Assembly (NCBI GenBank): GCA_028689775.1
Contig: JAQVCM010000019.1
Location: 1-64,000 of the forward strand
DNA from: Crocinitomicaceae bacterium
GTDB lineage: Bacteria; Bacteroidota; Bacteroidia; Flavobacteriales_D; Crocinitomicaceae
Length of the DNA: 64,000 nucleotides
Reading direction: 5' to 3'
This document shows, one piece after another, positions 1-64,000 of this stretch. The notes under the pieces are model-generated. The model was not told the DNA's origin, made no database searches, and saw only the letters and a list, made by a program, of their open reading frames with translations. The position numbers and the translations under genes were made by a program. How positions within the stretch are numbered: the first letter of the stretch is position 1; the number at the start of each line of letters is the position of its first letter.

Positions 1-60
1 ATTTTTGACACTGTCTACCAGGTCTTTGGAAAATTGTTCAAAATCGAATTTTTCTTTCAT
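1..60 (-). CDS. N-terminal fragment of a probable transposase (cut by window edge)
   Basis: Read on the minus strand, an ATG at position 60 opens a frame of 20 codons that runs off the left edge. It begins MKEKFDFEQF and contains no stop. The pattern recalls the first residues of IS256-type transposases of Bacteroidota, and the DNA upstream of it (101-128) looks like an IS terminal repeat, but twenty residues cannot prove the family. The rest of the gene lies outside the window. Confidence 0.35.
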   Translation of the reverse strand, partial: MKEKFDFEQFSKDLVDSVKN

Positions 61-100
61 AATTGTCAAAATTTACTCCTTTTTCTTGAAAAAATAAAAT

Positions 101-220
101 TTTGACACAGTTTAATGAACATACTCTCAATTATATGCAATTAAGTATAATTTAGCTCAAAAATAAATTTTTATATGCATTTACATATACTTTGTCGGGA
201 GTGTTCAATCAACTGTTTAC
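101..220. repeat. Two IS-end-like sequences facing away from each other
   Basis: The reverse complement of 101-128 contains GTTCATTAAACTGT, and the plus strand at 197-220 contains GTTCAATCAACTGT, each preceded by a similar GAG(TA)T stretch. The two copies point outward from a 68-bp A+T-rich spacer (129-196). The left one sits upstream of the probable transposase start at 60, so it fits that element's terminal repeat. The right one would be the end of a second, related element whose body has been lost or diverged. Confidence 0.35.
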
Positions 221-825
221 GATTTATCTAATGTTGTAAATTTCTTCTCCCATTGTCCCATTCCCATTCTCATAAACATCATCTATTCCTGGGACCCGCA
301 TAATCCCATCTCCCAACACAACTTGCTTTCACTTCGTAGCTTATTTTAGGCATGCAGTGTGCTGATTACGTTTAAGGTCTAGCGAAGACACAAATTTCAT
401 CTGTACTATAAAAATTAAAAATCGTCTTTCTTGTTTGTGCTAATTTGCTGTTGTATTATCGGTTATGGAAAGCGAAACGATGTTTCCGTTACATCACAAT
501 CAAACATAATTTAAGATGTCAGGACTACGTCCCTTTAATAATTGTATTTATTTTCTGCTACGAAGATGTCAGGCCTACGTTCCACATTTCAGCTGAAAAA
601 TACATTTGGCTTTGTGAAATTTGTTAATCGATAAAATCCAAAAGTCACATCGTGGTGACATCTTCATAGCAAAATCGTTCCACCAAAAAAATCAGAGGGG
701 CATCGCCCTGAAATCTTGAATTGCCATTCGTTTTTTATGACAATTAAACACCCCATTCTTGTACACCGGCAAACATCTGCAAAATTCTTTATTTCCCATT
801 CAAAATCCCTATATTTGCACCCGCA
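221..825. other. Gene-free margin before cca with short dispersed repeats
   Basis: No convincing gene was seen. A 60-codon frame at 445-627 has no recognisable motif and covers the repeats. Two direct copies of AAGATGTCAGG(A/C)CTACGT lie at 513-531 and 564-582, and an inverted relative containing TGACATCTT lies near 656-664. They resemble the short CTACGAAGAT...CCTACG intergenic repeats I remember from Bacteroidota genomes, which I could not verify here. The stretch looks like accessory debris next to the IS end. Confidence 0.4.
810..817 (+). promoter_or_regulatory. Putative -7 box of the cca promoter
   Basis: TATATTTG matches the Bacteroidota -7 consensus TAnnTTTG exactly and ends 8 bases before the cca ATG, which would give a nearly leaderless transcript. 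No clear TTG at the usual -33 distance was seen. Confidence 0.45.
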
Positions 826-2250
826 ATGAAAAAATTAAATCTTTCGAATCACCTCAGTCATCCAGTCTTTAAAGTAGCAGCTCAAGTTTGCAAGGAAAAC
901 AACCTGCAAGCTTATGTTATTGGCGGTTATGTTCGTGATTTGTTATTGGAAAGACCTTCCAAAGACATCGACATTGTGGTGATTGGAGATGGAATGGATT
1001 TCGCTGAAAAATGTGCAGCCATTCTTCGCGTAAAGAAAGTTTCACTTTTTAAAACGTATGGAACGGCACAATTCAAATACAAAGATTTAGAAGTAGAATT
1101 TGTTGGCGCGCGAAAAGAGTCCTATTCATCCGATTCTCGAAAACCTGAGGTAGCTGTTGGAACCTTGGCCGATGATCAAAATCGAAGAGATTTTACCATC
1201 AATGCCTTGGCAATTAGTTTACACCCAGATAATTTTGGAGAACTCATCGATCCATTTGACGGATTGGAATGTTTGGAGAAAAAGATCATTCGCACGCCTT
1301 TAGAACCTTCAACGACGTATTCAGATGATCCGCTTCGCATGTTGCGTGCCATTCGTTTTGCAACACAATTGAATTTCACCATCGAATACAAAAGCTTGGA
1401 AGCCATTCAGGAAAATGCCCACCGCTTGGAGATTATTTCCCGCGAGCGAATCAGCGATGAACTGAATAAAATCATCTTGGCCAACGAGCCTTCTCGTGGA
1501 TTTAAATTGTTGTTTTCTACGAAATTATTGCACGAATTTTTCCCTGAAATGGTTGCGCTTTACGGTGTTGATACCATCGATGGAAAATCACACAAAGATA
1601 ATTTTTATCATACCTTGGAAGTCTTGGACAATGTTGCTGGAAACAGCGATAATTTGTGGCTGAGATGGGCTGCTATCATGCACGACATCGCCAAACCGCC
1701 TACCAAAAGATTTGATCCTTCCGTTGGATTTACGTTCCACGGACACGAAGAAGTAGGAGCGAGAATGGTACCTAAAGTGTTCAAGAAATTGAGATTGCCT
1801 TTGGATCACCACATGAAATATGTTCAGAAATTAGTTCGCTTGCATTTACGTCCAATCGCCTTGGTGAAAGGACACGTTACAGATTCAGCAATCAGAAGGT
1901 TGTTGTTTGAATGTGGAGATGATATTGATGACTTAATGACTTTGTGCAATGCAGACATTACCTCCAAAAATGAATTTAAAGTCAGAAAATACCGAAAGAA
2001 TTTTGACACGGTTTCTGAAAAACTAAAGGAAGTGGAAGAAAAAGATAAAGTTCGAAATTTTCAACCACCAGTTTCAGGAGAAGTGATCATGAAGATTTTT
2101 GATTTGAAGCCCTGCGCTGAAATCGGAACTTTAAAAATGATGATCAAAGAAGCAATCCTCGAAGGTACAATCGTGAATGAATACGAAGCTGCTTTTGAAT
2201 ACATGCTAGAAGCAGCAAATAAAATAGGTTTAAAACAAGTTAATAAGTAA
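826..2250 (+). CDS. cca: CCA tRNA nucleotidyltransferase / poly(A) polymerase family, with HD domain
   Basis: This enzyme adds or repairs the 3'-CCA end of tRNAs in the cytoplasm. The nucleotidyltransferase head is complete: GGYVRD at about residue 33, the KDIDIV metal-binding aspartates at 47 and 49, RRDFTINALA near 120 and DDPLRMLRAIRFA near 166 (neck/body). An HD domain follows with HD at residues 286-287. The 474-residue length fits the HD-containing bacterial class. The ATG at 826 follows a TAnnTTTG box. The next two genes follow on the same strand with short gaps and may be cotranscribed. Specificity for CCA rather than poly(A) addition is the family default and not shown by sequence alone. 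Confidence 0.93.
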   Translation: MKKLNLSNHLSHPVFKVAAQVCKENNLQAYVIGGYVRDLLLERPSKDIDIVVIGDGMDFAEKCAAILRVKKVSLFKTYGTAQFKYKDLEVEFVGARKESYSSDSRKPEVAVGTLADDQNRRDFTINALAISLHPDNFGELIDPFDGLECLEKKIIRTPLEPSTTYSDDPLRMLRAIRFATQLNFTIEYKSLEAIQENAHRLEIISRERISDELNKIILANEPSRGFKLLFSTKLLHEFFPEMVALYGVDTIDGKSHKDNFYHTLEVLDNVAGNSDNLWLRWAAIMHDIAKPPTKRFDPSVGFTFHGHEEVGARMVPKVFKKLRLPLDHHMKYVQKLVRLHLRPIALVKGHVTDSAIRRLLFECGDDIDDLMTLCNADITSKNEFKVRKYRKNFDTVSEKLKEVEEKDKVRNFQPPVSGEVIMKIFDLKPCAEIGTLKMMIKEAILEGTIVNEYEAAFEYMLEAANKIGLKQVNK

Positions 2251-2296
2251 GCCTAGTTCAACTAAAATATATAATTTAGAACAAAATTAATTAACC

Positions 2297-2851
2297 ATGG
2301 CCGCATTAAAATTCCGTGTTTTATTGGATACAGAGAAAGAAAACGAAGTTTTCAGAGATATTTTAATAAACGAAGATGATAATTTTGAATCGCTGTACAA
2401 CGCAATCTTTTCAGCTTTCAATTTTCAAGGTGACCAAATGGCATCGTTTTATATTTCCAATGATGAATGGGATAAAGGACACGAAATTAGCTTGATGGAT
2501 ATGAATTACGGAGACGAATCCATCAATGAGATTGCGACCGTGATGTCCGACGCAAATCTTCGTGACTTCATGGAGAAAGAAGATCAAAAAGTAATTTTGG
2601 TGTATGATTTCTTGCGGATGTGGATTTTCTTGATTGAATTAGTTGAAAGACAAGAAGAAAATGTAAGCGCCCCAGAAGTTGTTTTTTCAATTGGAATGGC
2701 GCCACCAGAAGATTCTAGAATTGTTGCTGGTGAAGACGATGACGATTTGTTTTCATCCAACGATTTTGACGAAGAGGAAGAAGAAGACTTTGATTTTGAA
2801 GACGGATACGACGACGAAGATTTGTCGGACTACAGTGAATACGATTATTAA
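2297..2851 (+). CDS. Plasmid pRiA4b ORF-3-like (IS1096 passenger TnpR-like) protein
   Basis: The 184-residue protein begins with a compact alpha/beta region of the pRiA4b ORF-3 type: FRVLLDTE, then NFQGDQMASFYISNDEWDKG. It ends in a strongly acidic tail (about residues 145-184, nearly all D and E with aromatic residues). The family is widespread in Bacteroidota chromosomes and its function is not established; the IS1096 label is historical and no transposon is visible here. It lies between cca and a methyltransferase on the same strand, 46 and 9 bases apart. The acidic tail suggests a partner with a basic surface, which is inference. Confidence 0.75.
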   Translation: MAALKFRVLLDTEKENEVFRDILINEDDNFESLYNAIFSAFNFQGDQMASFYISNDEWDKGHEISLMDMNYGDESINEIATVMSDANLRDFMEKEDQKVILVYDFLRMWIFLIELVERQEENVSAPEVVFSIGMAPPEDSRIVAGEDDDDLFSSNDFDEEEEEDFDFEDGYDDEDLSDYSEYDY

Positions 2852-2860
2852 ACAAGAAAC

Positions 2861-3568
2861 ATGACAGAAGTTCAAGGCGATCCAATTGGTGTAGCTATTT
2901 TAGAATACGATAAAACAAAAGAACCAGCTGATATTATTGTGATGTCTGAAATCTGTGAAGACGACATCATTCCCTTGGAAGTGCTTTTTCGTTCTTTTGA
3001 GGAAATGCCAGAATTGGAGAAACTAGCTCTAAGCAAAGCAACGGGAAAGATTTTAGACGTGGGTGCAGGAGCAGGTTTTCACGCTTTGCATCTTCAAAAG
3101 CAAGGAAATGAAGTACAGTGTATTGACATTTCAGCAGGAGCAGTTGAATTCATGAAATCTCAAGGATTGAATGCCCGTCAGATTGACTTGTTTGATTTGA
3201 AGGAAGAAAAGTACGATACCATTTACATGTTGATGAATGGCATTGGAATTGCTGGAAGTTTGGCGAATCTAGAAAATACGTTGACACACTTGAAATCTTT
3301 ATTAAATCCGGGAGGAAAATTGTATTGCGATTCTTCGGATATTCGGTATTTATACGAAGAAGAAGATGGCGCTTCGTGGATCGATTTGAACACAGAATAT
3401 TACGGAAATTTTCGTTTCCAAATGCAATACGAACATGAAGTTGGACCGTGGTTTGATTGGTTGTATGTAGATTTTGATAATCTATTTAAAGCAGCTAAAA
3501 AAACAGGATTAAAAGCAAAAAAGATTTTTGACATGGACAATCATTTCCTAGCAGAAATCTCCAATTAG
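2861..3568 (+). CDS. Class I SAM-dependent methyltransferase
   Basis: A 235-residue cytoplasmic protein with a Rossmann-type SAM-binding core. Motif I, ILDVGAGAGFHALHL, is at about residues 64-78; the acidic residue ending strand 2 is in VQCIDIS; a hydrophobic strand 4 reads YDTIYMLMNGIGIAG and a LLNPGGKLYCD loop follows. The substrate cannot be told from sequence. The ATG at 2861 is 9 bases after the preceding stop, so it is probably in the cca operon. About 60 residues before motif I form an N-terminal segment without a recognised motif. Confidence 0.8.
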   Translation: MTEVQGDPIGVAILEYDKTKEPADIIVMSEICEDDIIPLEVLFRSFEEMPELEKLALSKATGKILDVGAGAGFHALHLQKQGNEVQCIDISAGAVEFMKSQGLNARQIDLFDLKEEKYDTIYMLMNGIGIAGSLANLENTLTHLKSLLNPGGKLYCDSSDIRYLYEEEDGASWIDLNTEYYGNFRFQMQYEHEVGPWFDWLYVDFDNLFKAAKKTGLKAKKIFDMDNHFLAEISN

Positions 3569-3620
3569 AAGTTTGTAATTACGTGCTGATCTAGCACGGA
3601 ACATCTTGAACATCATCTTT

Positions 3621-4523
3621 ATGAAATTGAAAATGAAAAAAAAATATTTTAATTCTTTTGCCCTGATTGGTTTGTTTATCGGATTGACCTCCTTTTTATA
3701 TAAAACCACAGATAAAGAACCAGTTCAATCGTCCTTGCTCTGGAAAATTGAAGGAAATGGAATCAAAAATCCATCGTATTTGTTTGGCACGATGCACATG
3801 ATTGAAAAAGAATATTTCTATTTTCCTGCGGAATTGGAGAAAATCGTTAAAAAGTCTTCCGTTTTGGTGATGGAAATTGCTGGAATTCCAGATCAAATGG
3901 AAGTGATGCAATACGTGTTATTAAAAGATGAAACGTTTTTTGATTATTTCACGCCTGCGCAGAAAGACACCATTTTGGCTTGGGCACAAGAAAAAATGAA
4001 ATTGGATGAAAAAGCTTTCAATGCAACTTTCAGCAGGTTGAAACCTTTTGTAGTTGTGCAAACTGCGAGTCAAATGCAATTTATGGGAAAAATAGAGTCC
4101 TATGAAAGAACCTTGGAGAAAATTGCAACTGAGAAAAAAATCAAAATTGAAGGACTAGAAACTGTTGCAGATCAGATGAAAATATTTGATGATTTAAGTC
4201 GACAGAAACAAGCAGAAATGGTAATGGAAGGAATCAGAGATGGTGATAAAGCTGCTGATCAAATCAAATTGTTGCAACAAATGTATGCGCGACAAAACGT
4301 TGATTCCATGTACCAATACATTCACCAAGAAGGTGGCGTTATTGCGACGGAACAAAATGTTTTTTTAGACCAAAGAAACATCAATTGGATTCCTAAAATA
4401 AAAAATTACGCATCCAAAGGAAAAGCGTTTATCGCTGTCGGTGCAGGACATTTAGGTGGAGAAAACGGAGTCATTCGCTTGTTGGAAAAAGAAGGATACA
4501 AGCTTACTCCAGTAAAAATATAA
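3621..4523 (+). CDS. TraB/GumN family protein
   Basis: The protein has an N-terminal membrane anchor or signal peptide, then the TraB/GumN pattern: LFGTMHMIE with GTMH at about residue 56, and GAGHLGGENGV near the C-terminus. Together these form the conserved GxxH...GxxH pair of this fold. Distant similarity to metal-dependent proteases has been proposed for the family, but no activity is assigned here. I chose the ATG at 3621; a second ATG at 3633 would also keep the signal peptide, while the in-frame TTG at 3606 is less likely. The next gene starts 88 bases downstream, behind a phased repeat. Confidence 0.78.
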   Translation: MKLKMKKKYFNSFALIGLFIGLTSFLYKTTDKEPVQSSLLWKIEGNGIKNPSYLFGTMHMIEKEYFYFPAELEKIVKKSSVLVMEIAGIPDQMEVMQYVLLKDETFFDYFTPAQKDTILAWAQEKMKLDEKAFNATFSRLKPFVVVQTASQMQFMGKIESYERTLEKIATEKKIKIEGLETVADQMKIFDDLSRQKQAEMVMEGIRDGDKAADQIKLLQQMYARQNVDSMYQYIHQEGGVIATEQNVFLDQRNINWIPKIKNYASKGKAFIAVGAGHLGGENGVIRLLEKEGYKLTPVKI

Positions 4524-4540
4524 GCTTCCCAATTGAATCT

Positions 4541-4601
4541 TTAAACCTTGTTTAAACCGTATTTAAACAATCATTAAACAACCCTTAAACAATCATTAAA
4601 T
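4541..4601 (+). promoter_or_regulatory. Six TTAAAC units with exact 11-bp period upstream of the FKBP gene
   Basis: TTAAAC starts at 4541, 4552, 4563, 4574 and 4585, and a variant TTAAAT at 4596. Every start is 11 bases apart while the 5-base spacers vary in sequence. The array ends 10 bases before the ATG at 4612. Eleven bases is close to one DNA helical turn, so the units would lie on one face. It may be a protein-binding array, a bent promoter region or a decayed tandem repeat. Confidence 0.55.
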
Positions 4602-4611
4602 AGTTTTTAAA

Positions 4612-5070
4612 ATGAAATTAAATCTCCTTTTTTCTCTTTTATTCTTCGCATTTGGATTTTCAGCTTGCAATACGTATTCCGACCAAGAAAAAGAAGGTTT
4701 TGATGCAAAAATTCAAAAATTTGTCGCAAAAAGCACGGACAAATACGAAAAGTCAGAATCTGGATTGTATTACGTCATCGAACAAGAAGGTGAAGGAGAT
4801 TTTATCAAATTCACAGACATGGTGAGTTTTAAATACGAAGGAAAATTTTTGTCTGGCCAAGCATTTGACAATAGACATCGCAATACGCCGCTAACATTTC
4901 AAGTTTCACAATTGATTGAAGGTTGGAAAGAAGCGTTTTTATATTTGAAGAAAGGAGGAAAGGCAAAAATCATTCTTCCACCATATTTAGGGTATGGCGA
5001 CCATCAATTAGAGGATATTCCTGCAAATTCAATTTTATTTTTCACGATCGAAGTTGTGGATGTGAATTAA
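4612..5070 (+). CDS. FKBP-type peptidyl-prolyl cis-trans isomerase, lipoprotein
   Basis: A lipoprotein signal peptide ends in GFSAC with the lipidated cysteine at residue 19, so the protein is probably anchored facing the periplasm. The rest is one FKBP domain: FTDMVSFKYEGKFLSGQAFDN, then VSQLIEGWKEAFLYLKKGGKAKIILPPYLGYGD and FFTIEVVDV. This is the usual order of FKBP strands and includes the I-x-GW-x-E-A segment of the binding pocket. At 152 residues it is a minimal one-domain enzyme. It is expected to catalyse proline isomerisation in exported proteins. The 11-bp-phased array just upstream may affect its expression. Confidence 0.85.
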   Translation: MKLNLLFSLLFFAFGFSACNTYSDQEKEGFDAKIQKFVAKSTDKYEKSESGLYYVIEQEGEGDFIKFTDMVSFKYEGKFLSGQAFDNRHRNTPLTFQVSQLIEGWKEAFLYLKKGGKAKIILPPYLGYGDHQLEDIPANSILFFTIEVVDVN

Positions 5071-5092
5071 TTTGAACTAAAACCAAAAAATT

Positions 5093-6628
5093 ATGTCTGA
5101 CGAAATACACAACATTGAGATTAGTTTACTCTCGATGGAAGATTACAGCGAATTAAAGGCAGCAATGATTACTTCTTATCCAACCATTGCAGATTCGTAT
5201 TGGAAGGAAAAACAAGTAAAAACCTTAATCGATAAATTTCCTGAAGGACAAGTTACCGTAAAAGTAAATGGACGAATCGCTGGTTGCGTTTTGTCGATTG
5301 TCGTCTTGAGTGAATTGTTTGACAAAAACCATACGTATAAGGAGATTACGGGTAATTATACCTTCAAAACGCACAACAGCGAAGGCGATGTTTTATACGG
5401 AATTGATGTCTTCGTTTTACCTGAATTTAGAGGACTTCGTTTGGGAAGAAGGTTGTACGATTACCGCAAAGAATTGTGTGAAAACTTAAACTTAAGTCGC
5501 ATCGTTTTTGGTGGTCGTATTCCAAATTACCATGAATATGCCGATCAGATTACGCCACGTCAGTATATCGAACGTGTTAAGAATAAGGAGATTCACGATC
5601 CGGTTTTAAATTTTCAAATGTCCAATGATTTTCACCCAATTCGGGTTTTGAAAGGATATTTAGAAGGTGACGAAGCATCCAATGAATTTGCTGTTTTGTT
5701 GGAATGGGATAATATTTATTATGAAAAAGTAGAAAAGGTTGAAAAACAACTTATTCCAGACAAAAGAGTTGCTAAATTAGGTTTGGTTCAGTGGCAAATG
5801 CGTCCATACAATAGCTTGGATGAGTTGATGCAGCAAGTAGAATATTTCATCGATGCCTTGAGCGGTTATCGCTGTGATTTTGCGCTTTTCCCGGAGTTTT
5901 TCAACGCTCCTTTGATGGCTGCATTCAATCATTTGAGTGAATCGGATGCGATCAAAGAACTGGCGCAATATACAGAAACCATTGCCCAAGCATTTTCAAG
6001 GTTGTCCATTTCATACAACATCAACATCATCACGGGAAGTATGCCAGAATTGCGAGATGGTGTGCTTTACAACGTAGGATATTTGTGCAAGCGGAATGGT
6101 GAAGTTGAATCGTTTGAAAAACTGCATGTAACGCCAGATGAAGTAAAAGTTTGGGGTATGAAAGGAGGAAATAAGATTCAAACCTTTGAGACGGATGCAG
6201 GAAAAATTGGAGTTTTAATTTGCTATGATGTTGAGTTTCCAGAATTGGGAAGAATTTTGGCAGACGAAGGATTGGAGATTTTATTTGTGCCTTTCTTAAC
6301 GGATACTCAAAATGGTTTTTCTCGTGTTCGCAATTGTGCGCAAGCAAGAGCTGTTGAAAATGAATGTTACGTTGCCATTGCAGGAAGTGTCGGGAATTTA
6401 CCGAAAGTGCACAACATGGACATTCAATATGCGCAATCAATGGTGTTTACACCTTGTGATTTTTCTTTTCCAACCAACGGAATCAAGGCAGAAGCAACGC
6501 CAAATACAGAAATGATTTTAATTGTAGACGTAGATTTGGACCTTTTGAAAGAATTGCACAATCACGGAGCAGTTCGAAATTTAAAAGATCGAAGAGTAGA
6601 TTTGTTCAGTTTGATTCGCAAAAAATAA
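5093..6628 (+). CDS. GNAT acetyltransferase - carbon-nitrogen hydrolase fusion
   Basis: Two domains are fused. Residues about 7-200 are a GNAT fold with the acetyl-CoA loop YGIDVFVLPEFRGLRLGRRL. Residues about 225-511 are a nitrilase-superfamily hydrolase with an intact triad: Glu268 in FPEFFN, Lys343 in EKLHVTPDE and Cys377 in ICYDVEFPE. This architecture is known in many bacteria (YhcX-like) but its substrate is unsettled; an amidase acting on a small amide is the generic expectation. A strong hairpin with a T tract follows at 6692. The ATG at 5093 lies 22 bases after the FKBP stop. Confidence 0.88.
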   Translation: MSDEIHNIEISLLSMEDYSELKAAMITSYPTIADSYWKEKQVKTLIDKFPEGQVTVKVNGRIAGCVLSIVVLSELFDKNHTYKEITGNYTFKTHNSEGDVLYGIDVFVLPEFRGLRLGRRLYDYRKELCENLNLSRIVFGGRIPNYHEYADQITPRQYIERVKNKEIHDPVLNFQMSNDFHPIRVLKGYLEGDEASNEFAVLLEWDNIYYEKVEKVEKQLIPDKRVAKLGLVQWQMRPYNSLDELMQQVEYFIDALSGYRCDFALFPEFFNAPLMAAFNHLSESDAIKELAQYTETIAQAFSRLSISYNINIITGSMPELRDGVLYNVGYLCKRNGEVESFEKLHVTPDEVKVWGMKGGNKIQTFETDAGKIGVLICYDVEFPELGRILADEGLEILFVPFLTDTQNGFSRVRNCAQARAVENECYVAIAGSVGNLPKVHNMDIQYAQSMVFTPCDFSFPTNGIKAEATPNTEMILIVDVDLDLLKELHNHGAVRNLKDRRVDLFSLIRKK

Positions 6629-6691
6629 AACATGAATTGTTGATTTAATGAATGCTTTGAGCAATGAGTAAATCGATAATTTTAAGAACCT

Positions 6692-6717
6692 AAAAGCCAA
6701 ATTATTTTTGGCTTTTT
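6692..6717 (+). terminator. Rho-independent terminator after the GNAT-hydrolase gene
   Basis: AAAAGCCAAA and TTTGGCTTTT form a 10-bp stem around a 6-base loop, followed by more T residues. It lies 64 bases after the stop codon and before the promoter of the next gene. Confidence 0.7.
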
Positions 6718-6744
6718 TTGTTTTTAGTATGTCAAAAATTATCT

Positions 6745-6752
6745 TAACTTTG
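6745..6752 (+). promoter_or_regulatory. Putative -7 box upstream of the universal stress protein gene
   Basis: TAACTTTG fits TAnnTTTG and lies 49 bases before the ATG at 6802, just after a terminator. This suggests that the stress protein gene has its own transcript. Confidence 0.4.
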
Positions 6753-6801
6753 AAAGTACGATTCCGCATTTGGACACGCTTTTAATTAAAATTGACACAC
6801 T

Positions 6802-7629
6802 ATGAAAACAATTCTTATCCCGACAGATTTTTCAACAGCTTCAGATTCAGCACTTGCTTATGCATCTGAATTAGCGTTGGTATCCAATGCAACTTTGATC
6901 GTTTTTCACGTGTATCATTTTCCAATTGTCAACACGTACAATGCAGAAATTTTGGCGTTGCCCTTAGACGATGTTCGTGAAAGTTGTGAATTAAATTTGC
7001 AAGCAGTAAAGGATCAGTTGCTTTCAACGTACCCAGGTTTAAAACTGGAAACCGTTTGCAAGTTAGGTTTTGCCAAAGATGAGATCGATGCCATTCTGAC
7101 GGAAAGAAAAGTTGATTTGTTGATCATGGGAATGAAAGAAGCTGACTTTTTAACTGAAAAAATTCTGGGTTCAACCACGACTTCTTTGCTTGAAAATAAA
7201 CATTGTCCCGTTCTGATTGTTCGTGAAAACTCAGTTTTTAAATCCATTCAAAAAATTGCTTTGGCGTATGATGAAGCGATGGAAATGAATCCTTTGGTTG
7301 AAAGCAGATTGAAAATGTTAGTAGACATCTTCAAACCGCATATTTATTTCTTAAGAGTTGTTCCTGTCGACGGTCACGTAAGTATTCCAGATACCATCGA
7401 ATCAATCAATTACCACGCAGCTTTAGTCAGTACGGCCTATTCTTTTCACTTGGTAAAAAACGACGATGTGACGGAAGGAATCAATCAATTTGTTTTAGAA
7501 AATCAAGTTGACTTGGTGGTGATGATGCCGCGTGAACACACCTTTTTTCAACGACTTTTTCATGAACCTAAAACCAGAAACATGGCATTTCACGGAAACC
7601 AAGTTTTGATGGCGATACCAGGCGTATAG
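6802..7629 (+). CDS. Tandem universal stress protein (UspA family)
   Basis: Two Usp folds lie in one 275-residue chain: about residues 1-145 and 150-275. The first starts KTILIPTDFSTASDSALAYA and carries the nucleotide loop LIMGMKEADFLTEKILGSTTTSLL, which fits the G-x2-G-x9-G-S/T ATP-binding pattern. The second has a weaker motif (VVMMPREHTFFQRLFHEPKT) and may not bind nucleotide. Tandem Usp proteins of this length are common in Bacteroidota and are linked to stress survival. It stands alone between a terminator and the convergent folP. Confidence 0.85.
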   Translation: MKTILIPTDFSTASDSALAYASELALVSNATLIVFHVYHFPIVNTYNAEILALPLDDVRESCELNLQAVKDQLLSTYPGLKLETVCKLGFAKDEIDAILTERKVDLLIMGMKEADFLTEKILGSTTTSLLENKHCPVLIVRENSVFKSIQKIALAYDEAMEMNPLVESRLKMLVDIFKPHIYFLRVVPVDGHVSIPDTIESINYHAALVSTAYSFHLVKNDDVTEGINQFVLENQVDLVVMMPREHTFFQRLFHEPKTRNMAFHGNQVLMAIPGV

Positions 7630-7700
7630 TTCAGAGTTGAAAATCGATTTTGACGAGGACTTTCAGCGAATTGGTAAAGATTTTTTCCTTACATCAGTTT

Positions 7701-8558
7701 CTACATACTGAGCAATTTCAATACTTCAGAAGCTTCTTTCACATCGTGTACACGAAGTATTTTGGCTCCTTTGAGAATTGCTTTCGTGTTCAGAATGGTG
7801 GTTCCGTTCAAGGCATCTTCAGCTGCTATTTCTAATAATCGATGAATCATTGATTTTCGGGAGAAACCAACTAAAATTGGTTTTTCTAAGAAATGGAAAT
7901 CTGATAAGCGATTGAGTAATTCATAATTTTGTTTCATTGTTTTTGCAAATCCAAATCCTGGATCCAGAATGATGTCGTGAACACCTAATTCTTGTAACTG
8001 TTTAATTTTCAAAGAATAGTATTTCGATGTTTCTGAAAATAAATTCGTGTAATCGGTTTGAGATTGCATTGTTTTTGGATTTCCCCGCATGTGCATCAAA
8101 ACATACGGACATTGGTAATGCGCCGCAACCTTCCAGATTTCAGGTTCCAGTTCTCCACCGCTGATGTCGTTGATGATATCTGCACCAGATTCCAAGGCAA
8201 TTCGCGCAACTTCGCTTCGAAATGTATCGATGCTAAGCACGACATCGGGAAATTCTTTTTTTATGGCCGTAATTGCATGTCGTGTTCGGTCAATTTCTTC
8301 AATTACAGATACAATTTCAGCGTTTGGTCGAGAAGAATAACCACCGATATCCAAAATGCTAGCACCTTCATACACTTGCTTTTCTGCTGTTTTTAGGACA
8401 GCATCAAGGGAGCTGATTCTACTTTCTTTGTAAAAAGAGTCTGGGGTACAATTTAGGATTCCCATCACGGATGGTTCCACCAAGGAAAATAATTTTTTCC
8501 CCAGTCTCATGCTGTTTTTTGAACGAAAATTACTATCTTCAACGCTTATTATTGGCAT
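7701..8558 (-). CDS. folP: Dihydropteroate synthase
   Basis: FolP joins the pterin pyrophosphate to p-aminobenzoate in folate synthesis. All expected segments are present in order: SVMGILNCTPDSFY, GASILDIGGYSSRP, LSIDTFRSEVARIA, DIINDISGG, YVLMHMRGNP, IILDPGFGFAKT, ILVGFSRKSM and the terminal LRVHDV with its Arg-His pair. I place the start at the ATG at 8558, giving 285 residues; the longer frame to 8588 would overlap the divergent gene that begins at 8568. The two divergent starts are only 9 bases apart, so their promoters must overlap the coding regions. Confidence 0.93.
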   Translation of the reverse strand: MPIISVEDSNFRSKNSMRLGKKLFSLVEPSVMGILNCTPDSFYKESRISSLDAVLKTAEKQVYEGASILDIGGYSSRPNAEIVSVIEEIDRTRHAITAIKKEFPDVVLSIDTFRSEVARIALESGADIINDISGGELEPEIWKVAAHYQCPYVLMHMRGNPKTMQSQTDYTNLFSETSKYYSLKIKQLQELGVHDIILDPGFGFAKTMKQNYELLNRLSDFHFLEKPILVGFSRKSMIHRLLEIAAEDALNGTTILNTKAILKGAKILRVHDVKEASEVLKLLSM

Positions 8559-8567
8559 ACTATAAAA

Positions 8568-9116
8568 ATGATACAAACTTCGGCACAATATACGAAAGTG
8601 ATTTCAGCTTGCAGAGAAATTTTTTCTAAGAAAACAAAAGATTATGGAACTGCATGGCGTATTTTGCGACCAAGCTCGTTGACCGATCAACTTTTCATCA
8701 AAGCCCAACGCATTCGCACCATCCAAGAAACGGGCGTAAACCAAGTAGGCGAGGGCGTTGAAGATGAATTTAGAGCAATTGTAAATTACTGCGTAATGGC
8801 ATTGATACAATTGGAACATGGATCCGATTTACCCATGGAAATGGAGCCCGAACAAGCCATGAATTTATATCAGAATTATACCCAACAAGCACAAGAATTG
8901 ATGGAGCGAAAAAACCACGATTATGGAGAGGCTTGGCGTGACATGCGCGTTAGTTCACTCACTGACTTGATTTTAATGAAAATACTTCGCGTTAAACAAA
9001 TCGAAGACAACGCAGGGAAAACCATTATGAGCGAAGGAATAGATGCCAATTATTTTGACATGCTCAATTATTCCGTTTTTGCTTTAATTCATCTAACAGA
9101 CAACACCAAATTATGA
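8568..9116 (+). CDS. DUF1599 domain protein (nucleotide modification associated domain 1)
   Basis: A 182-residue protein made of two related halves. Each has a K-x-DYG-x-AW-R motif followed by RxSSLTD: KTKDYGTAWRILRPSSLTD in the first and KNHDYGEAWRDMRVSSLTD in the second. Each half ends in a helix with NYxVxALIxL. This duplication is typical of DUF1599 proteins, which are conserved in Bacteroidota; no activity is established. It overlaps the next gene by the ATGA of the stop, so it is translationally coupled to the DoxX-type membrane protein. The cluster folP - DUF1599 - BT_3928 - tpiA - prmA is one I remember from other members of the phylum. Confidence 0.88.
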   Translation: MIQTSAQYTKVISACREIFSKKTKDYGTAWRILRPSSLTDQLFIKAQRIRTIQETGVNQVGEGVEDEFRAIVNYCVMALIQLEHGSDLPMEMEPEQAMNLYQNYTQQAQELMERKNHDYGEAWRDMRVSSLTDLILMKILRVKQIEDNAGKTIMSEGIDANYFDMLNYSVFALIHLTDNTKL

Positions 9117-10999
9117 AAAAAACATACGCGCTAGAAGGTCAATCTTTCTTTTTTAATTCTCTGTTCATTGTATTGAACTTGATTGCAGTTACCTTGATCA
9201 CAATTGGTTTTCACGAAAGTTTTGAAGATCATAAATGGCTGTATGCTGGATCTGGTTTTGCACTTTTAGTTTTAAGTGCTGCAGGTGTCATTGTCTTCAA
9301 AGGAAAACTTTTCATGGCTTTTGTATCTCGGATTTTAGTTGGTGGTTTATTCATCGTTTCTGGACTGATAAAAGCCAATGATCCGAGTGGATTTGCTTAC
9401 AAATTAGAAGAATATTTTGAAGACGGAGCCTTGGCATTTCGAATCAAAGAAGCGTTTGGAATGCCTGATTTTTCATTGGAATTTTTAATTCCTTGGGCCT
9501 TAACATTCAGCATCATCATTTGTGTTTTTGAAATTGTATTGGGCGTTTTAGTGTTGATTGGTGGGAAAATAAAATTGGTTTCCTGGTTGTTATTATTGAT
9601 GATGTTATTCTTTACATTCTTGACTTGGCATACCGCAAATTGCGATGGAAACTCGAAGTTTCTAGACCGTGATACCTATGTATTAAACAGCGAGATTGCA
9701 CAACTCAAATTAGAAGAATCAAAGACCAATAAAGAAATAAAAATTATCTCGAAAAACGACGGAAAATTAGTTGTCGATGAAATGAAACAACCACAATGTG
9801 TATTAGATTGCGGTTGCTTTGGCGACGCGATGAAAGGTTCAGTTGGACGTTCATTGACTCCGAAAGAAACACTTTGGAAAGATTTTGTATTGCTCTATTT
9901 AGTCGTTTGGATTTTTGTAACGCAGTGGAGAATCAGACCAAATACAGGGCGAGAAAATAGCATCGTTGTTCCAATTTCTCTTTTGGTAATCAGTTTCTTC
10001 TCGTTCGTTTTTGGATGGTTTTTCCCGATCATTTTTGGATTGATTGCGATTTTAGCAGCACTTTGGATTTTGCAAGCAGGAGGAAAGATGCTCGGAAATC
10101 ATTGGGGAAGTGCGCTGGTCGTTACCTTGCTGAGTTCGCTGATGATTTGGTACGTGATGATGTATTCGCCTTTGAAGGATTATAGACCGTATGCAGTTGG
10201 TTCAAATCTGAAAGAAAACATGTTGGACGGTGTAATGGGAGAATTTCAATCTGGTTTCATTTTGAAAAATATGAAAACTGGAGCAGATGAGTTTTTTACC
10301 GAGAAAGAATACATGGACCAAGATCGCAAACTTTGGGAAGATCCAAATTACAAGTATGTGGACATGCAATCGAAAGAACTTAAAAAAGGAAAACTTCCTT
10401 CGATCGATTCTTCCTCATTTAATCCTACGGTTTCTACCTACGACATCAGTGCACCTGAATTAAAAATGAAATATGTAGAAGAATTTTTAGCTTCTAAACG
10501 CATTGCAGGAGTTTTGTTGTATGATAAAAATTACAAGACAAACATCGAAGTTTCAAAAGAAGAATACAATGTAACTGATTACGATACTGCGACCTATCGC
10601 TTTGAGAAAAACATTGAAATGATTGATCCAAACTTATCTGAAATCAGTATTCGTGATTTCTTGTTGGAGCAACCAACTGTGTTTATTTTGTTTTCTAGAG
10701 ATTTGAATAACGGTAATTTTGACAACATTGATGTGATTAAATCCAATTATGCCGAAGCCAAAAAGAGAGGTATTCCTTTTGTAATGGTTTGTGCAGGTTC
10801 TCGAGCTGACATTGATGCGTGGAGAAACAAATACAATTTACAAATTCCAGCATTTACAATCGATTTTATTGAAATGAAAGTAGTTACAAGATCGAATCCA
10901 GCGTTGATGATTCTTCAAAATGGAATTGTAAAAGGCAAATATCCACACCGACTTTTGCCTAAATTTAGTTGGATTGAAAAACACGTTTTAAATAAATAA
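9113..10999 (+). CDS. BT_3928 family membrane protein: DoxX-like plus thioredoxin-like domain
   Basis: A 628-residue inner-membrane protein. The N-terminal half has several hydrophobic helices of DoxX type, with LVGGLFIVSGLIKANDPSGFAYKLEEYF at about residues 75-105 and a cysteine cluster CVLDCGCFGDAMKGS near 230. Further helices follow, and after about residue 450 comes a soluble thioredoxin-like region (TVFILFSRDL ... GIPFVMVCAG ... FTIDFIEMK) that lacks a CxxC pair. The family is conserved next to tpiA in Bacteroidota; a redox or quinone-linked role is suspected only from DoxX. It ends 2 bases before tpiA and is almost certainly cotranscribed with it. Confidence 0.85.
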   Translation: MKKTYALEGQSFFFNSLFIVLNLIAVTLITIGFHESFEDHKWLYAGSGFALLVLSAAGVIVFKGKLFMAFVSRILVGGLFIVSGLIKANDPSGFAYKLEEYFEDGALAFRIKEAFGMPDFSLEFLIPWALTFSIIICVFEIVLGVLVLIGGKIKLVSWLLLLMMLFFTFLTWHTANCDGNSKFLDRDTYVLNSEIAQLKLEESKTNKEIKIISKNDGKLVVDEMKQPQCVLDCGCFGDAMKGSVGRSLTPKETLWKDFVLLYLVVWIFVTQWRIRPNTGRENSIVVPISLLVISFFSFVFGWFFPIIFGLIAILAALWILQAGGKMLGNHWGSALVVTLLSSLMIWYVMMYSPLKDYRPYAVGSNLKENMLDGVMGEFQSGFILKNMKTGADEFFTEKEYMDQDRKLWEDPNYKYVDMQSKELKKGKLPSIDSSSFNPTVSTYDISAPELKMKYVEEFLASKRIAGVLLYDKNYKTNIEVSKEEYNVTDYDTATYRFEKNIEMIDPNLSEISIRDFLLEQPTVFILFSRDLNNGNFDNIDVIKSNYAEAKKRGIPFVMVCAGSRADIDAWRNKYNLQIPAFTIDFIEMKVVTRSNPALMILQNGIVKGKYPHRLLPKFSWIEKHVLNK

Positions 11000-11001
11000 G
11001 A

Positions 11002-11745
11002 ATGAGACAAAAAATCGTTGCAGGAAACTGGAAAATGAATTTAACGAAGTCAGAATCAATTGCACTTCTAAACGATATCAATGCAAGTAAACATGCGGAA
11101 AACGTTCAAATGATTGTTTTTCCACCTGCGGTATATTTGAATACCTTGAGCGAATTGAACGCAAGGTGTGCGCTTGGTGCGCAAAATTTTCATCCAGCAG
11201 AACAAGGTGCTTTTACAGGTGAAAATTCTGTTTTACAAGTACAAGATGCTGGTGCTGAATATGTTTTGGTTGGTCATTCTGAAAGAAGAATGTATTTTCA
11301 AGAAAGCGAGGAGTTTTTAAAGGATAAAGTAGATGCAGCTTTGGCACATGGTTTAAAAGTGATTTTTTGTTGCGGTGAACCTTTGTCTATTCGCGAATTG
11401 GAACATCAGAATGAATTTGTAAATAAACAATTAGAAGAAAGTTTGTTCCACTTGCCAGCTGCAATGATGCAAAAAGTGGTGGTTGCTTACGAACCAATTT
11501 GGGCAATCGGAACTGGAAAAACGGCCTCGTCTGCTCAAGCAGAAAACATGCACGCAGCCATTCGCGAGATGATTGCTACAAAGTATGATCAAGATCTTGC
11601 AAATCAAATCTCTATTTTATACGGAGGAAGTTGTAACGGAACGAATGCAAAAGAGTTATTTGCGTGCGCAAATGTAGACGGCGGATTGATTGGTGGTGCT
11701 TCACTTAAAACAGCAGATTTTTTAACGATTGCAAACTCATTTTAA
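11002..11745 (+). CDS. tpiA: Triosephosphate isomerase
   Basis: TpiA interconverts dihydroxyacetone phosphate and glyceraldehyde 3-phosphate. The TIM-barrel signature residues are all there: the catalytic Lys in GNWKMN at the N-terminus, His in VLVGHSERR, Glu in VVAYEPIWAIGTGKTA with loop 6, and the phosphate-binding YGGSCNGTNAKEL and DGGLIGGASL. The 247-residue length is normal. Its stop overlaps the start of prmA by one base (taATG), so the two are translationally coupled. Confidence 0.97.
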   Translation: MRQKIVAGNWKMNLTKSESIALLNDINASKHAENVQMIVFPPAVYLNTLSELNARCALGAQNFHPAEQGAFTGENSVLQVQDAGAEYVLVGHSERRMYFQESEEFLKDKVDAALAHGLKVIFCCGEPLSIRELEHQNEFVNKQLEESLFHLPAAMMQKVVVAYEPIWAIGTGKTASSAQAENMHAAIREMIATKYDQDLANQISILYGGSCNGTNAKELFACANVDGGLIGGASLKTADFLTIANSF

Positions 11746-12587
11746 TGGATTATTTAGAACTAACAGTCAACCTCACGCCGAGAGAACCTTGGGCAGAAAT
11801 CTTAGTTGCGCAACTGGCAGAATTCGGTTTTGAAAGTTTTGTAGATACCGAAACGGGCGTTCAAGCTTATGGTCAAGTAGCTGAAGTAAACATGGCGGAT
11901 GTTAAATCAGAGACCTTGCTTTCAGGAGAAAGCGAAGCAGTGAAAGTTGATTTTAGTGAAAAAATAATCCCGCAACAAAACTGGAATGCACTTTGGGAAG
12001 CTGATTTCCAACCGGTAGATGTGGACGGAAGAATGACGATTTTAGCACCGTTTCACTCGAAAGAAGAAGCAAAAGGAATGCTCATTGAAATTCAACCACA
12101 AATGTCTTTTGGGACAGGACACCACCAAACAACGTGGATGATGTCGAAAGCTTTGTTGGATTTGGATCAAGTACCAGCCAAGATCTTGGACATGGGAACG
12201 GGAACAGGAGTTTTGGCAATCTTGGCTGAAAAATTAGGAGCTGAGGAAATTGTAGCAATCGACATTGAAGATTGGTCCGTTGAAAACACACAAGAAAATG
12301 CAGTGCGAAATGCTTGTACAAAAATAACAGCCCTTTGTGGTGACGTTGATTTAATTGAAGATCAGCAGTTTGATATGATACTGGCAAACATCAATAAAAA
12401 CATTTTAAAGCGACACCTGCAAGCGTATTCCGAAGCCTTGGTAACAGGCGGAAAATTGTATTTAAGTGGTTTTTTTGAAACCGATGCAGATGAATTAATC
12501 GAACTTGGAAATACCTTGAAATTGAAACACGATCACACGATGAATAAAGAAACTTGGGCTGCTTTATGCCTTGTAAAACAACCTTAA
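11745..12587 (+). CDS. prmA: Ribosomal protein L11 methyltransferase
   Basis: PrmA methylates ribosomal protein L11 using SAM. The N-terminal about 100 residues match the small L11-binding domain. The catalytic domain then shows MSFGTGHHQTTWMM, motif I ILDMGTGTGVLAILAEKLGA, IVAIDIEDWSVENTQENA and the LANINKNIL variant of the NPPY-type loop. At 280 residues it is near the size of other Bacteroidota PrmA. It is the last gene of the DUF1599 - prmA run, followed by a 117-base gap. Confidence 0.93.
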   Translation: MDYLELTVNLTPREPWAEILVAQLAEFGFESFVDTETGVQAYGQVAEVNMADVKSETLLSGESEAVKVDFSEKIIPQQNWNALWEADFQPVDVDGRMTILAPFHSKEEAKGMLIEIQPQMSFGTGHHQTTWMMSKALLDLDQVPAKILDMGTGTGVLAILAEKLGAEEIVAIDIEDWSVENTQENAVRNACTKITALCGDVDLIEDQQFDMILANINKNILKRHLQAYSEALVTGGKLYLSGFFETDADELIELGNTLKLKHDHTMNKETWAALCLVKQP

Positions 12588-12704
12588 ATTAAGATACCAT
12601 ATTGCTTTGATTGAAAAAAGATATCATTTAGTAGCTGCTGTTATTGGTTGAGCGTATTTTAATTTCAAAGCAAATATCAAAGTACCCTTAAAAAACATTG
12701 AGCT

Positions 12705-15700
12705 ATGAAATTTATTTTTTCTTCAAAGTCACCAGCGAGATTACAAAATTGCTTTCTTTTGATGGCAACATTCTTCATCTCTTTTACCGCATTTAACCAG
12801 TCTTTTCCAAATGCACGGGATAAATTTGTAAAGGAATTTCCGAAGTTGATGAGTGTTTCTGCCACCAACGACGACATGGATTTCATCAAAAAGAAATTGA
12901 CTCCTGCTTTGATCGAAGGAACAATGTTTTCAGATACGTATTTCAACAAAATGGTTGAAACAGCGAATTTGATGGAGGAGAAAAAAATTAAGTATTATCC
13001 AGAGATATACAATTACGTATTCAGTGTTTACTCTTTCGTAGCCAATAAACAATCGCAAGAATCATTTAATTCGTGGCACACTTCTGTCGACAACATGTTG
13101 GATGCGAAGAATGTAAATAAGTTTAAAGATTTTATTGAATTTTCTGCTTTGTTTTTCTCTGAAGGTGTTTTATCCAATTCGGCAAATTTCAGTTGGATGT
13201 ATCACGGCGGAAAATATACCTTTGAATACACCGATCAACCTTTCATTCGATTTGAAGGTGGTAATTTGAAATGCATGGTTGAGAAAACCAAAAACAGAAA
13301 AAATTACATCGACAGTATTGTAGTTTACAAGACCAGCGGAACGTATTATCCAAATGGAAAAAACTGGGTTGGGAAAGGTGGAAACATCGATTGGCAAAAG
13401 GTTGGTTTGGTGAAAGATAGAACCAGCGCAAGCTTAAAGTCTTTTACGGTAAGTATGCGAAATCCTACTTTAAAAGTTGATACGGTATCCTTGACAACAC
13501 CCTTTTTCGTCAATCCAATTTTAGGACAGTTGAATGAGAGAGCGTTTAGCATCAACCGAGAAGAAGATCGAATTTACCCGCAGTTTACATCTTTTGAAGG
13601 GAAGTTAACGATTAAAAACATCACTGAAGGAATAAATTATTCCGGCGGATTTTCCTTGAAAGGACGCGATTTTATTGGAGTTGGTTCTGCCGGTGAACCT
13701 GCGAGTTTAACGATTGCGAAAGCAGGAAAAAAATTCATCAAAGTAAATTCCCAAATGGTTATTGTAAGTCCAACAAAAGTTTACGCACCAATTGGTCAGG
13801 CAACCATTTATATTTCTCACAAAGATTCGATTTATCATCCAGGAGTAGATTTTAATTATTACATAGATACTAAAACCGCTGAATTTTCTCGTGGTAAAAC
13901 AGGTATTTCACAATCTCCATTTACCAATTCTTACCATAATTTAGACATGTACACACCTAAAATTTCGTGGGAAAAAGAAGATTCAAAAATTTACTTAACC
14001 TATGGTGTGGAAACAGGAAAAGAATTGAGAGTGACGCGTTTAGAGTCGAAAGATTATTTTGATGGTCGTTTATACGATCAATTACAAGGTTTTGAATCCA
14101 TACATCCATTGGTGTTAATCGCTAATTATTGCTATAAATACGATGAATATGTAATCACCGAAGGGAAACTAGCAACTGCCTTGGGAAAAACAATCGAACA
14201 AGCCAAACCCTTGATGTTACAATTGAGTGGACTTGGATTTATTTCCTACGATACAGATTTAAAAATGGTGGTCGTAAATGATAAAACAAAGAATTTCGTT
14301 GATGCTAAATCGGGTAAAAAAGATTTTGATAATTTGATTTTTATTTCTGATTTAAGAGTGAAATCTTTACCGAATACCGTTACTGCAGAAGAAATAAGTA
14401 AAAATAAAACCTTGCAAACGAGAGATTCCATGTTCCGTTCGATGAACAATATTCGAGGGAAGATGAAAAACTTTGGTGTTTTAGATTTGATCAGTTTAGA
14501 AATTGATTTGGGCGCTGTGGACCGCGTGGTTATTTCGGAATACAATAACACGGCTGTTTTTCCAGAAGGAAATCAAATTACGATTAGTCAAAACCGAAAT
14601 TTCAAATTCAATGGTTGGATGAATTCAGGAAAATTAGAAGTGAAAACAGACATTGCTAATTACGATTATGCCAACAACAAGATTAATTTAATTAAGACTC
14701 AAAAAGGAATTTTTAGAGTTCGGCCTTTATCGCCGAAAGATGGCGTGGATAACATTTCGTTGAGAAGTTCTTTATCGGGTGTGGTCGGTGAAATTTTAGT
14801 AGATGCGACTAATAATCGATCCGGAAACAATAAGAAAATTACAGATTTCCCTAAATTTATTGTGACCAATAAATCGAAGGTATTCTACAACGATTATTCC
14901 ATTTATAGAGGAGCTTATGATACAACTCGTTTTTACTTCACCATTGAACCTTTTCAGTTGGATAGTTTAGGTACGTTCAAAGAGAAAGATTTAAGAATGA
15001 ATGGTGAACTGGTATCAGCTGGTATTTTTCCAACTTTCAAAGAAGAGTTAAAAATTATGCCTGATTATTCTCTAGGATTTTCACGCGTAGCGCCGAAAGA
15101 TGGATATGATTTCTACTCAACGAAAGCCAAATACGAAAATAAAATTATTTTGTCTGGTAATGGTTTACAAGGAGAAGGAAAAATTGACTTTGTTCAATCC
15201 ACGTCTACTTCCAAAGCGTTTACATTTTTGCCAGATTCAACCATTGGATATGCGCAGTTTGTGAACAGACCCGTAGAGGCAGGCATTCAGTTTCCTGATA
15301 TTGAGTCTAATAATGCATTCATTTCGTATGTTCCGAAAGGGAACTTTTTGAGAGCAAGTTCAACCGAATCGTTATTGGTTTTCTTCAAAGACGAGGGGAA
15401 ATTGAATGGAACTGCCATTGTGAGTCCATCTGGAATTACTGGAAATGGAATTATGAATTTGAAAGAAGCCAATTTGAGATCTGATCATTTTAAATTTAAA
15501 AGATGGGAGGTAAATGCGGATACTTCGAACTTCAACTTGAAAAATAAATACCAACAAGAAGACGAAGAACAGCTTTCATTTAAAACTGAAAATGTAACGG
15601 CGCGCGTTTCATTCAGTGAGCGAAAAGGAATTTTTACTTCCAACAAAGGAGAATCAAAAGTAGAGTTTCCAGTGAATCAATATTTTTGTAGAATGGATAA

Positions 15701-17339
15701 GTTTACCTGGATGATGGATTCTGAAGTCATCAACATAGAAAATAGTGGAAAAAGTAACATTGATATCGATGCAGGACTTGATTTGAGTAAACCAAATTTT
15801 TTCTCGTTACATCCAAAGCAAGATTCCTTGCAATTCAAATCTTCCAAAGCGACATTTAGTTTGAAAGACCGAGCAATTTATTGTTCAAGTGTTGAATACA
15901 TTGATGTAGCCGATGCTCGTATTTATCCAGATCAGAAGAAATTGACCATCTTCAAAAAAGCATACATGGAACCTTTGGCAAATTCAAAGATTGTATCCAA
16001 TTACATTACGAAATACCATACGTTTATCAATGCAAGTACGATTATTACAGCTCGTAGAGCATACACATCATCTGGTGATTATCCGTATTACGGAGCAGAT
16101 AGTACCAAATTTATCATCAAAATGGATAAAATTGGATTGGATCCAACCTACCAAACCATTTCGTCGGGAAAAATTGCAGATGTTGATGGATTTAAATTAA
16201 GTCCACAATTTGATTATTATGGTGCGGTTAGTATTCAGGCAACCAATCCAACGATTACCTTTACTGGAGCAACAAGAATTAATCATAACTGTGATAAGTT
16301 TCCAAGAAGTTGGATGGCATTTAGCTCTGAAATAGATCCTAAAAACATTCAAATTCCAGTATCCAATTCAATGAAAACCTTAGAAGGTATTCCAATTTCT
16401 GCGGGTATTGTTTGGAGAGATTCGAGAGATGCAGACAGTATCAAACTCTATCCAACGTTCCTATCTACCTTGGAAAGTGCGAAAGATCCAATCTTAATCA
16501 CCGCTTCTGGATTGTTGCAGTATAATGCACAAGCAAAAGAATTTCAAATTGGTTCTGCTGAAAAATTAGCGAATCGAAGTGAAAAAGGAAACTTCATTGC
16601 TTTGCATACGGGAAGTTGTTCGATGAACGGTGAAGGTGCGATTGATTTGGGAATGAATTACGGTTCGGTAAAAGTAGATGCCATCGGCGTTGCGAATTAT
16701 AACCAAGCAACCGGATTGACAACTTTAAATTTAACGGCTCGATTTAATTTCCCTGTCAATGAAGGGATTTTTGAACGTTTGGGTGCGAAGATTGCGGCCA
16801 ACGACGAGTTGAGAGCGTTGGATTTCAACTCTTCAACGTTATCGCAAGCAATTACAGAATGGAAAGATTTGAAAACTGCTGAAAGTATTAAAAATGAGTT
16901 CATTCAAAAAGGAGAAGTGAAAAGAATGCCGAAAGAGTTTGAACAAAGTATTGTGATCACTGGAATCAGGTTGAAATCATACAACCAAAATCAATCCAGC
17001 GGTTTGATTACGACGACCGAAACAGCTTCGATTGTAAACATGTATGGAAGGCCAGTTTACAAACAAGTTCCGTTAAAGGCATTCTTCAAACAGGTTTATT
17101 CGGATAACATCAGTGGAGATCGATTGAGTTTATTCATGGGAATTCCTGGTATGGCAGATTATTTCTTTGATTACGGAATGACCAAAAACGATGGACTTTT
17201 GAAAATCTATACAGGCGATGCAGATTTGAACAATGCGGTGAACGAAATCAAGGAGGATAAACGTAAATCTAAAAACTTTAAGTACGAAATTTCAACCAAT
17301 AGTGGTTTGATGAGTATCTTTAAACAATTATTTCAGTAA
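12705..17339 (+). CDS. Very large exported beta-rich protein of unknown function
   Basis: The 1544-residue product starts with a signal peptide (hydrophobic core LLMATFFISFTAF, cleavage after about residue 33) and has no other clear membrane helix. Residues about 35-165 look helical. The rest is dominated by alternating beta-strand patterns and lacks cysteine pairs. A recurring glycine phrase of the type G-x-G-x-I-(D/N)-(F/L) occurs at about residues 820 (GLQGEGKIDF), 910 (GITGNGIMNL) and 1308 (NGEGAIDLGM), suggesting a repeated fold. I do not recognise a family. It ends 10 bases before plsY. A periplasmic or outer-membrane-facing location is inferred only from the signal peptide. Confidence 0.8.
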   Translation: MKFIFSSKSPARLQNCFLLMATFFISFTAFNQSFPNARDKFVKEFPKLMSVSATNDDMDFIKKKLTPALIEGTMFSDTYFNKMVETANLMEEKKIKYYPEIYNYVFSVYSFVANKQSQESFNSWHTSVDNMLDAKNVNKFKDFIEFSALFFSEGVLSNSANFSWMYHGGKYTFEYTDQPFIRFEGGNLKCMVEKTKNRKNYIDSIVVYKTSGTYYPNGKNWVGKGGNIDWQKVGLVKDRTSASLKSFTVSMRNPTLKVDTVSLTTPFFVNPILGQLNERAFSINREEDRIYPQFTSFEGKLTIKNITEGINYSGGFSLKGRDFIGVGSAGEPASLTIAKAGKKFIKVNSQMVIVSPTKVYAPIGQATIYISHKDSIYHPGVDFNYYIDTKTAEFSRGKTGISQSPFTNSYHNLDMYTPKISWEKEDSKIYLTYGVETGKELRVTRLESKDYFDGRLYDQLQGFESIHPLVLIANYCYKYDEYVITEGKLATALGKTIEQAKPLMLQLSGLGFISYDTDLKMVVVNDKTKNFVDAKSGKKDFDNLIFISDLRVKSLPNTVTAEEISKNKTLQTRDSMFRSMNNIRGKMKNFGVLDLISLEIDLGAVDRVVISEYNNTAVFPEGNQITISQNRNFKFNGWMNSGKLEVKTDIANYDYANNKINLIKTQKGIFRVRPLSPKDGVDNISLRSSLSGVVGEILVDATNNRSGNNKKITDFPKFIVTNKSKVFYNDYSIYRGAYDTTRFYFTIEPFQLDSLGTFKEKDLRMNGELVSAGIFPTFKEELKIMPDYSLGFSRVAPKDGYDFYSTKAKYENKIILSGNGLQGEGKIDFVQSTSTSKAFTFLPDSTIGYAQFVNRPVEAGIQFPDIESNNAFISYVPKGNFLRASSTESLLVFFKDEGKLNGTAIVSPSGITGNGIMNLKEANLRSDHFKFKRWEVNADTSNFNLKNKYQQEDEEQLSFKTENVTARVSFSERKGIFTSNKGESKVEFPVNQYFCRMDKFTWMMDSEVINIENSGKSNIDIDAGLDLSKPNFFSLHPKQDSLQFKSSKATFSLKDRAIYCSSVEYIDVADARIYPDQKKLTIFKKAYMEPLANSKIVSNYITKYHTFINASTIITARRAYTSSGDYPYYGADSTKFIIKMDKIGLDPTYQTISSGKIADVDGFKLSPQFDYYGAVSIQATNPTITFTGATRINHNCDKFPRSWMAFSSEIDPKNIQIPVSNSMKTLEGIPISAGIVWRDSRDADSIKLYPTFLSTLESAKDPILITASGLLQYNAQAKEFQIGSAEKLANRSEKGNFIALHTGSCSMNGEGAIDLGMNYGSVKVDAIGVANYNQATGLTTLNLTARFNFPVNEGIFERLGAKIAANDELRALDFNSSTLSQAITEWKDLKTAESIKNEFIQKGEVKRMPKEFEQSIVITGIRLKSYNQNQSSGLITTTETASIVNMYGRPVYKQVPLKAFFKQVYSDNISGDRLSLFMGIPGMADYFFDYGMTKNDGLLKIYTGDADLNNAVNEIKEDKRKSKNFKYEISTNSGLMSIFKQLFQ

Positions 17340-17349
17340 AAAGTAAAAG

Positions 17350-17970
17350 ATGGATTTTATTATTTTTGGACTAGTTGCGTATATCTTGGGTTCCATTCCT
17401 ACATCGGTTTGGATTGGAAAGGCATATTATGATTTAGATATTCGCGAGCACGGTAGCTGCAACGCTGGCGCTACCAACACCTTTAGAGTCTTGGGCAAAA
17501 AACCAGGAATCATTGTTTTGTTGATTGATGTTGCCAAAGGATCCTTGGCAGTTTTGTTACCTTATTTCATTTTAGGGTCACGTATAGACGAGGAGCGATT
17601 GGTTTTGATTCAAATTTTAACGGCGATTATGGCGGTTGTGGGTCACGTTTTTCCTTTGTTTGCCAATTTTGATGGAGGCAAAGGAGTGGCAACTTCTTTG
17701 GGAGTGATCATTGGTTTGCATCCGCCAGCAGCATTGCTTTGTTTGGTTTCGTTTTTAATCGTTTTTATCGTTTCTAAATATGTTTCATTGGGAGCAATTG
17801 TTGCTTCTTTTATGTTTCCTGTTTTAATTAATCTCGTCTTTCAGGTTGAGTCATTTTGGCTCCGGCTATTTTCAGTAATTCTTGCGGCATTGGTTATCAT
17901 CACTCATAAAAAAAATATTCGGCGAATTTTAAAAGGAGAAGAAAGTAAAATGAACCTTTTTAAAAAATAA
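17350..17970 (+). CDS. plsY: Glycerol-3-phosphate acyltransferase PlsY
   Basis: PlsY transfers an acyl group from acyl phosphate to glycerol 3-phosphate, the first step of phospholipid synthesis, in the inner membrane. The 206 residues show five or so hydrophobic helices and the three family motifs: GSIPTSVWIGK, HGSCNAGATNTFRVLGKKPG and GHVFPLFANFDGGKGVATSLG. The gene starts 10 bases after the giant upstream gene and is followed after 50 bases by another giant gene, so it sits inside a probable transcription unit with both. Confidence 0.94.
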   Translation: MDFIIFGLVAYILGSIPTSVWIGKAYYDLDIREHGSCNAGATNTFRVLGKKPGIIVLLIDVAKGSLAVLLPYFILGSRIDEERLVLIQILTAIMAVVGHVFPLFANFDGGKGVATSLGVIIGLHPPAALLCLVSFLIVFIVSKYVSLGAIVASFMFPVLINLVFQVESFWLRLFSVILAALVIITHKKNIRRILKGEESKMNLFKK

Positions 17971-18020
17971 CCGTACAAAACTAATTAGCATTATTAAAAC
18001 TAACTATAATACTTAATCAC

Positions 18021-21000
18021 TTGGTTAAAAGAGGTCTCTATATTTTAATATTTGCAATCTCTTTTTTTGAGGTTGATTTATTATTTGCTCAAGGTTCAGA
18101 ACTTGATATCAGTAAAAAAGGTTCTAAGCTTTTTAGCACGGAACAGTACGTTGCAGCAACGCCATTATATCTCCAACTGTTAGCGCTTCAACCGAGAAGT
18201 ACAGAATATAATTATAAGTATGGAGCTTGTTTGTTGTACAATTCAACCAATCGAAAAACCGCGATAAAATATTTAGACTTTGCGACTACCAAGCCAGATG
18301 CGCATCCAGATGCATTTTATTTCATGGGAAAAGCATATCATTTGAATTATCAATTTGAAAAGGCAATTTCATTTTATCAAGAATATAAAGTAAGATCCAA
18401 AAAAGATTTCAACCCATCGTGGGAAGTTGACCGTCAAATTCAATCTTGTAAAAATGGCTTGAGTTTATTGAGAAATGTTTCCGACATCGTTGTTTTTGAG
18501 AAAAAATCAGTTTTGGAAGCTTCCTTTTACAATGCCTATGACTTAGCGAATATTGGTGGTGATATTTTAATTTCGGATTCTGACCAAAGTAAAGTCGATA
18601 AGAAAAAAGGTCATCGACCGCTTATTTTTTTTCCAAAGGAAGCGAAACGGGTTTATTTTGGAAGTTATGGTGAATCAGAAGCAAGTGGAACAGACATTTA
18701 CTACAAGGAGAAAAATCCAGACGGTACATGGTCGAAGCCAACCTTGGTTCAAGGTGGAGTGAATTCTGATTTTGATGAAGATTATCCGTACATGGATGTA
18801 CAAAGTGGTTATTTGTATTTCAGTTCAAAAGGCCACAACAGCATGGGTGGTTTTGATATTTTTAAAGCCAAATACAACGAAGCGACCAATACATTTGGAA
18901 AACCTGAAAATTTAGATTTTGCAGTTTCTTCAACCGACAACGACATGTTGTATATCAAGGATGATTCTGGAGAATTTGCTTGGTTTGCTTCTTCTCGTCA
19001 GAGTAAGGATGGAAAAATGGACGTTTACAAAGTGAAAATCGAACGTGTTGGATCGCCAATCGCAGCAGCATCTGGTGCTTTCAATTCCATTGTAAGACCT
19101 CAAAATAAATCGTTCAACATCGAGGTGAAGGAAGTTAGTTCCAATAAAATCATCGGGACTTTTTATTCAGATGAAAAAGGATTTTATTTGATTAGTTTTC
19201 CTAAAAGTGGAAAATATGAATATGCCGTAAGTATCTTTGGTTCACCGCATCCTTTCAAACAGATTGTGGATGTTCCGAATAATAACGATGTCACTTTATT
19301 AAAACAACAAATTGTCCATTTGGTGAAAGGTGGTCAAGAAATGATCGAAATCATTAACGTGGATGATGGGAATGTTGCGGATAGATCGGCGATCCTTGCG
19401 GATGTAATGAATGCGAAGGCTGAATTAAATCCAAATGCGACACTTTTTAATTCTACCAAAGTTGAAAAACCTGCGGAAGTTGAAAATGCTTTGGTTGATT
19501 TGGGGATGAATAAAATGTCCGCCGAGGAAGCTGTTAACAATACACAGGATTTGATCGCAAATTACAAGTATGAAAAGGCAAATGCGGAAGCACTGCAGCA
19601 AAAGTCACTTCATCTGATTGCCAATAATGCCAAGCAAATTGATCTAATTCAGCAAGAATTAAAGAAGGACGTTGAGAAAACAGAAAGTAATTTACCGGAA
19701 GCAGAAAAAGTAGTTGTTTTAAAACAAGCGGCAGCCAAAGTAAATAAGATTAGTGAATTGGATACGACCAACAAAGAATTGTTGAACTATGCAAATTCAC
19801 TTCAAAAAACCTTGGATGCGTTGAAACTTTCCAGTACGGATTTGACTGAACTGCAACAAAAACTACAAAATGCACAAGAAGAAGGCGATGATCTTGCTTA
19901 CCAGGAGATTGCGCACAATGCTGCCTTGATTCGTGCGTTGCAAGAGCAAAGTAAAAAGAGCAACAAAGAGAACTTGCAAGCTGATATTGCCAAATTGGAA
20001 GCAGCACAACAGAAAGACAAAGAGATGATCAAAATGTATCAGACGAATGTGAATGTGTTGGACAAAGAACTCAAAATATTAGCGGATAATAAAGCAACAG
20101 CGAAAGGAACAAAGGCAACAGACATTCAAACTGAAATTGATTCGAAAAAGAACGAATTGGAATTGATTCAAAATGAAATTAAGAAGAATCAAGAGAAAGA
20201 AAGACAGAAACAAGTGGAGTTGAACACGAAATTTTTGCAAGTTTCACTCAACAGATTGGTAAGTGAACAAGAAAAGCCAAAAACGCGTCAGTCGCTTGCA
20301 AACGTTGAACATCAAGTAAAAAACCAAAATGTTGCGGAGTTAAATACCTTGAAAACGTATGTCAACCAACAAATTGGTTCTAAAAACATTGCAACGAATT
20401 CGGAAACGCAAAATCAGAAAACGGAAGTGAAATCGAATCCTGAATTGGCTGCGAGTTCTCCACAAACTGAAAGAACAACTAATTCAGAATCAAAAACGGA
20501 AAAACCGGTTCAAGAGTCTAATCAAATCCCTGCCGAGGAGAAAACGAAAGCACCAGAAAACTTTGGTTTGACACATCAAACGGAACTTGCTAAAATTCAA
20601 GCTAACAGCGCATTGACTCCAAAACAAAAAGGAGAAGCCATCTTGAAAGCTGAAATTGAATTGCAGACAAAATTAGATGCCAGTTTAGCTGAAACGAATA
20701 AGGTTCTGAGTACAAATCCTGCCGATGAAAAAGCGAAAGAACAGGTGGCAACTTTGAAAAAGGAGAAAGTTGAAAGCGAAAAACGGCTTGCAGAGCAAAC
20801 AGTGCTTTTAGTGAATGCAGAAGCAAAGCAAATGAATCCTGAAAACTTGCTTTCTAAAGTGGACGCAAATTATGTAAAAGACATTCAAGCGATTGAAAAT
20901 GCAAGCAGTAAAACGAAAGTGAATGACCTGATTGATCGTGAAAATCAAGTTCAAACGCTTTTGAAAAAACAAATTGCGACGAATACAGCTGCCAGCAATC

Positions 21001-24000
21001 AGACGAACGGTATTTCTTTACAAGCAGAAAATCAAGTCATCAACAAGTTGATTGAAACTTCTGAAAAGCGTGTAAAATCATTAGAAACGCAAGCTGAAAA
21101 TGAGTTGGCGAATGCTGCTTCTCAAGGTGTAGAAAACAATGCTCAAAAAGATGCATTTAGGAACCGTGTTTTGGCGACCAATGTGGGCTTATTGAAAAGT
21201 GATTTTAATTCAGATACCGAATTAAATAAACAACAAAATGTATTGAATGAATATTTGAAAGCACTTGAAACGAGACTGGAAGACTTGAGAACACAAGATC
21301 GAACCAATCCGCCTCCAGGAATTTCAAATGACATCGATTGGACCGTTTCTGAACTGGACTTGGTAGAAAAGAAACTAGCGTCTGTTTCTAATAAATTAAT
21401 TTCTTTAAAAGATGTTGCAAAAGCGGAAGCGAACAAGGTTGAAGCGACCAAGGTTGAAGAAAAGCAAGTGAAAACTGTTGAACCAAAAGAAATGGCTGCA
21501 GCAGAAAACACACCAGCAAGTACTCAAACACCAGCATCAAGTAAAAGTGCAGCTCCAATTGGAGAATTTAGATCTCGAATCTTAGCTGAAAAAGCAAGTT
21601 TACTAACCAGTCAATTGAGCTCAGAAATCCAAATTACGGAACAACAAAAAGAATTAAAGAATTACCAAGATGCTTTGGAAAGTAGATTGGTCGAGTTAAG
21701 CGAGCAAGAAAAAATAAATTCAACGCCAGAACTTCAAAAAGAATTGAATTGGACAATGGATGAATTGGAAACGGTTGAAGAAAAATTGACATCGGTTTCT
21801 AAGCAATTGATTGCTCTGAATGCACTTGCCAATAAAGAAGATCAAAAGAACCAAACAGTTCAAAATCAAGCGTCACTTGCTGATAAAACCCCTGTGAAAA
21901 CAGCAATAAATGTTGAATCCGATTCCGTAAATCAAGCTAAAAATGCAATTGCAAACAATTCCGTTCCAAGTGAAAAGACTGCGGACTTAAATGCATTTCG
22001 AACAGAAAAACTAGGTGGGAAAACCAATTTATTGACCAGTGAATTGAACTCCGAAGTACAGTTATCAGAACAACAAAAAGGATTAACGGACTATTTAGAA
22101 GCCTTGGAAGATCGATTAAGCGATTTGAGAGTTGAAGAGAAGACGAATGCTTCGCCAGCACTTCAAGCGGATTTGAATTGGACATTGGATGAATTAGACA
22201 AGGTTGAAGCGAAGTTAACTTCTGTCTCTGCGAAATTAAATGCCTTCGACGATGTTGCGAACACAGAAGTTCAAGAACCAGAAAGTAACAAGCAAGATGA
22301 TACTAAAACCGAGTTAAAACCAGATCTGGAAGCTGCTCAGCAAGCAAATCTTCAAGCTGAAGTGAAAACCAATGTAGGTGAGCCAAAAGCCGAAATCAAA
22401 CCAGTAGAAAAAGTAGAAAAAACAAAAGAGCCAATAAAAGCGATTGCCCAAAAAGATGCGTTCCGAACGGAAGTGTTAGCTGGAAATGTCAATCTTCTGA
22501 CCAGTGATTTTTCCTCTGAAACACAATTGACAAAGCAACAAAACGAATTGATTAACTATTTGGATGCATTGGAAAGTAGGTTGGTTGATTTGCGCGTGGA
22601 AGAAAATACAAGTTCTACACCAGCTCTTCAAGCAGATTTGAAATGGACGTTGGCTGAATTGCAGACAGTCGAAGCTAAATTAGGTTCTGTTTCTAAGAAA
22701 TTAATTGCCATTGCGGATGTTGCCAACACAGAAGTTCCAGCCAGCGAAATTATCAAACAGGAAGTTGTGAAAACTGAGGTAAAACCAGAACTTGAAGTAG
22801 CTGCAGAAGCTAAGCTTCAAGCTGAAGTGAGCGCCAATGTTGTTGAGCCTTTAGCTGAAAATAAACCGGTTGAAGAAATAGAAAAAACAAAAGCTCCAGT
22901 TGAAAATGTTTCTTCAGAAAATGCTTTTAGAACGAGAGTCTTGGCAGAAAATGCGAACTTATTGACGCTTGATTTATCTTCAGAAACACAATTAACGGAG
23001 CAACAAGATAAATTAACTGATTACCTCGACGCATTAGAAAGCAGGTTGGTGGAAGTGAGAGTGAAAGATAAAAAGAATTCAACGCCACAAACCCAAAAAG
23101 ACTTGGATTGGACCTTGGATGAATTGGAAGCAGTTGAAGAAAAATTAGCATCAGTTTCTAGTCAATTAATCGAATTGCACGAAAATGAGCTTGTAGAAGC
23201 AGCGTCGAACGAAATCGCGCAAGTTGAAACTCAAAAACCTGAAACTCAAAAACAAGAGGTGAATAAAACAGAAGTTAAAACAGCTCCTGAAGTGAAAGTA
23301 GTGCCAGAAGAAAAGGCAAGACCTGAAATTAAAACCAAAGTTGAAACTGAAACTGCAAATCAAACTGTAAACCAAGCAGAAACAAAAACTCCTGCAACAG
23401 TTCCAACTGAGAATACAGCACAAAAAGATGCTTTCCGTAAACGAGTTTTAGCGGGTAATGCTAATTTATTAACCAGTGAATTTAATTCAGAAACGCTTTT
23501 AACACAGCAACAAAATGAGTTGAATGATTACCAAGAAGCATTGGACAATCGTTTGATAGAATTAAGAAATCAAGAGCAAATCAATGCAAGTCCAGCGACT
23601 CAGAGCGACATCAATTGGACATTGGAGGAATTGAAAATGGTGGATGGAAAACTGAAATCAGTTGCGAATAAAATGAATTCATTGAAAGAAGTTGCCAATG
23701 CGGAAGTTCAAGGATCGGAACAAACAATTGATAAATCTGAAGCGCAAGCGGAAGAAAAGGAAACAAACATTTCAACTGAAAACTTGGTTACATTAAATCC
23801 AAAAGTGGAGATTCAGGAAATAAAATCGGTAAAAACGGTTCAACAATTAAATAGAGAAAATCAGCAAACTGCAGCCGTTTTAAAACTCAGCCCAGGATTT
23901 GCGAATGAGCTTTTATTGAAAAGCATCGAAACTAAAAACAATAAATTAACGCAGGAAGCAACTGATATTGCTAAAATCAAGGACAATGAGTTGAAATCAA

Positions 24001-26153
24001 AAATGTTGACCAAGTTGTATCAAGAACAATTAGTTGTTAAAGAGCAATTGGCAGAATTGGAGCGCGATCAGTCGTATGCTGAAGTAACTCAATCTTCTAA
24101 AAATAGTGCTAATTTAAAAGTGAGTGAACTGGAAACCGTTTCGAAATTGGAAAACAAACAACGTCGTTTCTATGTTGAAATTGGTGAATTAACGTCCGTT
24201 ACGGAAGAACTAGAAAAGGACATTGCTAAATTGAACAAACGAAAAGCAAAGCCATTGATTCTTGAATTAAATGAAAAACAAGAATTATTAGCTGTCACAA
24301 AATCTGCTTTGATCGAAGTAGAAAAAGAACTAGCTGTTCGTAAAACAAAGATGCCAGAACTTGTTAATGCCGCGATTGCTTTGAAGCAACCGATCACCTT
24401 AGAAACAGAAAACAATGTTGCTAGAAGTCAAGACTACAAACAGATTCAAGCGAGCTATAAAGAAATTGTAGAAGTGAATTCTGAAATCAAAAAAGTTCAA
24501 GCACAGGTAGAAGCGAAACGAAAAGAAATTGAAACGGTAATCAACAAAAGTCAAGTTTCAGAACAAAGATTACCGCTTGCTTTTGTAGAACAAAAATTGG
24601 CTGAAGTGATTGCCTTGAATGAATCTATTCCTGCAATTGAGCAAAAAAGAAATGGATTACAAGAAACGTTTAATCAAAATTTAAATCAAGCTGAAAATAC
24701 GGAATTAATTCAAAACTTATTGGTTCGTGGTGTTGCTTCGATCACCGAGATCAAACCTAAAACAATTCCGTTCAAAGAATTTAAAATCATTCCACAGCAA
24801 GAACAAGCTGCTCGACAAGTCATTGTTTTAGATGAAGCAAAAACTTCAGGATTACTTTACCGTGTTCAAGTTGGAGCGTTCTCAAAACCGATTAACGAAA
24901 ACTTATTTACCGAGTTTACACCCGTTTCAGGTGAGAAATTGAACAATGGAATTACCCGATACATGGTTGGTTATTTCTTCAAAAGAGATGTTTTACAAAC
25001 CGCTTTAGATAAGATTAAGAAAATTGGTTATGCAGACGCTTTTCCTGTTGCATACTGCGATGGAGAACGTATTTCAATTGCTGAGGCAAGACGTTTAGAA
25101 GAAGCAGGATTGTGCTTGCCAAAAGGATTGGATCAACTGGAAATCGAAGTGATTGAAACTGAAGAATCTCCTTTGGCAAATCAAACTGTTCGAACAAATA
25201 CAGATGTTGAAATGGCAAATACAAATGCTGTTCAAGCCATTCCAAATGCAGCAAAAGAAAGCTTAGCAGCATACAACAAAGCACCTGGAGCAGCAGTTGC
25301 AGATGCGGTTGAAACTCGTTTAGGATTGTTCTTTACCGTTCAAGTAGGTGTATTTAATAAACCAGTTCCTGCTAGCCAGTTATTCGACATCGAACCACTG
25401 ATTACACAACGTTTGGAAAACGGACAAGTACGTTATTCTACAGGTATTTTCCATACCATTGCAGAAACGAAACCGAAGAAAGAAGAAGCTATTGTTTTGG
25501 GAATAGCTGATGCTTTTGTGACGGCTTACTACCAAGGAAATCGAATTTCTATTCAAGAGGCATTGGAATTATTGAAAGTGAAAGACCAATCTATTTTAGA
25601 GCCGGTAAAAGTGGTTGAAAATAAAGTGCTGACCGAAGAACAATTGCTAGTCGTTGAGCAGCAAAAAATGGAAGAAGAGGAAATTAAAATTGAAAAAGTA
25701 AAGGATAATTTAGAAAATTCAAATGCGAAAGTTCAATTGGTTTCTAAAAAACAATTTGAGACATTTCCCTTGGATGAAATCAAAAGATACAATCAAAAAG
25801 GTGAATTTTATTACGACGCACAAGATAAAAGAGTGAAATCAATTATCTACAATGCTCCGGATATGCCATCTATTTATGGGTTTAGAAATGAAATGGATAC
25901 CTTGTTGATTCGCAAGAAAAGCAGACAAGAAGTTTCAGAGGAATTGGTTTTGACGGTTACCTATCAGCAAAAAAGTTTGCCAGGAAACATTGGTGATTGG
26001 TTACTTCGTTTTGGTTATTTGAGAGAAGTGAAAGTGATGAACGACCAGATTCAACTGACGGTTTATGGAATAAATGATCCAATTGACTACGAATTTGTAT
26101 TGAGTGATTTGCAATCTCTTGGATTTGTTCAAGTTCCCAAGAAACAAGAGTAA
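18021..26153 (+). CDS. Giant exported protein: TPR - PD40 - six coiled-coil repeats - two SPOR-like domains
   Basis: The 2710-residue product begins at a TTG (18021); this is the only nearby start that keeps the signal peptide YILIFAISFFEVDLLFAQ. In order: TPR-like helices (about 30-150), a PD40 beta-propeller region (about 190-340: GTDIYYKEKNPDGTWSKP, YLYFSSKGHNSMGGFDIF), a short carboxypeptidase-regulatory-like beta domain (about 360-420), a long coiled coil, and six related 90-residue units starting near 1044, 1181, 1324, 1479, 1634 and 1803, joined by E/K/A/V-rich linkers. More coiled coil follows, then two SPOR-like modules (about 2276-2367 and 2434-2523: YRVQVGAFSKP, FTVQVGVFNKP) and a C-terminal region. 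TPR-PD40 is shared with OmpA-type and gliding/secretion-linked proteins, but no OmpA peptidoglycan domain is seen; the SPOR-like pair could bind cell wall instead. Role unknown. Confidence 0.85.
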   Translation: MVKRGLYILIFAISFFEVDLLFAQGSELDISKKGSKLFSTEQYVAATPLYLQLLALQPRSTEYNYKYGACLLYNSTNRKTAIKYLDFATTKPDAHPDAFYFMGKAYHLNYQFEKAISFYQEYKVRSKKDFNPSWEVDRQIQSCKNGLSLLRNVSDIVVFEKKSVLEASFYNAYDLANIGGDILISDSDQSKVDKKKGHRPLIFFPKEAKRVYFGSYGESEASGTDIYYKEKNPDGTWSKPTLVQGGVNSDFDEDYPYMDVQSGYLYFSSKGHNSMGGFDIFKAKYNEATNTFGKPENLDFAVSSTDNDMLYIKDDSGEFAWFASSRQSKDGKMDVYKVKIERVGSPIAAASGAFNSIVRPQNKSFNIEVKEVSSNKIIGTFYSDEKGFYLISFPKSGKYEYAVSIFGSPHPFKQIVDVPNNNDVTLLKQQIVHLVKGGQEMIEIINVDDGNVADRSAILADVMNAKAELNPNATLFNSTKVEKPAEVENALVDLGMNKMSAEEAVNNTQDLIANYKYEKANAEALQQKSLHLIANNAKQIDLIQQELKKDVEKTESNLPEAEKVVVLKQAAAKVNKISELDTTNKELLNYANSLQKTLDALKLSSTDLTELQQKLQNAQEEGDDLAYQEIAHNAALIRALQEQSKKSNKENLQADIAKLEAAQQKDKEMIKMYQTNVNVLDKELKILADNKATAKGTKATDIQTEIDSKKNELELIQNEIKKNQEKERQKQVELNTKFLQVSLNRLVSEQEKPKTRQSLANVEHQVKNQNVAELNTLKTYVNQQIGSKNIATNSETQNQKTEVKSNPELAASSPQTERTTNSESKTEKPVQESNQIPAEEKTKAPENFGLTHQTELAKIQANSALTPKQKGEAILKAEIELQTKLDASLAETNKVLSTNPADEKAKEQVATLKKEKVESEKRLAEQTVLLVNAEAKQMNPENLLSKVDANYVKDIQAIENASSKTKVNDLIDRENQVQTLLKKQIATNTAASNQTNGISLQAENQVINKLIETSEKRVKSLETQAENELANAASQGVENNAQKDAFRNRVLATNVGLLKSDFNSDTELNKQQNVLNEYLKALETRLEDLRTQDRTNPPPGISNDIDWTVSELDLVEKKLASVSNKLISLKDVAKAEANKVEATKVEEKQVKTVEPKEMAAAENTPASTQTPASSKSAAPIGEFRSRILAEKASLLTSQLSSEIQITEQQKELKNYQDALESRLVELSEQEKINSTPELQKELNWTMDELETVEEKLTSVSKQLIALNALANKEDQKNQTVQNQASLADKTPVKTAINVESDSVNQAKNAIANNSVPSEKTADLNAFRTEKLGGKTNLLTSELNSEVQLSEQQKGLTDYLEALEDRLSDLRVEEKTNASPALQADLNWTLDELDKVEAKLTSVSAKLNAFDDVANTEVQEPESNKQDDTKTELKPDLEAAQQANLQAEVKTNVGEPKAEIKPVEKVEKTKEPIKAIAQKDAFRTEVLAGNVNLLTSDFSSETQLTKQQNELINYLDALESRLVDLRVEENTSSTPALQADLKWTLAELQTVEAKLGSVSKKLIAIADVANTEVPASEIIKQEVVKTEVKPELEVAAEAKLQAEVSANVVEPLAENKPVEEIEKTKAPVENVSSENAFRTRVLAENANLLTLDLSSETQLTEQQDKLTDYLDALESRLVEVRVKDKKNSTPQTQKDLDWTLDELEAVEEKLASVSSQLIELHENELVEAASNEIAQVETQKPETQKQEVNKTEVKTAPEVKVVPEEKARPEIKTKVETETANQTVNQAETKTPATVPTENTAQKDAFRKRVLAGNANLLTSEFNSETLLTQQQNELNDYQEALDNRLIELRNQEQINASPATQSDINWTLEELKMVDGKLKSVANKMNSLKEVANAEVQGSEQTIDKSEAQAEEKETNISTENLVTLNPKVEIQEIKSVKTVQQLNRENQQTAAVLKLSPGFANELLLKSIETKNNKLTQEATDIAKIKDNELKSKMLTKLYQEQLVVKEQLAELERDQSYAEVTQSSKNSANLKVSELETVSKLENKQRRFYVEIGELTSVTEELEKDIAKLNKRKAKPLILELNEKQELLAVTKSALIEVEKELAVRKTKMPELVNAAIALKQPITLETENNVARSQDYKQIQASYKEIVEVNSEIKKVQAQVEAKRKEIETVINKSQVSEQRLPLAFVEQKLAEVIALNESIPAIEQKRNGLQETFNQNLNQAENTELIQNLLVRGVASITEIKPKTIPFKEFKIIPQQEQAARQVIVLDEAKTSGLLYRVQVGAFSKPINENLFTEFTPVSGEKLNNGITRYMVGYFFKRDVLQTALDKIKKIGYADAFPVAYCDGERISIAEARRLEEAGLCLPKGLDQLEIEVIETEESPLANQTVRTNTDVEMANTNAVQAIPNAAKESLAAYNKAPGAAVADAVETRLGLFFTVQVGVFNKPVPASQLFDIEPLITQRLENGQVRYSTGIFHTIAETKPKKEEAIVLGIADAFVTAYYQGNRISIQEALELLKVKDQSILEPVKVVENKVLTEEQLLVVEQQKMEEEEIKIEKVKDNLENSNAKVQLVSKKQFETFPLDEIKRYNQKGEFYYDAQDKRVKSIIYNAPDMPSIYGFRNEMDTLLIRKKSRQEVSEELVLTVTYQQKSLPGNIGDWLLRFGYLREVKVMNDQIQLTVYGINDPIDYEFVLSDLQSLGFVQVPKKQE
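21150..23710 (+). repeat. Six 90-residue coiled-coil repeats inside the giant protein gene
   Basis: Each unit starts FR-x3-L, then NLLTS-(D/E)-(F/L)-x-SE, EQQ-x2-L-x2-Y-x-(D/E)-ALE-x-RL, LNWTL-x-EL-x2-VE-x-KL and SVS-x-KL. Unit starts in DNA are 21150, 21561, 21990, 22455, 22920 and 23427. Start-to-start distances are 137, 143, 155, 155 and 169 residues; only the linkers vary. The linkers after units 3 and 4 are also alike, which points to a recent duplication of a whole 155-residue block. Confidence 0.88.
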
Positions 26154-26157
26154 TTCG

Positions 26158-26165
26158 TATCTTTG
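26158..26165 (+). promoter_or_regulatory. Putative -7 box before the helical protein gene
   Basis: TATCTTTG fits TAnnTTTG and lies 5 bases before the ATG at 26171, directly after the giant gene's stop. If used, the transcript would be close to leaderless. Confidence 0.3.
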
Positions 26166-26170
26166 GACGT

Positions 26171-26668
26171 ATGAAAATTCCATCTCTGAGTGTCATCAAA
26201 AAAGAAATGTCTCATCTTCGCCAAGACGAACTGATTGAGGTATTGACAACGTTGGCAAAATACAGCAAGGAAAATAAAGAGTTACTCAATTACTTGTTGT
26301 TTGAGGCAGATTTTGAATCGAATTACATCGAAAAAATCAAAGTTGAATTGGATGAACAATTTGCAGAACTTCGCGTTTATCATCCACATTTACTTAAAAA
26401 ACAATTGCAGAAAATCGCTCGAATCTTGAAAAAGAACATCAAGTATTCAGGAATCAAACAAACCGAAATTGAATTGTTGATTTACTTCTGTCTGAAAATG
26501 ATCGAAGTGAAAGTGAATTTTCATCGGTATACGGTGATGATTAATTTATTGAAACGACAATTTGCAAGAATTCAAAAGGTAATCGGTGAATTGGACGAAG
26601 ATCTACAAAACGATTACAATCGGGAAGTGGATTTGATTCAAGAATATGTTGGAGTGGAAGCGGATTAA
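26171..26668 (+). CDS. Small helical protein of unknown function
   Basis: The 165 residues are predicted by eye to be almost entirely alpha-helical and highly charged, with no signal peptide, membrane helix or catalytic motif. It has a leucine/lysine-rich centre (LLKKQLQKIARILKKNIKY) and an acidic C-terminus. I do not recognise a family; the N-terminal DELIEVLTTLAKYSKENKELLNYL resembles helical-repeat segments. It follows the giant SPOR protein by 17 bases and ends 6 bases before the stop of the convergent methyltransferase gene. Confidence 0.7.
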   Translation: MKIPSLSVIKKEMSHLRQDELIEVLTTLAKYSKENKELLNYLLFEADFESNYIEKIKVELDEQFAELRVYHPHLLKKQLQKIARILKKNIKYSGIKQTEIELLIYFCLKMIEVKVNFHRYTVMINLLKRQFARIQKVIGELDEDLQNDYNREVDLIQEYVGVEAD

Positions 26669-26674
26669 TTGCTG

Positions 26675-27232
26675 CTACTTCGAACACGTATAGATAAACG
26701 CAGGAGGAAAGTTCAGTGGTGTAAACATGATATCGGTTTCATTAAACTGAGTTTCCAAAATCTTCTTACAATTCAAGGAATACTGAAATTGAATAAATTT
26801 ACCATCATTTTTCAAGCAATGATGTGCCGATTTCAAAATAGATTCTCTTAAATTCTTAGGAAAATTACTCAAAGGTAAAGAAGAAATCACATAATCTGCA
26901 TCTAAGAATCCAGCATCATTTAAGAATTTCTGAATGAATTCTGCACTGTTGTGAATTAAAATCAATCGGTCATCTTGAATTTCATCTTGTAGTCGTTCAT
27001 AAAATTGATCGTTCAATTCAAAAACAAGTAATTTTGCATCTTCGTGCATTTGCTCCAAGATTTTACGCGTAAAAACTCCTGTTCCTGGACCAAGTTCAAC
27101 GATGACACGAGCCTTTTGAAAGTCTACATTTTGCAACATTTTTTTGGCTAAATATCTCGAACTCGGAATCATAGAGCCGACCATTTTTTTCTCTGACCAA
27201 AATTGTTTTAAAAAGTAAGTCTTCTTAGACAT
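26675..27232 (-). CDS. PmtA-like / rRNA-dimethylase-fold SAM methyltransferase
   Basis: A 185-residue cytoplasmic methyltransferase. The N-terminus MSKKTYFLKQFWSEKKMVGSMIPSSRYLAKKM is typical of the group that includes bacterial phosphatidylethanolamine N-methyltransferase PmtA. Motif I follows as VIVELGPGTGVFTRKIL, then an acidic strand 2 (LLVFELNDQF) and YVISSLPLSNFP in the position of the catalytic loop. Family knowledge suggests a lipid or small substrate; an rRNA target is unlikely because the RNA-binding C-terminal part of KsgA is missing. The exact substrate is unknown. Confidence 0.78.
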   Translation of the reverse strand: MSKKTYFLKQFWSEKKMVGSMIPSSRYLAKKMLQNVDFQKARVIVELGPGTGVFTRKILEQMHEDAKLLVFELNDQFYERLQDEIQDDRLILIHNSAEFIQKFLNDAGFLDADYVISSLPLSNFPKNLRESILKSAHHCLKNDGKFIQFQYSLNCKKILETQFNETDIMFTPLNFPPAFIYTCSK

Positions 27233-27337
27233 AAAGTTGTTTTAAATATGGTCACTAAATTAGCTTATTTTACGAATTCACAAGACATTTTGATCTTATT
27301 TAAAGTAAAATAATTTTCAGATTGCAGTAAAAAGGGC

Positions 27338-28597
27338 TTATTCTTTCAACGCCAATTTGCCGTTGCGAATAATTCCTGTCGCCATTCCAACCAAAGTTTG
27401 CCCGATGAACGGGGAATTGCGTGTAGAAGATAAAACAGCAGAAGCTTCGAAAGTCCACTTGCGAGTTGGAGAGAAAATTGTTAAATCTGCTTTCGTACCA
27501 ACTTCAATTTTACGAGCGTCTAAATTTAAGAAAGTTCTATTTTTGATTGACAACACATCGATGATCAATTGCAAGTCAAATTCTTTGGCACTTTGGAGTG
27601 AACCGAACAAGCTTTGAAGTGTAATATTTCCAAAAGATGCGTGATCAAATTCTACGTCTTTTTCTTCAGTGTCAAATGGTCTATGGTCTGAAACGATGTG
27701 ATCGATGGTTCCGTCTTTTACTCCTTTCCACAAAGCTTCGCGGTCAGATTCTCTTCTCAAAACAGGCATCAACTTATAGTTGACATCAAACTCTAATAAA
27801 TTGGTTTCGTTGAATAGCAAATGTTCTGCATGCACATCAGCGGTAATATTTAGGCCTTTCTTCTTAGCTTGTCGAACCAATTCCACAGATTCTGCGCAAG
27901 AAATTCCCGTTAGGTGTAAATTTCCTCCAGTATATTCCGCCAAGCGAATGTTGCGCTCCAATTGAATGATTTCAGCAACAGATGGATCTGCTTTCAAACC
28001 GGTTTTGGTGGAAGCTTCGCCTTCGTTTACCTGACCGTGATTTGCCAAGGAAGCATCGCGTGAAAAAGCAACGATTTTTCCACCGAAGTTTTTAGAATAC
28101 AATAAAGCGCGATACATAATTCCAGAGTTGACAGGAACCAAATCATCAGTAAAGCAAAACGTTCCAGAAAGGGACATGTCGTACATTTCTGACAAATTCT
28201 CTCCTCGCATTTTCTCCGTAATCGTTCCCATCGGATGCAAAGCACACACTTCGTGTTCTGCGCGTTTCAGCAAGTACTGAATCTGCGTTTTACCATCTAT
28301 TACGGGAGAAGTAGAAGGAAGCGATGCAACGTGCGTAAATCCGCCAAAAGCAGCGGCACGAAGTCCCGATTCTACGGTTTCTTTGTCTTCTTCTCCTGGA
28401 TCACAAAACTGTGCTTTCAAATCTACCCAGCCTTGAGAAAGGTGTAAATCTTCGCCTTCAATAACTTTTGCATCTGAATCTTCCAAAGACGATTCGATTT
28501 TTGTGATGATGCCATCTTCAATCAAAACATCCATTGTTTTTCCAAAGTGAATGGATTCTGAATCTGCTATTTTCGCTGCTTTAATTAAAATGTTCAT
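27338..28597 (-). CDS. Dihydroorotase-like amidohydrolase (PyrC type) with lost metal site, probably non-catalytic
   Basis: The 419-residue chain aligns by eye with class I dihydroorotases: [62 protein letters not shown] and [12 protein letters not shown]. The zinc ligands are gone: the HxH of the D-x-H-x-H-x-R-x-PG motif is Lys61 and Gln63, the AH-x-ED segment reads AFSRDASLA, and the second-metal His segment reads LHLTGIS with Gly where His is expected. Only the Asp of SDHRPF remains. Non-catalytic PyrC homologues that support aspartate transcarbamoylase are known in pseudomonads; a similar structural role is inference. It lies 22 bases after the BatA-type gene and is probably cotranscribed. 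Confidence 0.85.
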
Positions 28598-28619
28598 AAC
28601 TGTATCTTTACTATTATCT

Positions 28620-30665
28620 CTATTTGACGAACCGGATGATGGCCATTTCAGCTATCAAAAATGCAATTGCTAAAATCAAAAAGATTCTCCAATATTCAAT
28701 CGGTTTATCTAAATCTGTCATGCTTAAACTTTGTCCTTGGGAAATGCTGGTTGTTTTAACGTTCAGAATTTCTCGTTCTGTAAACAAATCTTTTACTTCA
28801 TTGATTTTGAACGTGCGAATATCGGATTCTTGTCTGTTGTAATTCAATGCAATAGTTCCCAAAGACTTTTCACTTACAAGCTCATACATTCCAGCTTGCA
28901 AAATGTTGGACGCTGGTCCTGCAATGGAAATATAATTAATTTGATTTAGTTTTTCCATCGAAGGAATGAAATCAATTTCGGCATTCTTAATGTGAATCGG
29001 TGATTCCGTTTTCGGCATCTTGAAAATCGGGAACTTGCTATCCGAACCAATGGTTAGTGAAAGAGGCAAACGGGTTTGACTCATTTCAGCCATTCTCAAT
29101 ACAATCGTTGAAAACAAAGCGTTGCTGGTTAAATTCCCAAAAGAAGGAGCCAGGGAACTTCCAAAAAGGAAAACCGTGTAATTGGAATTTGAACGAACTA
29201 ACAAGGGCGAACCATTTTGCAATTGGATCAAATTGAGTGCATTGCTTTTCGAATGATTATTGGTTCTGTAAATTTTATTTTGAAGTGGCAAATTCAGGTT
29301 GTCAGGCTTCTTTTCAAATACTCCTTTAAAGAAAGCATCTTGGTGTTGAATGGATTTAATTTTCACACCTTCGGATTGAACAGCGCCCAAGGTTGGCATA
29401 TTCAGTTGAATCAACAATTGATTCCAAGAACTTGCATTAATTTTCTCTCCCGGAAATAAAGCCAAAGCGCCACCTTGTTTTACAAAATCAAAAATGGTGG
29501 ATGAAAATCCAGTAGAAATATCGTTCATTCCATTGATTACAACGAGGTTTTTGCCTTGAAGTACATCTTGCGTAATGGAATTTTCATTCACTTCTGTAAC
29601 TTGATAATACGAATCCAAGCGATAGACTTGATTGATGTTTGGAACTGCATTTTCTCCGTTGATAATCAGAATAGAAGCATTTTTCTTGACTTCGTAACTG
29701 AAGAAATAATCATCATCAAAGTACAATTGTTTGTCGTTTATTCTTGCTACGCCTTTCTTAATTCCTGGTTTTAAGTCCGAGTAATTAATCGCCACCACCG
29801 TTTCTTGATTTGCTTCCACTTCGACGAATGCAGAACGTTTGGTGTCGTTGATTTCAACTTGCAACTCCACGCTCGCCAAATCTTGATTTCCGACATTTTT
29901 AACGCGAATGTTTAATTCATTGTTCACATCCACTTTAAAATTGGGGTCGTTGAACCAAATACTATCGATGTAAATGTTCGAGAAAACTTGTGGAACAAAT
30001 TGAATTGGGTAATAGTAATTGGCTGAATCGCTTTTAAGTTTTGCCAAATCAGAAGAGTTTTTCTGAAAATCAGATAAGATTACAAATTGCTTGGTTCCAA
30101 TTTTCTGTTGATTGGCAGATTCTTTTTCCAATTCATCACGCATCCAATTTAAAACTTCACCTGTATTTCGAACCATCGATGAAACTTTAATTTGATCCAA
30201 ACGGTCAATTGCATCTGCTTTCGAAGCCAAGCGTTGTTCCAGACTATTCATTTCATTGGTAACCAATAAAATACGCGTTCCTTCACTGGCTTGATTAATC
30301 AATTTTCGAGCTTGTTCGCGTGCTTCTGAAATCAATTCTCCTTCAGTTCCTTTCATCGTCATCGAGAAAGAATTGTCTAAATAAATTGCCAAAACTGGAA
30401 TTTCACCCGCTTTTGAAGTTTTATCAACCGGAATATAAGGTTGAGCAAACGCAATGATCAAAGCCGAAAAAGCTAAGATTCGCGTGATTAAAACCAGTAA
30501 ATGTTTGAGTTTTTGAACTGATTTCGTTTCTTGATCAACTTGCTTTAAAAATTGCAAAGAGGAGAAATACAGTGTTTTATACCGTCGAAAATTGAAAAGA
30601 TGAATGAGTATTGGAATAGCCAACAATAGAAATGCGAAAAGAAATCCCGGATGCTCAAATTTCAT
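28620..30665 (-). CDS. BatA-type aerotolerance family membrane protein
   Basis: The 681-residue protein begins with the BatA N-terminal signature [34 protein letters not shown], two membrane helices, and a von Willebrand A-like domain whose MIDAS motif D-x-S-x-S is at Asp97, Ser99 and Ser101. A long extracytoplasmic region follows, and a final helix ([19 protein letters not shown]) anchors the C-terminus. Such proteins are widespread in Bacteroidota and named after aerotolerance genes of Bacteroides; their mechanism is unknown. The gene precedes the dihydroorotase-like gene. A partial copy of its 5' end lies at about 31150-31216. Confidence 0.85.
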
Positions 30666-30754
30666 GTTTCAAAGATAATTATTTAATCGAGAAATAGGAG
30701 TGAAGAGCGGCGGGAAAAATGGGTGGAAGATGGATTATTTCTTCTAATATCTGA

Positions 30755-30880
30755 GATCGCTTCTATTATCTATATGAAATGCTTCATTTATTGAGTAGTC
30801 CTAAAAACGCAGAACGTTTATTACAAGGTATCGAAGAATACGAAAAAGGAGGCGGAGAAGAAAAAGAACTTCTTTCATGA
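30755..30880 (+). pseudogene. Truncated YefM-type antitoxin relic
   Basis: The plus-strand frame ending at the TGA of 30878 reads EMLHLLSSPKNAERLLQ followed by a charged tail, which matches the C-terminal half of YefM antitoxins. The N-terminal DNA-binding half is missing: a stop lies at 30752 and no start is available. Its stop overlaps the ATG of the following toxin relic in the normal ATGA arrangement. Confidence 0.7.
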
Positions 30881-31132
30881 AACTAGTATGGCTGACTGCT
30901 GCTTGGGAAGATTACTTGTATTCGCAGCAAAAATGACAAGAGAACAGTGGCGAAAATCAATCATTTATTGAAAGAAATTCAACGTATACCTTTTACGGGA
31001 ATCGGTAATTCAGAAGCATTGAGACATTCTCTTTCAGGTTGGTGGTCGCAACGAATCAATTTGGAAGATCGCTTGGTTTACAAGGTTGAAGAAGATTGTA
31101 TTGTGATTTTACAGTGCCGAAAACATTATTGA
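30877..31132 (+). pseudogene. yoeB: Frameshifted YoeB-type mRNA interferase toxin
   Basis: The frame from ATG 30877 reads MKLVWLTAAWEDYLYSQQK and then hits TGA at 30934. The continuation lies in the next frame: KINHLLKEIQRIPFTG, LSGWWSQRINLEDRLVYKV and the terminal ILQCRKHY. Removing one A from the run CAAAAAT at about 30929-30933 restores a full-length YoeB of about 85 residues, so a single-base insertion disables it. YoeB toxins cut mRNA at the ribosome; the catalytic Glu-Arg-His-Tyr region is still readable in the second part. The paired antitoxin is also truncated, so the module is dead unless the base is a sequencing error. Confidence 0.82.
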
Positions 31133-31149
31133 TTTTTAGATTTTCAAAA

Positions 31150-31216
31150 GAAATTCTGGATGTTCAAATTTCATATTTAGATGATACTTCTTACATTGAA
31201 TAATAGGAGAGAAGTA
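31150..31216. repeat. Degenerate copy of the BatA gene start and upstream DNA
   Basis: GAAATTCTGGATGTTCAA and the bases after it match 30641-30704, which covers the reverse-strand start of the BatA-type gene (GAAATCCCGGATGCTCAA) and its upstream region through ATAGGAG. Mismatches and small indels are scattered. Together with the second YefM-YoeB relic it suggests that this whole interval was duplicated. Confidence 0.55.
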
Positions 31217-31267
31217 TACCATCCCTGTTTTATCTCATGAAAAAAATCCCAATGCAAAGAATCTCGA

Positions 31268-31300
31268 AAAAACTGTTTTTCCAGAGAAAAAACAGTTTTT
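31268..31300. terminator. Bidirectional hairpin terminator near the nagB 3' end
   Basis: AAAAACTGTTTTT and AAAAACAGTTTTT form a perfect 13-bp stem around a 7-base loop (CCAGAGA) with T runs on both strands. It lies 62 bases beyond the nagB stop. It can end nagB transcription on the minus strand and anything crossing the toxin relic on the plus strand. Confidence 0.65.
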
Positions 31301-31362
31301 AAAATGATTACTATTTTTGATGAAAAATAGATTATTTCACTACGATGTCAAATCAAGAACAA

Positions 31363-32139
31363 TTAAATTAATCTTGCAGCTTCATTATCTAGCACATATT
31401 CAACATGTGGCATGGTTTGAAGAATGGAAGCTGGAACCTGATTCGTAATCTCACCGTGGAGTGCTTTGCTCATAATTTCAGACTTTCTTTCTCCCAAAGC
31501 AAGAAGTAAAATGTTTTTAGCTTGCATAATTGTATGAATACCGATGCTTATTGCTTGATGTGGAACGTCATGGAGTTCGCCGAATTCTGGCGCAGCATCT
31601 TCTCTTGTAAGCGGATGAAGATTTACCAAACGTGTTTTTGAATCAAAGTCAGAACCAGGCTCGTTAAAACCGATGTGACCATTTCTTCCAATTCCTAATA
31701 ATTGGATGTCTAATCCTCCAAAACAAGCTATTTTCTGTTCGTATTCGATGCAGAACTGCGCGATACGATCTTGAGAAAAATCGGAATGAGGTACGTGAAC
31801 ATTCTGTTTTTTAATATCCACATGGTTGAACAATTGCTCAGCCATGAAGTACGTATAACTTAGGTGATGATCTGTTCCAATTGGATAATATTCATCGAGG
31901 TTAAAGCTAACCACATTGTGAAAACTCAAGTCTTCCTCTCGATGTAAACGAATGAGTTCTTTGTAAACCAATTTGGGCGTATTTCCAGTAGCTAAACCTA
32001 AAACTGCAGGTTTACCTTCTTTTTGTTTTTGACGAATCAGTTCGGCTATTTTATTTGCTGTGTAAGTAGAAGCCTGCTCACCATTTGTAAACGTAGTTGG
32101 TCTGTTAAGGATTGTGTTTTTAATGTAATTATTATGCAT
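31363..32139 (-). CDS. nagB: Glucosamine-6-phosphate deaminase
   Basis: NagB converts glucosamine 6-phosphate to fructose 6-phosphate and ammonia, linking amino-sugar breakdown to glycolysis. Diagnostic segments are all present: VLGLATGNTPKLVYKEL, VSFNLDEYYPI with the catalytic Asp, LLGIGRNGHIGFNEPGS and a C-terminal ILLLALGERKSEI. The 258-residue length is normal for the short bacterial form. It is a single gene, flanked on both sides by decayed YefM-YoeB copies, with no other Nag gene nearby. Confidence 0.95.
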   Translation of the reverse strand: MHNNYIKNTILNRPTTFTNGEQASTYTANKIAELIRQKQKEGKPAVLGLATGNTPKLVYKELIRLHREEDLSFHNVVSFNLDEYYPIGTDHHLSYTYFMAEQLFNHVDIKKQNVHVPHSDFSQDRIAQFCIEYEQKIACFGGLDIQLLGIGRNGHIGFNEPGSDFDSKTRLVNLHPLTREDAAPEFGELHDVPHQAISIGIHTIMQAKNILLLALGERKSEIMSKALHGEITNQVPASILQTMPHVEYVLDNEAARLI

Positions 32140-32347
32140 ATCTGAATAGTGAAGTCATTTTTAAAAAAGTAATTTTTGATTAAATATTTTTAAAATGAGA
32201 TTTATTAAAGTGGTTATAGTTTAATCTTTCTCTTTTTTTAATTATAAATTTAAAAATGATGAATAGTGAAATTATTTAATGGTTGTTAAATTGCTCAAAT
32301 ATACAATTGTTTTTCATGATATAAAACAACTTCAAAAAAAATACAAA
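32140..32347. other. A+T-rich upstream region of nagB
   Basis: Nothing codes here. An 11-base word TGAATAGTGAA occurs at about 32143 and again near 32260 in a very A+T-rich context. A nagB promoter should lie in this stretch but no clear TAnnTTTG box was found on the minus strand. Confidence 0.3.
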
Positions 32348-32518
32348 CTTCATCTATTGAGTAGTCCTAAAAATACAAAATGATTATTACCTGGTATAGG
32401 AGAATACGAGGGAAAAGGAGAAGAATCAATTTAAAGTTCGTCTGATTAATAAAGTTGAAAAGAAAGCATTGTCATTTTACAATTCCGAAATCAAGATTGA
32501 GTTTTTAAGTTGAAAAAG
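32348..32518 (+). pseudogene. Second, heavily decayed YefM-YoeB relic
   Basis: CTTCATCTATTGAGTAGT at 32348 matches the antitoxin relic at 30782 and continues collinearly, but contains an in-frame TGA after LHLLSSPKNTK. From about 32426 the DNA matches the 3' end of the toxin relic (CAATTT, then AAAGTTGAA, ATTTTACA and CCGAAA in the same order). The middle, about 170 bases of toxin gene, is missing, so an internal deletion fused antitoxin to toxin tail. Confidence 0.65.
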
Positions 32519-32523
32519 TTCCA

Positions 32524-33492
32524 CTATTTAATCAATTTAATTTTATCCTTCCGATTCTTCAAAGTTCGCAAATATCCATTCGCCATTTTATCACCACATT
32601 CAAGCGCTGCTTTTTTAGCGTATTGTATCGCTTCATCGATATTTCCTTGACCTTCTTTTACCAAAGCCAAATTATATAAAACGCGACCTCTTACTTTTTC
32701 TTTTTTTGCATTCAGTTCATATAACAATTGTTCTTCTGCAAGTTCCCAATTTCCTTTCAAAATCATTGGTTTGGCGCGTTTTAGGACTTTGCTTCCTTTG
32801 GTGTAAAATTCTCTATTGACCCAAATCCAATTTGGATACATGAATGAACCTGCTTGAAAACCCAATTGATAGCCCAATGCTTTGAAGTATTCCGTTTTGC
32901 GTTGCGAGTCGTTGAAAATTTGAATGATTGAAGCAGAACCACTCAAGGGAATCACATAACTGTAAAATACTTTGTATTGATCGATCGTCAATCTGTATTT
33001 GATAATGAAGGTGTTAACATACATCGAACCATCTAAATAGGTATTGGTTTGACCCGTAACATTTGCTAAAACCGTTCCACCAATCGGACTAATGGTTTCC
33101 ATTTTTGACAGTTCAATGAAACCATCTAAACCTTCAATTTCTGCAATAGAATCCAATAAATTCCAGTTTACAGAGCCATCCGAAAGGTAGAAGTTTTTCA
33201 AATTTGCGATTCTTTTTCCTGCGATCGAATTGGATTTTTCAAGTGCGCGCAAAGTTCCTTCAATTGCACGTTCAGCAGCTTCGATGTTCCCATTGATCTG
33301 CGCCGTTCCTAAAATCAAACCGGCAACTTTTTGTTCAGGACTATTTTCTTTGTTCACTGCGTTTACAATGCCAAATTTCTTTGCTTCTTGCGGAAGTTTG
33401 ATCACTGCAGGCTCTTGCACCGAAATCCGAAAAGAGGTTTTACAGCTGACAGTTGAGATGCCAAGTAATAAAAGAAGAAGTAGTTTTTTCAT
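32524..33492 (-). CDS. Lipoprotein with C-terminal TPR-like helices (DUF6340-like)
   Basis: I start at the ATG at 33492 because it gives a clean lipoprotein signal peptide, MKKLLLLLLLGISTVSC, with Cys17 lipidated; the frame extends further to 33564 but only adds a charged leader. The next part is an alpha/beta region (QEPAVIKLPQEAKKFGIVNAV) resembling what I remember as DUF6340 proteins of Bacteroidota. Two TPR-like helices close the protein (RVLYNLALVKEGQGNIDEAIQYAKKA). The function is unknown; an outer-membrane-attached periplasmic location is inferred. Confidence 0.72.
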   Translation of the reverse strand: MKKLLLLLLLGISTVSCKTSFRISVQEPAVIKLPQEAKKFGIVNAVNKENSPEQKVAGLILGTAQINGNIEAAERAIEGTLRALEKSNSIAGKRIANLKNFYLSDGSVNWNLLDSIAEIEGLDGFIELSKMETISPIGGTVLANVTGQTNTYLDGSMYVNTFIIKYRLTIDQYKVFYSYVIPLSGSASIIQIFNDSQRKTEYFKALGYQLGFQAGSFMYPNWIWVNREFYTKGSKVLKRAKPMILKGNWELAEEQLLYELNAKKEKVRGRVLYNLALVKEGQGNIDEAIQYAKKAALECGDKMANGYLRTLKNRKDKIKLIK

Positions 33493-33676
33493 GGTCTTTT
33501 GAATTTTAGCAAATGTACCAATAAATGAAAACATAAACTTGGAGAATACTGACATCCCTTTCATTTCAGTTTGAGATTGATTTGAAATGCGCTTTATTAA
33601 TCGGTCATCCCATTCTGAATTAAAATATTTAACTACCTTTAAAACTGAAAATTTATCCGCTTAACAATCCAGCAAT

Positions 33677-34699
33677 ATGAATAAAAACATAGAATCCCCA
33701 TTGATTTGTCAACTGTATGAATATGACGTGGATTCGTTTTTACTAACTAAAAACACGCCTGCGTACTTTGCAAAGAATTTTGCATCTACAGAATTGTTGG
33801 ATGATAAAAATCATTGGTTGAATTACCACTCTTTAGATTTTCCAGATGAAATAGAATTGTTGTGCAACAGTTTAGCGATTGATAGAACAACCTATGAAGA
33901 CATTTATACCAATTACAAGCGCGCTCGTTTGGAGGAATACGATAACTATTTATACATCAAGATAAAATCTGCTTTGCCGATGACCAATTCTGCAAGGCTA
34001 GAAGAGGAGAACATTTCCTTTATTTTGAGCACTAAATATTTAATTTCTTTTCAGGAAAAAAGTTCAGATCACTTTCCCGAAGTTCGAGAACGAATTGAAA
34101 TGAAAAAGGGGAAAATTAGAACCGCTGGAACGGATTTTCTATTGTTTAGAATGCTGGAAGCGATTACAGATAATTACTTTGAAGTGTTGGAAGACATTGT
34201 TTCTTCCATCGAGCGATTAGAGCGAATTTTGGTAAAACGCTTGGAAGCAGATACCTTGAAAAAAATCGAACATGAAAAAAGACGTTTGATTGAGTTGCGT
34301 AAAATTGTTTTTCCACTGAAAGAAGTTACCTCTCAATTGATGCGAATTCAAACTCCTTTTCTCAAAAAAGAATCACGTTCTTATTTCTCGAAACTCAACG
34401 ACAATTGTCTAACAATCTTGGAGGAAATCGATGCCAACAAACAGATCATGGAAGGTATGAACAACCTGTATTACGCCGTTCAAGGTCAAAAAATGAATCA
34501 GATTATGAAGGTTTTGACGATTGTAAGTACCATCTTTATTCCGTTGACGTTCATTGTTGGAGTTTACGGAATGAACTTCGTCAACATGCCCGAATTAGAA
34601 ACCAAAAATGGTTATTTCATCACTTGGGGAGTAATGATCCTAATTTCAGTCTTGTTGCTTTGGTATTTCTTTCGAAAAGGTTGGTTAACGAGACGTTAG
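33677..34699 (+). CDS. corA: CorA family divalent cation (Mg2+) transporter
   Basis: CorA proteins form pentameric inner-membrane channels for Mg2+ and sometimes Co2+ or Ni2+. The 340 residues show the long cytoplasmic alpha/beta domain with stalk helix, then two C-terminal helices with the signature YGMNF at residues 297-301. The following loop is NMPELETKNGYF; the usual MPE is present just after YGMNF. The tail RKGWLTRR is basic and cytoplasmic, as in the family. A single gene, convergent with the DUF1573 lipoprotein gene across a perfect palindrome. Confidence 0.92.
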   Translation: MNKNIESPLICQLYEYDVDSFLLTKNTPAYFAKNFASTELLDDKNHWLNYHSLDFPDEIELLCNSLAIDRTTYEDIYTNYKRARLEEYDNYLYIKIKSALPMTNSARLEEENISFILSTKYLISFQEKSSDHFPEVRERIEMKKGKIRTAGTDFLLFRMLEAITDNYFEVLEDIVSSIERLERILVKRLEADTLKKIEHEKRRLIELRKIVFPLKEVTSQLMRIQTPFLKKESRSYFSKLNDNCLTILEEIDANKQIMEGMNNLYYAVQGQKMNQIMKVLTIVSTIFIPLTFIVGVYGMNFVNMPELETKNGYFITWGVMILISVLLLWYFFRKGWLTRR

Positions 34700-34730
34700 A
34701 AAAATTACTTTCCGATTGTCATTTTTTTCG

Positions 34731-34766
34731 TATTGTAGAGGCGCAATGCATTGCGCCTCTACAATA
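34731..34766. repeat. Perfect 36-bp palindrome (REP-like), also a possible bidirectional terminator
   Basis: TATTGTAGAGGCGCAATG is followed at once by its exact reverse complement. It lies between two convergent genes and is unusually G+C-rich for the region. The GTAGA...TCTAC outer part is shared with 52448-52481 and 62608-62639. Confidence 0.8.
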
Positions 34767-34801
34767 AAAAATCTGCAATCTGATAATCTGTAATTTTCCA
34801 T

Positions 34802-35311
34802 CTACTGAACAAACGCCCTAACCTTAACCACTTGCGAACCTTCCGGAATGTTTGCGGTAATTGTAACGGTTTTGATAATTTCATTTAATTGTGTGGCGCT
34901 TGGATGGAAACCTACTTCGATGAAATCAGATTCTCCTGGTGCGATTGGACCTTCTGGTTTGTGCGGAGTTGTACAACCGCAACTCGCTTCGACATTTTTA
35001 ATAATCAAGGGTTGCTTTCCGGTATTGGTAACTTTGAATCTACACGTATTATCGGATTCAGGACGAACGTTTCCAAAATCGTGCATTTCTTTATCGATCT
35101 TCATACTCGACATCGTAGCTTTTTCTTTTTGAATGCGAAGTTTTTCTTCGTTTTCAAATTCTTTCAAGTTTTTAGCTAATTCTTCATCAGACATACTTTC
35201 TGCTGCGATTAATGAACCTCCATTGCTGTTACGAGTTGTCTTATTTTCAGAACTATTGTTGCATGAAAAAAGAATGAATGAGGTGATTACAAGAATTGAT
35301 ATTGATTTCAT
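34802..35311 (-). CDS. DUF1573 domain lipoprotein
   Basis: A 169-residue lipoprotein: MKSISILVITSFILFSC with Cys17 as the lipid site, then a charged linker. One DUF1573 domain follows: DFGNVRPESDNTCRFKVTNTGKQPLII, the cysteine turn ASCGCTTPHKP and PIAPGESDFIEVGFHP. The domain is an immunoglobulin-like fold common in exported Bacteroidota proteins; no activity is known. It starts 44 bases after the S41 protease stop on the same strand and could be cotranscribed with it. Confidence 0.88.
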   Translation of the reverse strand: MKSISILVITSFILFSCNNSSENKTTRNSNGGSLIAAESMSDEELAKNLKEFENEEKLRIQKEKATMSSMKIDKEMHDFGNVRPESDNTCRFKVTNTGKQPLIIKNVEASCGCTTPHKPEGPIAPGESDFIEVGFHPSATQLNEIIKTVTITANIPEGSQVVKVRAFVQ

Positions 35312-35355
35312 ACTATTGAGAATTAATTTTTTTTACGAATTTGAACAATATATTT

Positions 35356-36993
35356 TTATTTAGCAAGTCCTTGTTTCAAATATTGATCTGATTCAATGAC
35401 TTCAATTGCTTTTTTGAGAATGTCGTCCGTTTCGTTATAGACTTCGTAAAAAGCAGGTATTCCCCATAAATCCTGTGCAAGCATCGCTTTCAATCTGATT
35501 TTGATTAGTTTTTCACTTTCTAGATATTCTGCTTCTTTGAATTCCAAATCTGGTTGTTCGGCTTTTACGTATTTAAAGAATTCATCCATGAATTTTTTGT
35601 CCGTATCAAAATTAGCGATGTACTGTTCTAAATTCGGATAGATCTTTTTAAGATTAGCTCTGTTTTTCTCTACATAAGTTAAAACAAATGGGTTAAAATG
35701 TCCGCCACGAACCAAATCTTTAAAATAATCAGAAACACCAGATGTATCCATCGGAACAAAAATATCAGGCATAATTCCACCACCACCGTAAACGGTTCTT
35801 TTTTGAATTTTCGTTTGGTATTTCAAAGAATCCGGAAATTTTTTGATGCTATCTTGGTTGTAAAATTCTCCGTGTAAATAACGGTCCATGTAGTCGTTTT
35901 TGTAGGCTTCTATATCAGAATATGGTTTTTGAATCCACCTTCCAGTTGGCGTGTAATATCGGGCAACGGTCAATCGCAATTCCGAACCATCACTCAGTGG
36001 AATTGGTCTTTGAACCAACCCTTTTCCAAATGTTCTTCTTCCGATAACCAATCCTCTATCCCAATCTTGCACAGCTCCTGAAACAATTTCACTTGCTGAA
36101 GCTGAATTTTCATTGATCAAGACCACCAATCTTCCTTTTTCCCAAGAACCAGTTTTTTCAGTTCTCAATTCGGTACGAGGTTGGTGTTTTCCTTCTGAGT
36201 ACACAACCAATTTTCCAGGTGATAAAAATTCATCCGCCAAATCTCGAGCCGTGTATAAAAGTCCACCGCCGTTATTTTGTAAATCTAAAATCAAATTTTC
36301 CATTCCTTTTGATTTCAAAGTAAACATCGCGGCTTGAATTTCATCCATTGTTGGTCTGGAAAAGCTGTTTAACTTGATATAGCCTGTTTTTGGCGTTACC
36401 ATGTAAGCGCAATCAACAGAGTTTAACGGAATTTTATCTCTTGTAATGGTGAAACTCAATAGTTTTTTAGAATTTCTTCTTTGAATTTCAACTTTTACTT
36501 TGGTACCTAAATCTCCGAGTAGTTTAGATCTGACATCGGAATTTTTCAAGCCAACACCAGCAACTAAAATGTTTTCGATTTTGATAATCTTGTCACCTGC
36601 TTGAATTCCCAATTTCTCAGATGGACCACCAGGAATTGCTTCAACAACAATTAAGGTGTCTTTTAAGATTTGAAAACGGACACCAACACCGACAAAATTT
36701 CCATCAATGCGTTGATTGGCATCTTTTACATCGGCTTTAGATATGTATGTGGTGTGTGGATCTAATTTTTCCAACATACTCACAATGGCATGATCTGTCA
36801 ATGATTCTGCATCTGCATCGTCCACATACATGCGGTTGACGTAGGTTAGAATTTCTTCGAATTTTAAAGAGTTTGATCGAACTGATTGCTCGTTGATTTG
36901 TCCGCTAACGCTGAAAGTTCCCAGTAGAAAGGTTAAAAAGAAGAGAGAAGAATGTATTTTGAATGTGGTTTTTTTTGATTTCAAGTTACGCAT
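35356..36993 (-). CDS. S41 family C-terminal processing peptidase
   Basis: A 545-residue exported serine protease. A signal peptide (LFFLTFLLGTFSVSGQ) is followed by a helical N-terminal part, a PDZ domain (FVGVGVRFQILKDTLIVVEAIPGGPSEKLGIQAGDKIIKIE) and the S41 core with the Ser in NENSASASEIVSGAVQDW and the Lys in GRRTFGKGLVQ. These are the Ser/Lys dyad of tail-specific proteases. A long helical C-terminal extension (after about residue 400) is typical of the Bacteroidota form. It likely trims or degrades periplasmic proteins. Confidence 0.92.
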   Translation of the reverse strand: MRNLKSKKTTFKIHSSLFFLTFLLGTFSVSGQINEQSVRSNSLKFEEILTYVNRMYVDDADAESLTDHAIVSMLEKLDPHTTYISKADVKDANQRIDGNFVGVGVRFQILKDTLIVVEAIPGGPSEKLGIQAGDKIIKIENILVAGVGLKNSDVRSKLLGDLGTKVKVEIQRRNSKKLLSFTITRDKIPLNSVDCAYMVTPKTGYIKLNSFSRPTMDEIQAAMFTLKSKGMENLILDLQNNGGGLLYTARDLADEFLSPGKLVVYSEGKHQPRTELRTEKTGSWEKGRLVVLINENSASASEIVSGAVQDWDRGLVIGRRTFGKGLVQRPIPLSDGSELRLTVARYYTPTGRWIQKPYSDIEAYKNDYMDRYLHGEFYNQDSIKKFPDSLKYQTKIQKRTVYGGGGIMPDIFVPMDTSGVSDYFKDLVRGGHFNPFVLTYVEKNRANLKKIYPNLEQYIANFDTDKKFMDEFFKYVKAEQPDLEFKEAEYLESEKLIKIRLKAMLAQDLWGIPAFYEVYNETDDILKKAIEVIESDQYLKQGLAK

Positions 36994-37095
36994 AAAATTG
37001 TTATTAGAATATCGATTGATGAAGATAACAATTCAGGCAATAACAGAACTATAATTAACGAAATTTTATTGTTTTTTGGATGAAACCAAGCTTGT

Positions 37096-38472
37096 TTAAT
37101 TCACGTATTGAACGATGTTCAGTTTGGTTTGCGTTCGGAAATAGTGTTGCAAAATCTCCTGCATGTAATTGTGTTCCACTTGATAATCAATGTGGTTTTT
37201 CCAATTGAGATTGGCTTGTTTCATAAAGTAATAGGGAACGTAACCATATCCTCTAAATGAACCTTTTTCAATCAAAATAATGCATTTTTCGTTTCTATTT
37301 CTACCGTCTTCTATCAAATAGAACGAATTATTATTGGTAGGAAGTTCTTCTAAAAATTGTTGAACGCGTTGGTTGTAGTTTTCTGCATCTTCTGCCTGAA
37401 CACAAGCACCTTTGCATTCCTGAACTTGATAGGCAAAACAACTTGAAGTAGAAGGGAAGATGCCACATAATTTTTGACACAATTCATATTTTTCACAAGC
37501 CTCAACCAAATACGTATTTGCTTCTGTTTTGGTGGAAAATTGAACGTGTGCTTCTTGTGTTTTTCCAGCTAATTTGTCATAATACAAGTGCATATATCCG
37601 TTGGAGTCTTCGTAAGAATATAAACCGTAAACACTTTTTTTCTTTGAAATTGGTACTTGTTTTAATTGGTCGTTATTCTCTAACAAAGCGCCAATTCTGA
37701 ATTGAGCAATGAGTTCAGAACCTGTTAATTCATGTTCAATACGACAAATTTGAGGCATCAATTCATTGTCGGCTTTGCTCTTTGATTTCTGAAGGTGTTG
37801 TTCAATTCGTTTCTTGATATTCTTACTTCTTCCAACGTAAATGAGTTCGTTTTGATCATTGAAAAACTGATAAATACCCGTTTTACCTGGAATTTCATCC
37901 AAGGCAAATAAATCTAAATCAGGATGTAAGTTTTTAGGGTTTACATCTTGCTGAATAAAAGCAAACAATTCTTCCTTGCTTTTTTGAAACAACTTCTCAA
38001 ATAATAAAGCAGTTGCATGTGCATCACCGCCAGCTCGATGTCGACCAATTAATTTGATACCTAAATCTTTCGTTAATTTCCCCAAACTGTAGGATTCGTG
38101 ACCAGGAAGAATGGTTCGGGAAGCTTTTACAGTACACAGGTGTGGATATCTGAAATCGTAACCCAAGGATCGGTATTCACTGCGAATCACGCCATAGTCA
38201 AAAGCCACGTTGTGCGCCACAAAACTACAACCTTCCATAAATTGAATGATTTCTTTGGCGATTTCGTGAAATTCAGGAGCGTCGCTAACCATTTTATCAC
38301 TAATTCCAGTCAATCGAACAATGAATTCAGGAATTGGAATCAAGGGATTTACAAGCGATTCATATTGATCAATGATTTGAAAACCATCGTGTTTGTACAT
38401 GGCAATCTCGGTGATTTTACTCTCCTTTGGATTTCCACCAGTTGTTTCAATATCGACGATTACAAAATGCAT
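37096..38472 (-). CDS. DnaQ-type exonuclease fused to a GIY-YIG endonuclease domain
   Basis: The N-terminal about 170 residues are a DEDDh 3'-5' exonuclease: FVIVDIETTGGNP, VAHNVAFDYGVIR and GRHRAGGDAHATALL. Residues about 195-275 are a GIY-YIG nuclease of UvrC/Cho type: KTGIYQFFNDQNELIYVGRSKNIKKRIEQHL. The remainder includes a cysteine-rich stretch (CQKLCGIFPSTSSCFAYQVQECKGACV) that resembles the UvrC-family Cys region. I start at the ATG at 38472 (458 residues); the frame continues to a TTG at 38481. This fusion is known from many bacteria and is expected to act in DNA repair, with details unknown. Confidence 0.88.
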   Translation of the reverse strand: MHFVIVDIETTGGNPKESKITEIAMYKHDGFQIIDQYESLVNPLIPIPEFIVRLTGISDKMVSDAPEFHEIAKEIIQFMEGCSFVAHNVAFDYGVIRSEYRSLGYDFRYPHLCTVKASRTILPGHESYSLGKLTKDLGIKLIGRHRAGGDAHATALLFEKLFQKSKEELFAFIQQDVNPKNLHPDLDLFALDEIPGKTGIYQFFNDQNELIYVGRSKNIKKRIEQHLQKSKSKADNELMPQICRIEHELTGSELIAQFRIGALLENNDQLKQVPISKKKSVYGLYSYEDSNGYMHLYYDKLAGKTQEAHVQFSTKTEANTYLVEACEKYELCQKLCGIFPSTSSCFAYQVQECKGACVQAEDAENYNQRVQQFLEELPTNNNSFYLIEDGRNRNEKCIILIEKGSFRGYGYVPYYFMKQANLNWKNHIDYQVEHNYMQEILQHYFRTQTKLNIVQYVN

Positions 38473-38485
38473 TTTTTTCAATGCG

Positions 38486-38493
38486 CAAAATTA
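38486..38493 (-). promoter_or_regulatory. Putative -7 box of the exonuclease gene
   Basis: On the minus strand TAATTTTG fits TAnnTTTG and lies 13 bases before the ATG at 38472. Its closeness supports that ATG rather than the TTG upstream. Confidence 0.4.
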
Positions 38494-38604
38494 CGAATAG
38501 TTTTAGAATTGACAGTTGAATTTTTAGTTTGGATAATGGCAATCTTCCGAATGACTTTTAATTTATTTCTGTTTTTTGTCTATATTCGTAAAAAACACCT
38601 AAGA

Positions 38605-39462
38605 ATGAAGATTTATCCTTTAAATACCGGAAATTTTAAACTAGATGGCGGTGCCATGTTTGGCGTGGTTCCAAAATCTTTGTGGTCGAGAACAAACCCT
38701 GCAGATGCGAACAACATGTGTGATTGGTCGATGCGAAGTATTCTCATAGAAGACGGCGACCGCCTGATTTTAGTTGATACTGGAATGGGAGACAAGCAAT
38801 CTGAAAAGTTTTTTAGCCATTATTACATGTCTGGCGATGATTCTTTGATTGGAAATTTAAATCGTTTGGGCTTTTCTGCCAATGAAGTAACGGATGTTTT
38901 TTTGACACACTTACACTTTGACCACTGCGGTGGTGCGGTTGAATGGAATAAAGACAGAACTGGTTTTCTTCCAGTTTTCAAAAATGCAACGTATTGGAGT
39001 ACTGAAAATCATTGGAAATGGGCAACTGAACCTAATCCAAGAGAAAAAGCTTCTTTTTTATCTGAAAATATTTTACCACTTCAAGAAAGTGGACAATTGA
39101 AATTTGTGAATCGTACAGGCGATTTTACTAAAAATGTTTTCCAAAATTTTGACGTTCTTTTTGTGGACGGACATACAGAAAGCATGATGATTCCGCACAT
39201 CAATTACCAAGGGAAAACATTGGTTTTCATGGCCGATTTACTTCCGAGTACTGGACATATTCCCTTGCCATTCGTGATGGGTTACGACACCAGACCTTTG
39301 ATTACGATGTCTGAAAAAGAATTGTTTTTGAAAACAGCGGTTGAGAAAGATTATGTTTTATTCTTGGAGCACGATTCTGTGAATGAACTTTGTACACTTC
39401 AGAATACGGAGAAAGGAGTAAGGTTGAAGGAGACGATGAGTTTTAACGAAATGTTTAGTTAA
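38605..39462 (+). CDS. MBL-fold metallo-hydrolase (lactonase-like)
   Basis: The 285-residue protein has the metallo-beta-lactamase metal-binding motif HLHFDHCGG, a downstream His in FVDGHTESMMIPH, and the Asp of VFMADLLPSTGHI; LVDTGMGDK lies before them. The layout is that of the lactonase/methyl-parathion-hydrolase-like branch. The substrate is unknown. I use the ATG at 38605, where MKIYPLNTGNFKLDGGAMFG starts in the family manner; the open frame extends 507 bases further upstream but only as antisense to the exonuclease gene. TATATTCG at 38581 is a near match to a -7 box. Confidence 0.85.
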   Translation: MKIYPLNTGNFKLDGGAMFGVVPKSLWSRTNPADANNMCDWSMRSILIEDGDRLILVDTGMGDKQSEKFFSHYYMSGDDSLIGNLNRLGFSANEVTDVFLTHLHFDHCGGAVEWNKDRTGFLPVFKNATYWSTENHWKWATEPNPREKASFLSENILPLQESGQLKFVNRTGDFTKNVFQNFDVLFVDGHTESMMIPHINYQGKTLVFMADLLPSTGHIPLPFVMGYDTRPLITMSEKELFLKTAVEKDYVLFLEHDSVNELCTLQNTEKGVRLKETMSFNEMFS

Positions 39463-39563
39463 GAGTTTATTGTTTAATGATAAAACTGCATTTTTGACTT
39501 GAATCTATCTTGTTAAACAAAAGGATTAATTGAATTTAATTAATAAGCTGGTTTAAAATATTT

Positions 39564-40487
39564 TCAGCTTCTAAATTTGCTTTCAAACTTCGCCTTCTGT
39601 TCTTTTCTTAGCGATTCCAAATCAGCCGGAACATCTCGCTTCCATCTTTTGTGCGACCACAACCAATATGGTGGTTTGGCAATGATTTCTTTTTCCAATA
39701 ATCGCGTATGCGCTTCCGTAATTTCTCCCCAAGCCATCTCTTTTGGATTGTCCGTAATCTCAGTCAATTCCATTTCGTAATGACCTCTTTTTACTTTTCG
39801 CAAGATGAAGAAAACAACCGCTTGATTGTATTGATGCGCAAATTGTTCGCAGCCGTAAAGCACTGCCGTTGGTTGATTTAAAAATGTTGTCCAGTATGCT
39901 TTGGTTGAATCGCCTGGAGATTGATCAGAAAGTACCAAGGTGGCAATGCAATCGTCTTTCATTTCTTCGAATCCTTGACGAACATTTTTAGAATGTAAAA
40001 TTCGCATTCCAAAACGAGATCTTCTGGCGTTGATTTTCGCATCCCAGAATTTATTAGACATTGGCATTCCGATTCCAACTGCTTTGTGATAAAATAGAAA
40101 ATTTTGAGCGGTAATCAGCCATTCCCAATTTCCGTAGTGACCAGAAACCAGCAGAACACTTTGTCTTTTTTCGTATAAATCGCTCATCACTTCTGGGTTT
40201 TTAACGGTCAAACGTTTTCGCAATTCCTTTTCAGAAATACTCAAATTTTTGATGGATTCAGCCATTAAATCGGTTAAATGATGGTAAAATCGCAAACGAA
40301 TTTTACGAATTTCTTGATTTGATTTCTCAGGAAAGGACCTTTTTATGTTTCCCTCGATTACGTTCTTCCGATACGGGAAAATTAAAATCAGAAGTAAATA
40401 CAAAAAGTCTGTAAACAAGTATATCACACGCAATGGAAGCATCGAGATGGGATAAACCAAAAAAGAATATGCGAATTTAGAAAGCAT
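39564..40487 (-). CDS. LpxL/HtrB-like lysophospholipid acyltransferase
   Basis: A 307-residue membrane-associated acyltransferase. An N-terminal hydrophobic anchor (LPLRVIYLFTDFLYLLLILIF) precedes the catalytic H-x4-(D/E) motif, SGHYGNWEW with His117 and Glu122. Further family segments are LSDQSPGDSTKAYW and PYWLWSHKRWK near the end. These enzymes add the secondary acyl chains of lipid A at the inner membrane. Whether this one acts on lipid A or on another lipid such as ornithine lipid cannot be told. Its start overlaps the rarA stop by one base. Confidence 0.88.
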   Translation of the reverse strand: MLSKFAYSFLVYPISMLPLRVIYLFTDFLYLLLILIFPYRKNVIEGNIKRSFPEKSNQEIRKIRLRFYHHLTDLMAESIKNLSISEKELRKRLTVKNPEVMSDLYEKRQSVLLVSGHYGNWEWLITAQNFLFYHKAVGIGMPMSNKFWDAKINARRSRFGMRILHSKNVRQGFEEMKDDCIATLVLSDQSPGDSTKAYWTTFLNQPTAVLYGCEQFAHQYNQAVVFFILRKVKRGHYEMELTEITDNPKEMAWGEITEAHTRLLEKEIIAKPPYWLWSHKRWKRDVPADLESLRKEQKAKFESKFRS

Positions 40488-41773
40488 TATTTGTATTTAT
40501 TGTTCCACAATTGTTGAATGATTTGATCAATTTCTTGTTCCTTTTTACTGCTTCCAGCTTTAAAGAAATTTGAGTTTCTGATTTTATCAGGCAAGAATTC
40601 TTGTTCCACAAAGTTACCAGGATAATCGTGCGAATACAAATATCCTTCTCCATAACCCAATTCATCCATCAGTTTGGTTGGAGCGTTGCGCAAATGCAAA
40701 GGAACCGGTAAATCTCCTGTTTCTTTGACCAACTGCTGCGCGTGATTAATTGCCATATATGCCGCATTTCCTTTTGGTGAAGTTGCTAAATAAATGGTGC
40801 ATTGCGCCAACACAATTCTTGATTCTGGCCAACCAATCGTGCTAATCGCTTGAAAGGTATTATTCGCCATCAGCAAAGCATTCGGATTCGCCAAACCAAT
40901 GTCTTCACTCGCTGAGATCAGCAAACGTCGCGCAATAAACTTTGGATCTTCGCCGCCTTCAATCATTCTAGCTAACCAGTAAAGCGCGCCGTTTGGATCG
41001 CTTCCACGAATGGATTTGATGAAAGCGGAGATGATGTCGTAATGTTGTTCGCCGTTTTTATCGTACATCGCCAAACTTTGCTGTGCAGAACCTAAAACGA
41101 GTTCGTTGGTGATTTCAATGGTTTCTTTTTGGTAGTGAATGCTAATAATAATTTCAAAAACATTCAATAATTTCCGAGCGTCACCGCCAGATATTGCTAG
41201 TAAAGCATTGGTTTCCTTGAGAATGATTTTTTTCTTCTTCAGCTCAACATCTTCCGCAATTGCTTGTTCCAATAAAGCCAAAAGTTCTTCTTTTCCATGC
41301 GATTGTAAGGTATAAACCTGACAGCGAGAAAGCAAAGCCGAAATGACTTCAAACGAAGGGTTTTCAGTGGTTGCGCCAATCAAAGTTACAGTTCCTTTTT
41401 CAACAGCTCCGAGTAAAGAATCTTGTTGCGCTTTGGAGAAACGGTGAATTTCATCGATGAATAAAATAGTTCCTTTTTGGGAAAACATTCCAGCATTTTC
41501 AACACGTTGAATGATTTCACGAACATCTTTTACACCCGATGAAATGGCGGATAAAGTATGAATTTCTCTTTTTAACTCTTTCGCAATCAGATACGCCAAA
41601 GTTGTTTTTCCAACTCCCGGAGGTCCCCACAAAATCATCGATGGAATCATTCCTGCATCCATCGCACTTCGCAAAGAAGCACCTTTTTTCAATACATGTT
41701 GTTGACCGATGTATTTGTCCAAACTTTGTGGACGCATTCTTTCAGCCAAAGGCGTTTGTGGAGTTTGATTCAT
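40487..41773 (-). CDS. rarA: Replication-associated recombination ATPase RarA (MgsA)
   Basis: RarA is a clamp-loader-like AAA+ ATPase that acts at stalled replication forks. The 428 residues show Walker A GPPGVGKTT at about 50-58, Walker B LFIDEIHRFSKAQQD, sensor 1 LIGATTENPSFEV and a C-terminal tetramerisation part with RGSDPNGALYWLARMIEGGEDPKFIARRL. N-terminal PLAERMRPQSLDKYIGQQH is the usual RarA opening. It is 2 bases from the upstream lipoprotein gene and overlaps the acyltransferase gene by one base, so the three form one transcript. Confidence 0.95.
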   Translation of the reverse strand: MNQTPQTPLAERMRPQSLDKYIGQQHVLKKGASLRSAMDAGMIPSMILWGPPGVGKTTLAYLIAKELKREIHTLSAISSGVKDVREIIQRVENAGMFSQKGTILFIDEIHRFSKAQQDSLLGAVEKGTVTLIGATTENPSFEVISALLSRCQVYTLQSHGKEELLALLEQAIAEDVELKKKKIILKETNALLAISGGDARKLLNVFEIIISIHYQKETIEITNELVLGSAQQSLAMYDKNGEQHYDIISAFIKSIRGSDPNGALYWLARMIEGGEDPKFIARRLLISASEDIGLANPNALLMANNTFQAISTIGWPESRIVLAQCTIYLATSPKGNAAYMAINHAQQLVKETGDLPVPLHLRNAPTKLMDELGYGEGYLYSHDYPGNFVEQEFLPDKIRNSNFFKAGSSKKEQEIDQIIQQLWNNKYK

Positions 41774-41775
41774 TT

Positions 41776-43149
41776 TTAAAATTCGTATGCTCCGATATCA
41801 GGAGTGCTCATATCTCTAGGATTTCCTTCGATGTCGAGCGGTAAAAAGTATGCTCCGCTTGCTGCATTGTTCAATGGAGAACTACTTAATGGTTTATATT
41901 TTCCTTCTGAAATGTTTGTAAACAAAGGATTTTCATTCCAGATTATTCCATCTTGGTACATGGAGTTTGTGGACGGTTCTTCCAATTTAATCAAACATCT
42001 TTTGAAAGCGATGTTCAAAAACGTCGGATCGTTGTTTGGATTTACTGTGTCAAAAGCAATTTCACTGCGCTGCGTTCCGTAAATTACTGAATTGGTGATG
42101 TTCCCGTTTACGCCACTCGCGAATCCGTTGTAATAGTTTTTTATTCCAATGACAGCTGATTGGTTGTCTTTTCCGTAACCAACTAAATGACAGTGATTGA
42201 TATCGTATGTTCCACCTTGCAAAACAAAGATTCCGTGTGCACCGCTTTTTGCGATGATGCTATTTTCAACTTTCACTTTTGAGCGATCAAAAAGAAAGAT
42301 GCCGTAACTTGCGTGATTGAGAATTTGAGTATTGGTAATGGTTACATTGGTTGAATTGGAAGTGTTCTTCCCAGTTGCATGCACTCCAGCAGTTCCGTTT
42401 TTGATGATGGCATAATCAATGGTAGAGGGTTCAGATTCTTGAAAATAAATTCCGTAGTACTGACCAGCAACGTTTTTGTAAAAAGCTTCTAATCGATCTC
42501 CTTGAAAAATAACTTCATTTTCTTTCGTTCCTTCAACTTTTAAGGTTCCTTTATAGACAAACAACATGGAGTTTTTGTGCAAGTGAATCTTTGTATTGGG
42601 CTGAATAATCAATGTTTTAGCAGAATCTACATACGCACGGTTGTAAATCACATGCGGTTTATCATTTGGCCAAATTCCTTCGTTAAAGTCTAAGTTGTGA
42701 AAATAAGCATCTTGACCCCAAACGGCTAATTTAACGTACTGATCCTTGCCATTTGTTCTAAAACGAACCGAATCCTCGATAATCATTGGGAGTGTTTGTC
42801 CATTCACATCTAAAGTCACTTCGACAAATGCAAACAAACTATCTTTTGCAGGCATTTCAATGTTTTTGTGAAGGTAAGCAGAGATTCCATCGATGTTAAT
42901 CCGAAACGGAGAATTGACTCCGCCCATTAACTCAACTTCTTCAATATTAACGATCTTCTTTTCGTTGTTGTAGATTTTAAATTGCTCTGTTGTAGAACCT
43001 AAAGTTGTGAAAACGGTATCAAACAAAACAGTGTCAACTGAAAATGTAAGATTACCTTTCGAAAATCCTTTTTCCTTTTTGCAGCTTGAAAAATTAAATG
43101 CAAGCAAGATGAGAAAGGCTAAATAACTGATTTGACTGATTTTTTTCAC
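41776..43149 (-). CDS. Lipoprotein with parallel beta-helix (PbH1-type) repeats
   Basis: The gene starts with GTG at 43149, which alone keeps the lipoprotein signal ISYLAFLILLAFNFSSC (Cys23). Residues about 30-150 are beta-rich (FKIYNNEKKIVNIEEVELMGG). From about 200 to 400 short glycine/asparagine-rich turns repeat (TNVTITNTQILNHASYGIFL, VKVENSIIAKSGAHGIFVLQGG), as in right-handed parallel beta-helix proteins. The C-terminus GNPRDMSTPDIGAYEF is the ending common to choice-of-anchor-Q-type beta-helix proteins. A polysaccharide-binding or lyase role is possible but no catalytic site was recognised. Confidence 0.8.
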   Translation of the reverse strand: MKKISQISYLAFLILLAFNFSSCKKEKGFSKGNLTFSVDTVLFDTVFTTLGSTTEQFKIYNNEKKIVNIEEVELMGGVNSPFRINIDGISAYLHKNIEMPAKDSLFAFVEVTLDVNGQTLPMIIEDSVRFRTNGKDQYVKLAVWGQDAYFHNLDFNEGIWPNDKPHVIYNRAYVDSAKTLIIQPNTKIHLHKNSMLFVYKGTLKVEGTKENEVIFQGDRLEAFYKNVAGQYYGIYFQESEPSTIDYAIIKNGTAGVHATGKNTSNSTNVTITNTQILNHASYGIFLFDRSKVKVENSIIAKSGAHGIFVLQGGTYDINHCHLVGYGKDNQSAVIGIKNYYNGFASGVNGNITNSVIYGTQRSEIAFDTVNPNNDPTFLNIAFKRCLIKLEEPSTNSMYQDGIIWNENPLFTNISEGKYKPLSSSPLNNAASGAYFLPLDIEGNPRDMSTPDIGAYEF

Positions 43150-43388
43150 TTAAAATATTTAGTTACACAAAGAACGCTAAAAAGAACGGATTTATTTTGA
43201 AAACGGATGAAAAGTTATGAAATTGGATGAACAACGAAAATCAAATTTGATTCTTAGCACGGTGATTAATTCATTCATTTTAAACCGATTTGTACTTCTG
43301 TTAAAGTCTACATGTTAAGAATATAACCTTTGTCTGATTTTTTGTCATTTTTATCGTGAATTTTCGCTTGTTTAATTAAGGATTTAAT

Positions 43389-43396
43389 TAAATTTG
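43389..43396 (+). promoter_or_regulatory. Putative promoter of the SGNH-MBOAT-SGNH cassette
   Basis: TAAATTTG fits TAnnTTTG, and a TTG at 43368-43370 lies 18 bases upstream, about the usual -33/-7 spacing for Bacteroidota. The ATG follows at 43419. Of the boxes listed here it is the one with both elements. Confidence 0.45.
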
Positions 43397-43418
43397 GCTT
43401 TTAATTTTTGATGCACTT

Positions 43419-44285
43419 ATGAAACCTACCGACAAAAATGGCCTTCTGAAAATTGGCATCAGTTTTCTTTTGATTTTCATTCTATTCTTTTATTTGGGTT
43501 CTCTAAAAATTCCATTGCAAATTGAATTAAAAAAGACTGATACCAGTTCTTTTTATAAATCTAAAACTCAGATTAAGCCTAGAAAAGTAAAGAAATCAGC
43601 ATTGACTTCGTATACTTTGGAAGAGAAAATCACGGATACGCTCGCTTTAAAAATTCCACCCAAAATTTTGCAAGAAACTGCTGCAGCCAAACCTCAATCA
43701 GTTCATACGCCTGTTGGAGTTGAGAGAGTATTACTTTTAGGAGATTCACAATTAGAAGGTTTAAAAGATCCGGTTAATTTGTATTGCGCTCGAAATAAGC
43801 ACAACCTGGTTGCTTCCGTTATTTGGTACGGCTCTTCAACTAAAAACTGGGCACTTACGGATACGTTGCAATATTACATCGATGTATATAAACCAACAAC
43901 CATTTTGTTTGCTATTGGCTTGAATGAGTTGTTTGTAAGAGATCTAGAAAGTAGGGCTAAATACATTAAAACCATCGTAGCGATTTTTGAAAAAAATAAG
44001 GTTAAATATTCTTGGATTGGACCAGCAGCTTGGACCAAAGACAAAGGTGTTGTTGCAGTGATGCAGCGTGAAGTGGGTGAACGATTTTTCCCTTCACATA
44101 CGATCGAAATGCAACGTGCGAGTGACGGAAGACATCCTTCGAGAAATGCAGCTAAAACTTGGTTTGCGCTGGTTGCTGAAAATTTAACGGAGAAAGGAAT
44201 CATCGATTTTTCAAAGACTTTGGATACCATTCCTAAGAAATTAAGTTCTATTACTACACTATTAAAACCAATGCAAATTCAATGA
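43419..44285 (+). CDS. SGNH-fold O-acyl transfer/hydrolase protein, membrane-anchored
   Basis: A single N-terminal membrane helix (IGISFLLIFILFFYLGSL) anchors a periplasmic SGNH domain. The catalytic motifs are intact: GDS with Ser110, GLNE with Asn169, and DGRHPS with Asp236 and His239. Together with the MBOAT gene that overlaps it (ATGA) this resembles AlgI-AlgJ/AlgX and PatA-PatB pairs, where the SGNH partner moves acetyl groups onto a polysaccharide in the periplasm. The target here could be an exopolysaccharide, a glycan or peptidoglycan. Confidence 0.85.
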   Translation: MKPTDKNGLLKIGISFLLIFILFFYLGSLKIPLQIELKKTDTSSFYKSKTQIKPRKVKKSALTSYTLEEKITDTLALKIPPKILQETAAAKPQSVHTPVGVERVLLLGDSQLEGLKDPVNLYCARNKHNLVASVIWYGSSTKNWALTDTLQYYIDVYKPTTILFAIGLNELFVRDLESRAKYIKTIVAIFEKNKVKYSWIGPAAWTKDKGVVAVMQREVGERFFPSHTIEMQRASDGRHPSRNAAKTWFALVAENLTEKGIIDFSKTLDTIPKKLSSITTLLKPMQIQ

Positions 44286-45739
44286 ACTGGTCCGAAATAA
44301 GCAATCAATTCCTATACAATCCAGATCTACCCTTGTTGTTTCACCAAGGATTTTTTCTGTTCATTTTTGCCTTGTTTTTAATTGGCTATTCGTTTGTGAC
44401 GAAAAGTTTCCAAAAACGACAAATTCTGATTATTCTTTTCAGTGCTTATTTTTATTACAAAGCAAGTGGAATCTTCTTATTGCTGTTATTGGCAACGATT
44501 TCAATCGATTATGTTTTCTCCATTTTCATTGAACGGCAACAAAACGCATTCAAACGAAAAGTCCTCTTGTTTTTTGGCATTTCGTTTAGTTTATCTTTTT
44601 TGCTTTATTTCAAATACAAGAATTTCTTTCTTGAAAATACGTCTTTTCTTTTTGGAACTAACTATTCCGTTGAAGCATTGATTCTCCCGATTGGTATCTC
44701 GTTTTACACGTTTCAATCTATTAGTTATTTAGTTGATATTCATAAACTAAAAGTAAAAAGACCTGCATTTACAAATTATTTGATGTACATGCTGTTTTTC
44801 CCGCATTTGGTTGCAGGACCAATTGTTAGAGCAAAGGATTTCTTGCCTCAGCTAACCAAAAAGTTCAGTTTAAAAAAATCTAATGTAAACGAAGCGTTGT
44901 TTTTGATTACGAAAGGTTTGATTAAAAAAGCTGTTTTTGCTGATTTTATCGCCCAATATTCTGACATCGTTTTTTCAGCACCAGAAGGTTTTTCAGGAAC
45001 GGAACATGTGTTGGCAGGTTTATGTTACACGATGCAAATATTCTTCGATTTTAGTGGATATACCGACATGGCCATTGGCATTGCTTTGTTACTTGGATAC
45101 CGTTTGTGCTTGAATTTCGATTCACCGTACAAAGCTAAAAATATCACCGACTTTTGGCGTAGATGGCACATTTCATTGTCTACCTGGTTGCGTGATTACA
45201 TTTATATTCCGTTGGGAGGAAATCGGAGAGGAGTATTGTTGCAGCTTTTATTTTTGCTTACGACGATGTTGATTGGCGGATTTTGGCATGGTGCAGATTG
45301 GAAGTTTATCTTTTGGGGTGGAGCACATGGTTTCCTTCTGATTCTTCACAAATTGTGGAAAAAATATACGGCCAATTGGAACCTTGGTGCGTGGTTTACT
45401 TATTTGTCATGGGGCATCACGTTCTCGTGTGTTGCTTTACTTTGGATTCCATTCAGGGCAAATTCAATGGAGGAAGCATTTTTGATTTACAAGAAGATTT
45501 TTACGAACTTTAATGTCCATATGATTCAAGCAATTTTTGTAACCAATCCGGTATTAATCGTTGTGTTGATCGTTGGAATCGTTTTGGCAATTTTACCTTC
45601 TATTTGGAAAAACAAGATTATTAAAAGTTATTTCAAACTTGAATTTTATCAGAAGATCATTTTCTTAATACTCATTATTCAAGTGGTTATTCAGATGAAG
45701 ACATCTACAGTTCAACCATTTATTTATTTTCAATTTTAA
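44282..45739 (+). CDS. MBOAT family O-acyltransferase (AlgI/DltB-like)
   Basis: A polytopic inner-membrane protein of 485 residues with around eleven hydrophobic helices. The MBOAT core is clear: YLMYMLFFPHLVAGPIVRAKDFLPQL, FFDFSGYTDMAIGIALLLGYRL, FWRRWHISLSTWLRDYIYIPLGGNRRG and FWHGADWKFIFWGGAHG, with the conserved His in GGFWHGA. It is expected to pass acyl groups from a cytoplasmic donor across the membrane to its SGNH partners. It overlaps the preceding SGNH gene by 4 bases and ends 3 bases before the next SGNH gene. Confidence 0.94.
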   Translation: MNWSEISNQFLYNPDLPLLFHQGFFLFIFALFLIGYSFVTKSFQKRQILIILFSAYFYYKASGIFLLLLLATISIDYVFSIFIERQQNAFKRKVLLFFGISFSLSFLLYFKYKNFFLENTSFLFGTNYSVEALILPIGISFYTFQSISYLVDIHKLKVKRPAFTNYLMYMLFFPHLVAGPIVRAKDFLPQLTKKFSLKKSNVNEALFLITKGLIKKAVFADFIAQYSDIVFSAPEGFSGTEHVLAGLCYTMQIFFDFSGYTDMAIGIALLLGYRLCLNFDSPYKAKNITDFWRRWHISLSTWLRDYIYIPLGGNRRGVLLQLLFLLTTMLIGGFWHGADWKFIFWGGAHGFLLILHKLWKKYTANWNLGAWFTYLSWGITFSCVALLWIPFRANSMEEAFLIYKKIFTNFNVHMIQAIFVTNPVLIVVLIVGIVLAILPSIWKNKIIKSYFKLEFYQKIIFLILIIQVVIQMKTSTVQPFIYFQF

Positions 45740-45742
45740 CTT

Positions 45743-46921
45743 ATGAACTTTAAAAATGCATCAATCAGTTTAGCTTTCGGGATATTTCTCGCGTTTTCAG
45801 CGTTCAGTCAAACGAGTGATTTGAATTTAGGAGAAAATAAACTTGAAAATGCTACTTTCTCGCTGACTTATTTTAAGTTGAAAATGGATTCTCTAAAAAC
45901 TGGGAAAATTAAGAAAGTAAATATTTTACAAATTGGCGATTCTCATATCCAGCCAGATAACTTTTCAGGTGAAACCAGACGGCAACTTCAAAAACAGTAT
46001 GGAAATGGAGGAAGAGGCTTGATTTTTCCCTACAATTTAGCCAAAACGAATGGACCAAAAGATTATACCGCATCTTCGAACACGACTTGGACGGACAGCT
46101 GGATTACGCATTTCAATCAGAAGTTTAAAATTGGTTTTCCGGGAATTGGAATGCAAAGCGAATTGAATGCTGGAACAATCGATTTCAACATGAGCAAAGA
46201 TTCCATTAAAAGTCCTTTTATCAAGGCATTTGTGGTTTATTCAATGGAACCAAGCTCAAACGGAAGCATTACGTTAAACAAGCAGGTTACCAAGAAAAAT
46301 AACGGACTTTTATTTGATACGATTTGCATTGAGCTAAAGAAAGAACAGACCAATTTGAAAGTTGAATTCAAAGACACCAAATTGACTTTTCATGCTGTTT
46401 ATTTTGAAAATGAAAATCCAGGAGTGGTTTATAGTTCAGTCGGAGTTGCCGGAGCGAAGTACACGAATTTTCTCTCGAATGAATTCTTTGCTAAACAATT
46501 ACCGATTTTCAGTTCGGATTTAATCATCATTTCCATGGGAACCAATGAAGCGTATGATTCGAGATACGATTCTCTTTCTTTCCAAATTGTTGTCGATTCG
46601 ATGTTAACCACGATTCATAAAGTGAATCCCAATGCATCGATTCTTTTGACTTTGCCATCTGAAAACTACCGCGTTAAATCTGGTCAACCTACCGAAAATC
46701 TGAACACGGAAAGTGTTTCAAGAATCTTGCGCGCTCAAGCAATCAAACACCATTGTGCAATTTGGGATTTATATGCCGTGATGGGAGGCAAAGGAAGTAT
46801 GCTCAAATGGCGAACTGCTGGATTGGTGAATAAAGACCACATTCATTACTTGAGAAAAGGCTATAACTTACAAGGTCAGTTGCTTTCGGATGCTTTGATT
46901 CAGTTTTTAGAAGTTCGATAA
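45743..46921 (+). CDS. Exported SGNH/GDSL-family hydrolase or acyltransferase
   Basis: The 392-residue protein has a signal peptide ending FSAFSQ (about residue 23) and an SGNH domain: ILQIGDSHIQPDNFSG with Ser67, the block III GTNEAYDSRYDS and block V DHIHYLRKGY near the end with Asp and His. An additional beta domain sits between GDS and GTNE (about residues 110-230), as in peptidoglycan O-acetyltransferase-like proteins. As third gene of the cassette it may be the periplasmic transferase or an esterase that removes the modification. Confidence 0.85.
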   Translation: MNFKNASISLAFGIFLAFSAFSQTSDLNLGENKLENATFSLTYFKLKMDSLKTGKIKKVNILQIGDSHIQPDNFSGETRRQLQKQYGNGGRGLIFPYNLAKTNGPKDYTASSNTTWTDSWITHFNQKFKIGFPGIGMQSELNAGTIDFNMSKDSIKSPFIKAFVVYSMEPSSNGSITLNKQVTKKNNGLLFDTICIELKKEQTNLKVEFKDTKLTFHAVYFENENPGVVYSSVGVAGAKYTNFLSNEFFAKQLPIFSSDLIIISMGTNEAYDSRYDSLSFQIVVDSMLTTIHKVNPNASILLTLPSENYRVKSGQPTENLNTESVSRILRAQAIKHHCAIWDLYAVMGGKGSMLKWRTAGLVNKDHIHYLRKGYNLQGQLLSDALIQFLEVR

Positions 46922-47029
46922 CTGAAAATTTAGATAGCTTATTTACGTTATTTTTAACGGAAAATGAATCGCATTTGTTATTCTCAGGAAGAAGAATTTT
47001 GGATATCAAAAAAATCTAAATTATTGCTT

Positions 47030-47037
47030 TATCTTTG
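47030..47037 (+). promoter_or_regulatory. Putative -7 box of the dapF promoter
   Basis: TATCTTTG fits TAnnTTTG and lies 20 bases before the dapF ATG at 47058. It follows a gap of over 100 bases after the SGNH gene, so a new transcript may start here. Confidence 0.45.
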
Positions 47038-47057
47038 TATCTCAATTGTAACTTAGA

Positions 47058-47837
47058 ATGCACATTCAATTCCACAAATATCAAGGCACAGGAAATGATT
47101 TTATCATGTTGGATAATCGTGACAAGCGATACGATTCGCTGTCAATCCAGCAAATTCAATGGCTTTGCGACCGAAGATTTGGAATTGGAGCGGACGGATT
47201 GATCAAGATTAATAGCCATTCATTGTATCCGTTCGAAGTGGATTACAGCAATTCTGACGGATCAAAAAGTTTTTGTGGAAATGGAGCTCGTTGTGCAGTT
47301 GAGTTCGCAAGTACGCTCGGAATTAATTGCGATCACGTCACTTTTTTAGCAATTGACGGCGAACATCAAGCGCAAAAGAAATTAAACGTGATTTCGATCC
47401 AAATGCTGAACGTTTTGAAGGTTAAATCCAAAAATTCTGATTTCGAAGTTCACACAGGTTCTCCGCATTACATTCGTTTTGTAGAAGATTTGAGTCAAGA
47501 AAATATCGTTGAATTTGGAAAATCAATCCGTTATTCGAATGAATATACGAACGAAGGAATTAATGTGAATTTGGTGAAACAAGCTGGTAATCAGTTGGAA
47601 ATTGCAACGTATGAACGCGGAGTAGAAGATGAAACATTATCTTGCGGAACGGGCGTAACTGCGGCTGCAATTGCAAGTGCTTACCACAATGAGCAAGCTG
47701 GACAAAGACATTTCGATATTCAGACCAAAGGAGGTTTGTTGCAAGTAGATTTTGATTTTGAATCACCAATGAACTTCACTAATATTTGGTTGACAGGTCC
47801 AGCAGAATTTACGTTTAAAGGAGAACTAGATGTTTAG
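47058..47837 (+). CDS. dapF: Diaminopimelate epimerase
   Basis: DapF converts LL- to meso-diaminopimelate for lysine and peptidoglycan synthesis. Both catalytic cysteines are present: Cys73 in SDGSKSFCGNGARC and Cys196 in DETLSCGTGVTAAA. The opening FHKYQGTGNDFIMLDNRD and the 259-residue length are those of the family. The stop lies inside the start of the next gene (8-base overlap), so dapF heads a tightly packed run that ends with mltG, another cell-wall gene. Confidence 0.96.
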   Translation: MHIQFHKYQGTGNDFIMLDNRDKRYDSLSIQQIQWLCDRRFGIGADGLIKINSHSLYPFEVDYSNSDGSKSFCGNGARCAVEFASTLGINCDHVTFLAIDGEHQAQKKLNVISIQMLNVLKVKSKNSDFEVHTGSPHYIRFVEDLSQENIVEFGKSIRYSNEYTNEGINVNLVKQAGNQLEIATYERGVEDETLSCGTGVTAAAIASAYHNEQAGQRHFDIQTKGGLLQVDFDFESPMNFTNIWLTGPAEFTFKGELDV

Positions 47838-48339
47838 TTTTAAAGTTGATTCTTGGCACTCTTTTGAGCATCAAGAATACCAAAAAGGAGTTTTTTTATG
47901 GGTAATTCACGCAGATAAGATTCCACCACATATTGGGATTTCCAAAGATGGAGTTTACTTTAGTTTAAAAGTTTCTGGCAAAGATGAATCTGTTTCAATT
48001 AATTCTTTAGTTAATTTGATTAGCTTCAAGCAAATTCCAACTTTAGCTATTCAAATTTTTGATAATGAATTGAATGTTGATGATATAATAGAAGTTTTTT
48101 CAAATTTTAGTTATGCAGAATCGAATGTGTCAACGTGTTTAACGCCGATTTCAAAATTGTATTTTCCCAATGAGAAGGATTTTATTTTATCAGAATTATT
48201 GCAGGAATTTCAAGAAAAATATTTGCTGGGAAATGTGTATGGTTTGAATTTAAAAACTGACTTTAAAGGAATACCTTTTTACGGAAGATCAGAAATAACG
48301 AATAGATTAATAGATTTAGAAGATGTTAAGAGGAGATAA
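47830..48339 (+). CDS. Hypothetical protein between dapF and a GNAT gene
   Basis: The 169 residues have no signal peptide, membrane helix or known catalytic motif. The N-terminal half is beta-rich (SFKVDSWHSFEHQEYQKGVFLWVIHADKIPPHIGIS, then DGVYFSLKVSG), and the C-terminal half holds helices and KTDFKGIPFYGRSEITNRL. I do not recognise a family. It overlaps dapF by 8 bases and the GNAT gene by 17 bases, so translational coupling supports that it is real. Its genomic partners suggest a cell-wall or amino-acid link but nothing more. Confidence 0.72.
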   Translation: MFSFKVDSWHSFEHQEYQKGVFLWVIHADKIPPHIGISKDGVYFSLKVSGKDESVSINSLVNLISFKQIPTLAIQIFDNELNVDDIIEVFSNFSYAESNVSTCLTPISKLYFPNEKDFILSELLQEFQEKYLLGNVYGLNLKTDFKGIPFYGRSEITNRLIDLEDVKRR

Positions 48340-48847
48340 TTTATACCTTAGAGCCATTGAACCTGAGGATGCTACTCGCATCATGGTTTGGGAAAACAAT
48401 TCCGATAATTGGCGTGTCAGCGGAACCGAATGTCCATACTCTTTGCATACCATTTTGGATTACATTCACAGCATCCACAATTTCAGGCAATCTGGGGAAT
48501 TGAGAATGATCATTTGTAATAAACAAACAGATGAACCAATTGGAACCTTGGATTTATTTGAAGCTAATTTCAAACACGGTCGAGCGGGAATTGGTATTCT
48601 CATTGGAGAAAAGGAGAACAGAGGTAAAGGATACGCCAAAGAAAGTTTGATGATTTTAATTCGATATGCAACGAAAGTTTTAGGTTTTCATAATTTATTT
48701 GCCAATGTATTGATTGATAATGAAGCAAGTGTAAATTTATTTGAGAGTATTGGATTTGAGTTAGTTGGGGTTCGAAAAGAATGGTTTTTCGACAACGGAA
48801 AATGGATAGATGAAAAAATATATCAGTTATGTTTAAAAAAGGATTAA
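48323..48847 (+). CDS. GNAT family N-acetyltransferase (RimJ/RimL-like)
   Basis: A 174-residue acetyltransferase of the RimJ/RimL/SpeG branch: LYLRAIEPEDATRIMVWENN at the start, the acetyl-CoA loop GIGILIGEKENRGKGYAKESL and LFANVLIDNEASVNLFESIGFELVG. These are all GNAT hallmarks. The substrate might be a protein N-terminus, a polyamine or a small amine. It overlaps genes on both sides (17 and 19 bases). Confidence 0.88.
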   Translation: MLRGDNLYLRAIEPEDATRIMVWENNSDNWRVSGTECPYSLHTILDYIHSIHNFRQSGELRMIICNKQTDEPIGTLDLFEANFKHGRAGIGILIGEKENRGKGYAKESLMILIRYATKVLGFHNLFANVLIDNEASVNLFESIGFELVGVRKEWFFDNGKWIDEKIYQLCLKKD

Positions 48848-49896
48848 TTGTCGTTGTCATTTTAGCACTTGTAGGATTGATTTTCGCATGGCCTAAAATT
48901 TCGCTGTATTTAGCGAGTATTAAAAAAACTTCGAATTCGCAAACGGCTGAATTCTACTTCGATGCATCAAAAGGTCTCGACGGTTTGGCGCAGCAATTGA
49001 AGGAGCAGAAAATCATTAGCGACAAAGATGCGTTGCTGAAAGTCGGTGAATATAAAAAACTGAACGCCGAGAAATTAGCTTCTGGAAAATATTTAATTGC
49101 AAAAGGAACAGAATACAAAACGCTTTTAAACGGATTTACCAAAAATTCAAACGGCAATGGAAATGCTGAAGTAGAAGTAGAGGTAACTTTTAACAATTGT
49201 CGGGACGTAAATCAGTTAGCTGGAAAAGTTGGGAAGAACTTGATGGCAGATAGTGCAACAATTGCCACACTTTTAAATGATCCAATCACCTTACAGCGAT
49301 TTGGTTTTACCGCTGAGCAATTGCCTGCTTTGTTCTTGCCGAACACCTACAAAATGTTTTGGGACACCGATCCAGAAGCATTCTTAGTTCGCATGGCGGA
49401 TGAATTTAAAGCATTTTGGACGCCAGAACGAAAAGAGAAATTAGCCAAAATTGGATTAAAAACTCCTTCTGAAGCCGTAACCTTGGCGAGTATCGTTTAC
49501 TCCGAACAATCCAAAAATGCCGAAGAATGGCCAATCATCGCCGGATTGTACTTGAATCGAATCAACCAAGGAATTCGTTTGCAGTCCGACCCAACCTTCA
49601 AATTCTGTTGGGGCGACGAACTCAAAGGCGTTCAACGCTTGACGTACAAACACCGCGAAATTCAATGTCCGTACAATACGTATTACAATGACGGTTTACC
49701 GCCAGGACCAATTTGCATTCCGCCAGCAGCTGTGGTAGACGCAGTTTTGAATCGAGATGACAACAAATACATTTTTATGTGTGCAAAACCGGATTATACG
49801 GGAAGACATAATTTTACCGTTGGTTATCCAGAACATGCGGCGAATGCTTTGAAATTTCAGAGGTGGTTGACGATTGAACAGCAAAAGAATCCTTAA
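48829..49896 (+). CDS. mltG: Endolytic murein transglycosylase MltG
   Basis: MltG cuts nascent glycan strands at the inner membrane and helps set strand length. The 355 residues show one N-terminal membrane helix (LIVVVILALVGLIFAW), a LysM-like region and the YceG catalytic domain: TLASIVYSEQSKNAEEWPIIAGLYLNRI with the conserved Glu in the SEQ segment, RLQSDPTFKF, YNTYYNDGLPPGPICIPP and FTVGYPEHAAN. The family's ASIVEKE is ASIVYSEQ here. It overlaps the GNAT gene start to end. Confidence 0.93.
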   Translation: MFKKGLIVVVILALVGLIFAWPKISLYLASIKKTSNSQTAEFYFDASKGLDGLAQQLKEQKIISDKDALLKVGEYKKLNAEKLASGKYLIAKGTEYKTLLNGFTKNSNGNGNAEVEVEVTFNNCRDVNQLAGKVGKNLMADSATIATLLNDPITLQRFGFTAEQLPALFLPNTYKMFWDTDPEAFLVRMADEFKAFWTPERKEKLAKIGLKTPSEAVTLASIVYSEQSKNAEEWPIIAGLYLNRINQGIRLQSDPTFKFCWGDELKGVQRLTYKHREIQCPYNTYYNDGLPPGPICIPPAAVVDAVLNRDDNKYIFMCAKPDYTGRHNFTVGYPEHAANALKFQRWLTIEQQKNP

Positions 49897-49912
49897 AAAG
49901 CGAACAACAGAT

Positions 49913-52399
49913 ATGATTAAAACGCTCTTATTTCTTTCGATGATGACAACTTTCGCGGTATTTTCTCAGCAATACTCGATGGAATGGCAACTTTTCCATC
50001 CAATCAAAAAAACATGGTTAAATGCAGGAACGCACAACTCCGTGCAACAACTCCTCATCGAATCTGGTGAATTGCCAGATCCATTTGTAGAAGAAAACGA
50101 AGCTTTATTCCAATGGATTGAAAAATACGATTGGGAATTCAATGCTAATTTCAAAATCTCTGCGGAGCAATTTCAAAATGAGTTTTTAGAAATTGATTTT
50201 CCAGGAATTGACACCTATGCAAGTGTGTATATAAATGGAAAACTAATTTTCAAAGCAGAAAATGCTTTTCATCCGTATCGTTATCAAATTAAAGAATTAG
50301 TTCAAGTTGGCGATAATAATTTAAGAGTTGTTTTTACGTCGCCAGTCAATTACCACCGACAAGCGTTTAAGGATCGCGGAACAAAATTACCAGCACCGAA
50401 TGACGTGGGCGAAATAGCAGTTTCCTCGATGTCGCGCAAAGCGCAATATCAATTTGGTTGGGATTGGGCGCCGAGAATCAATACCATTGGATTTTTAAAA
50501 CCGGTGCAGATTCATGCGTATAATCACAACCGTGTTTTATTGGCGAAAGTAGATACCAAATCCATTGAGGACAAAGAAGCCAATGTTCGCTTGGCGATTC
50601 AGTTTGCGGTTCAGCAGAATGGAAAGGTAAACGTCAAAAGTGAATTGTTTGGTGAGTTTAAAAATGTGGAAATCAAAAATGGTCAACTTGAAATTCCTGC
50701 TGTTTTGAAAAATCCAAAACTTTGGTGGCCACGAGGATATGGTGAACAGAATTTGTATTCTGATAACTGGATAATAGCAACAGAATCAGGAATGATCATC
50801 GCTAAAACATCCGTTCGATTTGGAATTAAAACCAGCAAAGTCATTCAGGAAGAAGATCAATGGGGAACGAGTTTCTCTTTTGAAATCAATGGTATTCCCA
50901 TTTTCTGTAAAGGAGCGAATTACATTCCGCAAGATGTTTTCACCAATCGCATTACCGATTCATCTATTGTAGAAATGGTAGAACAAATGCGGATTTCGAA
51001 TTTTAACATGGTTCGCGTTTGGGGCGGTGGATTTTATCAGGAAGAGGCTTTGTATAATGCCTGCGACGAAGCTGGAATTATGGTTTGGCAAGATTTGATG
51101 TTCGCTTGCGCCATGTATCCAGGTGATGAACAATTTTTGAAAAATGTTGAAAACGAATTGAATTATCAGATTCCACGAATTTCAGCTCATCCTTCCGTGG
51201 TTTTGTTCAACGGAAACAATGAAGTGGAAGTGGCCTGGAAATATTGGGGTTTTCAACTCAAATATTTGATTGGACCCAAAATGCAAAAGGAAATGGAGAA
51301 GGATTATCACCGACTTTTCAAAGAATTAGCGCCAGAAATGGTTAATCATTGGACTTCCATTCCGTACATGCACACTTCTCCGCTTAGTCATTGGGGTAAA
51401 GACGAATTTTACCGTCACGGAACACAACATTATTGGGGCGTTTGGCACGGAAGTGATCCCATCGAAGATTTTGGTGTTAAATCAGGACGATTTAATGCGG
51501 AATACGGTTTTCAATCTTTTCCAGAATATGCTACCTTGCTGAAATTCAGTAGTAAAAAGGATTGGAGTTTGACCTCATCGGTGATGAAAAATCATCAGAA
51601 AAGTTACGTAGGTAATGGCATGATTCAAAAGCAATCCGATCGCTTGTACGGAAAAAGCAAAGACTTTGAAGATTTTGTTTACTTATCTCAATTGACACAA
51701 TCCAAAGCAGTTAGCATTGCCATTTCTAGTCACCGCTTGGATTATCCACGCGTGATGGGAACTTTGTTCTGGCAACTAAACGATTGCTGGCCGGCTCCAA
51801 GTTGGTCGTCGATTGACTATTATGGAAACTGGAAAGCGTTGCAATACCAAGTCAAAGACGATTACGAGGACGTGGCAGTTTTGGCGAAAACGGAAACCAT
51901 TGGGAATGAAATTTACTTTTTGAAATCAGATCAGCCCGAAAGTTTTGAAACCGTTTTAGCGTATGACATTTACAATTTATACGGAAAGAAAATCTTTTCC
52001 AAAACGGAAAACATTTACATTCACGGCAATTGGCAGCAAGAGATTTGCGATGAATGTCGCACAGAAGAATTCATGTCACAGAATTACGTGATTCAATTCA
52101 AATGGACAAATGCAAAAGGAGTGGAGCTTTCCCGAAGTTTTACGCACTTGCCGAAGGAACGAGTAGCTGCTTCAAGAACTGATGTTCAACTGACTTTGGC
52201 AGAAATCAATCCAATTGAAAAAACAGGAGTGCTTGTAGTTAAAAGCAAGGCGTCGCTAATTGATTTTTGGGTTTACTCATCCAAGTTAGGCGTTCGATTT
52301 GACCGCAACTTTGTTCAACTTTTACCTGGCGAACACCGAATTCAGGTTTCATTTGACGAAATTCCTTTGTTGAGCGATTTTGATTTTAAGAATCGATAA
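49913..52399 (+). CDS. Beta-mannosidase, glycoside hydrolase family 2
   Basis: I start at the ATG at 49913 (828 residues), which gives the signal peptide MIKTLLFLSMMTTFAVFSQ. The frame is open 39 bases further up to a TTG inside mltG. The GH2 order is present: sugar-binding domain with FNANFKISAEQF and ASVYINGKLIF, immunoglobulin-like domain, and a TIM barrel with FNMVRVWGGGFYQEEALYNACDEAGIMVWQDLMFAC, NGNNEVEVAWKYWG (acid/base Glu) and GRFNAEYGFQSFPEY (nucleophile Glu). It would remove terminal beta-mannose from glycans in the periplasm. No other carbohydrate-utilisation genes lie beside it. Confidence 0.92.
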   Translation: MIKTLLFLSMMTTFAVFSQQYSMEWQLFHPIKKTWLNAGTHNSVQQLLIESGELPDPFVEENEALFQWIEKYDWEFNANFKISAEQFQNEFLEIDFPGIDTYASVYINGKLIFKAENAFHPYRYQIKELVQVGDNNLRVVFTSPVNYHRQAFKDRGTKLPAPNDVGEIAVSSMSRKAQYQFGWDWAPRINTIGFLKPVQIHAYNHNRVLLAKVDTKSIEDKEANVRLAIQFAVQQNGKVNVKSELFGEFKNVEIKNGQLEIPAVLKNPKLWWPRGYGEQNLYSDNWIIATESGMIIAKTSVRFGIKTSKVIQEEDQWGTSFSFEINGIPIFCKGANYIPQDVFTNRITDSSIVEMVEQMRISNFNMVRVWGGGFYQEEALYNACDEAGIMVWQDLMFACAMYPGDEQFLKNVENELNYQIPRISAHPSVVLFNGNNEVEVAWKYWGFQLKYLIGPKMQKEMEKDYHRLFKELAPEMVNHWTSIPYMHTSPLSHWGKDEFYRHGTQHYWGVWHGSDPIEDFGVKSGRFNAEYGFQSFPEYATLLKFSSKKDWSLTSSVMKNHQKSYVGNGMIQKQSDRLYGKSKDFEDFVYLSQLTQSKAVSIAISSHRLDYPRVMGTLFWQLNDCWPAPSWSSIDYYGNWKALQYQVKDDYEDVAVLAKTETIGNEIYFLKSDQPESFETVLAYDIYNLYGKKIFSKTENIYIHGNWQQEICDECRTEEFMSQNYVIQFKWTNAKGVELSRSFTHLPKERVAASRTDVQLTLAEINPIEKTGVLVVKSKASLIDFWVYSSKLGVRFDRNFVQLLPGEHRIQVSFDEIPLLSDFDFKNR

Positions 52400-52447
52400 T
52401 TCGAAGATTTTAATCACGAATTCATTTCTTAAATTCGTTTTTTAGAA

Positions 52448-52481
52448 TTCGTAGAAACGTGATGAATCACATCTCTACGAA
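52448..52481. repeat. Imperfect REP-like palindrome between convergent genes
   Basis: TTCGTAGAAACGTGAT and ATCACATCTCTACGAA pair around a short loop with a few mismatches. The GTAGA...TCTAC ends are shared with the elements at 34731-34766 and 62608-62639. It lies 48 bases after the mannosidase stop and before the stop of the minus-strand DUF2490 gene. Confidence 0.6.
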
Positions 52482-52504
52482 ATCAAAAAATATTGGTAGA
52501 AACC

Positions 52505-53233
52505 TTATTGTTTTTCCGGTTTTTTGAATTGATATGCAACATTCAAAAACAAGGTGTTTTCTCCAATTGTTTGAATGTTTATTTTTGGTAACCTGCTGAT
52601 ATACATATAACCAAATTCCATTTTTATGTTTTTGGTAGGATGATATTCCACATTTGCTCCATAGCGGTTATGATCTAAAAAATGTGCCATTTCTGTTCCT
52701 GATAAGTTCACCAAAATCTCCATAAAAGCATTCAGCTTCCAAGATTCATTGATACTATACAGTAAGCCTAATTTATTTCGAAAACGAAGAATATCATTTT
52801 GATTTCCATCAAAAATTCGATATTCCAAGGCTGATCTTCCAGACACATCTAATTTTCTTCCAAGTTGGTGTTTTAGTTCCATCGCCCCTGAGAAACGAAT
52901 TTCACTGCTTGGATTAGCATCCGCATCCGCTTGCGAAATAATCATTTTGTAATTGGAATAATAGGCAAATGGTGATATTGAAAATTTAACGCCGGGTTGA
53001 TGTTGATAATGAACCCAGTTTCGGTAGGAGAAAACCAAGTTTTTATCAAATAAATTATCATTGTTAAAACCGTTTTGTCTTCGGTGTTGAATTTCTGTAT
53101 CAACACTAAAATGTTCTTTCACAGGAATACTCAAAGTAGCTCTCATCCAACTATTCGTATGGTTTTGAGCGTGAAGATGTGTCAAGCTCAAAAATAGAAT
53201 TAGTAAAAGAATGGATGATTTTAAATTTCCCAT
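52505..53233 (-). CDS. DUF2490 family outer-membrane-like protein
   Basis: The 242-residue protein (start ATG 53233; a TTG two codons upstream is less likely) begins with a signal peptide (SSILLLILFLSLTHLHAQ). The remainder is a series of amphipathic beta strands rich in aromatics: NTDIEIQHRRQ-type segments such as VDTEIQHRRQNGF, FSYRNWVHYQHQPGVKFSISPFAYYSNY and MEFGYMYISRLP, ending in NVAYQFKK. This pattern fits DUF2490 small beta-barrels. No function is known. It lies 12 bases after the second YeeE half-gene and may be the last gene of the sulfur operon. Confidence 0.82.
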   Translation of the reverse strand: MGNLKSSILLLILFLSLTHLHAQNHTNSWMRATLSIPVKEHFSVDTEIQHRRQNGFNNDNLFDKNLVFSYRNWVHYQHQPGVKFSISPFAYYSNYKMIISQADADANPSSEIRFSGAMELKHQLGRKLDVSGRSALEYRIFDGNQNDILRFRNKLGLLYSINESWKLNAFMEILVNLSGTEMAHFLDHNRYGANVEYHPTKNIKMEFGYMYISRLPKINIQTIGENTLFLNVAYQFKKPEKQ

Positions 53234-53245
53234 GATCAATCAATT

Positions 53246-53740
53246 TTAGTGTGGCAATTTATCTCTAATTAGCCCATATACCCAAGTTCCAGCGATTGCA
53301 CTTAAAAGTGTGACAGAAATCACGGTTGCACCTGTTCCGATTTGAGCAAATAAAGGTCCTGGACAAGCGCCAGTAATTGCCCAACCTAAACCAAAAGTTA
53401 ATCCACCGTAAATTTGGCCTACACTGAATGATTTAGCTTGAATTTCAATTTTCTCGCCATAAATCGTCTTGATGTTAAATCGCTTGATGATAAAGATAGA
53501 AATCATTGCGGTAAAAACTGCACTTCCAATTACACCATACATGTGAAATGATTGCATGCGGAACATTTCTTGAATTCTAAACCAACTGATAATTTCTGCT
53601 TTTACGAAGATGATTCCGAACAAGATACCAATGATTACGTATTTTAGATGGTGAAACCATTTATGTTCTAACTTACTTTCGTTGACACACATTGCATCTA
53701 GCGAACGTTGTTCTAAATCTTTGTCTATATTTTGTGACAT
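53246..53740 (-). CDS. YeeE/YedE half-transporter (thiosulfate-type), second half
   Basis: A 164-residue membrane protein with four or five hydrophobic helices and the YeeE/YedE cysteine motif TGACPGPLFAQIGTG. Together with the gene just upstream it corresponds to the two halves of TsuA/YeeE-type transporters, whose conserved cysteines conduct thiosulfate. The two half-genes are 9 bases apart. Thiosulfate or a related sulfur species is the likely substrate because of the rhodanese and CstB-like genes in the same run. Confidence 0.88.
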   Translation of the reverse strand: MSQNIDKDLEQRSLDAMCVNESKLEHKWFHHLKYVIIGILFGIIFVKAEIISWFRIQEMFRMQSFHMYGVIGSAVFTAMISIFIIKRFNIKTIYGEKIEIQAKSFSVGQIYGGLTFGLGWAITGACPGPLFAQIGTGATVISVTLLSAIAGTWVYGLIRDKLPH

Positions 53741-53749
53741 TTTCTTAAA

Positions 53750-54313
53750 TTAAAGTGAAAGAATAAATGGCAAGATTAAATTCGCCATGATAAATCCGCC
53801 AACCATAAAACTCATGGTAGCAACCAACGATGGCCACTGTAAATTGGCTAATCCCATGATGGAATGTCCACTTGTACAACCACCGGCATATCTAGTTCCA
53901 AAACCAACTAAAAATCCTCCAACTACCATCATTAGAAAACCTTTCAAGCTGAAAAGTGTTTCCCAATTCATGATATCCGTTGGAACAAGGTTGTCATAAT
54001 TGGTAATACCGTATGTCGCTAATTCTGCAACTAATTTCGGATTTACTGCGATTGGATCTGGATTCGACAAGAGGTTCACGGTGATTACTCCTCCTAAGAA
54101 TATACCGAATACGAAAAGTAGATTCCAAATTTCTTTCTTCCATTCATATTTGAAAAAAGGAATGTTTGCGGGTAAACAAGATGCGCAAATGTGGCGCAGC
54201 GATGAACTCACTCCAAATGATTTATTACCTAAGATTAATAATGCAGGAACGGTCAAACCGATTAAAGGTCCTGCAACATACCAAGCCCAAGGCTCTTTCA
54301 AAAATTCGATCAT
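53750..54313 (-). CDS. YeeE/YedE half-transporter (thiosulfate-type), first half
   Basis: A 187-residue membrane protein with five or so helices and the signature YAGGCTSGHSIMGLANLQWPSL, where the Cys is the conserved sulfur-handling residue of the family. An extra cysteine pair, HICASCLPANIPFF, lies at about residues 41-54 and is typical of this half in Bacteroidota. It pairs with the next gene to form a whole transporter. The thioredoxin gene ends 14 bases upstream. Confidence 0.88.
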   Translation of the reverse strand: MIEFLKEPWAWYVAGPLIGLTVPALLILGNKSFGVSSSLRHICASCLPANIPFFKYEWKKEIWNLLFVFGIFLGGVITVNLLSNPDPIAVNPKLVAELATYGITNYDNLVPTDIMNWETLFSLKGFLMMVVGGFLVGFGTRYAGGCTSGHSIMGLANLQWPSLVATMSFMVGGFIMANLILPFILSL

Positions 54314-54327
54314 TAGTATATCTAAGT

Positions 54328-54621
54328 TTATTTATTTTCGTTGATTAATTTTTCTAATTCGTTCGCTGGAAAAACGCCTGACTGTCTCCACTGTGGTTTT
54401 CCATTTTTGAAGATCATCAAAGTGGGAACGCCACGAATCTGATATTGCTGTGCCACTTGTGGATTCTTGTCCACATCAATTTTAATGATGGAAGCTGAAT
54501 CGCCAACTCTCGTTTTTAAGTCGTCTAAAATTGGTCCTTGTACTTTGCATGGTCCGCACCATTCTGCAAAGAAATCCACTAAGACAGGCTTGTCTTGATT
54601 GATTATTTCCTGAAATGTCAT
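54328..54621 (-). CDS. Thioredoxin
   Basis: A 97-residue cytoplasmic thioredoxin with the WCGPCK active site (Cys22, Cys25), the buried Asp in KIDVDKN and the cis-Pro in [10 protein letters not shown]. There is no signal peptide. It probably reduces persulfides or the peroxiredoxin of the same locus, which is inference from position. The gene has 117 bases upstream of it and 14 bases downstream to the YeeE half-gene. Confidence 0.94.
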
Positions 54622-54738
54622 GTTGTTTTGTTTTTATGTATTTATTGTAAGGTGTATTTTGGGCAAAAAAATAGTCACCCGATTTTGTTGGATGACTTGC
54701 ACTCAATTCAGTGCCTTTGGATCCTATGTTTAGGAAGA

Positions 54739-54996
54739 TTATGACATCTTTCCTACTGCACAGCTAACATAAGATTTCGCTTTTTTTAGCACTGTATTTT
54801 TTCCTTTTTCAGGATAACCCAGTTTTGAAAGTGCTGTTACAAAAACCTCTTTTTCTTGAGATGATTCGATGGTTATCGTTTCTATTTCTTTATCGATCGC
54901 AACGTTTGCAACGCCTTCGATCTTCAATAAAGCGGTGCGGATGCTATTTACGCATCCGCCACACTTGATATTTTCTACTTCAATTTGATGTATCAT
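54739..54996 (-). CDS. Heavy-metal-associated (HMA) domain protein
   Basis: An 85-residue HMA/ferredoxin-like domain: IEVENIKCGGCVNSIRTALLKIEGVANVAID with the CxxC of the G-x-x-C motif at Cys12 and Cys15. An extra C-terminal helix carries another cysteine (KSYVSCAVGKMS). Such domains bind Cu(I) or Zn(II), and can also handle sulfane sulfur. Its start overlaps the stop of the rhodanese gene by 4 bases (ATGA), so it is translationally coupled to it. Confidence 0.88.
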   Translation of the reverse strand: MIHQIEVENIKCGGCVNSIRTALLKIEGVANVAIDKEIETITIESSQEKEVFVTALSKLGYPEKGKNTVLKKAKSYVSCAVGKMS

Positions 54997-55409
54997 TTTT
55001 CTATCTCTTTCAAATTATTGTTGACATTTTGCCACGTTAATCCGTTTACAACATCGTTTATTCCATTTTGATTTAAAATGGTCATCGCTTGCGCACTGCG
55101 ACCTCCACTTCTGCAAAACACAACAATGTTTCCTTTGTCTTTGAATTGCGAAAGCTGACTTTCAACTTGATCCAGCGGAATGTTAATTGCACCCGGAACA
55201 CTTCCAGCTGCAAATTCAGCAGGAGTTCGAACGTCTACTAAGAAAGCCCCTTCGGAAAGGGCTTTTTTTAGCGGTGTTATATTTTCTGTTTGCAATGTTT
55301 GATTTGTACCAGATGTTTCAACCGATTGAGCAGAACAACTAGAAAACAAACCAGCTGAAGCGATAAAACTTACGATTGCAATTCTTAATTTAAAACTTTG
55401 CTTTGGCAT
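54993..55409 (-). CDS. Rhodanese-domain lipoprotein
   Basis: The 138-residue protein has a lipoprotein-like signal (FIASAGLFSSC, Cys25) and one rhodanese domain: GAFLVDVRTPAEFAAGSVPGAINIPL and the active-site loop VFCRSGGRSAQAM with Cys99. The CRSGGR loop is that of sulfurtransferases with thiosulfate or persulfide donors. It faces the periplasm if lipidated. Its 5' end overlaps the 3' end of the CstB-like gene by 25 bases and its 3' end overlaps the HMA gene. Confidence 0.9.
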   Translation of the reverse strand: MPKQSFKLRIAIVSFIASAGLFSSCSAQSVETSGTNQTLQTENITPLKKALSEGAFLVDVRTPAEFAAGSVPGAINIPLDQVESQLSQFKDKGNIVVFCRSGGRSAQAMTILNQNGINDVVNGLTWQNVNNNLKEIEK

Positions 55410-56821
55410 ACAAAATTAGTTTTAGGTACATCCGTTTTAGCGATTGCGTTGAATCCGCCATCAACTTCTGTAAAGTTTCTATATCCTCTTGCTTGCAAGA
55501 TACTTGCAGCGATCATACTTCTGTATCCACCAGCACAATGTAAGTAAAAGTGTTCTTCCGGATTGATGTCTTTAATCCAGTCGTTGATGTAAGACAATGG
55601 TTTGCTAAATGCTTCTTCAATGTGTTCCGCTTCGTATTCACTTTCTTTGCGAATGTCAATTACCAAATCTCCTTTTTCAGTTGCTTTTTCATCGGTAACG
55701 ATTTTCACATCTTTCGCAAATTGTTCTGGAGTGATTCGTTTTACTGTATCTACTTCCATACCAGCAGCTTTCCAAGCATCAAATCCACCTTCTAAGTATC
55801 CCAAGAGGTTGTCGAAACCAACGCGACTCAAACGAGTTACCGTTTCTTCTTCCATTCCATTATCAGTAACCAAGATAATGGCTTGATTTACATCGCCAAT
55901 CAAAGCACCAACCCAAGGAGCGAAATCTCCTTTGATACCGATGTTGATGGATTGTGGAATAAATCCGTTTGTGAAATCTTTATCAGAACGCGTATCTAAG
56001 ATCAATGCATCTGTAGCTTCTACAATTGCTTCTAATTCTTGCGCTTTTACTGCTTTCATTCCTTGATCCAATACTTTTTCGAAGCTTGTGTAGCCTTTTT
56101 TGTTCATCGCTACGTTCATTCCGAAATAAGCTGGCGGAGGAAGTAAACCATCTGTAACCGCTGCAACAAATGCTTCTTTGTTTGGCTGATTCAAGGCATA
56201 GTTCATTTTCTTTTGGTTCCCCAAGGTATCAACCGTTTCTTTCATCATGTTTTTTCCACAAGCTGAACCTGCACCGTGTGCTGGATAAACCGTTAAAGTG
56301 TCTGGAAGCGGCATGATTTTATTCATCAAGCTCTCGTATAACATTCCAGCCAATTCTTCTTGCGTCATGCTTGCCGCTTTTTGCGCTAAATCAGGACGAC
56401 CAACGTCACCTAAAAACAATGTATCTCCACTGAATAAATCAGTTTCATTTCCATTTTCGTCAATCAACAAATAGCAAGAACTTTCCATGGTATGACCAGG
56501 AGTGTGCAAAACTTTGATTTTTACATTCCCCAATTCGAAAATTTGGTTGTCTTCTGCAATGATTGCTTCAAACTCTGGACTTGCTGTTGGTCCGTAAATA
56601 ATTGGAGCGCCTGTTTTCTTACTTAAATCGATGTGTCCACTCACGAAATCTGCGTGGAAGTGCGTTTCAAAAATATATTTCAATTTCACACCGTCTTTTT
56701 CCAAACGATCCATGTATGGCTGTGTTTCACGAAGTGGATCAATAATCGCTGCTTCTCCGTTTGAAGTGATGTAATAAGCTCCTTGAGCTAAGCAACCTGT
56801 GTAGATTTGTTCTATTTTCAT
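55385..56821 (-). CDS. CstB-like persulfide dioxygenase - pseudorhodanese - rhodanese fusion
   Basis: The 478 residues hold three domains. The first (about 1-250) is an ETHE1-type MBL dioxygenase with ETHFHADFVSGH: His54, His56, Asp58, with Phe59 in the position of the usual second His. The second (about 265-355) is a rhodanese fold without a catalytic Cys (LVTDNGMEEE in the loop). The third (about 375-470) has an intact Cys in LHCAGGYRSM. This is the domain order of staphylococcal CstB, which oxidises persulfides to thiosulfate. A cytoplasmic enzyme here would produce thiosulfate for the YeeE-type transporter or for export; that link is inferred. Confidence 0.92.
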   Translation of the reverse strand: MKIEQIYTGCLAQGAYYITSNGEAAIIDPLRETQPYMDRLEKDGVKLKYIFETHFHADFVSGHIDLSKKTGAPIIYGPTASPEFEAIIAEDNQIFELGNVKIKVLHTPGHTMESSCYLLIDENGNETDLFSGDTLFLGDVGRPDLAQKAASMTQEELAGMLYESLMNKIMPLPDTLTVYPAHGAGSACGKNMMKETVDTLGNQKKMNYALNQPNKEAFVAAVTDGLLPPPAYFGMNVAMNKKGYTSFEKVLDQGMKAVKAQELEAIVEATDALILDTRSDKDFTNGFIPQSINIGIKGDFAPWVGALIGDVNQAIILVTDNGMEEETVTRLSRVGFDNLLGYLEGGFDAWKAAGMEVDTVKRITPEQFAKDVKIVTDEKATEKGDLVIDIRKESEYEAEHIEEAFSKPLSYINDWIKDINPEEHFYLHCAGGYRSMIAASILQARGYRNFTEVDGGFNAIAKTDVPKTNFVCQSKVLN

Positions 56822-56869
56822 TGTTCTGTGTTTTTGATGTTATCTGAATAATTTAATGTTTTATGTTGA

Positions 56870-57529
56870 TTAAAGCGACTTTTTAGCCAAGTACCAATCA
56901 ATAATTTCTAATTCTTTGTCTGCTTTTCTTTCAGCCAAACCTTCAATTGTTTTAGGAGCTCCGACAATTACTTTATCACCTGGTTGCCAGTTTAATGGCA
57001 TTGCTACCTTGTGTTCGTCTGAGGTTTGCAAAGCAAGAATCGTTCGTTTGATTTCCTCCATATTTCTACCAACATTGAGTGGGTAATACATGATCAATCT
57101 AATTTTTCCTTCTGGATCGATGATGAAAACGGCTCGAACTGCTGCTGTTTCGCTTTCACCTGGTTGTAGCATTCCGTATAATTTGGCAACTTTCATGTCA
57201 ATGTCCGCGATGATCGGGAAATCAAATAAAACGCCTGTTTTTTCCTGAACTGCGTTTACCCAAGCAATGTGGGCGTGAATAGAGTCGATACTCAATCCCA
57301 TTAATTTTGTATTGTGATTTGCAAAAAACGCATGATCATTAGCAAAACCACTTAATTCTGTTGTACATACAGGCGTGAAGTCAGCTGGGTGAGAAAAAAG
57401 AATAACCCAACTCCCTTTGTTGTATTCTGAAAAATTTAAATTTCCTGTCGTTGTTACTGCATTAAAATCTGGAGCCATGTCACCAATTCTCGGCATCATG
57501 TTGATTACTTCGTGTGTTTGATTTTCCAT
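56870..57529 (-). CDS. 1-Cys peroxiredoxin (Prx6-like)
   Basis: A 219-residue peroxiredoxin of the AhpC-TSA/1-Cys type: ILFSHPADFTPVCTTELSGF with the peroxidatic Cys55 and a C-terminal 1-cysPrx domain with MPLNWQPGDKVIVGAP. It probably reduces hydroperoxides and, in this locus, may reduce sulfur-derived peroxides or persulfides. Its promoter region carries the 21-bp motif shared with the TSUP gene. It lies 48 bases before the CstB-like start and is probably the first gene of that operon. Confidence 0.93.
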   Translation of the reverse strand: MENQTHEVINMMPRIGDMAPDFNAVTTTGNLNFSEYNKGSWVILFSHPADFTPVCTTELSGFANDHAFFANHNTKLMGLSIDSIHAHIAWVNAVQEKTGVLFDFPIIADIDMKVAKLYGMLQPGESETAAVRAVFIIDPEGKIRLIMYYPLNVGRNMEEIKRTILALQTSDEHKVAMPLNWQPGDKVIVGAPKTIEGLAERKADKELEIIDWYLAKKSL

Positions 57530-57566
57530 ATCTATCTATTTTAATATTATTTACTTTTCTTGATTA

Positions 57567-57574
57567 CAAATATC
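57567..57574 (-). promoter_or_regulatory. Putative -7 box of the peroxiredoxin operon
   Basis: On the minus strand GATATTTG differs from TAnnTTTG only at the first base. It starts 38 bases before the ATG, and its distance to the shared 21-bp motif (18 bases between) equals that of the TSUP gene. Confidence 0.4.
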
Positions 57575-57592
57575 TGAATTTTAAATCGCTCA

Positions 57593-57613
57593 TACAGCCA
57601 CTTTGGTTACATA
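57593..57613 (-). promoter_or_regulatory. Shared 21-bp operator-like motif, peroxiredoxin copy
   Basis: The plus strand carries ACTTTGGTTACATA preceded by TACAGCC. It matches 58477-58497 at 19 of 21 positions, the differences being CC for TT. It lies 64 bases before the ATG and 18 bases upstream of the -7 box, so its centre is about 41 bases before the likely transcription start, the position of class II activators. Confidence 0.6.
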
Positions 57614-57634
57614 GCACCATAAATTTACGAAATA

Positions 57635-58429
57635 TTACAAGAAGATTTCCTTGATGATGATGTAAATTCCCATAACTAAAACGAACCATCCAAAAGCTGG
57701 CTTTAATTTGTCACCGTCCACTTTCTTTGATAAGGCGATACCGATAAAAATACCTCCGATTGCAAATGCGGTGATTTTGAACAAGAAAGTCCAGTCGATC
57801 AGCGTTGCACTGCTTTCTCCGAAGAATCCGATCAAGGATTTTGCAGCGATGATAACTAAAGAAGTTCCAACCGCTTCTTTCATCGGCAATTTACTCAAGA
57901 TAACCAATGCTGGGATAATTAAAAATCCTCCACCTGCGCCAACGAGTCCGGTTAAGACGCCAACTACTGAACCTTCAAGTAAGATTAGCGGATAATTGAA
58001 TTTTTGCTCTTGAACAATTTCTTCGGTTACTTTTTTCTTCTTCTTAATCATGCTGTAGGATGCGAAAACCATCAGCACGGCAAATAGAAGCATTAGCAAG
58101 ATACTATTTGTTACCACAAAATCACCTACAGTGAAAACTTCCGCAGGAATTGCTGGTACAAGATAAGCTCTTGTTAAGAAGACAGCGATGATGGATGGAA
58201 TTCCAAAAACGATTGCTGTTTTAACATTTACCAAACCTTTTCTAAAATAAGAAACCGATCCAACAACACTTGTTGCACCAACGATGAATAAGGAATAAGC
58301 AGTTGCTAATATCGGATCGATGTAAAAAAGATAAACTAAAACGGGTACTGTTAAAATACTTCCGCCACCACCAATCAATCCAAGTGTGATTCCGATAAAA
58401 ATTGCTGCAAAAAAACCGATAAATTCCAT
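57635..58429 (-). CDS. TSUP/TauE family sulfite or organosulfur exporter
   Basis: A 264-residue inner-membrane protein with about eight helices in two halves. Each half has the TSUP signature: GLIGGGGSILTVPVLVYL and GVLTGLVGAGGGFLIIPALVIL. TSUP proteins export or import sulfite, thiosulfate or sulfonates. It is the first gene of the locus on the minus strand, with its own promoter and the 21-bp motif, and is separated from the peroxiredoxin gene by 105 bases. In staphylococci a TauE gene likewise sits beside cstB. Confidence 0.9.
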   Translation of the reverse strand: MEFIGFFAAIFIGITLGLIGGGGSILTVPVLVYLFYIDPILATAYSLFIVGATSVVGSVSYFRKGLVNVKTAIVFGIPSIIAVFLTRAYLVPAIPAEVFTVGDFVVTNSILLMLLFAVLMVFASYSMIKKKKKVTEEIVQEQKFNYPLILLEGSVVGVLTGLVGAGGGFLIIPALVILSKLPMKEAVGTSLVIIAAKSLIGFFGESSATLIDWTFLFKITAFAIGGIFIGIALSKKVDGDKLKPAFGWFVLVMGIYIIIKEIFL

Positions 58430-58450
58430 GTCTTATTCTATTTGTCAGCG

Positions 58451-58458
58451 CAAAAGTA
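58451..58458 (-). promoter_or_regulatory. Putative -7 box of the TSUP gene
   Basis: On the minus strand TACTTTTG matches TAnnTTTG exactly. It lies 21 bases before the ATG at 58429, with the 21-bp motif 18 bases further upstream. Confidence 0.5.
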
Positions 58459-58476
58459 CTCAGAAGGAAATGTCTC

Positions 58477-58497
58477 TACAGTTACTTTGGTTACATA
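58477..58497 (-). promoter_or_regulatory. Shared 21-bp operator-like motif, TSUP copy
   Basis: The plus strand carries ACTTTGGTTACATA preceded by TACAGTT. Within it GTTAC occurs twice with a 9-base period. It is 19/21 identical to 57593-57613 and stands at the identical distance from its -7 box. No dyad symmetry is obvious. Confidence 0.6.
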
Positions 58498-58577
58498 AGC
58501 CTGTTTTCAATGGATTAAGCAATAATCTGACTTCTAAAATCGTCAGTAAGCGATACGCAATCGAATGATTTTGAATG

Positions 58578-59873
58578 CTATTCAAAGTAAACTTCTAATT
58601 CCTTCGCATCGATTCTAACTTTCAACCAATTTTTAATTTTGATTTTGTCTTTGGCATCCCATCTCGCATTGGAATTTATTACACTAATCCAGGCAATTCT
58701 CTTGCTCGTGTCAGAATAAATAGTCGCGTTTTGTAAGGTTGAAGATTTAATTTGAGGGTATTGCGCTTTCAATTCTCGATGCACTTGTTGGCTTAACGTT
58801 GAATTATCCACCAGACTATCGATTATTTTTTGCTGTGCATTGATTTGTTTTTCACTTTCTGAAAGGGCAATGGACAATTGATTTGATTTTTGGTCTATTT
58901 TATTGTTATCCGTAATGTACGAGAATCCTTGTTGAATGGTCAAAGTTGTTTTCTTGAGGTTGTATCGTGGCATTTTGCTACGCAGTTTCTCAATTTCAGC
59001 CTCTTCGATAATTTGACCGCCATAGGTTAGGGTAATTGAATTTTTTTTCGCGTCGATGGTTTTATTTAGTAAATAATCGTTGGGAAAAATAGCTTCAAAT
59101 TCAATGAATTGATTTGCATTTTGCTCAAATTTATTTTGTTGTACTAGATCATATCCGAAGTAAACACTTGGCAGAAAAGTTAAAAGAACAACCACCCAAA
59201 CAATTCTTTTTGCCCTGGTTTGATCTTCTTTTTTAGGTAAAATCTTATATCTAAATTTTAAAAAACGAACCGTGAGAATGGTAGCCAATGCAATAAAAAC
59301 CGTATTGATCAAATAGAGATAAAGTGCACCAAAAAAGAAAGGAAATTGCAAAGTTGCCAATCCATATCCAGCGGTACAAAGTGGCGGCATCAAAGCGGTT
59401 GCGATGGCGACTCCTGGTATTACATTTCCTTTGAGTTTACTGGTTGTCGCTAAAATTCCTGCAAGTCCACCAAACAAAGCAATCAACACATCGTAAATGT
59501 TAGGAGAAGTTCGTGCTAAAATTTCAGAGTGGGCTTCGTTGATGGGAGAAATCAAGAAGAATATGGTTGAGGTTGACAAACCCACTACAGCAGCAAAGAA
59601 ATAAGAGTAGAGTGATTTTTTCAACAAACTCAAGTCGTTGATCGCCATCCCAAATCCCATTCCCATAATCGGACCCATCAAGGGAGAAACCAACATGGCG
59701 CCAATGATTACGGCTGTTGAATTGACATTCAAACCCAAAGAAGCAATGAAGATGGCAAAGATTAAAATCCAAAGATTTGTTCCTCTAAAACTGATTCCTT
59801 TTTGGATGTTGTCTGTAACGGTTTCGAAATTTTCTTTTTCGTCTGCGATTCTAAAATTGTCTATAATGTTCAT
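58578..59873 (-). CDS. DUF389 family membrane protein (TIGR00341-like)
   Basis: The 431-residue protein has an N-terminal hydrophobic half with five or six helices: SFRGTNLWILIFAIFIASLGLNVNSTAVIIGAMLVSPLMGPIMGMGFG is the DUF389 signature, and ATALMPPLCTAGYGLA a second conserved turn. The C-terminal half (after about residue 250) is soluble, with a coiled coil (SEKQINAQQKIIDSLVDN). DUF389 proteins are widespread in bacteria without an assigned substrate. The gene is divergent from lon across 274 bases, and follows the TSUP gene with 148 bases between. Confidence 0.88.
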   Translation of the reverse strand: MNIIDNFRIADEKENFETVTDNIQKGISFRGTNLWILIFAIFIASLGLNVNSTAVIIGAMLVSPLMGPIMGMGFGMAINDLSLLKKSLYSYFFAAVVGLSTSTIFFLISPINEAHSEILARTSPNIYDVLIALFGGLAGILATTSKLKGNVIPGVAIATALMPPLCTAGYGLATLQFPFFFGALYLYLINTVFIALATILTVRFLKFRYKILPKKEDQTRAKRIVWVVVLLTFLPSVYFGYDLVQQNKFEQNANQFIEFEAIFPNDYLLNKTIDAKKNSITLTYGGQIIEEAEIEKLRSKMPRYNLKKTTLTIQQGFSYITDNNKIDQKSNQLSIALSESEKQINAQQKIIDSLVDNSTLSQQVHRELKAQYPQIKSSTLQNATIYSDTSKRIAWISVINSNARWDAKDKIKIKNWLKVRIDAKELEVYFE

Positions 59874-60147
59874 CTACTGATTTTGAATTAATGTTTTTTC
59901 ATTTCGAAGATAGTATTATTTTTGAAAAAAACTGAAATCAGCATGGATTGACCAAAATAGTGGAGTCTTATTTTTTGGAAAGATTTAAGAATTTAAAACT
60001 GACAATTCGTCTCGTTTCAACGAAAATGATTGACATGGCACAATCCTTGAAATTTCTCATTTAAGATTTAAAATTGGCTTGATTCGATTCAAATTGAGCT
60101 TTCAAATATAGATTTACTGACAAACTGACAAATAGAAGATATAAAAA
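59874..60147. other. Intergenic region between DUF389 and lon
   Basis: This divergent region should hold promoters for both genes. It is A+T-rich; the best match near lon is TAGATTTA at about 60110, one base off the -7 consensus, without a good -33 partner. No heat-shock-type inverted repeat was seen. Confidence 0.3.
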
Positions 60148-62595
60148 ATGAGCGATTTAAAAGACGACGCATTAGATTTCATAGAAACATCATCAGACCA
60201 TGAAATAGATTACATTCCATTGATTTCTCAAGAAGACGCGATGGCAATGGACAAACAAGAATTTGGCGAAGAATTACCCATTTTAGCACTTCGTAACAAT
60301 GTATTATTCCCAGGTGTAGTTATTCCAATCACGGTTGGAAGAGATACATCCATCAAATTGATTCAAGCGGCGAACAAAGGAAATAAGATTATTGGAGTCG
60401 TTTCGCAAATGGATCAAGACGAAGAAAATCCAAATTTTGTGGATTTACATAAAGTGGGAACGGTTGCACAAATCATTCGTTTGTTGAGAATGCCAGATGG
60501 CAGCACAACTGCGATTATCCAAGGAAAAAGAAAATTCAAAATCGATACGCCACTTCAAACTTTACCGTACATGAAAGCGAAGGTGAAGTATTTGAAGGAG
60601 AAGAATGTAAACGTCAAATCATCCGAAATGGAGGTGATGTTTAAATCCGTTAAGGAACAAGCTTTACACATCATTCAGGAAAGTCCAAACATTCCTTCAG
60701 AAGCTTCTTTTGCGATTGGAAACATCGATAGTCCAAGTTTTTTAGTGAACTTTATTTCTTCGAATATGAATGCAGATGTTGCAAAGAAACAAGAAGTTTT
60801 AGAGCAATTGGACTTGAAGAAAAGAACCTACATGGTTTTAGAACATTTGACTTTAGAGTCTCAAGTTTTGGAAATGAGAAATCAGATTCAATCGAAGGTT
60901 CGTAAGGAAATGGATAAGCAACAACGTGATTATTACCTGACGCAACAAATCAGAACGATCCAGGAAGAAATGGGTGATAATCCGCAAGAGCAAGATGTAA
61001 TTGATATGAAAGCTCGTGCTGAGAAGAAAAAATGGAATGCGCGTGTTTCAAAAATATTTGACAAAGAATTAAGTAAGTTTCAACGCATGAATCCGCAAGG
61101 AGCAGAATATACCGTGCAGTTGAATTACTTGGAAATGATGCTCGATCTTCCTTGGGACGAATATACCTTGGATAAACTAGACTTAAAACGTGCTGCGAAA
61201 ATTTTGGATCGCGACCATTTTGGTTTGGAAGACGTGAAGAAAAGAATTTTGGAATACTTGGCAGTTTTAAAGCTGAAAGGAGATATGAAATCCCCAATTC
61301 TTTGTTTTTACGGACCTCCAGGAGTTGGAAAAACATCTTTGGGTAAATCCATTGCAGATGCGTTGGGAAGAAAGTACGTTCGGATGTCTTTAGGTGGCGT
61401 TCACGATGAATCTGAGATTCGTGGTCACCGTAAAACATACATCGGTGCGATGCCAGGACGTATTATTCAAAACTTGAAAAAAGCTGAAACTGCAAATCCG
61501 GTATTTGTATTGGATGAGATTGATAAATTAGGGAAAAGTAATCACGGAGATCCGTCTTCAGCTTTACTTGAAGTAATGGACCCAGAGCAAAATAGCGAAT
61601 TTTACGACAATTACATTGAGACAGAATTTGATTTATCTCGTGTGATGTTTATCGCTACAGCCAATTCTCTATCTACCATTCAAGGACCTTTGAGAGACCG
61701 AATGGAAATCATTGAAGTGAATGGATATACGATTGAAGAAAAGGTAGAAATTGCGAAAAGTCACTTGATTCCAAAACAATTGGAAGAACACGGAATTACG
61801 AAGAAACAATTTCAAATGGACAAGAAAACGACTAAAAAAGTGGTTGAAGAATATACCAGTGAATCTGGAGTTCGTGGCTTGAATAAAACCATTGCGAAAT
61901 TAGTGCGAAATCGCGCCAGACAAATCGCAATGGAAGAAGAGTTTGTGGCGAAATTGGATATTTCTGAATTGACAACGATTTTAGGACCTGGTTATTCTAG
62001 ATCAAAATACGTCAATAATGACGTAGCTGGTGTAGTTACAGGATTGGCTTGGACAAGTGTTGGTGGCGATATTCTGTTTATTGAATCTTCGATCACACAA
62101 GGAAAAGGGAAACTAACTTTGACGGGAAATTTGGGGGATGTGATGAAGGAATCCGCAGTAATTGCATTGGAATTTTTGAAAGCACACAGTTCTTGGATCG
62201 GTTTGGAACAAAGTGTTTTTGATAGATACAATGTGCACATTCACGTTCCAGAAGGAGCAACTCCAAAAGATGGACCAAGTGCAGGAATCACAATGTTGAG
62301 TTCCATTGCGTCTGTGTTCACACAACGAAAAATCAAGAAAAATTTAGCGATGACCGGTGAAATTACCTTACGAGGAGAAGTTTTACCAGTTGGAGGAATA
62401 AAAGAAAAAGTATTGGCTGCTCGTAGAGCTTCGATCAAAGAAATTATTCTTTGCGAGAAGAACCGAAAAGACATTGAAGAGATCAAAGAGAGCTACTTAA
62501 CTGGACTAACTTTCCATTATGTAAAAACAATGAAAGAAGTTCTAGAAATTGCATTGACTGATGAAAAAGTAGTTGATGCGATTGATGTAGTTTAA
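60148..62595 (+). CDS. lon: ATP-dependent protease Lon
   Basis: Lon degrades damaged and short-lived proteins in the cytoplasm. The 815 residues show the N-terminal substrate domain (ILALRNNVLFPGVVIPITVGR), a coiled middle, Walker A GPPGVGKTS at 389-397, Walker B VFVLDEIDKL, and the protease domain with Ser711 in DGPSAGIT and Lys752 in GGIKEKVLAARRA. All regions of LonA are intact. A REP-like hairpin lies 12 bases after the stop, and pcm follows on the same strand. Confidence 0.97.
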   Translation: MSDLKDDALDFIETSSDHEIDYIPLISQEDAMAMDKQEFGEELPILALRNNVLFPGVVIPITVGRDTSIKLIQAANKGNKIIGVVSQMDQDEENPNFVDLHKVGTVAQIIRLLRMPDGSTTAIIQGKRKFKIDTPLQTLPYMKAKVKYLKEKNVNVKSSEMEVMFKSVKEQALHIIQESPNIPSEASFAIGNIDSPSFLVNFISSNMNADVAKKQEVLEQLDLKKRTYMVLEHLTLESQVLEMRNQIQSKVRKEMDKQQRDYYLTQQIRTIQEEMGDNPQEQDVIDMKARAEKKKWNARVSKIFDKELSKFQRMNPQGAEYTVQLNYLEMMLDLPWDEYTLDKLDLKRAAKILDRDHFGLEDVKKRILEYLAVLKLKGDMKSPILCFYGPPGVGKTSLGKSIADALGRKYVRMSLGGVHDESEIRGHRKTYIGAMPGRIIQNLKKAETANPVFVLDEIDKLGKSNHGDPSSALLEVMDPEQNSEFYDNYIETEFDLSRVMFIATANSLSTIQGPLRDRMEIIEVNGYTIEEKVEIAKSHLIPKQLEEHGITKKQFQMDKKTTKKVVEEYTSESGVRGLNKTIAKLVRNRARQIAMEEEFVAKLDISELTTILGPGYSRSKYVNNDVAGVVTGLAWTSVGGDILFIESSITQGKGKLTLTGNLGDVMKESAVIALEFLKAHSSWIGLEQSVFDRYNVHIHVPEGATPKDGPSAGITMLSSIASVFTQRKIKKNLAMTGEITLRGEVLPVGGIKEKVLAARRASIKEIILCEKNRKDIEEIKESYLTGLTFHYVKTMKEVLEIALTDEKVVDAIDVV

Positions 62596-62607
62596 TTTTC
62601 TATTTTT

Positions 62608-62639
62608 GTAGAAACGTCCTTGATTGAGGGCGTTTCTAC
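62608..62639 (+). repeat. REP-like hairpin after lon, possible terminator
   Basis: GTAGAAACGTCCT and AGGGCGTTTCTAC pair as 13 bp with one T-G wobble around a 6-base loop. It lies between lon and pcm. The GTAGA...TCTAC ends are shared with 34731-34766 and 52448-52481. No T tract follows, so termination would be weak. Confidence 0.65.
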
Positions 62640-62663
62640 CTAAAATATGGCTTCAGATTTATA

Positions 62664-63308
62664 ATGCGAGATACATTTAAACACAAAGGACTTCGAAAAC
62701 AATTGATCGGAGAGTTGAGAGACAAAGGAATTCAGGACGAACGAATTTTGGACGCTTTTAATGCGATCCCGAGACACTTTTTCTTGGATTTAGTTTTCGA
62801 ACAACAAGCTTACAGCAACATGCCGTTTCAAATTGGTGCTGGACAAACTATTTCTCATCCGTATACCGTTGCTTTTCAAACAGAATTGTTGAATTTGCAA
62901 AAAGGAGATAAAGTGTTGGAGATCGGTACCGGTTCTGCTTTTCAAACGTGTATTCTTTGTCAAATGGGAGCGAAGGTATTTAGTATTGAACGTCAGAAAG
63001 AATTGTTTGACAAAGCTAAAATCATCATCCGCCATTTTAATTTCAGTCCCAAATTGTTTTTTGGAGATGGATACAAAGGTCATCCGAGTTTTGCACCATA
63101 CGATAAAATCTTAATTACCTGCGGAGCGCCCTTCGTTCCAGAAGCATTGTTGCATCAATTAAAAGTTGGAGGAGTTTTAGTCATTCCATTAGGCGGTGGA
63201 GCAATTCAAGAAATGCAGCGCATCACGAAATTATCGGAAACAGAATTCACGACTGAGAATTTCGGAGATTTTAGTTTCGTGCCCATGTTACAGGATAAGA
63301 ATCAGTAG
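62664..63308 (+). CDS. pcm: Protein-L-isoaspartate O-methyltransferase
   Basis: PCM repairs isoaspartyl residues in aged proteins using SAM. The 214 residues show the family's VFEQQAYSNMPFQIGAGQTISHPYTVAFQTELL block, motif I VLEIGTGSAFQTCIL, and FGDGYKGHPSFAPYDKILITCGA, ending in GGVLVIPLGGG. It lies downstream of lon, which fits a joint protein-quality role. The ATG at 62664 is 68 bases after the lon stop. Confidence 0.94.
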   Translation: MRDTFKHKGLRKQLIGELRDKGIQDERILDAFNAIPRHFFLDLVFEQQAYSNMPFQIGAGQTISHPYTVAFQTELLNLQKGDKVLEIGTGSAFQTCILCQMGAKVFSIERQKELFDKAKIIIRHFNFSPKLFFGDGYKGHPSFAPYDKILITCGAPFVPEALLHQLKVGGVLVIPLGGGAIQEMQRITKLSETEFTTENFGDFSFVPMLQDKNQ

Positions 63309-63519
63309 TCTCGGCTTCGCTCAGTTACGTATTAGGTAGTTAGAGTGTATTCCTCCAAAAGGGGAAATATATTTTCTCTAAAGGTTTAATTTTTTTTTCA
63401 ATGGAAATCTACCTTCCCTCTTTGACTTGCGCAGCATGCAAGTAAGTTAACAGCGTTCCGATCAGTATTGGAAGAGGATTTATGATTAAATTTTAGCGGT
63501 AAAAAAATGAATGTGAGAT
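63309..63519. other. Intergenic region between convergent pcm and ATPase gene
   Basis: No gene, promoter box or strong hairpin was found in these 211 bases. A T-rich tract lies around 63390-63400. Confidence 0.35.
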
Positions 63520-64000
63520 TTAAATCTCTTCGTTTCGCTCTAACTTTTCAATGATAATTCGCTTCACTGTGGTATGAACATAATCTTTCACTTCCGCATA
63601 AGAAACTCCATAAATACGATCCATTTCACGCGTAGATTCTGGGAATTCGCCTAAAATCCGTTCGTAATACGAATCTAATTCTTCGTTATTGGGTAAAAAA
63701 TATTCTAATTTCAATTGAAACCTTCTCAATAAAGCTGAATCCAAAATACCATAATGGTTCGTAGCGCAAATCAAAATACTATCTGGCGAAAGGTAATCTA
63801 TCAATTGTATAATTGTATTTACCAAACGTCTCATTTCACCCACATCTTTCTCGTCATTTCCTCTAATTTTTCCGATTTGGTCAAATTCATCTAAAAACAA
63901 AACGGCACGATCTCGTTCTGCTTTGTCAAAAACAGCTTTGATATTTAATGAAGTTTCACCGATTTTAGATGAAACAAAGGTGCTCAAATTTAGAATGATG
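63520..64000 (-). CDS. AAA family ATPase, 3' part (5' end outside window)
   Basis: The minus-strand frame is open to the right edge, so the start lies beyond 64000 and only the last 160 or so residues are seen. The fragment contains SSKIGETSLNIKAVFDKAERD, Walker B AVLFLDEFDQIGKIRG and sensor 1 ILICATNHYGILDSALLRRFQLKLEYFLP, as in FtsH/Cdc48-like and ClpX-like chaperone ATPases that act as single-domain AAA proteins. Walker A should lie just outside. Such small AAA proteins in Bacteroidota are often phage- or stress-linked; the role is not known. Confidence 0.85.
   Translation of the reverse strand, partial: IILNLSTFVSSKIGETSLNIKAVFDKAERDRAVLFLDEFDQIGKIRGNDEKDVGEMRRLVNTIIQLIDYLSPDSILICATNHYGILDSALLRRFQLKLEYFLPNNEELDSYYERILGEFPESTREMDRIYGVSYAEVKDYVHTTVKRIIIEKLERNEEI

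Follow-up and report, generated by a model that had tools for sequence, protein, structure and literature searches.

A giant TPR-PD40 protein with a C-terminal pair of SPOR domains and its family in the Bacteroidia

The window analyzed here, a stretch of 64,000 nucleotides from a Crocinitomicaceae bacterium, encodes on the + strand a giant protein of 2710 aa (18021..26153), in which a TPR region, a PD40 propeller, and a carboxypeptidase-regulatory-like domain (CRD) are followed by a long spacer and a pair of SPOR domains. The giant belongs to a widespread, unannotated family of envelope proteins of the Bacteroidia, in which the SPOR pair takes the place of the usual OmpA wall anchor. An earlier note, made from the sequence of this window alone, had described the architecture and proposed a role for it; the observation is confirmed and the interpretation is partly supported.

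Gene, family, and N-terminal block

The open reading frame is intact, with a TTG start at 18021 and a stop at 26153, and it is considered a real gene because orthologs with matching N- and C-terminal parts were found in dozens of genomes. A frame or assembly artefact was ruled out by orthologs from many independent assemblies. In three relatives the ortholog was divided over two frames, either inside the TPR-PD40 block or immediately behind it (L069 and L101) or in the spacer (L113), which may reflect assembly errors or true gene splits.

The C-terminal part of the giant was present in 51 of 59 relatives, and the N-terminal block was matched in all 60 sampled genomes of the order, a count that takes in other TPR-PD40 proteins. 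Named loci belonged to Crocinitomicaceae (Fluviicola, Brumimicrobium, Taishania, and Crocinitomix), Cryomorphaceae, and other Flavobacteriales. In scans of genome contigs, no match was obtained with the C-terminal 440 aa as the sole query, and loci were recovered with an alignment of orthologs. Within a class-wide sample of 149 genomes, a strong match to the SPOR pair was obtained in 85, about 55 of which had it in frames longer than 1500 aa. The architecture, which the earlier note had suggested searching for in other Flavobacteriales, is family- and order-wide, reaches other orders of the class, and is no oddity of one genome. It defines an unannotated family whose ends are conserved and whose middle is repeat-amplified and changes fast, present in most of the order and in about one third of the sampled Bacteroidia. 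A search of open-licence papers on Bacteroidetes SPOR proteins that also carry TPR or PD40 gave no account of this family.

The N-terminus carries a type I signal peptide without a lipobox (residues 1-24, 18021..18092, +), MVKRGLYILIFAISFFEVDLLFAQ, of which the cleaved part ends in LLFAQ and is followed by GSELD; the N-termini of orthologs have a similar hydrophobic segment ending in AQ, GQ, or SQ. There is no Cys at the cleavage site, so that the lipoprotein signal typical of PorE is absent, and, besides the signal peptide that is cleaved off, the giant has neither a lipid anchor nor a transmembrane segment nor a domain for membrane binding.

The TPR region (about residues 33-150, 18117..18470, +) was assigned from TPR_16 and TPR_2 matches and from TPR proteins in the PDB; similarity was weak for the window protein alone (TPR_16, E 0.004, Pfam, partial chain), and TPR_2 was matched in 26 of 30 orthologs. 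The PD40 beta-propeller region (about residues 155-345, 18483..19055, +) was not found by Pfam in the window protein by itself and was located with the NCBIfam model NF053607, which matched residues 204-339 of the full chain (E 2e-15, 56.3 bits), and with PD40 (PF07676) matches in 22 of 30 orthologs, the best at 8.6e-12. The CRD (about residues 346-432, 19056..19316, +) was assigned from a CarboxypepD_reg match (PF13620) after the propeller in 9 of 30 orthologs. The signal peptide, TPR-like start, and propeller named in the earlier note were all recovered, and the models of CHU_0125 (NF053607) and PorE (NF052230) both matched the N-terminal block in 30 of 30 orthologs. The list of domains in the earlier note missed the CRD and a third, degenerate SPOR-like domain.

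The N-terminal 409 aa scored 72.8 bits (E 2e-20) against the CHU_0125 model, most strongly over the propeller, and 50.8 bits against the PorE model; the curated full-length cut-offs of 620 and 600 bits, respectively, were not reached by the giant. From these matches, the front end of the giant is homologous to that of known TPR-PD40-OmpA proteins. CHU_0125 is a TPR-PD40-OmpA outer membrane integrity protein of Cytophaga hutchinsonii (PMC5891637). Its family shares with the giant a homologous N-terminal block, export, and a wall-anchor domain at the C-terminus, whereas the giant has SPOR domains rather than OmpA_C, a spacer of about 1830 residues, four times the length, and no lipobox.

PorE, which is thought to anchor the type IX secretion system (T9SS) to the wall (PMC7192894), has the same order of TPR, propeller, and CRD as the giant, followed by a C-terminal wall-binding domain (PMC7192894, PMC5053529). 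That proposed role and the matches of the PorE model to every ortholog examined would fit a PorE-like accessory role of the giant in type IX secretion or gliding, SPOR standing where PorE has OmpA_C. This explanation is judged quite improbable, since the score of the giant is far below the PorE cut-off, it has neither an OmpA_C domain (no OmpA match was found by Pfam) nor a lipoprotein signal, its neighbours are plsY and a conserved exported protein, U1544, and several OmpA-domain ORFs of about 700 aa in the same genome are candidates for PorE. The genome contains 14 OmpA-type matches over the cut-off, on other contigs; as it keeps many OmpA-type anchors, the giant is an additional protein and not a replacement. 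Replacement of PorE-type proteins by the giant was ruled out specifically by the OmpA-bearing ORFs of about 700 aa that remain.

C-terminal SPOR domains

Two SPOR domains were delimited at residues 2277-2361 (24849..25103, +) and 2436-2525 (25326..25595, +), in agreement with the pair that had been placed at 2276-2367 and 2434-2523 from the sequence. Neither Pfam nor NCBIfam returned a SPOR match for the full chain, and NCBIfam returned no match for the C-terminal 440 aa. The C-terminal piece matched Pfam SPOR with E 0.0039, and the window SPOR pair matched PF05036 with E 0.0011 and 19.6 bits. This single-sequence score is below the curated cut-off of 21 bits. SPOR similarity, for which a profile search had been proposed as the check, was present in all 30 orthologs (PF05036 at E<1, best 1.3e-8). 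A profile of ortholog SPOR sequences, nearly all from domain 1, found the SPOR domain of CwlC (1x60) in the PDB with E 0.0008.

An AF2 model of residues 2263-2710, based on 58 sequences (mean pLDDT 85; >90 in most domain-core residues), predicted two domains with a beta-alpha-beta-beta-alpha-beta fold, one at residues 2278-2346 and the other at 2436-2504. Alignment to the SPOR domain of RlpA (6i09) with VIA-align, counted in support of domain 1, gave Z 6.7 and an rmsd of 2.0 over 68 aligned residues with 24% identity. Foldseek and VIA-align matched CwlC and both the glycan-bound and the glycan-free RlpA SPOR structures, at Z 6.5-6.7, 2.0-2.5 A, and 24-27% identity, in a list made up mostly of unrelated ferredoxin-like folds of similar Z, so that the structural match alone is unspecific. 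At the chain end, AF2 predicted a beta-alpha-beta-beta-alpha unit (residues 2642-2705), which VIA-align matched to ferredoxin-like folds; it is listed as a third, degenerate SPOR-like fold of ferredoxin type (residues 2642-2710, 25944..26150, +).

In RlpA, the denuded glycan is contacted by Q270 and by the arginines R302, R309, and R311 (PMC6895207). Equivalent positions were assigned by HMM alignment to CwlC and by the spacing to a conserved Gly. The equivalent of Q270 is Q in 58 of 58 sequences in both domains, and that of R309 is Arg in 44 of 58 sequences for domain 1 and in 57 of 58 for domain 2. Domains 1 and 2 are assigned as SPOR on the combined basis of the ortholog matches to PF05036, the predicted fold, and the near-invariant glycan-contact residues.

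Some features of the C-terminus would suit SPOR-like domains that no longer bind the wall and act as protein-protein modules, with the giant serving as a soluble periplasmic assembly hub. Domain 2 has Val in place of RlpA A273 and Tyr or Phe in place of the Phe of RlpA, the position of R311 is not conserved, and the glycan-contact motif is absent from the third domain. The probability of this alternative is put low, given that the Q and R contacts are near-invariant in both domains and that SPOR domains turn up repeatedly at the place expected for OmpA_C.

The giant resembles established SPOR proteins (PF05036; RlpA 6i09, CwlC 1x60, and FtsN; PMC6895207) in fold, in the main glycan-contact residues, and in the C-terminal position of the domains, and it differs from them in an extra hairpin and helix past the core (NG.RIs..EA), in its sub-cut-off Pfam score, and in the fusion of SPOR to TPR-PD40 and a giant spacer. 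The proposal that the pair occupies the position usual for OmpA_C in the TPR-PD40 proteins of Bacteroidota held up, with the main contact residues of RlpA kept.

A second architecture of 770-860 aa was found in other Bacteroidia (L193-L196) and combines a predicted outer membrane barrel, called by eye from the sequence, with acidic TSP3-like repeats and three SPOR-like domains. Barrel-type TSP3 proteins usually end in OmpA_C. The arrangement in L193-L196 supports the view that one wall anchor has taken the place of another and that the purpose common to both is to anchor proteins to the wall. In L194 and L196, a further protein of at least 384-400 aa that ends in SPOR is encoded upstream of the barrel-type protein.

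Helix-rich spacer and repeat units

The middle of the giant is a helix-rich, repeat-amplified, and variable spacer of about 1830 residues (433-2262, 19317..24806, +), defined by composition, helical periodicity, and the repeats and length variation of orthologs. It is high in Glu, Leu, Lys, Ala, Asn, and Gln and low in Pro, Gly, and aromatic residues, and helical periodicity is raised across residues 431-2262 and absent at both chain ends. Six homologous units of about 90 residues, as had been noticed earlier, lie on the + strand at residues 1044-1135 (unit 1, 21150..21425), 1181-1272 (unit 2, 21561..21836), 1324-1415 (unit 3, 21990..22265), 1479-1570 (unit 4, 22455..22730), 1634-1723 (unit 5, 22920..23189), and 1803-1894 (unit 6, 23427..23702). 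Each matched a model made from the six at about 1e-44, with units 1 and 2 covered over residues 1044-1134 and 1182-1272, and pairwise identity was 40-66%; BLAST self-comparison, with masking, did not reveal the repeats. The units are spaced 137-169 aa apart, with linkers rich in Glu, Lys, and Pro. As for the coiled-coil stalk that had been proposed for this region, the units, judged from sequence, look more like helical beads with linkers between them than like one continuous coiled coil.

Among 90 other full-length orthologs searched, 20 carried the unit of the window protein, mostly as a single copy. The six-unit array is an amplification, specific to its lineage, of a unit present once in most unit-bearing relatives. 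Internal repeats of some kind were detected in 52 of 91 proteins, the window's included, by windowed local alignment with a rough threshold that a few shuffled controls also passed; the units differed between lineages. The total length of orthologs ranged from 1653 to 3623 aa. From this pattern, the spacer evolves by local amplification and duplication, and the ends remain conserved.

Stretched out in full, a helical chain of about 1830 residues would be many times as long as the periplasm is wide. Because an extended helix of this size is far longer than any periplasm, the spacer must fold back, bundle, or run sideways, and a simple stretched bridge is unlikely. The role proposed in the earlier note, a bridging of envelope layers, was accordingly not borne out, as the giant has no membrane anchor and a spacer too long if extended. 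A giant that truly spans the envelope as a bridge or ruler, its spacer stretched between the wall and a membrane, would be compatible with a long helix-rich spacer between conserved ends, but the missing membrane anchor, the excess over the periplasm, and a variation in ortholog length that is odd for a ruler make it very improbable.

Gene order and proposed function

Along the + strand of the window, U1544 (12705..17339, 1544 aa) is followed after 10 bp by plsY (17350..17970) and, after a further 50 bp, by the giant. The plsY gene, for glycerol-3-phosphate acyltransferase (PF02660 1e-56, TIGR00023), is also a neighbour in relatives. Among the 84 loci with sufficient upstream sequence (80 distinct N regions), U1544 was found upstream of the giant on the same strand in 74, with plsY between them in 53 and without it in 21, where the median gap was 56 bp. 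A gene order that merely tracks plsY was ruled out by these 21 loci. Outside the order, 54 genomes of the class had the giant, and in 24 of them U1544 was within about 12 kb of it, a hand count that is a lower bound owing to contig ends; in roughly half of these genomes, the two are not adjacent. The neighbourhood is far above chance. Of the 149 class genomes, 128 had U1544, often beside plsY.

Downstream of the giant, after 17 bp, is a 165-aa ORF (26171-26668, +), possibly a lineage-specific gene, for which neither Pfam nor NCBIfam gave a significant match and none of the fetched loci contained a homolog. An RrnaAD-type methyltransferase (26675-27232, -) follows and is also near the giant in relatives L069, L127, L130, L135, and L137.

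U1544, an exported protein conserved beside the giant, had no match in Pfam or NCBIfam. A model of residues 345-1544 (pLDDT 88, pTM 0.48, which leaves the relative placement of its parts uncertain) consisted mostly of beta structure, with a predicted Lpt-like beta-jellyroll fold. The best solved matches were LptC (6mit_C, Z 10.0), the LptD jellyroll (9.7), a second LptC (9.5), and LptA (8.1); these head the list and cover parts of the model only, and Z 7-8 is common by chance. LptD and apolipoprotein B were ranked first by Foldseek. Sequence similarity to the Lpt jellyrolls did not exceed that of shuffled controls, and U1544 is far longer than they are. Homology to OstA/LptA was rejected after hhalign profile comparison performed no better than with shuffled columns; sequence homology was likewise undetectable to the OstA_2 proteins encoded alongside U1544 in these genomes, and the genome of the window carries a separate OstA_2 protein. 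The likeness of U1544 to LptC, LptD, and LptA is thus limited to predicted fold. Strand-face alternation in the model, 2.07 against 1.61 (sd 0.24) for shuffled controls, was a slight excess and was not used as evidence.

The giant is probably a soluble, peptidoglycan-tethered scaffold of the periplasm, similar to PorE and CHU_0125, with SPOR replacing OmpA_C, no lipid anchor, and U1544 as the prime candidate for a protein that it docks. It would be exported by Sec, lose its signal peptide, and remain in the periplasm, where the C-terminal SPOR domains would tether it to peptidoglycan strands from which the peptides have been removed, and it would probably be enriched at the division site or at places of wall turnover. 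The N-terminal TPR, propeller, and CRD block may, like that of PorE and CHU_0125, serve to dock proteins of the envelope, and the helical spacer would set the reach and valence between the two ends. On account of gene order, U1544 is the likeliest client, and the two may form a wall-anchored envelope assembly. A more specific proposal, regarded as unlikely, is a Bacteroidia-specific envelope machine in which U1544 is a long Lpt/AsmA-type beta-groove that moves phospholipid or LPS across the periplasm and the giant fixes this conduit on the wall; the position of U1544 beside plsY in many lineages is offered in its support.

Gene order ties the giant family to a class-wide exported protein of about 1500 aa with a predicted lipid-bridge-like fold. 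The giant and U1544 are thus testable targets for how Bacteroidia may link outer membrane, wall, and lipid supply.
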